DNA of 64,000 bases from Branchiostoma floridae (taxonomy: Eukaryota > Chordata > Leptocardii > Amphioxiformes > Branchiostomatidae): the NCBI RefSeq assembly GCF_000003815.2, contig NC_049996.1, positions 11,145,944-11,209,943 on the forward strand. Reading direction: 5' to 3'. Below are positions 1 through 64,000 of the stretch, piece by piece. The position numbers and the translations under genes were made by a program. The notes beneath the pieces were generated by a model. The model made no database searches. It was not told the origin of the DNA and saw only the letters and a program-made list of their open reading frames with translations. Positions within the stretch are counted from its first letter, which is position 1. Every line of letters begins with the position of its first letter.

Positions 1-3000
1 TTCAACTATTGCCAGCACATTCTGGTACACCCGTTGGTGGACGATCTCTTCTTGTGGATCTCCTAATTCTTGCCGCTTGCCACGTTTTAACACAGCATGA
101 TTGCCCGCAGTTTTCGATTCCGTGTCATGGCGTTTTCGGCGTGCTGGCTCCATCGGAGGTTTGTTTCTGGTCTGCAATATTGTGATGTTCAGGTTAACAA
201 TAGCTGCTACTTCGCCAGGCTGAACCCATGGTAGCTGTCCCTCTGCACGTATTGTTACCTGAATGTGGTCAATAGTAACAGTTCCATTTCGAAAGGGGAC
301 CAAAAACTGCCCACATACTTGCTGTGGGATGACAGCAGCTGGTGTTGCACATTCACCCAGAAGTTGAGCATGTGCTTGCTGGTACCTCTCACAGGCTTCT
401 CCTGTAAAATTGCCATATTTATGTGTTATGGTTATATTATATTACAGTGATGACTTTTTTCATAGCAATTGCAACAATAAGCTTGAATGTGTATACTGTA
501 GCTCATCTTAAGTTCAAGGTTCAATGTAAGTTACTGTATCTGTAGCTTTTTTATTTATTATTTTTGCTTATCATTATTGCATCTAACTTAGCTAATGAAA
601 TATGCATATAGGAATTCCTACAGTCGACTTTCAAAATGTGATAAAACCATGTTCTCAATAGTAAAAAGATGTTTTGTGTTATGCAATAAAAATGTATCTA
701 AATTTACTTACCCCGTAGTTCCAAGGTGGCATTTGCTCTGATAGTTCTATTGAAGAACTCTCTCTCCTCAGCAACACAAACGTATCTGGTAAAAGAAAAA
801 AATGAAATATTAATTTCAAAAGAGTTTAAACTCTAACACTGTTTGAATCTTAATCTGAATAATCATTTGGTGAACTTGCATATAAGCAGCCCCTCTGTGT
901 AATACACCAGCATTGCAAACAGGTTATATTACACTGAACAGATTGTCACACCTATACCTGTCCATACTGTGCCATTTGAGGCTATACAAATGTATATTGA
1001 AGAGTCCCATACCATATTTGTTAAGAGCAGGTCTGGTTCCATTCTGCAACAGTTCACCATTAAAGTTCATGGTAATCTCTTAAAAGACAACATTCTCTTT
1101 TTCAACAAGATTGTAGACTAGACTAATCAATAACTTACATGTATACCTAGCCATGGGCCTCATCTATCAACTTACTTTCCAGTATCAGCATCAGACACAG
1201 AATCAAAGATTATGGTGTTTCCCTGTGAGTTTGTGAATAGGGTGCCTTTCCGCAGCCACCTGACAGAGGGCGCTGGGTTCCCTCTTGTGACACAAACCAG
1301 CCTGGCGGGTTGACCGAGCGACCCCTCCACACGAGATGTGATGTACTGAATACTGGGGGGAACTACGGAAACAACAAAATTGGAGTTACTGCACAGAATC
1401 TTCACGTGTGCATAATACATTAAAGTGCATCGTTTTCAACCTCACAAACAATTTCTCATGCAGCGTGGAGACATTTCTACTGGGTGTCGAGTACAAGGAA
1501 CCCTGGTGCAAATCGATGGTACCCCGGGTAGGTGTCAGACTTTACTGTCAAACCTGTAACCTGTAACCTGTAAGTACTAGTAACTTCTGCACAAGGACCA
1601 CCTGACCATTGCGACCACTTTTTGGTGGTCCCTTAGATTATTTCTCCCATTAACACAAGCATTGAGAACCCTGTCTATAGTGACCACCCGTTGACATAGA
1701 CCAGATTGTATTGGCCTCCTGAGTGACCTTCTTGACAGTTGAGCAAAAGTAATAAAGATGCTTGCATCATTGTAAATCCATTGACATGACAGAGTCAACA
1801 GCCATTTGAAGACTCTAAATGCAATTAATAGTTATTGTTCATTTACACAGTTCTGTGGACCAATGCGGATGATGTACACACTCAGGTATTACCAACTTAA
1901 GGCATTTCAAGCAGATTCATTTTGGTCAGTATAGGAATCATTTATTCTGAGCTTTTTGGCAAATCATTATTTGGAACACTGAATGAGAGGTGCAACCACA
2001 TGATCCGACCGTACCTAGGAGAGTGATAAGCTTGGCTCTTGTTTTCAATTGTCTGTCAGGTAATAAAGTCTGGACCAATCAGATTGCGTCACGTTTGCCG
2101 CGTGGCGGGAAATCTGTTCTTGATTACTGTTACACCGGGATTTCCCCACCGTTCAAAACTTGTTTTCTATAAAGGCACATTCCTTACCAAAGCAGTTGCG
2201 GTATCGCTCAAGGAACTTTCGGTCCAGTTCAGAGTCTTGACATGTACCTGCTCCTCCCTTGTTCTGAAGTTCAGTCCTCCAAGCAGAGAAGGCTCGCAAG
2301 CATCCGAGATTCGAGTCAAAAGATTTAGGGTTGAAGTTGCAGCTGACCTGATTTAACTGTTAAGTACAATAATGTAGACAAAAATAATCAGAAATACTGT
2401 GACATAGATACACATGTAGCTTAGTGTATGAAATCACTAGGTCCCATATAGGGTGCATCTCATGATGTATTATTCATGTTTAGACTTATTTGATAACCCT
2501 GCCAAAAGTCTGTGAGAACCACAGCCGATCGCTCCCCAGTCAAAAACTTCTTGGAAAACAAATTTTATGAAACATGTAGAATAAAAATTTATACATAACA
2601 TTTCTTTCAGCTATTTTTCATTTCTTTTAAGAACTTTTCTATGTCTCGCCTCTGTAATATTCCATGGTGATTGCAGTAATCAGCAAAGGCTTTCAAATCC
2701 TATTGAGGATATGGATTTTTAAAATATGTCAATGTAACATCATGCTAATGTTACAACATGCTGATCATACGATCATCATCTGAGAGTGAATTCAAGTGAA
2801 TCTGAAAAGGATTGACAAATAATGCACTCTTTTCAACAAGCACAGGCCTAGGATCGTGAACAATGGACTGTCAAAGACAATGGACTCAGCTCAAAGATTG
2901 TCCATCTGCAATGCAAACATTGCTTTTTTTAATAGTCACCTGGATTAGGGAAACCGGGCTGAGGATTTAAACTCTTAACCTCTTGCTTAGCCTTAGACCA

Positions 3001-6000
3001 TGTGTGTATGTACATTATATTGTATGATATAAAGTGAAAGCAGACCTTAAGGTTCAGTGCTACACATGTTGAACACGGTTGGATGACAGGCTGACGGTTA
3101 TCCTGCAGACGTAGAGTGATGTTCAGGACTTGGTTTTCCTGCACTGCCAATGGTCTAAGTAACATCAGCTCAAGTGGAACATCACTACTACTGAGTTCTC
3201 TGGTCACCTGCAATAGGGAAAACAATTACCCATTGTCCATGAAGAGGCATAAACAGAAATAGTACACTACATTAGATTAAATGATGAAAACAGAATAGTT
3301 CTTAAAAGGTCTGACCACTGCTCTCAACATGTTGTTGACTGCTATATTGTCTATTATCATAATTATGTTATTGCCGGTTGTAGAGACTGCTAATCATTGA
3401 TGTATGCAGTATCATACACATGCATGACAAGTGTGCAAGCAATGAAAAGGCTGATGCCATATCTCACTATTTGCATGTACAGTATACGTATTTTGACAGT
3501 TTCAATTGTGAGTACTAGTAAATGCATGGAGAAGTAGCAAGGAATAGATAATATATTATACACAAATTTTTTTGAGACACAATTGACATAAGAAAATGAG
3601 ACATTTGACCAACAAGGTTATGGGAAATTTGCTACCCAATTTCAACACTGCGAATTATACTACTCCTTGTGCGGGTGAACATGCGCCACAGCATTTTGGC
3701 TGTGATCACACCTGCGGCACCATTAAAAGCTATCATTGCAGAGCGATGGACATCCAAGAGATAGAACAGAGATAATTCTTGAGCTCCTTACCTGTCCAAT
3801 AGCAGCAGAGGTGGTAGGTTCCCCACCCAGGGTGTATGTCACTCGTGCCTCCAGGTTCTGTGATCCCAGCTCTGCAATAAGTCCATGGTAGGAGTTGAAC
3901 TTATACCAGTAAACTGCAACCTGCATAATATTAAGAAGGATAATTGTGGTTTAAAATGAGCTCAGTCCTATATGTTGTAGTGTTTTAATTTTAGAAGATT
4001 GTATTACACAGAAACACCTTCATATGAATTGTGATCACAACCATAAGATTTACACCCCACCTATTGCTTGTGAATGACTCAGATAAATCATCGCAAAGCT
4101 AATCATGTTGGTGATCAGTTCTCTACCTTGAAACAGTCATACCCAAGTAAGAGACAAATACTTCCATACCGAGACGGCTTGTATTTCAAGGCCTGGGTTT
4201 GGTCTTTGTTGCGGCACAGTGACACTGAAAGTACCATCTTGTCCAGGCTGGAATAATTTCAAAAGTTGTCAGCAAAGATATCAACTGTATTTCAAACAAT
4301 ATTAGATAATACTAGACAAAACCATCAACAATATCTGGATGATTAACTATATGCAAGTTATAAAAACATGTTTTGTCCATATTTTACCAAATGCAGATCA
4401 ACATTTCTCAATATGATAATCGTCTTCATTATTTTCGTTTTAAGTTGACTGGCGTCATTTCCTAAACAATATTGTATTAACACTGACCTGATTTGCAAAT
4501 TGCTGACTATCTCTTGCACACTGCCGTTGCATTGATTGAAATAGAGTCTGGATAGACTCACATGTTGGATTTTCTACAGGAGAAAAAACACAGGTTCTAA
4601 ACTTCTGTTGTTGTGTCAGGAACACTAGATGCATTGTGACATAGTGTTTTAATGTACCCAGGATTACCTGAACAACACTTGGTCAGATGCTGTACGCTCC
4701 TACAACATCATAACAAAGTGAAAGTGATTGACTTGATATCCATTACAATGAACACATAAAAAAGTGTGTTTCCATACATACATGGATTTGTCAGGTGAGA
4801 GTGTCAACCATATGCCTATTAAACTTGTAGAAAACAGCTATCATAAAAATCAGGAAACATTAAATTTTACTCCTAAGGTTTAAGAAAATGTTAAAACATG
4901 GCTGAGGGGGTGAAGTCTGCTATCACTGCTTGCCTTGTTCCGCTAAGGATCAGCATCTGCTTGCTATGCCTTCCACACTGTTCTGAATACAGCATTAACT
5001 AACTCAATAGAAGTATTGGTAAATAATAGAGGAGGAAAAGAAAAATTATATTAACTTTACTGTGATATGTGTAATCATTTTATGCAGGGAGATGTTAATA
5101 TGCTAAAAGAGGAAACCTGATAACCTCTTTGCAATTAAGTCTTCTGTTATTAGTATTAGTCTTCAGTTTGTAAAGGTCAGAGATGTGAAAACTTGATTGT
5201 CTGGAATAATTGGACATATTTGAAGATGAAAGTGGAAGGGGTGTGGCCAGCAGGGGCAGGGACAGACAAGCGTCTGACAATGCCAGGTAACAATAAGAGA
5301 GAGACTTGATTTTTAACTTTCCTATCTGACTAACAAACTTGAAGTCTAAGAAAATTATTTTTTATGTATCCAAATGAGAATAACTGCACTACCGAGCCCT
5401 CTATTACTCTATATTACACATTTTAAGTCAACTCAACGCCATTTTCCAATATTCCAAGAGCTTTAAAATGTTCAACATTGACATTTGCAGCGGCATTGGA
5501 CAAAGATAATGTTCAGGCAAACAAAGCTATGGACTCTCAGATGATTATACTGCAGAATAGAATTTGTGGAAAGCCTATAGCTGGTAAAAAGACATCAACA
5601 AAACAACATAATTTTGAGATAGTTATACAGTTACTGTAAATAACTAGTTTCGGGAACTTGTGCAGGTGGAAATTGGTGAATTTTTTTTCATGCTTGACGA
5701 TATGAAGAAAGAGCGCTGTTCACATTTTAACTACAGACATTCTACCTAATGACGAACCTTACAGGAGGCAAGCATAGACAAGCATAGTGTACACAACACT
5801 TTACGTATGCCGTATGGTGCGTGCGCGGCGTCACCATTGTGCAGAACCGGTTTCGTCCCTCTGTCAGACGACAGCCACTATTGTGTTAAAGCTTCCACGT
5901 CTGAAATAGTTTGTAGAAGCGTAATACGCTTTTTTCAGTCCTTTCGAAGGTACTGTTGGACACAAAGGTGGGTGCCCCACATCAAAACCACATCGGACGT

Positions 6001-6513
6001 GAATGTTTATAACTTTCATTCCCGGACTTCTTGTTAAAGAAGTAACGTACGCCAATGTAGAATCCAGAAAGTGGCACGTCCCACGGCATGACTAAACAAA
6101 GGTGTTTCAATTTTTCCCACGACCCTTTTGACTTTAAAAATCAGATTTTCTTGTAAGTTATAGAAATGTCTGGTAAGCCTAAACATGCCTACATTGTGTT
6201 GATAAAATTAAAATGGTCACAAAATTCCTTCATTTTCCGCTGGAATGACCAAGAGGGTTAAAGGGAATTACCTCTCTGTATTCTAATTGAAATGGCATTG
6301 TCCTCAGGAAAAGATATCGATGTCCTTAAATCCAGAACAATTTTGAAAAGAACATGACGCCGCGCCATGCGAAAACTTACCTGGCGGCAACAAAGTCGGT
6401 GCCAGAGTGACTTCTCTCTGTCCATGGACGATCGTTTGGGATCCAAGAAAGGGCGATCTCACAAAGAACATCAACACAAACGCGAGAACAACCGCCGTAC
6501 AAGAACTGTCCAT
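1..6513 (-). CDS. Secreted Ig-domain protein with paired-Cys modules, 5' part (partial)
   Basis: Nine exons join in phase with GT/AG borders: 6513-6381, 4573-4488, 4247-4170, 3920-3792, 3207-3046, 2347-2188, 1362-1176, 785-712 and 401-1. The total is 1410 nt, 470 codons, and the frame stays open to the window edge. Start: ATG at 6513, followed by a hydrophobic signal peptide (about residues 1-25). Visible order: a Cys-x13-Cys helix-like segment (C49-C63); beta-rich stretch (74-180) with CSTC at 187-190; a Cys-rich segment from C199 to about 249; an Ig domain (250-336) with C273, W285, C315 and the DADTGKYVC signature; a second Cys-x12-Cys segment (C340-C353) followed by a beta-rich region; then ARRKR (423-427) and KRGKR (442-446), both furin-like. 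I do not recognise the whole protein and no transmembrane segment is seen. Extracellular location is inferred from the signal peptide, Ig domain and Cys pairs. Exon structure is well supported; function is unknown. Confidence 0.78.
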
Positions 6514-7160
6514 TTTAGGTTATATCAAATCCCCAGGCAGGGGCCGGAAGAGGATTAAAGGTGAGTGAGTGTCCGACTCAGTGCAGGTGGGCAGCGACCT
6601 GTGCACAATCGCGGAGCCCAAACCAGACCGCCCTACAGCTATTGAAAGGTGTTGGTCTGAAATTCTCACGCGTCACACTACTATCATAGTAGGGTTTGTC
6701 GAATCTTGTGGCTACCCTGAACCGGTGGAGCCTAGCACGAACTGGTAGCGCAGCCTGTGAGCGAGGTCACCGACCTCAGTTAGAGCCCATTACCACATGC
6801 CTTATTTACTGTAAACCCAGTTCAGTAATGACGTCTTCAGTAACAAGTATGACAAGAATGTTAAATACACCATTTACAGAAGTTCCCACGACTATGTAGA
6901 ATTCTTGGGTGACCAAATCTTAGTCCGATATCTGTTTTTTACGAAAAGTGACCGTCTAGCAACAGTTTTAAGACATGTCTGATGTTCAGGTAAAGCGGTT
7001 TGCGGTAAATAATTCATGAGTCAGAATCGCCGCACCCCCTGAGCAAGTCAGACGGCTATCATTGGCTATTGTGACGAGATCGCCAATGTTAGACTGAACC
7101 ACCACACCCAGCATTTAACAAGTCGCTTGTTTTCACCTCACAGTCTCTTGTTTACGTCTC
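6514..7160. promoter_or_regulatory. Upstream region of the secreted Ig gene
   Basis: This is the 5' flank of the minus-strand gene starting at 6513. The first part should be 5' UTR. I see no clear TATA box in the right place, but there are CCAAT-type motifs in both orientations near 7050-7070 (cattggctattg). No coding exon is recognisable. Assignment as a promoter is by position only. Confidence 0.25.
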
Positions 7161-7977
7161 TACGTTTTGTTTCCTAATTTCTGTAACGTAAACATTGATG
7201 ATATTCCCTTTTTCTGTGGACGCAAAGACCACCTTTTAACACCCCGACACACACACACATACACCTTTCCTTCAATAATAGATGTGTTCCCACCACCTTA
7301 CGTTTGAACTTGAATGACCTAATCGAAGCAAAAGCCAGACACATGAACGGTGCTTCCAGCAAGGGAATACAATATTTGAAAAGATCTAAACGTTTCATAG
7401 TTATCGCTGTCTATCTGAACGTAGATTTTGAGATAGACCTTATATGCATCGGAGGTAAAGAACAATAGTAGATTATAACAGCGTCACGAGCGGCTTAATT
7501 TTAATGTAGTGGTCTCCGTTTATGCCCTTGGGGTAAGGGTTACTCATAAACTACCTGCGCTATCTATCCCTGGTTACCACTAGAAATCCTTGCGTAAAAT
7601 AAGAACCACGTATGTATGAAGTACTGTACTGTACTCAAATGCTCATCATACACTCTTTTAACTTTTACAAAAGTTTGTCTTCACTCTTGTGTGAAGGATT
7701 TATTCAGTAATGATCAGAGCTAGAAGAACAATAACAATGTCATTAAAGACGAACATCTCATATGTTAATGATTTGAAATGAAGACAAATTGTGGATGAAT
7801 CGTCTCAGTCTATATTCTCTCGTGTCAATGGCCTCTAATCTTGTTGTTATCCGTGACAATCCACCATGTCCAGATCTATAAAGGGCCAGGTGTGGCCGAA
7901 AGAATGCCGCTGCGATGAGGTAAGACTGGAACAAAGCCTTCACAAACAAGAGATCTACGCTGGCGCCTCGGGCCATG

Positions 7978-9555
7978 TCACACTGTAAGCTCTCTCTGGG
8001 GACAGCAAAGCCTAGGGATCGGGAATTGTTTGTTTATCAATCCGGTCTTTGGGGCCGACCACTTCCAAACTTAAATCAAAAGTCTTGGAACGTGAAGATC
8101 TCCGCTGGAAAAATCACCGCAAACTCCACTAGTGGGCACACGCAGTTTTTACGCAGGGTTGAAAAACTTTTAGAACTCGGTCAAAATATACATGTAATAG
8201 GTAGGGGGTCTGAGCTTGCATTGGAGAAGAATGTATTCGAGTGTTGTAGCCGATTTCTACAACTGTTCCACTAAACAGGATGTTTGGCAGGGTGTACCCA
8301 CTTACAAGCTACACAGGAAGAATGCCGTACGGTAGTTTTGACTACATATAGTATTATTGATGGCGTCAAGGAGTCTGTGCATATTCGGGAGAGTGGCAAA
8401 TTTCAGGAGAAAATACTACATTTTGACAGTAGGATGGAGGAAGAATGGGAGGATGAAATGATGATAGATGGACGGACGGACGGGATATCGTTTGTTACTG
8501 GATCAAGGAAAGGGGCTGTGTTTGGTGTCCAGACGTCAGGTGCCTTACCTCTTGCCAAGACATTGGCGTTGCTCTTAACCGGAGCAGATTTACCGATGGA
8601 ACCCTGTAAATGAATGATAGAGGATAGCACAACGTCAAGGATTTCAGCCCGTACACACACTAGTCAATGTTAACTCTTAAAGAGCGGGTGAGCAAAGAAG
8701 GCCTTTTCTGTTCCTGGCCGGGTGTGAATGGAAATATTTTGGGTGTAGGTTGATTAACAGTATACTTACCACGGATTTCTTGGAAACGGAGAAAAACGGA
8801 GCGGGCTTGGCTTTAACAGATAGGGAGATCGGATAGTCCACCTGTGGGAAAGAAACGAGACTTTTCAAATACAGGTGCATTTATATACATTATATGCAAC
8901 TCTCCAGTATCACCTCTAATCGAAGTAAGCATATTTGAATGATAATATCAGAATATTGATATCAATCAGGTACGTTGAGACTACGCGCTTAGGAGAAGTC
9001 GGTCTGAAGCAGCTCATTCTGTGCGGAAGAAATGAACCAACCTCACACGGCGTATTCTTGTATATGGATGCAGTTATAGGAACCAATCCGTGATTAACAA
9101 CACTTACCGTCTGGCCGCTACTTTCCACCTTACATCTGAGGGTCACCTGTACAAGGTACAAACATGCTGTAAAACTCTTCTTTCTTTAAGTGGCTCATTT
9201 CTATCGTTCAATACAATATCTCGATATCTTTATTTCACAAATTGTCAAACTGTTCTATTCGTAGTTCCAATGGCGGAAATGCAGAGCACGACAATTAAGT
9301 ATAAATGACATTTCTGCTGACCATTGTATTGTTAAGTTGGTTTGTTTTTACTTCTTCTGCACCCGTTTCTGATAATACCAGGACGGCCCGGTGCTCTGAC
9401 GTCACGTTCAATGCCAGGTATTTCCTCTTTACGTCTACTTGGTCATCGTGCGTCACGTGCAGAGTGACGTCAGTGTCAAGTCTACCTGTCAGGAAAACCG
9501 AACCTACAGGTGTTCCTAGTGGGAAAGAACGATACCATACTTTTATGCTTGCTCC
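7978..9555 (-). CDS. Candidate multi-exon gene, unidentified
   Basis: Exon-like blocks in compatible phases on the minus strand: 9555-9352 (68 codons, starts GASIKVWYRSFPLG), 9146-9108 (13 codons, VTLRCKVESSGQT), 8841-8770 (24 codons, starts VDYPISLSV), 8603-8549 (18 codons plus 1 nt, starts GSIGKSAP). A possible last exon from 7982 adds one codon and then a TGA at 7980-7978. Each block has an AG before it and GT after it. The donor at 9352 (GAA|GTAAAA) is weak. The first block reads like a beta-sandwich with NVT and NNT glycosylation sites. No start exon was found and no family is recognised. It lies head-to-tail upstream of the secreted Ig gene. It could be a real gene, a decayed copy, or partly chance. 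Confidence 0.35.
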
Positions 9556-12500
9556 CTGACAGCTTCGTAAAGACCGATAGTGTCCTTTTTGTTGGAACAA
9601 AATCGGGCAATTCAAGACAAAGAAGGAGAACGTAATCATATTCAAATTACATGTTGGAATTGAGTAATAATTGTGACAATGTCTAAATGAAATTCACATG
9701 CAATTAATTTTGTAGAGGACAGTATTTTTGACATCATATCACGTAGATGTCTAGCAGTGGATAGTATGACAGCACCAAGGTCAAAGCAACTAGCACCATT
9801 CACCTGCAGCGGAATTAATTGGTACTGCAATGTCAAGAGCCGTCCGTCCATCTCTCAAAATACAGGGCTCTGTTGTGTCGTTCCAAGCTGCATGTGCAAA
9901 CGAAATGAGTCGACTTAATCTTAAGTCTTTATAAGTTTATAAGGTACAATGTAACTAGATAGAATGGCAAACTACATGGCAAGTTTTTTAAAACAAACTT
10001 CGCCAAAATGAAGATACACAGCTGGTGTAGCCATTGTTCATCATCATCTGGCGGGCGGGGGTTGTTGTAGGAAGAGAAAACAATTTATAAACATCATATA
10101 GATAATGTTCCAGATATCGTCGTTTCTTTCATATACATGGTTATAAATCAACATTAGAACATGAAAAATTGAGACAACAGCAGACTACTGTTGAAAATCA
10201 GACATGACGTACCCATGTTCAGTTCTTGTCCCTCAGTACTGCAGCCACCGAACGTTGGAAACAGCGCCAACTGGACCAAGAACGTTGTTACCGAGTTCCG
10301 GCACAGTAGCATCGCGGAAAGATATAGCGTTGGAGTCTCGTTTAAACCGAGAAAATGGCAAGCTAATATAACGTGATGAATATACTCCTGTAGGAAAGCT
10401 TAGCGTGAAGATTTGAGGGGTTTACGTCCAAATGATGATCCGCTTTCCCTGTGTGTTTTGTCCCTAGTGGCCACTCCTAGAAAAATGGATCCGTCCAAGG
10501 GTTTCGCCTGATGGAATCTACGTCATGCTCATTACAATACAAAGCATATACAGACAAAGGCGTTAATTACAGTTGTCAAGAAGTGCCAACAAAAGTTCAT
10601 ACACTTAGTCAAGTCCTCGTCAAACGTGAAAGAATGGAAAGTTGTAAGCAGGGCATCTCGACACAGTTCGATTTCGAATATATATCAATTTAATTCATTG
10701 ATTGTAATGCAAACGTATAGTGCTATGGGGACTCTGAGATCAACTAGGGATTTCTAATCGCTAAGGAACAAACCAACACTATGCCAAGAATGCGAACCCC
10801 GATTCTTGCCAGTGACCTACTGTGACAAAGTGTTCTTTAGCTAAATAATAACTTCTGGACAGTTTTAGGACATCGAAGAATGATAGGCTGTGGACGAAAA
10901 GACATGATCTATTGCTCCGACCTAGAAATACATAGCCTTTCAGTATCAATTCAACCATCAGCTGCTAGCCTCTACCAGACTATAAGTATGCTGGCTATGT
11001 AGTGAGAATTTAAAAAAAAATAGTTCTGGAGACAGTTAACGTTGTAGATCTGTCGTACCAAGGAGGTTGTAAGATAATTACTGCAAATTACTATTGCGGG
11101 CGGGGTTATGGCGGACTCTTTTCCTGAGACAGTGGAAGACGAAGGATCTCAGCATTTCTGTGATGTGTGGGTTTTGTGATGTTAGAAGGAGAATTATTTT
11201 CTTTTTTCCGTAAACGCGGAGAAATTAGGGATCGTAGATGGAACAGTACTACTAGTTTGTTTCGTCTTCCAATGCGTTTGACTTGGCAGTAAATACATTA
11301 AACTTCATTCACACACAGGCTAGGCCAGATCGCCATAACCCCCTTGGTCGTACGTCAGTCGTGTAATGAAAAGAAATGCATATAGTAGATCTTTGTCAAC
11401 GGCCGGCTCTGTCACAGCCTTCCTGAAAATTCTAGTACAAAAAAGGCGGCACATGTGACATTTAATAGGCCTTTTTTTGGTCTTTCCGGGCTGGAAGCAA
11501 ACCACCAGACCCCCGCCCCTCACAAGGCACCTTATGGGGTGACCCTATCATTATCCCATTATTTTCACTATTTAGAAATAAACCTTACTAAAGCTATTTT
11601 GAGGCAGGCAAATTGGAGCTTGAATACCATTGCCATGGTAATGGCGCCATACCGCTACGTCATTGGTTCATACATTGCACGGTGGGTCCGTTTCCATGGC
11701 GACGCAAAGACAAGCTCACATGCTCGCCATATCCATGACGTAATAACGTCTATTTTTGGCGAGAGTACTAATGGATGTATAGGCTGTGACGTCAAAGGTG
11801 GGGAAGAAAAAAGAAAGGGTCAAAAAAGGTCAAGAGACGATATTTTGTGTCCTGTGCCCTGGTTTAATCAATCAAGAAGAACAGGGAAGAAAAATGACAT
11901 ATGCATATGCATAACGTTACATGTATGTTTGACATAATGATAAAAGTAAATTCAAAACCACAACAAGTAACTTTTATGGCCTCACACTGCAATATTCATT
12001 ATTTGATATGGCGTATAAATACGCAACTTTTATTGTCGCAAATCCATTAAACAATATTGTCTGGAGATGTTCTAATTTATATTGCAATAGCACATTCTGT
12101 AACCAAGCAAAAAGCCCCAAAATCTGACAGGTTAGTCGATGTTTATGACATCTATAACTGCACTTTTTCACTATACACAAGAGGCACTTTTTTGCCGTCA
12201 GCCGCTGACAAAGCTTTCGTGAACACATGTACATGATCGGCCTATATCAAATGTCTAAACTTTTTGGTACATAAAGTAAATTTGGTCCGCATGGTAGAAT
12301 GATTTGCAAACTTGATTCAGTCAGGCTCCCGTTATCCCGACTGTCCGTCACAATTATCAGTTCGACCAATGAGAGAATGGCAATTAGCGCCACGACTAAT
12401 GAAGAGTGGCTACCTCCAAATATTTGCGTCTTATGGTTCTATTTCACATTTCTACGTTTTGGTGAAGGTGGATACGGACACTTTTTGTGGCAAAGATGTG

Positions 12501-12830
12501 TCGAAATGGGCTTTGTTTTTGGCATATAATAAGCATACTGTGAGCACGAATATTTGTGAGCAGTTCTGTGGAGTGATTGTCAATCTTGATTGGACGAGGA
12601 AGTTAATTGAATCAGGGCTATTTTGAACACCTGTGGCATTCAACCTCGTGCGGAGCATGTTGTTATGTGATTTTTCGGGGGCAAATTTTGGGGTTTTACC
12701 CGACTTTTACCGTTTTGGTCGCAAAAATATCTCTCGTAACTTGTGCAACGGTTCTCCGGGATGTTTCTGCGGTGGATTTAGGGTAACCTTTGGATTTTTG
12801 AGGGAGAAACTTCACATTTCCTGACCTTGT
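9556..12830. other. No confident gene; possible stray exon at 10241
   Basis: No confident exon chain here. A protein-like plus-strand stretch follows an AG at 10238-10240 (PPNVGNSANWTKNVV onward, open to a stop at 10374), but no partner exon was found. From about 12350 to 12840 the sequence has several CCAAT/ATTGG motifs and could serve the plus-strand transcript that follows. Confidence 0.3.
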
Positions 12831-13439
12831 GAATTTGGAGAAGAAACGAAAATGGTGACTGTCATGTCGAAACCACGGCGGTGTTGTGAAGACTCGTTCT
12901 TTAAGGTAAGATAACCAACTATCTCTTGTAGTGTCATTCCAGTAAAACTGTAACTACAAATTATGACTATTCTGTGTAAAATTGTGTGTTTCTACGGACT
13001 CGTCTCCTAGGTTAATGTCGGTTCGTACTTTACATTTTTGTATGTATTTTTTCTTGAATGTCGTGTCATTGAGTACTTTTTTTGGGGGGGGGGTATTTCC
13101 CCCGTGTCGAGTTGCATTGGCTCTTGAAAAGAAATAAAAATGCGGTACAGAAAAACTAGTACTGTTATAAAGATATTTGTTTTGTTTGAAATCTCCGCCG
13201 ACGTGATAAGCCTGATTGGGCGACCACCTGTTGGAATGTGCGGCACCTGAACGGCGACCAATGAGAATGGTGTTGCTGTCTATCAAAGCCTTCCTGTGTT
13301 CCCCGCAAAAGCTATTGTAAACAATGCAGAGCTGCAAAGCTTCAAGGGCTGAGATATTTGGATGGTATCTAAAAGATTTTTTTTTTTAATTAAGCAAGGC
13401 TATATAACGTCTTTGGTTTAAGCTTACATTCTGTGGTTT

Positions 13440-13830
13440 AGCTTTGACAGGAATAGGATAGTTTTAGGATAGTTTTATTGCACAACAATTGTACGGGGTA
13501 CAAAGTATGGCATCTACATAACTACAGTTCTATAACTTAGCGCTTATCTAACTAATACAGAAGTTTCTTACAGTCATTGGAGGCTTTTACAATCATTGGA
13601 GGAATTTCTAATGTCTAAACCTTCTTTGATATATTTTCCTATATCTGCCATGCAGGGATTGTCACATGTCATGATGTATTTGAATTTGCACTTCAGGTCC
13701 ATTGAGGTAAAGCCTTGTGTATAAGATGACAGCCTTGTGTACATAGAATTTCGTATATCAGAATATTTGGGACATACAACCATAAAGTGATATTCGTCTT
13801 CAATTAGCTCTGGACATAATACATGAAGTA
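13440..13830 (-). pseudogene. Non-LTR retrotransposon reverse-transcriptase tail
   Basis: The minus strand reads CPELIEDEYHFMVVCPKYSD, followed by IRNSMYTRL and a basic tail ending at a stop near 13574. The pattern ED-E-x-HF-x3-CP-x-Y-x3-R is the familiar C-terminal Cys/His motif after the polymerase domain in many non-LTR elements. The rest of the ORF is absent, so this is a 5'-truncated copy, normal for non-LTR insertions. The 3' side (13440-13570) is the presumed 3' UTR. The clade (CR1-, RTE- or Crack-like) cannot be set from this fragment. Confidence 0.7.
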
Positions 13831-13979
13831 CTGTAAATACCTTTTGTTGTTGTGGCGGTAGCCCTAAAGTGCTTTACGTCTATTTCTTAGCCACACAAGA
13901 TCTCAAGGTACTGTCCACAGCTTGGTACTTCTGAGATGACATAGGGTCTCTTGTACTCTGGCACCTTGTACGTTCGTGT

Positions 13980-14000
13980 TTTGTGTGTGTGTGTGTGTGT
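13980..14000. repeat. (GT)n microsatellite
   Basis: About ten GT dinucleotides in a row. Confidence 0.9.
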
Positions 14001-15030
14001 CATCCTTTACAAACCTTGCTGTAGTTTCAATGTAAATAGTTGGAGAGTGCCGTGTACACATTTCTATTTGATGTCTCCCCCAGGCCTCCCTTTATTTCAC
14101 ACATGCAGATACATTTTTTTTCTCATGTGTTCAATGGTAGGGATTTCCTGTTGGAGTAAATATATGTAGCTTTAGGAATGTGAATACATTGGGATGTGGG
14201 TAATGCTTACGATCTAAGTTTTTGACATTTACTGCAAAAAACTTCACATTTTTGTGGTAAATCACATTACAGATCGAGCAGCTTGGCAAAAGGTTAATTC
14301 AAAGAAATATGTATGTTTCATTCCTTTGTTATTTGCAGGAAGAAAGTCCTGCATTTTTGGAAAAATGTTGCCCTTCTAGTTATCTTTTTAAGTTGGAATT
14401 TTGCTCTCCATTTCTCTTGCTTCTCTTGCATCACCTGTTGTGAATTGATATTAAGACCCCCAAAAATGTGTTTCCAGTTACCAAACTGACCCAAGGAAAA
14501 TCTGCCGACTCTTCTTGTCAACCACTCGCAAGGGATATAAGATTGACCATTAATACGTATACAGTTTAAGAGAACACATCTGTGAAATTGAAATACTTCT
14601 TTGTGTGTCATTGGACCATTTGCTTAGCCAGTAGTGAGGGTTTGCTAGTCTAACAATGTGTCGTCTTTGCTGATGGCTTGTGGTGGTTGGTGGTGCCGAA
14701 CACTTTGTCGAAATCTGTCATCAATCTGTACCCACATTTTTGCTGCTCTGTGCACCGTGGAACAGGAGGACAAGTGTATTAGGCTGATACCAGACAACGT
14801 GTAGTAAAACTACACTTGATTCCTCCAAACTGCCATTGATTGTTCTTTCTTATTATTGTCTGTGTTGTTTCTACAATGTTTGACAGGGCTGATAACACCC
14901 TGCAACTTAATTCTTCTTTTCATGCCATCCAGTTACCTGTGTCCTGAGAGTCAGCCAGCTGTGCAGGTGATAAGATGAGACTTGTGATGACAGAAGCACC
15001 GGGTGATCAGAGACAGGAGCATCAGGCTAG

Positions 15031-15365
15031 GTGAGAAAAATTTGTGCTCTGCATTTTACATACCAGTTTCTTGGTATCATTTGAGACAACACGTGTAACT
15101 TTTAATCTCTGTATAGTTAGGTGTCTGCTGACTGATGCAGTAGTGAAGACTCCTGTCTAAAGCGGACAAGACTACATTGGACCAAGACTGAAGAGGAACA
15201 TCAGGTGAGAAAAATCTGAATTCTGCATTTTTACCTTCTAGTTTCCTGGTGTTATTTGAGACAAATGGTTAACTTGTAATGTCTATCATAGTTAGGTGGC
15301 TGCTGACTGATGCAGTAGTGAGGACTCCTGTCTGAACCTGGCAAGACTGGACTGGACCAGACCAG
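15031..15365 (+). repeat. Tandem duplication of intron plus exon (174 bp period)
   Basis: Two copies begin at 15031 and 15205. Each starts with an intron (gtgagaaaaat, ending atag) and continues into an exon beginning ttaggtg, with ctgctgactgatgcagtagt in both. Splice donor and acceptor are kept in both copies, so this is an exon duplication inside the putative transcript. Confidence 0.85.
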
Positions 15366-18300
15366 GTGATATGAAGACAGAAGAGCAAGTCAACAGACAT
15401 TCTTTGCGGTCTACATCCACAGGTGAGACATTATGCTTTACAGTATTTGTACAACTACAAATTAATTACTCCTACCAGGTCTCACACTTTGTAAAGAAAT
15501 ACCAATCAACCAGAAACATGAATATTTTATATCTATTTTGTGACTAGCCAAAAGGCAAGCTTTTAGAAATCTTCTGATTTTACACAAACAATGCATGAGC
15601 ACTTATCAACATAGACAATCAACTTAAGAAAGTCAGGCAAAATAACAGCCTGAGGTGACATGCAAAGTTTTATCTCTATCAAAGGTCTGGTTGCTTGTGA
15701 CTTTGCTGTAATGTTGGTTATTTCCATGCCTCAAACTGATGGTACTTTTGTGTTTGTCCCATAGGGTCTAGATGGGCTGGGACTGCTGTCATGACTAGGT
15801 GGAATGCGGTCACTGCAAAACAGTTTCTACAGGTAAGTTTGGCTGTTCCTCCATCATTTTGTTGTCCTTGATTTCATGTGAAATATGAGTGTAGTACTAT
15901 AGTTGTGTGTTAACAAAGTGTAAAAAGGACATTCAGCTATTTTGATTTTCAAAGTTGTATCATTAACATGGCAAGCAGAACTTGAGTTAGGACACAATGA
16001 GTTAATTATGTATCAGACATTTGTGCATCAGTTTTTTTTGTCTGATTGTTTTGAATAGAAAGTTATGCTAAGAATCAGCTGAAGGCCCAAACTTTTTTAA
16101 GTCATATAGGATGACTAAATAATGTAGACCTTACTAGACTTACAACACACTGACATTTGTTTCTCTGTGTTCCAGACATCAGCTGGAGACTGGTGGAGGG
16201 AAGAAGCAGAGCTGTGAGTATGGCTTCTTTGTTAAGACAACACCGCACACGCTTTCAAATACACCCCGTTCACTTACATGCCTTCACTTAGCCTTCCTAC
16301 ATCACTGTAAACTCATTCCACATTTTGACACAGAAGATCACTCAGTTTGCAATGGTACACTCACATTTGAGTAACTTCCCCAAGGTAATTGTCATGCACA
16401 CACTTTACCATACTTACAACCCTTCACTTAATTCTCTACATCGGAACCACTTCTCCAAACACTTAGAATAATTTTGACACAGAAGACCATCCAGTTAGCA
16501 ACATAACCTTTTTCACTTGATTCCCTACATTGGAGGCACTCCACCAAACACTTAGAATAAATTTGACACAGAAGACTATCCAGTTAGCAACCTCAAACAC
16601 TTAGTCAAAATTTTACACGGTACGTCACACCTTCATGCAGTCACTTTATCATACTTAGGACCTCTACACTTAAATTTTCACATTGACTTGTACATCAGAC
16701 CACTACATTGTAATTAGTTGTCCAAACACATAGAATAATTTTACTCCTGTCAGCAATGCATACAGTGTGCTCCCCAGGGGAGGTCTTTGCTAAGCTGAAG
16801 ACCCGGTGCTTCGAAACACCAGCATACCTTGGCAATGACTGATCAGGTAAATAACTTAGAATTAAAAATACAAAAAAAATTACTTAGTAAATAAAATAAA
16901 CAATTAACTTAGCTTATATATACACACACAAACCAACCACCCCCTTACTATTTTGAGAACGTGTATGTTATGTGTACTATCTCCCAGGAATACTGACAAC
17001 AAGCAACCAAACCTAGCGTCGAAGCCTGGAGAAGAAAACCTCTGGGCCAGGGTAAAAAAATCCACATAGCCCCTCTCCTTAAGCGTAGTAGGCCTGATGA
17101 CGGACAGAGCTGTTCGTCAACAAGTCTATTACACAGAGTTGAGGCATGTGTAAGTTAGAACCCTGGGACAGAAGTTCCTCCTCCAGGCTAAACCCAGGAA
17201 GAAGTAAAAATTGCACATACAGAAAGAGAGGAATTGTGTTTCCATGCAGTGATGGAAACTCTCTTCAAACTTTGTCAGCACTGTTTGCGTACTTGCAGAA
17301 ATTCAAACCTCCTGCACCAAAATCCAGGCCTAGTCTCAAGCTCATCAAAGAAAGTCTGTCAGCATAAAACATCACTGTCAAACTCTACTAGATCAACACG
17401 AGACAAGCCCTAAATTTTGCAACAGATGGTTGGGATTGTCACAGCTACATAAACACTGATAACAAAGTCTGATATCAACATGACTTAAAGAAATTGGCCA
17501 AACAAAACTAAACCTGTCATTTCCTCAGAGATTATTCACTCAAAAGTTCTTTCCCTAGACTTACAAATTATTCTCTGTTCTATTTTACAACTGCCTTCAT
17601 GTTAAACCACAATACTTGGTCTATACTGTAGAGTTAATTTATCTACCTAAACTACTTAGAATTGACTATCTACCTATCAAACTATTTCAACTAAGTTGTT
17701 CCAATTGCCTAGAAAAACCAATCCCACTGCAGCTGTCTGTCTTATGTACCTTTTATCTCTTAATCTATCTCTGACTATGTTTTAAGTACTAGAAAGAAAC
17801 TTGAGAGTATATAATCCTTAAAGAAATTACAGAATTATCTATTTTTGTTTGGCCGATTTCTTACACCCAATTCCTCTCTTTCCAACATCACACACAGCTT
17901 ACCTGTAGTACATTTCACTCTACAGAAAGAAAGCACAACATTGTCTTTTTCATTTTCAGTAAAGCAATGGCACACATTTCCAACAAACATTATGTGACCA
18001 AAGTATTTTCCCTGAAATCCACTTCATCACTGAATTAATTCTAGACAGAAATAGTCTGTGTCTCACTCATATGTTCAGATTGTTTGAATAATCTTGATTG
18101 TGTTTCAGCTACTATCCAGGAGAAACAAGAGAAAGAGAAGATGTCAACAATAAATCATCCTATGAATTTATTTAAATCATTTAAAGAAGGGTTGCACTTG
18201 AATTTCTTGAATTACAGAAGCATGTTGAAGGAGAAACACACAGCAAAATACAGTAGATTAAATTTTGAATTTACTGAAGGCAAATGGGAATTTTTTCAAT

Positions 18301-19479
18301 GATCTTTTGTCATTATTCAATATCGTTTCCAGTTGATCAGTATCACTAGTAACAACTTTATGTTCTTTTGAAACTAAATAAAATGTTGGATAGACAATTT
18401 TGTGTCTGTTGTTACTGAATCACTGCAACTTGTGTTCCGCAATTTTATAGTACCACCTCAATTTATAGTACCATCTCAATTTATAGTAATTCTGTGGCTT
18501 TCTATATAATGTATGACAAGTCGCAGTAAAATGTTTTTAGTACAAATTGATAAGTACCAGTAATTGTTAGAAGAAAGTAAAATGCTTTTCCATGCATCTA
18601 CACACAAGCATACTACAGCTTAATTCATGATCAGTTGGTTCCATTTTATTCTTCCTTTTTGGCTTCACAAAAACAATTGCCTTGTTTGTCTAAAGACAGT
18701 TTGTTGCTTTAACGACTGCTTCCCCATGTACACTTTCTTTCTGTCACAGGAATGATTCATTTTGTTCATTTTAGAAACGGCTTCAAAAAGGGTGAATGTG
18801 AAGGATAATGAAGAGTTTATCGGGGAAAACAGTTTGATTGCAAATGAGTTTAAAACTACGCCCCATTGCCTTACAGAATGATACAACAGACAATCGTACA
18901 AGTGCTCTCTTCAATAGGAAAATGTACTGTGTTCTCCACCATATCTGCAATAAAATATAAGTCACAACCTTAATCTAGATATTAGTATAAGAAATTGGAA
19001 CTCTTTCAGAAATGACAACAAATAGGTGGGAGGGCTTGAGTTTTCACAATGTAATTGTTAAGAACTAGAAATTCAGAACATTGCAGACATGCCCTTTCCC
19101 AGCACTTTCATTGTCATTTCTAAGGGTCTGCATGGGAGGTTCCAAACAGGCTTTGTTTGCACTAAATTCCAGAGACAGTGGCCACATATTACACTTTATT
19201 CCTGAAGGCTGGATGTTTCACGTTAAATCAGAGCGTTGTCAACTTAATGAGCTTAAATTTAAAAGGTGGGGCGCAGAAACCAACGGCCATGTATTACGAT
19301 TCTTTGAGGCTGGCTAAACGTTAAAGTGCATAATGTACGGATTACATTTCACATTAATTCGAACTGAGGAAAATTCAACAGCAGATTATGCCTTGCAGCA
19401 TGCAGACCCCAATTTCTGAAAGAGTTCTAAAAGTAGAAGCCAACTCACAGTCAAGTCCGAGGTTCTCTTCTCTGTAAAC

Positions 19480-19630
19480 AGCTGACAGATCCTCCTGGAA
19501 TACAGTCAGGTACACAGGATTGCTGGCAGGTAACGTTAGCACAGGAACATGGACAGGTCCTCCTGGAATATGGACAGGTACACAGGATAGCCGACAGGTC
19601 CCACAGCACACAGGAACAGGGACAGGTATA
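19480..19630. repeat. Imperfect short tandem repeat
   Basis: Degenerate units containing acaggtacacagga, tcctcctggaata and acaggaaca/gggacagg alternate over about 150 bp. Overlapping minus-strand ORFs here look like a by-product of the repeat. Confidence 0.55.
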
Positions 19631-20269
19631 CAGTATCATCTTCCCATAACCTAGGAGTAAATGAAATACCCCTTTAACGACATTCACAAAACATGCATGT
19701 TATCATGCAGACAAAATACAACCATATCATGTTCTTCCAACATTTGTTTAAGTTCTAAAACCTGCTTCAGGATGGGGACAAAAGAAGAGCACAGACAAAA
19801 GTGAGCATAGAAATATGACAAAACAACCATCACATAAAAATACATTTTACACAAGATGTAGCTAGATATCACATCAAAGCAATCCATATAACCATTCATT
19901 AAAACAATAAACCGTCAAATTCACCAAACAAATAATGCTGCATCTGAAGCTGCCACAGTTCTAACATCCATTTCAAATCAGTTCAAAGTTCAACAAAGCC
20001 AAACAATGTGCAGATTGACAGAACATTAAAATTAAAGGAGTCTGACACTTTTGGCAATAAACCATCACAGTAAACAGCATATCCAAGGTAATCAAGGTTA
20101 AAGTTGATATGCATCTCCTGTTAACAGAACACCCATTAAAACACAGAACCATCAAATTCACCAAACAAGTAATACTAACAGTAATAATCTGTAGCAGTGA
20201 AACAGTTACCAACAATTTACACAATGTCATCATTGATATTAGAGGAATGATGGAGTCTCAATCTGTTTA

Positions 20270-20362
20270 CAAGGGAACAGGCCTGTCCTTGGTGCTGATC
20301 CACATTCACATACAGGGAACAGGCCTGTCCTTGGTGCTGATCTCTCTTTGCACACAAGCAGA
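20270..20362 (-). repeat. Two reversed copies of the 25.8 kb minisatellite unit
   Basis: The unit aacaggcctgtccttggtgc occurs twice, 42 bp apart. It is the reverse complement of the unit repeated at 25804-26345. Confidence 0.85.
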
Positions 20363-21714
20363 CCTGTCATAAGTGTCATTGTTGCTGACATCTATCCAAA
20401 TACTCTCTCACACACATTACACACCACACGACACACACAGACATCTATTTCAAATAGTCCAATAAAGTCAGAAACATTGACAGATCGTTGAAGGAAAAAA
20501 GAAGGGGATTAAGCCCTTTTCAATAAAAACAACTTTCAATAAACATCATATCCAAGGCAATCAAGGTCCAAGAGTGCATGTAACTTATTTGTGTTCTGTA
20601 CATGTATAAGTGAAATGTAAACCCTTATGATAAGAACATATGAATGATAGAAACACATCTTAAAAAGCAGCTCATATATAATGACAGTGGTCAAAACACT
20701 GAATCAGAGATAAAACTGTTCATCAAGACCATTCTAATTCTATCATGATTCATCAACTGACCATCAACACTTCATCTCACCTGAAATGTACCTTTCTCAG
20801 AAATCACTCTTTTCTTAAAGTCAAGTGCATTTGGGATTTCATACTTATGTCATTTAACTGCTTTAAAGGACCCTAAAATACTCTCTTCATGACACACACA
20901 CATGTGTAATAAGAATACAACACCATACATATCAGTTCAGAACCTGGAACAGCATTGGAAACATCATCAGTCGGCTGAGGAGCAGTCAACCACACGTTTT
21001 GATTGACAGTCCACAGCTAGTACAGCAATAATACCAGGGCTCAGGTTGCCTTCCAAATCCTCCAGCTGGTTCTGGATGCAGGTAGAGTCACAAGGAAATG
21101 AACCAGTCTCATATTCTGATTCATCAACCTGATAGTGTATATTTTATACAATTGAGTCACACCTACTCACTGTTTCTGCACTCTTCCTGTTAGTTAGCTG
21201 TCAGCTCATTGGTGCAGTATGGTTCAGTGATGCTGCAGGCAGATATCAGGACCTCCCTGTTTCCACGTCGGAGACTGGGCTGGAGTAAATCTGATTCAAC
21301 AGTAACAACAACAGGTTATGGACCACATCTTCTAGATTTAAAACTTGAATTAATAAAGGAGGTATAACCTTTTGATGTATCTAGCAATAATCACAATAGA
21401 AAATGTGAAACAATTATTTTCAACACAGTGTGAGTTAACAAGTTTCTCCTGTTAAAATAAGAGTACCCAGAGCATACATATTGAAGATAGTTATTTGTAA
21501 TTACTAGTAGAAAGCAGAAGGAGGGTGAAATCATCAGACAAAAGGTGTTGAAGAAGCAACTTGGCCACAGCTGGGAAGGACTGAAAAAGGTAAAATGATG
21601 AAACAAGGAATCAGGGAGGATAATACTGATGTACTACTAATGTTACTATTCAACATACAAGTCCCCTGTATTTTCCTCTGTTAAAAAAGGTCCCAGGATA
21701 ATCAATTGCTTGTT

Positions 21715-22015
21715 ATTACCTTTGCCAAGAAGGTCATGTTTTCTGTGTGTCTGTGAAGAGCATAACTCGAAAAGCCTTGGATGGATCCTAGTTATATTAT
21801 GCTAAGGTGGGTAGTTGTCAAGTTCCTGTTCTCCTCTTATTAAAGTGACCATTATCATTTTGTTACATGAGTAGCTAGGCCACATTGTTTTTGGTAAGGA
21901 TTGTATAAATACTTTGGCACCCCTAGTGTCTGTCACACCCTACCAACACACCAAGTACAAAACCAATCCATCCAGCCATTCTTGTTCACAAACAGACACA
22001 CACACAAAGGCTAGT
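21715..22015. repeat. Dispersed repeat with 'accttTgccaagaaggt' start
   Basis: The left end reads ttacctttgccaagaaggtc, and the right end has aaccaatccatccagccatt and a run of acacacac. It resembles the 'open-bracket' repeats that end in cagacacacacac at 24.8, 28.8 and 59.0 kb. Family membership is inferred from style, not alignment. Confidence 0.4.
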
Positions 22016-22460
22016 GAAAAATAACAATAGTGACATAGCTTCATTCAGAGCTTTCAATTGAAACTACAGACTTTGTCAAAATTTATCATACATGTATGTC
22101 TGCAAAAATTTTTTGTCATTTTGCATATAAACTGATTTATATCTGATTCAATGCAATGGTTCTAATCAATGATAAATTTCACGCTATAGTGAAATGTGGC
22201 ACAAAAAGTATGTAAAGCACTTTCAGCACTTTCCCTGTTGAAAATGAAGAAATAACAGAGAATGGAAATATTTTACAAGTAATATGGACACCAAGCCACA
22301 TGGGGATTGCTGGGAATGAACTTAAAAAGCAGATGGTCTAGCAAAAGAGGCAGCAAGAGAAACTATAGAGGATGAACACATGACCAAACCACATGACTAA
22401 ACAAGACATACGGAAAGAAATCAAAGCAAATTCTGTATAGAGACAGCAAAATAGATAACC

Positions 22461-23542
22461 TAAGGTTACCAGTTTACGGTTGATTTGTTAATAATGCCGT
22501 TTTATGGAAAGCGCGCAGGTCGGGAAGTGAAAAGCTGTCCTTAATTGGAAGACATCAAAGTCGGTCTGCGTCAAGCTCTGTGTGGCATCATATTTCTTCT
22601 GAGGATTTCTCGCCGTACGAGCGTCTTTAATAAACAAGTCTGCAGCCAAGAATTCTTCCAGGGTGACCAATTTACGGTCAGTTGGGTGTTTCTCCATGAG
22701 GTTATTTTTCTAAAGGACATATAACTAATCATTTCCCTTAAAAGTCCCCCACGTAGTTCACTGAGATAACACAATGGATAAATTGTTTACATATGGCCAT
22801 GCCGTCACTTTGCATCGCCGCTAAACGTTATCGGTAAGTCATCTTTGCCCCAACAGAACGCCACTCAGAGCGCCATGCTGTTCGACAACTTGCACAATGC
22901 TACTCATAATAATGGCAACGCATTTGGATGTTGTTATCACCTGTATATAGATAGGAACTGGCCTTGAAATGCGTTCAGTATACATATGGCTTGCTCACGC
23001 CGTGCCCTCCCCACATAAATTAGCCCCAACAGCGCCCCTTGCGACAATATCTCGCTCTCCAGTGCACCAAGCTTTAACGGGCAAGTCACGTGATGCAACA
23101 TGGCATTCGAAAACTACCCGCTCGGCAAGGACAGTCACTTGTTTTTATGCAGTTTATAAGAGTTTCCTTGGACAACATACATAAAATCACCATGCATTCT
23201 TGAGATAAGAACTCCAGGTTTGGTTTGAGGTGATGTTTCAATTCATAAAGAGTTTGTTGGATTTTAAAGAGGGGACGAAAATAGCCGTCTAGAATTACGA
23301 TCAGAACCGGGTCATCTGTAATAGTGTTGTGCGCACTCAAGCGTAAATGTAAATTGTTGTCAGACTTTTCAGACGTGATTTGCTGGATGCAAAGTTATAG
23401 GATAAATAAGGCAAGACACATAGATGATATAAACGTACTTCTTTCCTACTCAAGAGAATTTTCTTTTTTACAATTGACCTCGAAGTCTGCATCCACCAAT
23501 AAGTGACCGTAAACTGGTCCTGCACGTAAACTGGTAACCTTA
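22461..23542. mobile_element. 1.1 kb terminal-inverted-repeat element, TA target site
   Basis: The ends are perfect inverted repeats of 18 bp including TA: taaggttaccagtttacg at 22461-22478 and its reverse complement at 23525-23542. With TA as target duplication, the terminal repeat is 16 bp. Related subterminal motifs (gaccaatttacggtca near 22662 and gtgaccgtaaactggt near 23504) repeat the theme. A minus-strand ORF of 69 codons (22697-22488, starts MEKHPTDRKLVTLEEF) has protein-like composition but no transposase motif I recognise. The element is probably non-autonomous. TA duplication points to a Tc1/mariner-like or similar superfamily. Confidence 0.75.
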
Positions 23543-23620
23543 CGTTATATCTCTCAGCCCAGAGCTGCACAACTCACAGTGCAATCAGAAAAGTGGGAGT
23601 AAGCAAGATGGGAAACAATA

Positions 23621-23728
23621 GCCTGGGTACCATCAGATTTCTACCGGGGCTCCTTACACTCGCTACCCTAAAAAAATTAGGGTAACTAGTGTAAGGAGCC
23701 CCGGTAGAAATTGGATGGTACCCGAGGC
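23621..23728. mobile_element. Foldback MITE, AGCCTGG family, copy 1
   Basis: A near-palindrome of about 108 bp flanked by TA. The arms are gcctgggtaccatc plus atttctaccggggctcctta, and their inverse. A second copy is at 47878-47984. Confidence 0.85.
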
Positions 23729-24450
23729 TAGGGAAAAAAGTCCACCAGAAAAGGAAACAATTTATTATTACTGACAACTGACAAGTGGACATACTAGTAC
23801 AAGGGTAAACAGCATGAACAAATCCAGAATGTAAGACAGATATGTGCATGCAATGTAACAGACCAGAAACTATTGATCATTACTTGTGGGAGTGTAGCAA
23901 ATTTGAAGAGGAGAGAGAGGCTTTAAAGAGAGAAACATACCAAGTAGTATGCCTAAGAGATGAAGGCAAGCTTATAATGAAAACAGGAAATCTGGAAGTA
24001 TATGCAGGGGCTCTGGAATAAATAGGCAGAAAAGGAACAGAGATACTGCAAAAAGCCCAGTGATAGAGTATATCATAGAAACAAAACAATTTGAATGACA
24101 CGGGGTTTAGGATGATGTTTACACATGTGAAAGAAGAATGCATCTGATGATTATGAAGAGAAGTGAAGAGGATGAACCACCTAATGTGTGCTGATTGCCA
24201 ACCAATGGAAAAAAGCAGTGAGATATGAGCACACAAGAAGGAAGCACAGAGAGAGAGAAAGAATAAAGCACATGTGACCAGTAGCCGACTAACCGAGTGG
24301 ATAAAGAAACAACGACAACAGCTGCACTAGTAGATCTCCTTAAATAAATCACATTTATCTATTCATTCATTTATTAAGATGGCGGTATTAATGGTAGTGG
24401 ATGTTACATCACAAGCTATCTACTACCAAAAAATCAAGACCAATTAGCAT

Positions 24451-24742
24451 GCAGGGTTGGACAAGCCTTGGCCCTTTTGTCCAGGGCAAGTTTAAGTGTT
24501 GATGGGCAAGTGGATAAGTAAGATTTTTCCATTGAGTGCGATTTTGATACACTTGTTACTTTTTACAGTCATGACACAAAGCAAAAGTCAACATAGAAAA
24601 CTCGAGGCAATGATATAGAAGTGAAAATGCATAAAAAATTGACATTTGAATTTTTGGCAAGTGAAAAATTGGTTCAGGCAGGAAAATTTTCATGTGCTTG
24701 CCCGATAGGACAAGTGAATCTTAGAAAAGTTGTCCAACCCAG
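24451..24742. mobile_element. MITE with gggttggacaa ends
   Basis: The left end gcagggttggacaagcc pairs with the right end gttgtccaacccagc (11 bp perfect core). Inner arms ttgtccagggcaagt and cttgcccgataggacaagt pair less well. About 290 bp, no coding potential. Confidence 0.65.
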
Positions 24743-24774
24743 CTAGGCAAGGTCAGAGATACAAAAAATGGATG

Positions 24775-25015
24775 TTCTGCTGCATGCAGTACCAAGGTCA
24801 TATACCGGGGGCCCAAAATCGACTTCACCTCCATCTTCCCAATCCCTATCCACATACCAAATATCATCATAATCCATCAAGAGCTTCTTGAGTTATGCTG
24901 ACGACAAAAATCCCGACAAACACTGTGACACACACACACACAAATATACACACAGAGACACGCAGGCACACACACCAAAAACAATATCTCCATTTTCATG
25001 GAGGTAAATAAAACC
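24775..25015. repeat. Dispersed repeat family D, copy 1
   Basis: Shared landmarks are 'gttctgctgcatgcagtacc', 'acataccaaatatcatca', 'ttgagttatgctgacgaca', a CA-rich run, and 'aaaacaatatctccatttt' ending catggaggtaa. Similar copies lie at 28780-28978, 55315-55510 and 58935-59140. Confidence 0.7.
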
Positions 25016-25299
25016 CTCTTGAATATTTCATGGGTGTAATAAGATTATGCAAAGTATGTTTTCTTTAGTCTCTGAGTTAACGACGGTCATTTACACGGGT
25101 TTCATTCGCTTCAGTCCGGGTTTTAAACTTTTGTAGGAACCCGAGCGCATGCTCGTAGTCGTACATGTGATATCGTATACGCAATGCTGAAGAAGAGTCG
25201 CTCATTTTCTCACATATTTACCTCATATTCTCCATAAAAGGAAGCTTAAAATGACCACGAAAACATGGTGAACAAAGTTACGCAGGTACTTACGGCACA

Positions 25300-25385
25300 A
25301 AACTTAGGAGAACGCCTGGAAACCACGGAAGTTGAACAGTTTTCTCACTTCGGTGTCCAAGACTGTCGCCATCTTGGCTTGCCAT
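25300..25385 (-). promoter_or_regulatory. Possible minus-strand first exon and promoter
   Basis: On the minus strand an ATTGGTCC (reverse CCAAT) near 25440-25450 precedes AAGATGGCGACAG at about 25370 and a good donor (GTGCC|GTAAGTACC) near 25297. The ATG opens a 22-codon ORF that stops before the donor. This looks like a first exon with a short upstream ORF, but no matching downstream exon was identified. Confidence 0.3.
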
Positions 25386-25803
25386 GCCGCATTGCGCAAT
25401 GCACGTGCCACCTGTTGCTAATTAATTAGTTTATATGCGAGGACCAATCAGACTCTTCTCTACAGATTTATCGGTTGAGTGATAAAAAAATGATAGGTTG
25501 GGATTCTTTTACCTTTCCTGTGTTGTATCATCTAATGTTTCTAGTATGATGCACTACCCTGGGGCTACCAGGCCTTGCGAAAACACAAAGAAGATTGCAA
25601 AAGTTCACCAAAACAAGCTTGGGGCTTAACGTTAACGTTACAGGAACACGACGACTGCCGGGGTTTTTCGGGAAACGATACGTGTGTGTAGCCTGGTATT
25701 CAAACCTACCGTTACCATAGATGTCGAGTCTCCTCGTCCTCTGGCACACGTGTGGGAGTTCGGCGGTGGGTGTTGGAGATCAGCACCAATGACACTAAAG
25801 ACA

Positions 25804-26345
25804 GATCAGCACCAAGGACAGGCCTGTTTGCAGTGTGTGAATGTGGATCAGCACCAAGGACAGGTCTGTTCCATGTGTATGTGAATGTGGATCAGCACCA
25901 AGGACAGGCCTGTTCCCTGTATGTGAATGTGGATCAGCACCAAGGACAGGCCTGTTCCCTGTGTGTGTGAATATGGATCAGCACCAAGGACAGGCCTGTT
26001 TCCAGTGTGTGAATGTGGATCAGCACCAAGGACAGGTCTGTTCCCTGTATGTGAATGTGGATCAGCACCAAGGACAGGCCTGTTCCCTGTATGTGAATGT
26101 GGATCAGCACCAAGGACAGGTCTGTTCCATGTGTATGTGAATGTGGATCAGCACCAAGGACAGACCTGTTCCCTGTGTGTGAATGTGGATCAGCACCAAG
26201 GACAGGCCTGTTCCCTGTGTGTGTGAATATGGATCAGCACCAAGGACAGGCCTGTTTCCAGTGTGTGAATGTGGATCAGCACCAAGGACAGGTCTGTTCC
26301 ATGTGTATGTGAATGTGGATCAGCACCAAGGACAGGTCTTCTTAC
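25804..26345 (+). repeat. 42-44 bp minisatellite, about 13 copies
   Basis: The unit starts gatcagcaccaaggacaggc and continues ctgttccctgtgtgtgaatgtg. Spacings alternate between roughly 42 and 44 bp. Several overlapping plus-strand ORFs run through it in all frames because the unit lacks stops. No RBS-, signal- or domain-like context exists, so they are treated as non-coding. Confidence 0.9.
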
Positions 26346-28330
26346 CTGTGAGTGGGTTGAGACTCCTATTTCCCTCCACTTCTAATGATGTCTTCTTCCA
26401 GTCCAAAAGTTACTTTGCATTCTTTCATGGCTTGGATTTTATTTTATTTTATTTTGCAATTGCATGTATAGCAGTGTGAAATGGGTATGTATAGCAGTAT
26501 AGCAGTGCAAAGCCTGGTCATAAAATTATATGGTAGTCATAGGAATTATAAAAATATTCTCCAGGCCAAATATTTCTTGTTTCTATTCAAAACAGCTTCC
26601 AAAAAGATTTTTGCTATCACATTTGAATTGTTTATCATTATGCTACATAACTGTTACATGTATACATAGGGCATAGTCAGACAATATAGCATCAGCTTTA
26701 CTTTTTCTGGAATATCACCACATATCATTTATTTTCACAAGTTCATTTCAAACATTTTTCTCACAGTACTTTTGATGCATTTTTACTGTATCTCACAGTA
26801 AAGGAATTGTGGCTAATGGGTGCTACGTGTGATATATACAATGTCATAGAGAAGTTCAAGTATCTTTATCTATGGACACTTTACACTCTCTGCTGAACAA
26901 ACTTATCATTTGGTATGTTCAAAACAGCATGTACATATTCTAAGGACTTCAGAACTACGTAGCCAGATTACCTTGATGTACACATAAATCAATCTATGCA
27001 CACAAATAAATGGTGTTTTACAATGGTATACTGCTACAGTGCTATATGCTAATCAAACTACATACAACTTTATGAATGCTATCAACAGCAAAAGGTTCCC
27101 ACAATACTCCTTATTTCTTCACATACTTTGGTAGATTTTTGGTCACTTCAACATTATATTTTACCATCTCAAATATCTAAGGATGATTTTTCCACAGTCA
27201 AATTGATATGTACATGTATTAAGGAAACATTACAATAGAAAATGTAGTCACCAATTATATTTTATGAATCTTCTTTTATGATGACACCACATGAGACAAG
27301 ACAATCTCAGTAACATTAATGAAATAAATGAACTATAAAATGTAACATCATACTAATTACATGTTCATGTAAGTCACAATAACCATTCTACCCTAAAAAA
27401 TGTTAGGCTAAGCTTGATTCTGCTAACCACAAATCAATGTGTTATACACATCATTGTTCGGGGGATTGTTACAGTGTTATCATTCAATTATCGATGATTC
27501 AAATGTGGCCAACACACCATACACATGCATCCACACTGTTCATATATCAAAAGATTAACCAACAGCATGTCTGCCTACATAAAGCTTCACTGCTCTAGCC
27601 AGCCTAATTTTTTTGTCCCCTGGATTCTGAATGGAAATCCTGTTGAAGGTATGGCAATCCTAGGGGGGTCTGGGGTATGCTCAAATTTTGAAATCTTAGA
27701 CCCTCTGAAATGCTATTTCCTTTATTTTGTGGGGCAAATTATGTTCATAGACCCAGCCTGGTTCAATTAATATCTTTATATGCAGATTTTTTTCCGTCAC
27801 AGAGGACGGAATGGGCAAAATTTTTGTCTGTCCCCAGCAGCAAAATTCTGTCAAAGGACAGAAGGACCCGGTGCTAGCTAGAACGCTGTCTAATTTACCC
27901 CGAGACAGTTTGGATTATCCTCAAATCATTATTCATTATTTTGATTATTCAACATTGTTCATTAAACCTTTCACAACAGTCTTTATGTTCAAATACAATT
28001 GTAGAATGAACAGCTCACTTAGTGATTGAAAACTGACAACTGGGCAGATGTACAGGGTTTAGCATTGTTTGAGACTAAAGAAATCCTAACATATTCCATG
28101 GAGTTCAAGCAAAGAATATTGGAATATGATGCTTAGTTAGTTGAGTCAGAGCTACAAATGTGCACTTAATGACATGACTGTTTACAAAAACTTCAAACCA
28201 ATGTGGCAGATAAAAGTTGTACTGATGATGTGAAAACACCCTATAACTCAGAAAGGCTACACTGCCTTTCTTTGTACACAGACTAAGTTGATTGAATATG
28301 TCTTCAATCAGTGACTTAAAACATGTACCA
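26346..28330. other. AT-rich intergenic stretch
   Basis: No exon recognised. Toward its right end it probably includes the 3' UTR of the minus-strand DPP4 gene. A reverse polyadenylation signal (tttatt, i.e. AATAAA) near 27719 is one candidate end. Confidence 0.4.
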
Positions 28331-28494
28331 TCAAATTTTCTGTGTCTCGGTGCGTGATCACAAGCCTAGGTCCGAGACTTGTGTGGATCTCCCTCCTCCT
28401 CTGCCTCCTTGGGGAATACGCAGTGGTAGGATCTCATGAGACTAGGCCATTCCGTGATCAAGGTGACACTACTGTGCAGACACCGAAAATTTGA
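28331..28494. mobile_element. Small MITE with tcaaattttc ends
   Basis: About 164 bp bounded by tcaaattttctgtgtc and gacaccgaaaatttga, inverted repeats of about 16 bp with one mismatch. Inner arms gcgtgatcacaagcctagg and actaggccattccgtgatca also pair partly. It lies just downstream of the DPP4 stop codon, possibly in its 3' UTR. Confidence 0.65.
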
Positions 28495-28645
28495 GGTACG
28501 TGTTTTACCAGTTTTCAAGAGTCACTGATTGGAGAATTATTCTATCAACGTACTCATACGTGACTGATGAACCTCTCCAACAATGTTGTACACAGACATT
28601 TTACGCTACTGCGAGGTACTGGTCCTGTGATGTTGGGGAGCAGCT

Positions 28646-44070
<15,425 letters not shown>

Positions 44071-44228
44071 CTGGAAGAAAAATAATTAAAGAATAACTTT
44101 AATCAAATTGAAAAGTTGTTATTTTGTATGGTTTCTAACGATTCTAGATGTTTTTTCCTTGTGATTAGAATGAGATATTTCCCATGCGACAATTCAGTCA
44201 GGAAGTTATGCTAAAACATCTTCAAAAA

Positions 44229-44382
44229 CGTCTTCAAATTGTGTTGTGTTGTGCTGCGTTGCGTTGTGTCATGTTGCGTTGCGTTGTGTTGTGTTGCGTT
44301 GTGTTGCGTTGCGTTGTGTTGCGTTGTGTTGTGTTGCGTTATGTTGTGTTGTGTTGTGTTGTGTTGTGTTCAGTTGTGTGTT
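44229..44382 (+). repeat. (GTTGT/GTTGC)n pentanucleotide microsatellite
   Basis: About 28 five-base units gttgt, gttgc and variants. The Cys/Val-rich ORFs over it are simply translations of the repeat. Confidence 0.95.
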
Positions 44383-46055
44383 GTTTTTATCTCCAAGTTG
44401 ATTGGAAAAAGGTTTCGGTGCTCTACGGACACTTGAGCTTTAAGAAACGTTACAATTTTGGCTTTCTATATTTGCTTGGAGATCATTTGGTGTATATGTT
44501 GTATTCTATTGTGTAGTAACTTGTGCTAAAAGAAGAGTACCTCTTGTTAACGATAAATCGTAATAACGAAAACACCTATCGTCTCGGCTGCTATGCTTTT
44601 TAACTGGAAAAGTCAGGTCTACGGACTTGACTATAAATCAAATCGACTAATACACATATCAACAAGGATCAAGAGTTTTAATGCTAAGATAACAGTATTA
44701 CATGTGTGCATGTGCTTTGTCATAATCACGTCACTTTGAGCTAGGTTGGACCATCCAGCATGATGGATAACACTTGCTTAGTTAGTGACTCACATGCACG
44801 CCAACAGTCAACACCTCATGAAACGTCGGTGAAATTATTTGCGTTCCGACGGAAACACTTCATGCAACACAGTTGTGCTAATCTCTGCCGAAGGTCGCTG
44901 AGAATTAATAAATGAGAGAACACAAAATGTGCAACATCGCCTCACAGACCTTGGCCTCACCATTGCCTTGTAAGCGCCTTATTCTCTAGACGCTGACAGA
45001 TGATTCTAAGCTCATATAATAACCGTCGGGACTATTGCAAACAATCCCATCCTTTCCGTTGTGCCGGCGGGCAGGTTACTGACAGGTATGGAAAGGTCCT
45101 TATACCTCCCGTGTCGACTAACTGTTGACAAAATACATCACTGCCACATCTCACACTAAAATAACCATACAGTGTTTGTCTGTACGCATTGGGTCAGAAG
45201 TGTTCATCGCAAGCATTCCCATCCATGGTCCTCTTTTTGCAACTTAGGGGCGGTCACATAGGTCGTCGTCGGGCATTTCGGAGTGTTCGGAGGACAAAAT
45301 GTACGTCTCCTACGAAGCTCAACTGTCTTGGTATACAAAATGCTGTTTAGGATTCAAGTCTGTGGTTGGTTCTGTCACGACCTGCTTGAAAATCCTATGG
45401 CATCAAATCGTACGACGATCGCACGACCTAATTGGTCGTCGGACGTCGTCGTCGTCCGATGTTGATGTCGCACGACACAGGAACGACAATGCCAAGAATG
45501 CCCTCAGTTTGTTGTCGTACGACGCCATTATGTTCATTACAATAGAACTGTTGATAAGGTACACACAGCATGTCCGTTAGGAGAAAAATTACACATTTGT
45601 ACATCAACAGCGCAGAAAGATATATAACTCAGATAACGGATATGAGGTATTGAGTATGCACGGCTTTCCCCACACACACCGCCACAATGACGTGCGATTG
45701 TGAGTGCAAACATCAAATTTTCACCCTTGTGCACAAAGAGCTGTTTATTGTGATTGACGTAATATTCCCCCCTAATTTCTGTACAAGCCTTTTCTAATGG
45801 ATCGTTACCTGATCGTTATCACCAAGCAGATGTTTGGCGATCGAAACGTTTTCTGACTGCCGGTAAAAGGTGGGCAACTCACAAGAACTGTGAATCTTGT
45901 CAAAAATTATGCTAATGCAAACGTGAAGTACTTCTGAGTACTACCAAAAAAAAAAGATTTCAACACAAAATAGGACTACTGCTAAGAAGCTACACAAAAA
46001 TGATAGGCCTACACATGCACACATTCGTTTGGACCTCTGTAGTGCCTAGTGGCAC
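44383..46055. other. Non-coding stretch, probable DPP4 first intron or 5' flank
   Basis: No exon recognised. 45400-45480 is rich in cgacgtcgtcg-like motifs. Confidence 0.4.
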
Positions 46056-46059
46056 ATAG

Positions 46060-46310
46060 GGTAACAAGTTTCTCTGCTATTTCAGTGACAGGGTGGATTT
46101 TTACAGGGAGGGGTTGCTAGCCCTTTCGCGGCACCTTTTCCAATGCGGGACCCCAACTTTACGTTCCTCCCGAAAGGCGGGCGCAGCCCCAACCAAATGC
46201 CCTACCCAGAATTGAACCGAGGTCTCCCAATTGTCCCCTTATCGTAACCAGGAGAGGCTCAACTGTGAGGTTGGTGCCAGTTTAGCTACAGGGACATCCC
46301 AAACGCACAC
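46060..46310 (-). mobile_element. tRNA-derived SINE, family S2, copy 1
   Basis: The minus strand has a pol III A box (TAGCTAAACTGG) and B box (GGTTCAATTCT) spaced as in a tRNA, starting gggatgtccctgtagcta and followed by a tRNA-unrelated body containing ggggtcccgcattgg and aggtgccgcgaaag. Copy 2 lies at 61885-62066. Confidence 0.75.
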
Positions 46311-46699
46311 ATACATAAGGATACATGTTGAACCGAAGGCCACGTACACCAAACACCTTGAATGAAGGGAGATCTAATAAGAGAATCTGCTGACTCCTAA
46401 CCTTGTCGTCCCGGAATATATGAGTCCTAGCGATCATGAGATCCCCGTCAGCAGCCCTGCCCACTACAGCGGCCATCCCGAGCTGAGCCATGGGAGCTAG
46501 CCTGGTCTGCCAGCTCTAGTGCCGCCTTGAAGGTCTCAAACACGCGCGCTGAGTAGTGCTAGTAAGGGCTGATGTTTTTCCATCAACTACTGCTGACGTA
46601 CTGATGATGTTGGACGACTCGAAAGCGGCGCGGGGAGGAAAGAACGGGGGGCTAATCCTTGCCATATAAAATCTTTCCTTGTGGTATATTTATTGCGAA

Positions 46700-46732
46700 T
46701 CAATTTGATATTTAGTTTAGTTTAGTTTAGTA
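46700..46732. repeat. (TTTAG)n short tandem repeat
   Basis: Several tttag units in a row. Confidence 0.7.
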
Positions 46733-47547
46733 TGTTTCGATTGGCACAACTCTTAGATAAACACAACATCTATTCTGTTTGTTATCTGTTTAGCTGGTTA
46801 GCGATCTCCCCTTCATGCCACAATTTAATGGTACCTCCGAAATGACAAAGCCTCCATGAGCGTCACATAAAGTGCTTGTCACGGATGATAACAAATGTCT
46901 ATCCCATTCTTTTTAAATCAATTAAAGATTACTTAGTAGGAATGCCCAGAACTTTAAAAATCCCGACAATTACGGAAATATGTACACCAGAAAATTCAGC
47001 ATAAAAGAAGAAAAGGATTCTCGGCATTAGGGGAAAGTTGAGAGAATGAGATGACCAAGGACAGAGAGCGTCTCTGTTTTGGGGCCAAATAAAGACGCCA
47101 TTGTCACCTTCACTTGTATCTACAAGCAGCGACAGGTGTTCTCTAACCCTCCATATACACGAGTTGTTTGCGCGCCCTTAACTATTGATAATACAGAGGC
47201 GGGAACCAAAACACGACTCTTCAATACGGCAGGTGAGGCGTGCTGTTTCCCGCGTTTTTCCCGGGCCGGGGTCGGCGGCACACAACGGCGGGATGTTTTC
47301 AGGGGCAGTGATAAAGTGGTCGACATCTTGAGAGTCAACTTAAAATAGACCAACTGCAAAACACTGGGACAGCTAAGGCTTTAAGCCTTTATTCTGGTCA
47401 TACTGAAGTAAGTTGTGATCATTTTAAACACACGTACATGTACATTCACTAGACAGGCCTCGACAACTTGAAGTGTCACAGTACTGTACATATGTTGGGA
47501 ATATCGCAAAAAGCAAAAAAATTGATCCTCTGATGCCGCCATGACTA

Positions 47548-47779
47548 AAGGTGGTATCTCACTGCACTTATGGCACCTGTGCGACACTGCGGGGTTCGTT
47601 CACTGTGGCACTGCTCTGTTAATTTCGTCGATTTTTCCATAATTCTTAAGTATGACTTAGAAGACTGCAAAATACACAAAACGCACGAAAATTCGTTCTT
47701 TATCTCTGAAATTCGTTGAGTCATCTTTCGAACCCCAAAGTGCCGCACCGGTACCTCAAGTGCAATGAGACATCACCTT
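47548..47779. mobile_element. MITE with about 50-bp terminal inverted repeats
   Basis: The left end aaggtggtatctcactgcac continues through gtgcgacactgcggggttcg, and the right end cgaaccccaaagtgccgcac continues to caatgagacatcacctt. The middle (caaaacgcacgaaaattcgt ... aattcgttgagtcatc) is shared with 42080-42145 and, more weakly, with 55890-55965. Confidence 0.85.
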
Positions 47780-47877
47780 AAACAGTATACGAAGGATTTA
47801 CATTGGCTTCGGAAGGAAATACTGTATTCTTGCCAATTGTTAGCCGACTGACGGACAAACCAACCACCAAAAATATA

Positions 47878-47984
47878 GCCTGGGTACCATCTAATTTCTA
47901 CAGGGGCTCCTTTCACTGCCTGTCCTATTTTTAACAGGGTAGCGATTGCAAGAAGCCCCGGTAGAAATCAGATGGTACCTAGGC
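47878..47984. mobile_element. Foldback MITE, AGCCTGG family, copy 3
   Basis: gcctgggtaccatctaattt and ctaggc-flanked inverse arm; same arms as 23621-23728 with a different loop. Confidence 0.85.
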
Positions 47985-47989
47985 TACTA

Positions 47990-50540
47990 TAGATATCCAC
48001 AGAGCATGTAAAACTGTAATCTACTGGACGGAAACGACAAATTGGTTTTCAGCAACAATCCCCTCTGGCTACGTGAGAAGGATGTAGTCCTGTCTGTTTG
48101 CTTTAACTTCATAGTACACTAGTACAGTAGAGATTGATGCACGCGCACGTACGCACGTATCGTCAATGGCGACATGACCTTTTTAATATTCCGTCTTGAA
48201 CTGCAAATAGATAAATGATAAGGCTAATATTCTAAAAAAACACCCTAGTCTAATTGAATCAGAAATGAAGGGATCAGCCACACGAATACGTATATTTAAG
48301 TCCTTACTATACGTTGCGTTTTGACATTATTCTGGCTCAGGTAAAGTTTAAGTAGTATTTTCGGTTAGATACCCAAGCTACACAACGGTGAGTAAAGGTA
48401 AAGAATAATGTCTTCGAATTCCCCGCAAACTTTGCCTACATTGATAAAATTACACTACGTTAGTCATACGGACAGAGCTCTGGTCATACGGACTTGTACA
48501 TACGAACTCGGGTGACCGCTTCTTAGTCTAAAGGACTGTGTGTGAGTGTGTGAGCCCCAATCCACATTTTCCCACCAAAGTAGTAATTCACACGCTTCTT
48601 CAAATTGTCCCTTATTGCAAGTCACATATATCAGCAGAGCAAATTCCGCACAATGAAAAACAACTGTTACAATGGTAACAACGGTACATATGTATGTATA
48701 TGTGTAAACTACGTTTGGGGCTGCATCTGTTAGCAGCGACACCTATAGCTGCAATGCGAGATAGAACCAGTCAGTATTGCCATTAGGAAGGCGTCAAAAT
48801 GTAACCGAAACGTCGGCTTGAATGAAACGTTTGGTTGTTTACAAAATGTGCTAAACTGACTTTGAACCCGATGAAACTATTCACGGAAGTAAAGTGTTTT
48901 GTGCCCACACAAACTACACTTCCGCCCTTCGTGGTCAACCCCCAGACTACAAAATTATCTATCTCCAAGATACTCGGAGCTGACAGGACTGGACAGCTTA
49001 ATTAGGTTACTCACATGGAACTGGCAGTGCGCTGATAACATCGTTAACTTGCGTATATTACGTAACCAGTCACATTACATTCACCATAACGTCGTTGTTG
49101 TTAGAGAATACAAAGCGTTCATTAAAAACGTTTGCTTGAAACATGAATCGCGACTTAATACTACACGCACCACGTCGCCCAGGCTAAGTGAAAAATTGGA
49201 CAATTAGTAAATTAGGGAGTTACATAGAGCCATGGGTCAGTGATTAGTGATTACTCTAACTAACACTAGCGCTCCTAGCGCCACACCCCTACCACTGCAG
49301 GGTGGGGGTCCCAAAACAGTGTCACGGACAGCAAGAGCTCGATACAAGCACCGCAGACCTAAACCCTACCGTTATCGTACACACGTTATCGTACTTTATC
49401 TGTTCAGAACAAACGCTTGACGAGACAGTGGTGTTTGTAGAGAAGACACCGTGGCAGCTAAGTGACTAACCCACACCCTCCCCATAACTACTAGTACTAG
49501 TAGTAAGGTTAGTCCCTACCGGAGTGGTGGAGGGCGGGCCAAGAAAACTTTCTTGCTCCTCGGGATACACAGTCCTTTCTTGGGTCATCCTGGAGAACAA
49601 CATGGGCCTCAAAGCCTCCCTTACATTTGTCTAAAAGTTCGTAACAACGCCGCACCTAGGATCAGTGCTAACCCGGAAGTTGTCCTTCCACAGTCCCCAC
49701 CGCACACCAGTGACCCCTTGACGAGGTCGCGGTATCACGTTACAGTGCCCCGTGGGAAGGGCGGATTCTGTACTAAATTTGGAGTGCAAATTCAACATTT
49801 GTGTGGGAGGGTGGGGGAGTGTGTACTGACATGTCCTTGAAATTGCCTTCACAGCGAAACTAATAAAATGTGAGAGAATTGAATGTTGAAAATTGAGAGC
49901 TTTATAAACAACATTAACTTTTAAAGGTCACTTAACATAACCAGTTTAGTTGGTAACACCAAGGACGTTAAATAAGATACAACATTCATTGTAACAGTTA
50001 ATTGTTGCACTTTTACGTAGTCAAGGAAAGACTATGGGAAGTGTAGAAGACTTATTAGACATACAATATTACATGTGATATTCGTGGATAACATTTGGAA
50101 ATACATTTGTCATTTTGTCGAAGAGAACAGCGATTACTTAAAATTCTTGCATAGAATGAAATTTCACCGTGGAAATGAGGCACATGCCTTTTTATGGCCA
50201 CAACTTTTGTAGGTTCACTTGTATAATGTAAAGCATGAATTGATAGCTTACTCTACAAAACTTGAATGTTTGTCTTACTTTGAAAGTGCGTTATTACCAC
50301 CATCGAGACGAAAACCAACATGCGGCATCATGTTAGATTAAACCGCACTCCTATGGACCACAGAATCTGTCAATTTTGTAATTGAAGTGCGGTAGAAGAT
50401 AAAGTGCACTAACGCGTCGATTGTACGCTGTAGAAAGTAAATTTACCCGCTTCAAATATATAAGCAACACTGAAAAATCATTCCTGATGTGTTTTGACGA
50501 ACCGACTATAGCTAAACCCATCCTAAATTTTCAACATACA
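47990..50540. other. Stretch without recognised genes
   Basis: No supported exon. Scattered short ORFs only. Confidence 0.5.
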
Positions 50541-50721
50541 TAATCTCCAAGCAGATCCTACGGTGCCATAAGATAGTATCAAAGCTGGCAAAGGAGTATG
50601 TATGGCCGTCCAAAGGGAGTTAGGCGGGCATACACACTCCTAGGCCGGCTTCACTTCTTTGCTAGCTTTTGATACTACATGTATCTAAGCATATGCTACC
50701 GTAGGATTTGCTTGGAGATTA
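50541..50721. mobile_element. TA-flanked MITE, tctccaagca family, copy 1
   Basis: TA|atctccaagcagatcctacggt ... accgtaggatttgcttggagat|TA: 22-bp inverted repeats with one mismatch and a TA duplication. Inner arms atactatc/gatagtatcaaagct and agcttttgatact also pair. Confidence 0.9.
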
Positions 50722-51400
50722 GACATACCGGGGAAACGGTAAGAAGCTGAACCTATGCCTGTTGACTACGATACTCGTACCATCATATTTACGCTCGTAA
50801 ACATGTCTTTGTTCCCTTAAAAACCTTAGCCAACAGGGCAAACGCCATACGTACTTCATGGAGGTTTGTGTTCTACGGACCTTTGTTATGAGATGTACTA
50901 AGCACATTGCATTTGGGGAAATAAACAATAAAGGTTTCCATTAAATGGCATCTCATTGAGCCAAAGAGTTTTAGAAGTCCTCGAGAGAATCCAGTCTATC
51001 TTGAAACCTGACAAGAGATCAAAAGTTAAAAAGAATGGACATTTCAAGGACACTCGAGCCCTGTTCTTAGGGTGATACTAACTGGTTTCATTGCACTTCT
51101 CGCATCTGTTTCTTGCTCTTCTCTGTACTTGAACAGAATACGTACAGCGTGTTATCTTCGCTGTTAAGCAACACGGACGTATGTTCCTCGTTCTAGCTGT
51201 TAGCCCGCTCTTTGAGAGTGAGCATGAACGCAATACCATAACTCGAGAGGCTATGAGTGGATTGTTTTTACTCATTGCTGAAAGGTAGAACTCTTTATGA
51301 AAATGAAGGATCGATGATAGCACAGTTGCTGGGGACGTTGGTTATGTAATCCATACAAGTCAAGGTAGAACTAACTGTTTTGAACATAACAGGTGAACAG

Positions 51401-51625
51401 ATCGCGTGGCGCAATAAGCAGCATGTTTGGCTTAGGACTATAGGTCCTGGGTTCGAATCCTGCCATGTCACCGATCTTGTGCCCTTGGGAAAGGCCTCTA
51501 CACCCAGGTGAACTGAATGTACCTATACTATACCTTAACTAGTTTCGGCTATGGTCGTCCCTCGGATAGGACGTTAAATGGGGGTCCCGTGTCTGGGGAA
51601 AGCCACACCCCACGCACATTGAAAA
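51401..51625 (+). mobile_element. tRNA-derived SINE, family S1
   Basis: Starts near gtggcgcaataagcagcat with a pol III B box ggttcgaatcc at 51449-51460, then gatcttgtgcccttgggaaa, acccaggtgaactgaatgta and aggacgttaaatgggggtcc. This order (tRNA head, then 'gtgcccttgggaaagg', then 'gacgttaaat') is typical of tRNA-type SINEs in deuterostomes. The repeat may extend to about 51770. Confidence 0.75.
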
Positions 51626-52639
51626 ATCACACCTTTCGAAAAAGAGTAGGGGCATGCCCCGGTTTGCGATGGTGCAAATCCTTTGGCCTGGAGTTGGTGA
51701 TTTACTTCAAATCACCCGGATGGAGGCCTGGCGAACCTCGTATCAGCCATACGGTGATTTACGCCATTCATCTGGACTCCAGGAAGAATAGTGACATATC
51801 AGTCCCTAATGGAGATCCGAATCAAACCTTCCAAAACCAAACTAAACGGACCAGTGCAAAAACTTAACAATCTTCCTTCCCAACATCTGCTTGAAGACTG
51901 ACAAAACCAGTCGTATCCGCTAGGTGGCGACGCCGGTTCATTAACGTTATCGATCCCTGATTACTCAGTATCCTTTTGGTGGATTTATATGAATTTTGGT
52001 ATTAAATGGGTAAATACTGAGGTCCCGAAGAAACATTGGGATTTTAGGCCACCTATCAGTATTTCAGGTACTGCAGCGTTACACAAAAGTAGTGTGGCCT
52101 CCGTCCGTCTAAAGAGACGATGGGTTTTGGTCATGGTCGACATCTTCTTTGGTGGCTGAACAAGCCGATTCTGGAATGGCAGTCTCTGCCGCATCCTGCA
52201 CATTTGAAGGTGTTTGTGATGGTAGAGGCTGTCAGTGCGGCGCGGTATAGTTCATAGATAACTGGCAGGCGGGGTCAATGGCCCGGTAGCTAGGGACTTG
52301 AGTATGAACTACTACATACGGAGGTATGACCTCTCCGATTTCTTGTTTTGTCTTGTTTTAAGACTTACAAAACTCGAAAGCTGTTATACAAATTTAAATT
52401 TATAGCTACAGCGTACATGTACCTTTACAACAATGGAATCAAGATGAACTCGACATCTCAATGTAAAAGAAACGCACACTAGCTATTGACACATGTACTC
52501 AATACCTGCATTGACCTATGTACTCTATCAACAGTATAGACGTCATGCGTCATGAAGTGTTATATGGTTTGCACACGGTGATGTTTGTCAGTGAAGTGAT
52601 ATACAATATGTACAGAAGGTCGCACAAAGTTGACTTTAT

Positions 52640-53000
52640 CCATTGTAGCACTTTCTGACCAGCATGATTAGATTACCTGGCCTGATGAAATCACGCTTAT
52701 GGCGGCCCGCCCAACTTCGGTCTAGCCTAGTCCGTCCCAGACTTTCGCCTGGCCGAATAGTAATAGGGAAATTTGTCCAAGTTAAGAATAAAAGTCTAGT
52801 AGGAGTTAATTGGCCTAGGAGTGAACTGACCGGCCGTGATAGCTGGATAAACTCCAAAAGACTGACTGAGATCCCATGGCAACTTATTTGTCCCAATTTG
52901 GCCAAGCAAATTCTTCTCTTTTGTCATCCAGCTGATACGTCTGCTTGGAAACTAGGTCTAGCCCCCTTAGACGCTCGCCTCAACTAAAGGGCTGTTGCCC
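52640..53000 (+). other. Stretch with 107-codon ORF, unassigned
   Basis: A plus-strand ORF runs 52664-52987 (starts MIRLPGLMKSRLWRP), with an overlapping 89-codon ORF on the minus strand. No family, signal or splice context recognised. Probably a repeat fragment. Confidence 0.2.
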
Positions 53001-53224
53001 TGTATTTATCTCGATCCAGATCCAGATGTAAAAGCCTTATGCCGATTCAAACTGAGTAAATAAATAAAAAACGAAAGAGACCATTCTGATTGGAGAATGC
53101 TAAAGAAAAAGAGAATCTTAGAGACATGTACAAGACCAAGAAGTTATTAGGATAGTTTAACTTGAAGACAAATAGCAGGAGATAGAAATCTATCTGTATC
53201 TAAATTCACATAGCCGGTGTAACC

Positions 53225-53989
53225 TATTCTCCAAGAAGAGGTTGGGTCTCGGAGATAGTAGTGGTCGGGATTTTTACTCGGAAGCGAGCCAATAAAATCC
53301 CTATTACTACTCTGTCCGCGACCCAACCTCTGGGGAACGGGTTTTCTGCGCGTGGAGAATTTGCGCGTGCGCGTGAAAAATTTGCGCGTGAAAAAATAAA
53401 GTTCCTGAAATATGTCAGAAAATGTGCAGCAAGGAATTCTAAGGCAGAAAAATTTGATCCTATGATATAATTTCCCATATGTAACCAGAATTTTTGGTTT
53501 GAAAAAATCCTGATTTTTAGATCCCTTGGGAATAGATTCATTTGCATATTTTGAACAATCCAAAATCCCATTAATATCACAGAAATACATGGAAAAATTA
53601 CTTGTACGTGTGTGTATGAGGTTTTATATTGTAAAATGTTACAATTTGAGGCTTTTCTCCATTCTAGAAGCTTCATTTCATCTTTTTTGAAGCAGATTGT
53701 TTCACGCGCAGATTTCAAACTTTTTTGCGCGTGAAAACTTAACATTTGAAAATCACTTGAAAATCAATCAGATCGACATTTTGTACCCTAGAATGCAACA
53801 ATACAATACTTAATTCCATTCTGTGCCATCTTGTTTCAGCTTTTTAAGTTTAAAACTGCAAATATTTTTTGAATCCCTTGGGAATCAGCTAATTTGCATA
53901 TTGTCACGCGCAGATTTTTCACGCGCAAGTTTTCACGCGCACATTTTTCACGCGCACAAAACCCCATCCCAACCTCTGCTTGGAGAATA
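53225..53989. mobile_element. TA-flanked TIR element, tctccaagca family, 761 bp
   Basis: TA|ttctccaagaagaggttggg at the left and cccaacctctgcttggagaa|TA at the right; one mismatch in 20 bp. Next to both ends the copies of TTTCACGCGCA-type motifs cluster in opposite orientations (gcgcgtgaaaaatttgcgcg at 53350-53400; ttttcacgcgcacatttttc at 53905-53960). Two long overlapping minus-strand ORFs (147 and 173 codons) have no transposase motif. It shares its terminal tctccaag with the element at 50541. Confidence 0.85.
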
Positions 53990-53999
53990 GTAACAAGTA

Positions 54000-55310
54000 C
54001 TACTCGATGATAGTCTAAGATGGTAGAGCAGCCACAGCAAGGAAACTGCTACATTGTAGAGTAGGTAAAACATTTCAGGCGAACTGATGGATAGACCAGT
54101 ACCCGGAACACGTTTGGACAATCCGCCAGCAGAGATTAGTAGACGGACCTGTTAGTCAACTTTGGGAGACCATCAAAGCTAGAGGTCAGGAGAGCCATCA
54201 TGCAGCAGTGCCAGATGAGATAACAGTAAAAGCCGTCAGAACTGACACCAGGACGGCTGCAGAACCTATTCATCTAGCTCTGCATGTGACATATACACAT
54301 GTAGGTCAGGCAGGGCTGAATACGTAACGTTCGAAAGATGGTAACTAGTACAGGAGTGGACAACAAGCTGCACAGGGCATTAGCCTTGTTTCGGGGACTT
54401 GATAATGTATTGGTTTTGATGTCTTGTGTTCTGAACATGCTATGCTATGCTCTTATGTGTTCGGGAAGAGGTGGCGCTTTGTTCAGGAACTGCATGGGCG
54501 TTTTTGTCAAAATCTCACAAAGAAAATAACTGTAGAAAGGAACAGCAGATTTTCATGATTTTGAACAATATTTTTTATAGAAAGAAACGTACACGATAAC
54601 ATAAGATTCCGCAAGATAGGACTACATCTGCATAATGACTAAGGAAGATCTACCATAGCAATATTCTCAATGGATCTTTTTGTCCTGGGCATGTTACTGA
54701 GTCTTGTCCTTCATCTTTTTACTTCGTCCTCCTCATAGAAACAGCATTCTCCCTTTTCTTTTCTTATTAATAGACCATTTTGGTTGGAGAGAACGTCGCC
54801 CGTATCGCGGCAGCATGCACCGGCACACGCGTCCGCCCCTGAGTTATCTGCAGTCTGGGCGGGAAATCTGCCTGATAACCAGCTACACATGTGCGGGCAC
54901 GGCAGGCCGATAACGCACATGTCAGGCGGGAATTATAGCTACCGGGTTACGTAAAGGGACCGAGAAGTAATGATGGTGGCAGGGAGGAAGTAGGGACAAA
55001 CCGTTAAAACACATAAGTAGAGAACTTCAAATTTAATCTTCTTGATGGTGTTTCAGTTTTAAAAACAGACGAAGATCCAATGGCTCTCTTCATTCCTTAC
55101 AATACGTTTTTGTTTATCTGTATCAAATCAAGCATTAGGGAATAGCAGAACAAGTCAAAGCAGAAGCAACAGCAAAAGAAAATGAAACGGCCCCTGTATT
55201 TCCGAAGAAAGCTGTTGGGCGGCCCAAACTTATACCACTTCTTCCTGAGCACAAGAGCTATCTACCGCCCAAATTTCTTGACCATAGTTTGTAATGAACA
55301 CGTGATATCA
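54000..55310. other. Stretch without recognised genes
   Basis: No exon recognised; short ORFs only. Confidence 0.45.
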
Positions 55311-55314
55311 AAAC

Positions 55315-55510
55315 CAGACGTTCTGCTGCAATACCAATGAATGCCGTCAGAGGCCTAAAATCTAACATTTCTTCGGTAGGACAATTTTTGGCCTAAATAA
55401 CTACATACCAAATAGCATGACGATCCAGCCATATCATCTTGAGTTATGCCACTAAACGACATTCATGCATAAAAACATACATACAAACGTAACCAAAATA
55501 TAGCCTTTTT
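55315..55510. repeat. Dispersed repeat family D, copy 3
   Basis: gttctgctgcaataccaatg, ctacataccaaatagcatga and cttgagttatgccact align with the other copies; the end is more diverged. Confidence 0.6.
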
Positions 55511-56020
55511 GCCGAAGGTATTAAAAAGACATTGGGACACACACAATGATTCACTCCTCCACAATAACATGATCAACCAATGTTCACCAGTGATATCAAA
55601 GAACAAGCGGATAGTTTCTGACATGTAAAACTGACAGCCAGAAGTAGAAGAGGTGTGTATCTAGGGCGGCTCTACTAACTGTCTGATCAACATGAGATAA
55701 GGTTATCAGAGAAGATAACATGACGGTACTAACTAGGTACAAACTATGTTATCACCCAGAACTGAACCCAACCATACAGGCATCCCGAAGGTCCCCCGTT
55801 TACACCAGACGGCTTAGCGGCCGTTAAGCCACCAAAATTGGATTTGTCTGACCTTTGATAATTGGAACATGGTGCAAGATGTAAAAGACAACAAAGCACA
55901 CAAAACGTTAAGTATCAATTTTATTCGCATTTCAGCGTTATCTATTAAACTCGTTGAGTGAGCTGTCAAATCTTTAAATTTGGCCCGTAAATAATTTCAT
56001 CATTTGGTAATTACTCATGA

Positions 56021-56331
56021 TATGGTAAAGTTCTTGTAAACACAACTAGGGTAGTACTCACATCCAACGTTTTGATCTCTGTCAGACACCATTATCAGGG
56101 TTATATAATGATTAAATCTGCTACGGTCATGAACAGAGGTGAGGGGGGATACAAACTGAGTCACGCTTGGGACGGTGCTAGTATCCTTGCTGCTGCAGCG
56201 CCACCTACATCGGCTATAGTAGCAGCGAGAAGTACATCCAGTCATTCTAACCCTGATGATGGTGTCTGACAGACATCGAAACGTTAGATGTGAGTACTAC
56301 CCTGATTGTGTTTACAAGAACTTTACCGTAT
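56021..56331. mobile_element. Foldback MITE with about 80-bp inverted arms
   Basis: The left arm tatggtaaagttcttgtaaa runs through gggtagtactcacatccaac to gacaccattatcagggtt; the right arm is its inverse (aaccctgatgatggtgtctg through ttacaagaactttaccgta). About 75 of 80 positions pair. The loop of about 150 bp has no recognisable gene. Confidence 0.92.
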
Positions 56332-56877
56332 TTAAATTTGGTCACTCGTAGGACTCGCAGGTCGCATCCGGAGTGTAAATCCAGAAAGATGCTTTTGTAA
56401 ACGGGACCCGGATGTAAGCATTTTCTCGGTGTAAACATCACACAACAGCCTCAAACTCACAGGTCAGAAACACATGAGTTGATGACGTCAACATGACGTT
56501 TACAGTCCAAGTCCCCCGAAGGTCTGGCTGAATGCCAAACCCTCTGATCACAGATAACAACTAGTCATTTACTGCCGCTAACTTGTGGAAGTGTTGTAGA
56601 TTTGCACCGACCTATGTTTAAACGATGACAAATCTGACAGAAAGTCCCAATAAAAACCCTTTGCTGTAGGATTATCTTCTCGCAACTTTCTCACGCCAAA
56701 CAGCACGGTGACGCACAGGATAATATCTTAGTGTGTATACTGTTAAACATTACAGTACACACTCTAAGAAAGTCTGAGAGTGAATCAACCAACATACTAT
56801 TGCTTACTATAAAATCAAGACTACTACATAGGTAGCCTCTGTACTACATTTGGTAGCATCTGTACTACATAGGTTAG

Positions 56878-57014
56878 CCTGGATACCAGACCCCAGCCCG
56901 GTCTCAAAATATGTATCGTGCATAGCCTGGATACCAGACCCCAGTCCGATCTCAAAAATATCTATCGTGCACGATAGATATTTTAGAGATCAGGCTGGGG
57001 TCTGGTAACCAGGC
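56878..57014. mobile_element. Foldback MITE, AGCCTGG family, copy 4 with duplicated arm
   Basis: agcctggataccagacccca occurs at 56877 and again at 56924; the inverse arm ggctggggtctggtaaccag ends at 57014. The palindrome centre is tatcgtgcacgatagata. Confidence 0.85.
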
Positions 57015-57891
57015 TATACATAGGTATCCTCTATACTACATACGTAGCCTCTGCCTGTGCTGTCGAGATGCATTAGGATTCCCTGCAGCGAAAGAAAGCA
57101 GGCCCTTTTCGTGTTATCTGAACATTTTTATTCCGGTATTCTGGCTTTTACATGAACAGGCACAAACGAGACAGCTATTGGCTTAAATCATTCTGTCATT
57201 CTTTATATTTCTAATGACCATTAACGTTACTTATAGCGTTAAGGGTTGGTAGATATGGCAACAGCTGAATGTCATACTTGTTGAACTTGGCAGTTCGTAG
57301 AACATACTTTAAAGCCAAACGTCCTATTAGAGCCGCTTGACTGATGAAGGCAGGTGCAAAGTCATGGCAACTCAAGGAGGAAATATTAAAGCACTTTATC
57401 ACGGAGAGTGACGTTTGTGTCGCTCTGTTGTTGTGCCCCGGTTTAAACATTAACGGTAGAACCCTCAGTTTCCAAGCTAGACTCAGAGGGTGGCGGAGAC
57501 CGAGTTCAGGCAGTAGTGCGGTAAAAAGGGTAACGGTCAAGTTATCTCTGATTTATTCGTGAAGCGGGGTTAATTTGGATCGTAGGATAGTTTCTCTCAC
57601 AAGAGCAGCCGCAGGCACGAATTCAATTTTATACACTGACCCTGGAACACTGGTGATTACGCGTGATTTACTAGTGCGGGTGACAGACATATAGACACTA
57701 CCTTACTCCATACTCCCAACGACCTAAATCCTGAAAGTCGTTTGCAATCAGAGATTCGATAATGATTTTATGACTAATGAACGTGTTGCAAACACATACC
57801 ACCTGATCATTGTGTCGTACATACACAGAATGGATCAGGCAACACGAACAAGTCGTGTGTTAGACGCCACATGATCGTAAATCAGACTTAC

Positions 57892-57894
57892 CAT
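57892..57894 (-). CDS. DPP4: Candidate DPP4 initiator exon (ATG then splice donor)
   Basis: The minus strand reads GTGCGACATG|GTAAGTCTG: an ATG exactly at a strong donor, phase 0, which is what the anchor exon at 44070 needs (M|AKLATRK). Upstream is GC-richer sequence (57900-58060). The same frame is also open further upstream to an ATG at 58062, so a longer cytoplasmic tail cannot be excluded. The implied intron is 13.8 kb. Other donors in 44.1-58 kb could serve instead. Confidence 0.3.
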
Positions 57895-58934
57895 GTCGCA
57901 CAACCTTGTCGTCAGAGATCGGCTCCTGGAGACTTTGTGAGAACAGAACGTTGCAAGTCGGCAGGAGACCACCTTTGATGTGTAAACCCAAACGGTTTGC
58001 CGTATGTGCGCGCCTTTCGCACGAGTACTACACTTCGGTACTACAGCCTTCAGTATAACCAAGGGGCGTTGCTTTAATGGGGAAGGGTGTGTATGAGGTT
58101 TCTAAGAAACCTAATACCACACAAAAAGACTTTGACCAAATCGCTCGCACCAAGAGTCTGACAAGATGATAGATATGAAAATATGATCAGTTCAAAAGTT
58201 CCAACGTCTTTTGAAATTAAAACAAAAATTATAAAACTGAACATTTCTTTCAGTCTGTACGCCAAGAAAAATCACGTATTCCACGTACGCCAACGTCCTT
58301 CGACAACGAAATGTGCACAGTATACGTCGTACATTGAATAGTAGGTGTCTTTGATATGGCTAAAGGCACTATTCGATTTACTAAATGAGTCCTGGATATG
58401 ACTGCACACAAGCCAGGTCCACCATCAGCATCAGACCATGCCTTATCACGACTCGGTCTAAATCCATCCATGTACCGCTTTTGCCATCATGCAAGTGTAT
58501 TTCATATCTCCTGCAGCTTAAAATAGCACTTTGTTGAGCTTTGTTCACTAGAAATGTAACAATGAATTAATTTGTTTCTATTGGAAATTCAGAATCGCTA
58601 CCCATACAGATATTCATATTCAATGTACACGACGGGTGTAGTGCGTTTCCTTGTTCATTGAATGTTGAGCTTCAAAGGCAGTGACAGGGGAATTATCTCT
58701 CACTAAAGAGATGTATTAAAGATGGCATTTTGTGTATTCTGTATCATTTGGTCTACTTGCAAGTCCAACCCTGCAAACTAGAGCCAAGTCTCACCAGACT
58801 ACCATGCTAACTCGGGATGAGAAAACAATTAGTTAACAAGCTGCTTGTGGTCGAAATTACACCACGTCTTCCTGAAGCTATATGCTACCAATAATCAAAA
58901 TTTTAACAACATAGCATGTTAAGAACAGATATAA

Positions 58935-59140
58935 AACCGGAAATTCTACTGCAGTATTGCGAAGAAAGCTGCCATGGGGCCCAAATCAAGCTTGGCCTCG
59001 TCTTTCCAGGACTTACCTACATACCAAATATCATCACAATCCACCTAGATATTCTTAAGTTATGCTGACTACAAGACCCTACAAATATCTGGAAACACAG
59101 ACACGAACACCCAAAACAATACCTCTATTCTTTAATTGGA
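58935..59140. repeat. Dispersed repeat family D, copy 4
   Basis: attctactgcagtattgcga, ctgccatggggcccaaatca, acataccaaatatcatcaca, taagttatgctgactaca and aaaacaatacctctatt match copy 1. Confidence 0.7.
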
Positions 59141-59149
59141 TATAGAAAT

Positions 59150-61440
59150 GTTTGGACAAGAGGCAACATTGGACCGACATACAAAATCATTACTCTGTCA
59201 ACCCCTTTTACACCCCAGCCCAAACGGCACAGCTGTCAAAACTGACAAAACTTTGCCAGTTGTTTGAAAGGGTCCGAGGGTCACATAGCAGGGTACGGAG
59301 GCCGATGCTCCGTGGGGTCCCCCATCGCGAGTGTCAGTCTTAGTGAGTGACAAGTCAGAAATCACGTGGTGTGGCGATATGTGATCGTGCCGTGGGGAGA
59401 GATGAAACATATCTCAGATGTTTGGCGCGTCGTAAAAGGTTCCATGTGTATCTGTTTATCGTAGCCCTTTGCGTTTATTTCCCCCATGTGTACATTAGCA
59501 CCAGGTGGATTTGGGTTGGGTATAATCATTAACAAACTTGTGGTGTTTTCTGGGTCCAGGGACCATTCAGGTTTGTGTGCATTGAAGGCGGGGGAAAGGC
59601 CATACAGTATATAGGCATAGAGAAATCTTTATTGACACAACGAAAGTACATCGACTTAAGTAAGACGTACTACAACTATACATATAAACAAACAAGCATA
59701 TACAAATGGATTACATGTATGTATATGAAGAGATATGAAATCAACATGTTGAGTGTAATATATCATTTACACTATTGGTTCTAAGGTTAAAAATTCGTTG
59801 ATATATTTACCTATTTGTACACAGTAAGAGTTCACTACTCCTCCCGAAATGTAGTCAAATTTATCGGGGAGGGGGGCCATCTATCGAACGGAATGTATCA
59901 AATTCAAAGAAATGTGTACAGCTTTGTGCGTTCATCATCATAACCTGAACTATCCATAGTGACCGTCACTATAGAATATAGATATGTTCGCTGTACAGAA
60001 ATCGGATGATCCGTACAGCCTTACATTTATGTGCTGTGTGGAGAACCAGTTTGATGAGATGTTTGGGGAAATTTGTCGAGTCAGATCAGGCAGCAGGGAC
60101 TTCTGCATGCTGCAATTCGCTTAGCCTACTTTCCAGTTCCAGTTCTATCATATATACATTCTAGTTTGACGTTTCGAACAACTCACCGACATAACTTGAA
60201 GTTAAACAGAAAATGGTGTCTTCTAAAAATTGTCAAACCTCATTGTAGAATGTCATAGGTGAGAACAGAATCTTAAAGACAAGAATGTCATAGATTTCAT
60301 TCAAAGCTTTACCCTTGCGATGCCAGGTACGCTGACTACGCAAAAGCCGCAACACACAAAACACATCGACATTTGACAGGTTCTGCGGCGAAGTACCACA
60401 ACGAATTAGGTTCCATGTCTACCACCGATGGTGCTGTACAAGGCTATGATTCTTCCACTGTTTAACTACTGTACGGATGTCATCTTAAGATTCCACATGT
60501 GGGGAAATGCTCTCTAGCGACTATATCTGGAACAACAAATCAACACATATGTACATCCGTAAATTCGTGAGTAACTCTGGACAAGACCATACTTTCTTAG
60601 AGAGAAAATTACTAATTCGTAAAGTACAAAATGTAAAATAAATTTGTTATATTGGATCGTTCGGAATTTTCTGTGAAGATACACGAATTGTGTGGCCCAG
60701 GGACCTTAGAGATGAACGTCACCTAATCCCCGACATTCGGATTCTGATTTTTGCTACAAATTAAACAAGAAAAATTTCCAAACGTGACTTCTTAGACTTT
60801 TGTATCTAAATATTTGTACATTGTATTTTTGTAGTTCTGTTCTATATGGAGTAAAGTTTTTTAAGAACGCACATGAGGACCATGCTACGTCACCGGCAGA
60901 CAACATTGACAAACCCATAGCGCCTCCAAGTCATAAACCAGGCCTTTTGTGGCCTTTTAGTCTGAGGTATGTTACCATAGTGGCGTCCAATCTTATGAGG
61001 AACCATCTTAGTTTACTTTATTTGTGACATAACAAAAGTGCCATTGGTAACTTCTCCTTACCAATGTGGATCTTTATGAATAATTAAATGACAGATTTTA
61101 GACTCTCCTATACAGCCCTGGTGTCCTTTTAAACAACCCGGAAACATTATACTTATGATAACAAGCCACACACAATATAGCAATATGGTAGAGCTAGCAT
61201 GGCAACAAGTAATACACTGAGAGAAAGTGTCCGAAGTATTGTTACTGGCAAATAAAGGAACACTTTCCACAACACGCAATAGATTAAAGTATCATAGGGT
61301 ATCGTCAAAACCTAATCGTTAGAATACAATGAATGTGCAAGCTGAATATGTTACCATGTAAATACGTCCTCTTAGTGTTAATAGCAAAGCAGTCATCTGA
61401 GAACTTACAGTGAGTGTAAATATTAGAAGGCTGCTGAAAC
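59150..61440. other. Stretch without recognised genes
   Basis: No coding exon recognised. 59615-59690 (agaaatctttattgacacaa) resembles the 3' end of a non-LTR insertion in the reverse orientation, but no coding remnant was found. Confidence 0.4.
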
Positions 61441-61448
61441 CAACGAAA

Positions 61449-63375
61449 ATGGCGAGTCAAGTGGAAGACAAGAAAACCCAGGACAACACCGCTGATTCGG
61501 GACGGGATTTCCAGACAGTTCTGAGAAATGTCTGCGAACGTTTGGCTCCTCAAGACACCCGGCAGCTGAAGACTCTTCTCAAGGAAGGTCAATGGTCTAT
61601 GCATATTTTCAGATAAAACTCTACGTGACAAAAAAATGCCGCTGCCATTTTTGTTGTTAACGTTGTGCATCTCGTTCGTATTAGCGCATTCCGCCCAGCG
61701 TTTTTTTCTCAGCCATCTGTAATGCACCCTCCAAATATCTAAAATTTCCTTGACGGTTTTCAGTAGGTGGCGAACAAGAACGACGTTTTATCTGTTTCTA
61801 TAGACCAGGCAGAATTCTATATTTTCTAACAGGTTCAGTGTTCCAGTACCCATTGACACGTTGGGAAAAACGTTTTCTTGCTGTTTGAGTATCAGGGTAT
61901 ATTCACAGAGAGGGCGTGTTAGTCTTTCCCCTTAAGCGATGCTCGGGGCACCTCTTCGAATATAGAACCCCAAAGTTAACCCCCTTCCGAATGATTGAAC
62001 CGAAGTCTGCAAGTTACCATCTAATTAAACCCAGGAGCTGCAACCAATTGAGCTACGGACATCACTAGTTTTGAATTGTAAAAAGAGTTAATTTTTGCAT
62101 TCCTCTTAATCATTATCATATATTATTTCCCTCCAGATCCAATCATTACAAGATGGTTCCCGGGTGACCTGAGTCTAGAATCGCCCTCAGAACTCGTCCT
62201 CAGACTCCAGATGAACCGCATCATCTCTGCCGACAACCCACTCTTGCTGACGTCACTACTCTGGCGCCTGCGCAGATACGACCTTATCAAACTGCTATTA
62301 CAGCACGCAGAGACACTCTCGGATCAGATCCACTGCGCCCTGCCGTCTGAAAAGCCAGCTAAGGGATTCCATCAGCTGGCTCTTATTCTCAGAGCAAGCA
62401 TCAAGGACATGAGCCGAACTACAATGGAAGCGTTCCGTAGCCACCTAGCGAGAGCTGTTGGTATTCCACCTGAATACGCCTTTCTGGACGGTGTCCACCC
62501 TGACATGGAGAACTTGAGAACTATCATGACGATTCAGATCCCGGCTTCCTGCATGGAGCGCGCTGCTTCCGTACTTAGAAATGACGCAGTGCGCCGAGAG
62601 TTAATGACCAATGGCGTCGAGTCCATCAGGATTTCGAAAGGAAATGAGATTCGCATTACAGTTGAAAGTGAAGCGGAGGAGCCGTCAGCTAATGAAAATC
62701 TTCCAGCGCTGGCTAGCAATAAATGCTGCGCTGATGCGAGGAAAGAACTGATCCTTCAGCTCGAGGCAACAGGAGGGTTGCGCCAGGAGGTTGAAAAGCT
62801 TCGCTTGGAGAATGCAAAGCTGCAGAACTACCACGACGCGAGCCTCGCGCGGGAAGCAAACCTGAGAAAGTTGCTCCAGGACAGACTCGCGAAATCTGAG
62901 GAAGACGCCGAAGCGATGAAAGCGCTTACCAAAAAGATGGAGGCCGTTCTGGCAGAGAAAGAGCGCCTGGAATCAAAGATTGCTGAATCTGATCCGTTAA
63001 CACAGCGCCAAAATGCGTTCGGAGGAATCGGCAGCCCCACTATTTCTGCTCAAAGCACCAGAGGTAAGGCGTGGGACTTTAGCTGAAAACTAATCCTATG
63101 GTTTGGGGACCTTTTTGTAAAGAGAACCTGACCCGTACATGCGGTTGGGACTAACCCTTGCGACAACATACTAAGATGCAAGCTTGCCCATATTGGCTGT
63201 ACTTAGTAATCAATACATTTTTAATACATAACATATCATTTATGCCATTTGTGATTTTTTTTTTAATTTAGGCAAAGATGGAGAGACGAAATCCAAACCA
63301 CGTGCCCAGCCACACGTGAAGGCGAGACCGAGCCAAGTGGCACAACCAAGGGGACGGCACAACACTTCACTGTAG
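61449..63375 (+). CDS. Death-effector-domain coiled-coil protein, complete
   Basis: Three exons: 61449-61587, 62137-63063 and 63272-63375 (TAG), 389 residues, phases 1 and 1, good borders (GAAG|GTCAAT is the weakest donor). The ATG at 61449 has context AAAATGG, and upstream in-frame sequence has no ATG. N-terminus (about 15-103) is a death-effector domain: FQTVLRNVCERL, DTRQLKTLL and SADNPLLLTSLLWRLRRYDL, with the R-x-D-L charge motif at 93-96. A central alpha/beta-like region (about 138-223, VGIPPEYAFLDGVHP, NGVESIRI) recurs in invertebrate death-fold proteins as I remember them. A coiled coil spans about 248-331, and the C-terminal tail is basic. The likely role is a cytoplasmic adaptor in apoptotic or inflammatory signalling through DED homotypic contact; no caspase domain is present. 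Partner unknown. It is convergent with the GPCR. Confidence 0.85.
61885..62066 (-). mobile_element. tRNA-derived SINE, family S2, copy 2
   Basis: The minus strand has TAGCTCAATTGG (A box) and CGGTTCAATCA (B box), then ggggttctatattcgaag and aggtgccccgagca, as in the copy at 46060-46310. It lies in intron 1 of the DED gene, about 70 bp before the acceptor. Confidence 0.65.
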
Positions 63376-63590
63376 TGTTCTTGCTTTTACGAACTGTAGG
63401 CAAGAAGAGAAACAACACTTTGCAACTACATCAATAACTGTTAACTGTTTAAGCACGATTATTTATACATTCAAATGCTTGTTGAATGAGAACAATGCCA
63501 CATTGTATATAAGTCACCACAGAAGACTATGACGAACATATCGATAACAAAGCACTGTGTAAAAGACAGAGAATTGATAGCATATACATA
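63376..63590. other. 3' region between two convergent genes
   Basis: Probable 3' UTR of the DED gene. No clear AATAAA was seen. The GPCR tail copies begin at 63594. Confidence 0.4.
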
Positions 63591-63593
63591 TTA

Positions 63594-63946
63594 CTGGAGT
63601 AGGCGAGCCACATGACCAGGGTCTGCACCCACAGCGGCAGGTCGTAGAGTCATCCTGACGTCTTTCCACACGGCCAGGCCCGCCGAACCTCCTGCAGGAT
63701 CTTCCTGTTGTTGAGCGCGTAGACCACGGGACAGACGATGGTGCTGGAGTAGGCGAGCCACATGACCAGGGTCTGCACCCGCAGCGGGAGGTCGTAGAGT
63801 CATCCTGACGTCTTTCCACACGGCCAGGCCCGCCGAACCTCCTGCAGGATCTTCCTGTTGTTGAGCGCGTAGACCACGGGACAGACGATGGTGCTGGAGT
63901 AGGCCAGCCACATGACCAGGGTCTGCACCCACAGCGGGAGGTCGTA
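63594..63946 (-). repeat. Tandem 150-bp duplication of the GPCR 3' end
   Basis: ctggagtaggcgagccacat recurs at 63594, 63744 and 63894, exactly 150 bp apart; about 2.3 copies with only a few mismatches. The unit holds TM7, tail and stop of the GPCR. Copies 2 and 3 follow the stop codon of copy 1. The last copy is cut at ctccag|taatatg. Confidence 0.93.
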
Positions 63947-64000
63947 GCCTCCTCCCACGATGATGACGTAGGGGCCCCAGCAGGCGAAATGACTCCCAAT
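63800..64000 (-). CDS. Rhodopsin-family GPCR, C-terminal part (TM6 end to stop)
   Basis: The minus strand from 64000 is open for 66 codons to a TGA at 63802-63800. It shows the end of TM6 (HFACWGPYVIIVG, the CWxPY toggle), an extracellular loop, TM7 with CPVVY in place of NPxxY (VMWLAYSSTIVCPVVY), and a short basic tail (ALNNRKILQEVRRAW) ending CGKTSG. The amino-terminal TMs lie outside the window, so subtype cannot be set. The 201 bp are followed downstream by extra copies of its own 3' end. Of the overlapping ORFs, this frame is the only one with GPCR motifs. Confidence 0.8.
   Translation of the reverse strand: MGSHFACWGPYVIIVGGGYDLPLWVQTLVMWLAYSSTIVCPVVYALNNRKILQEVRRAWPCGKTSG

Follow-up and report, generated by a model that had tools for sequence, protein, structure and literature searches.

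The first 6,513 positions of the window (the whole stretch of DNA analysed, 64,000 nucleotides of the Branchiostoma floridae genome) encode on the minus strand the larger part of a cassette consisting of a putative signal peptide, a cysteine-rich module A, an immunoglobulin (Ig) domain, a second cysteine-rich module B and a second Ig domain. This cassette is, with somewhat better than even probability, the upstream ectodomain part in an ADGRG-like adhesion GPCR locus with a tandem duplication of its 5' half; in this reading the locus would provide two receptors, a long one with four module-Ig pairs and a short one with two, with module B acting as a cleave-and-hold element. Judged by its sequence matches, the locus is an adhesion GPCR. 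Its cassettes carry a real, repeated and unnamed ectodomain module on this known receptor class.

Exon structure of the window cassette

A sequence-only reading of the window had joined nine exons (window 6513..1, minus strand) into a protein of 470 residues. This join was borne out: the frame is open without a single stop codon, the phases fit, and GT donor and AG acceptor are present at 8 of 8 internal junctions. The protein is not complete at the window edge, where the reading had left it. Exon 9 runs on to L002:9170, L002 being the stretch next to the window, downstream of the gene, in which positions are given as L002:position, and is followed there by exons 10 to 12. The whole cassette, termed copy 1, comprises 12 open exons with 12 of 12 GT donors and 11 of 11 AG acceptors. 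In the following list, identities on the amino acid level refer to a second cassette, copy 2.

Exon 1, window 6381..6513 (-): start codon and signal-peptide-like segment, phase-1 end
Exon 2, window 4488..4573 (-): module A, C49-x13-C63 segment; 29% identity to copy 2
Exon 3, window 4170..4247 (-): module A, VPQQ...LEIQAVS; 46% identity to copy 2
Exon 4, window 3792..3920 (-): module A; 40% identity to copy 2
Exon 5, window 3046..3207 (-): module A, with C-x2-C; 47% identity to copy 2
Exon 6, window 2188..2347 (-): module A, tail C-x19-C-x15-CF
Exon 7, window 1176..1362 (-): first Ig, N-terminal part; Pfam Ig_3 4.1e-12; 57% identity to copy 2
Exon 8, window 712..785 (-): first Ig, C-terminal part; 58% identity to copy 2
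Exon 9, window 1..401, the first 401 of 676 nt, remainder L002:9170-9444 (-): module B, C340-x13-C354 and predicted strands
Exon 10, L002:8733-8633 (-): completes module B of the window cassette
Exons 11 and 12, L002:8449-8293 and 8081-7981 (-): second Ig of the window cassette

The Ig domain of the window part covers residues 251-318 in the Ig_3 match. Seven Pfam families matched the 470-residue join at E <= 10, all of immunoglobulin type and located within residues 251-322. A PDB sequence search with the join yielded 164 matches at E <= 10, the best 60 of which all overlapped the Ig region with their best stretch. A single Ig domain between two modules had been described; this holds for the window part, but the complete cassette has two Ig domains, each preceded by a module.

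Elsewhere in the window, an open frame of 334 amino acids (window 62082-63083, plus strand) had a weak match to the Death effector domain (E 0.011, 16.4 bits versus a cut-off of 35.9). Another open frame (window 38845-39588, minus strand, 247 amino acids) consists of short repeats, probably the translation of a tandem repeat. At window 40339-40438, exactly 100 N in a row possibly mark an assembly gap.

The downstream cassette and its receptor class

The second cassette lies on the same strand in the same order (module A', Ig, module B', Ig) and continues in frame into a SEA-like part, a hormone-receptor-like part, GAIN, GPS and seven-transmembrane segments. The model of copy 2 has 29 exons and 1,422 amino acids, no stop codon and GT/AG at the internal junctions, and ends short of the C-terminal tail. 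An orphan secreted family as full account was rejected, and with it the isolated secreted protein of the sequence-only reading: the cassette is duplicated in tandem, and its downstream copy is fused in frame to GAIN, GPS and 7TM. Pfam matches in copy 2 were 7tm_2 (1.9e-43, profile 3-250 of 250), the class B2-type seven-transmembrane domain; GPS (4.8e-16), with HL-T within CNHLTNF; Ig_3 (3.1e-22, two stretches); GPR128 GAIN subdomain A (9.1e-11); and GPR128_N (3.5e-6), the latter with 27.5 bits versus a cut-off of 27.2. GAIN subdomain B stayed below the cut-off (0.019), as did SEA with 22.0 bits versus 26.4 over profile positions 2-103 of 106, a stretch that includes the motif GSVIT. In a PDB search, GPS and 7TM together matched ADGRG2 (1.6e-59), ADGRG6 (1.1e-57), ADGRL3 (9.8e-51) and ADGRF1 (8.3e-35), a ranking by matches among receptors with a PDB entry, not a tree. 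The stretch from SEA to GAIN had no PDB sequence match at E <= 1. We assign the locus to the adhesion GPCRs because of the 7tm_2, GPS, GAIN and GPR128 matches, and these Pfam matches together with the proximity of GPS and 7TM to ADGRG2 and ADGRG6 in the PDB suggest an ADGRG-like receptor. It is not regarded as an orthologue of GPR126 (ADGRG6), since neither CUB nor PTX was found among the 19 Pfam families matching the 1,422-residue model at E <= 1.

An ADGRF5-like origin, suggested by the combination of SEA and Ig, was rejected. ADGRF5/GPR116 (Ig-Hepta) carries Ig domains, as does the present receptor, and is not known to have eight-cysteine modules. The 7TM domain, however, ranks ADGRG2 and ADGRG6 (1.1e-57 or better) well above ADGRF1; ADGRF5 itself was absent from the matches listed. 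According to one study, the SEA modules of ADGRF1 and ADGRF5 contain a GSVVV-type motif (PMC6954182), which the GSVIT of copy 2 resembles by sequence.

The literature describes GPR126 as a series of CUB, PTX, SEA, HormR and GAIN (PMC6954182) and the order SEA-HormR-GAIN also for ADGRG4 (PMC13197933). The amphioxus receptor shares with both the order of SEA-like part, hormone-receptor-like part, GAIN/GPS and 7TM, and differs from both in the SEA-to-GAIN stretch, which is without PDB match at the threshold given above. In place of the CUB and PTX of ADGRG6, undetected here with Pfam, it has eight-cysteine modules and Ig domains. Human GPR126 has a furin site in its ectodomain, within SEA (PMC6954182); furin-like motifs are present here too, but the strongest lie in module B, not in SEA. 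With ADGRG7/GPR128 it shares the matches to the two receptor-specific Pfam models GPR128_GAIN_subdomA and GPR128_N; it has modules, Ig domains and a SEA-like part in addition, and its GAIN subdomain B is below cut-off. A survey of the amphioxus repertoire from 2008 reported 37 adhesion GPCRs, including members of group VIII (the ADGRG group); some carry Ig I-set or further domains that are uncommon in this family, and CUB is also among the domains reported (PMC2246102). Its domains were found by Pfam models, thus a module without a model would have escaped the survey; the comparison was made at the repertoire level.

The eight-cysteine module

The comparison covered four modules, two from the window cassette (A and B) and two from the second cassette (A' and B'). 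Each has exactly eight cysteines, a first gap of 13 residues (C-x13-C), a sixth-to-seventh gap of 19 and a tail C-x19-C-x12-15-C-F with last gaps of 15, 15, 14 and 12 among the four. Both cassettes retain the full set of eight cysteines in every module. In all four cases the module stands directly before an Ig domain, with a phase-1 intron between them. The spacing C49-x13-C63 had been recognised correctly in the first module; the second pair, given as C340-x12-C353, is C340-x13-C354 and has the same spacing. With eight cysteines distributed randomly in each of two such chains, the two gaps were simultaneously equal at a frequency of 0.0003 in 200,000 trials, a value to be read with the gaps having been chosen after their agreement was seen. 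Gaps 2 to 5 differ between A-type and B-type modules, and introns split the modules differently, A into five exons and B into two.

Identity is 44% between A and A' and 39% between B and B'. Between the types, the four A-B pairs of whole modules were equalled by 65, 48, 160 and 47 of 500 shuffles. The tails (last ~45 residues) were equalled by 3, 0, 116 and 3 of 500, the third of these comparisons being negative, and the heads by 43, 12, 137 and 142. For the middles the similarity was not significant (43, 228, 97 and 60 of 500 shuffles as good), and the likeness seen earlier between the beta regions VPQQ..LEIQAVSV and VPF..IDHIQVTI was not borne out by these values. With two sequences for each module type, hhalign aligned 39 tail columns of A and B only (E 0.04, probability 1.3%). 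Because of the common cysteine frame and the position before an Ig domain with a phase-1 intron, modules A and B look like copies of one repeated domain. The case for their homology is built on the cysteine frame; plain similarity is weak outside the tail.

No Pfam family, the only protein family library searched, matched modules A or B above its cut-off; APOBEC_C reached E 0.012 on the module B exon of copy 2, below the Pfam cut-off. The best matches in profile searches of the PDB were unrelated enzymes, with E 0.53 for module B and 0.89 for module A. In the genome, copy-1 exon 9 found one other match, copy 2 at E 1e-24 (2 matches, 5 candidates scored), and the copy-2 counterpart of exon 6 found itself and copy-1 exon 6 only (2 matches, 2 candidates scored); with two module exons as queries, short and divergent exons elsewhere may be missed. 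The module was not met among the titles and abstract openings listed in literature searches, and the gene may nevertheless have been described. Of the unclassified extracellular protein that had been proposed, the repeated module without Pfam or PDB match stands, while the isolated protein built around one Ig domain is not the full account. The sequence-only reading knew no family with this order; the modules are indeed without match, yet the locus falls into a described receptor class, the adhesion GPCRs.

Two furin-like sites, also noted in the sequence-only reading, are present in exon 9 and by motif are likely proprotein-convertase sites:

Furin-like RRKR, residues 424-427, window 130..141 (-): aligns with RRR of copy 2; between predicted strands
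Furin-like RGKR, residues 443-446, window 73..84 (-): aligns with RFKR of copy 2; between predicted strands

Two R-x-[KR]-R motifs within 25 residues occurred in 48 of 20,000 shuffles of a string composed of the signal exon, module A and the whole module B, with Ig left out. Exon 9 of both copies, i.e., the module B exon only, was modelled with AlphaFold, each from a two-row alignment. Confidence was poor (copy 1: mean pLDDT 49.6, pTM 0.47; copy 2: 51.2 and 0.52). Both low-confidence models had the same order of elements, an N-terminal helix over C-x13-C, strands, a low-confidence stretch and strands again. In exon numbering, copy 1 had strands at 30-35, 41-51 and 64-77, the low-confidence stretch at 80-114 and strands at 117-132, 137-149 and 154-162; copy 2 had strands at 36-38, 43-51 and 68-82, the low-confidence stretch, partly helix, at 85-112 and strands at 116-131, 134-146 and 150-158. 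The basic clusters fall inside the low-confidence stretch (copy 1: RRKR 87-90, RGKR 106-109; copy 2: RRR 89-91, RFKR 106-109), and in these low-confidence models both are thus predicted between beta strands in both copies. Fold searches with the models of the module B exon gave many unrelated beta-sandwiches at scores typical of no match, among them PHR, GOLD, carbohydrate-binding, TNF-like, toxin and phage baseplate folds; TNF family matches came from Foldseek with the copy-2 model only. We regard it as rather doubtful that the most detailed picture applies in full, in which modules A and B would be one undescribed extracellular domain (C-x13-C helix, beta-sandwich, C-x19-C-x12-15-C-F tail), module B a furin-cut cleave-and-hold element in series with SEA and GAIN, and alternative promoters would choose between two and four module-Ig pairs.

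One locus or two genes

The cassettes align exon by exon. Over 11 exon pairs, pS was 0.60 and pN 0.33, and the ratio of 0.54 supports coding use, an argument that is weak for copy 1 alone because both lineages are pooled and pS approaches saturation. One exon departs from the others: the last Ig exon (L002:7981-8081 versus L002:781-881) has 94% amino acid identity and a pS of 0.11, and in the remaining ten pairs identity is 29-71%. This suggests recent sequence exchange or gene conversion at this exon. At L002:610-657, the end of the last Ig exon occurs a third time as a partial copy of 48 nt; the full exons match it with 79% and 85%, and it may have been left by another cassette.

If the window cassette were a partial duplicate in decay and without function, its lack of a 7TM would be explained, and the recent exchange at the last Ig exon would fit such a history. 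We consider this very improbable, as all 12 exons are open with intact donors and acceptors and the eight cysteines are kept in each module; the pN/pS ratio, within the limit given above, points in the same direction. A serious alternative, though one we hold for the less probable, is that there are two genes: the window cassette would be a stand-alone secreted protein derived from a duplication of the 5' half and serve as soluble decoy for the same partner, and the downstream gene would be the receptor. Copy 2 indeed has a candidate first exon of its own (L002:7015-6904, minus strand), signal-peptide-like and with a working phase-1 donor, an argument for two transcripts or two genes. Among the 2,158 ATGs on 103,144 minus-strand bases, 19 were signal-like and three of these also had a phase-1 donor, namely exon 1 of copy 1, this candidate and one more in the interval between the cassettes, whose splice would create a stop (by eye). 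Exon 1 of copy 1 and the candidate exon are not similar; 642 of 2000 shuffles scored equally well. Moreover, if the exon-12 donor of copy 1 is read through by intron retention, the protein ends with 693 amino acids, thus a soluble product is possible. These points are opposed by the gap of 1,292 bases between the cassettes (L002:6689-7980), in which inspection by eye revealed no spliced terminal exon of copy 1, and by the phase of exon 12: it ends in phase 1, and a junction to copy-2 exon 2 is in phase and without stop. The candidate first exon lacks a splice acceptor, so a transcript from upstream is expected to skip it.

In the favoured reading of a single ADGRG-like locus with a tandemly duplicated 5' half, an upstream promoter would lead to the splicing of copy-1 exon 12 to copy-2 exon 2 and to the long receptor with four module-Ig pairs. 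A downstream promoter would use the candidate first exon of copy 2, which brings a separate signal peptide, and give the short receptor with two pairs. The module-Ig pairs may bind a ligand or the matrix. Furin would cut the loop within module B, and the module, probably held by disulphides, would not release its halves before force or binding separates them. Self-cleavage of GAIN at HL-T and a possible cleavage of SEA at GSVIT would provide further break points, and loss of the outer part would expose the tethered agonist.

The ectodomain tunes an adhesion GPCR, and whether its outer part can be shed depends on cleavable links within it. Module B, if it is a cleave-and-hold element, would add one more breakable link to SEA and GAIN. 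A receptor in which an unnamed repeated module with furin-like sites stands in series with a SEA-like part and GAIN would be a test case for how stacked breakable links set the response to force. The locus would equally be a test case for the variation of ectodomain length by partial tandem duplication.
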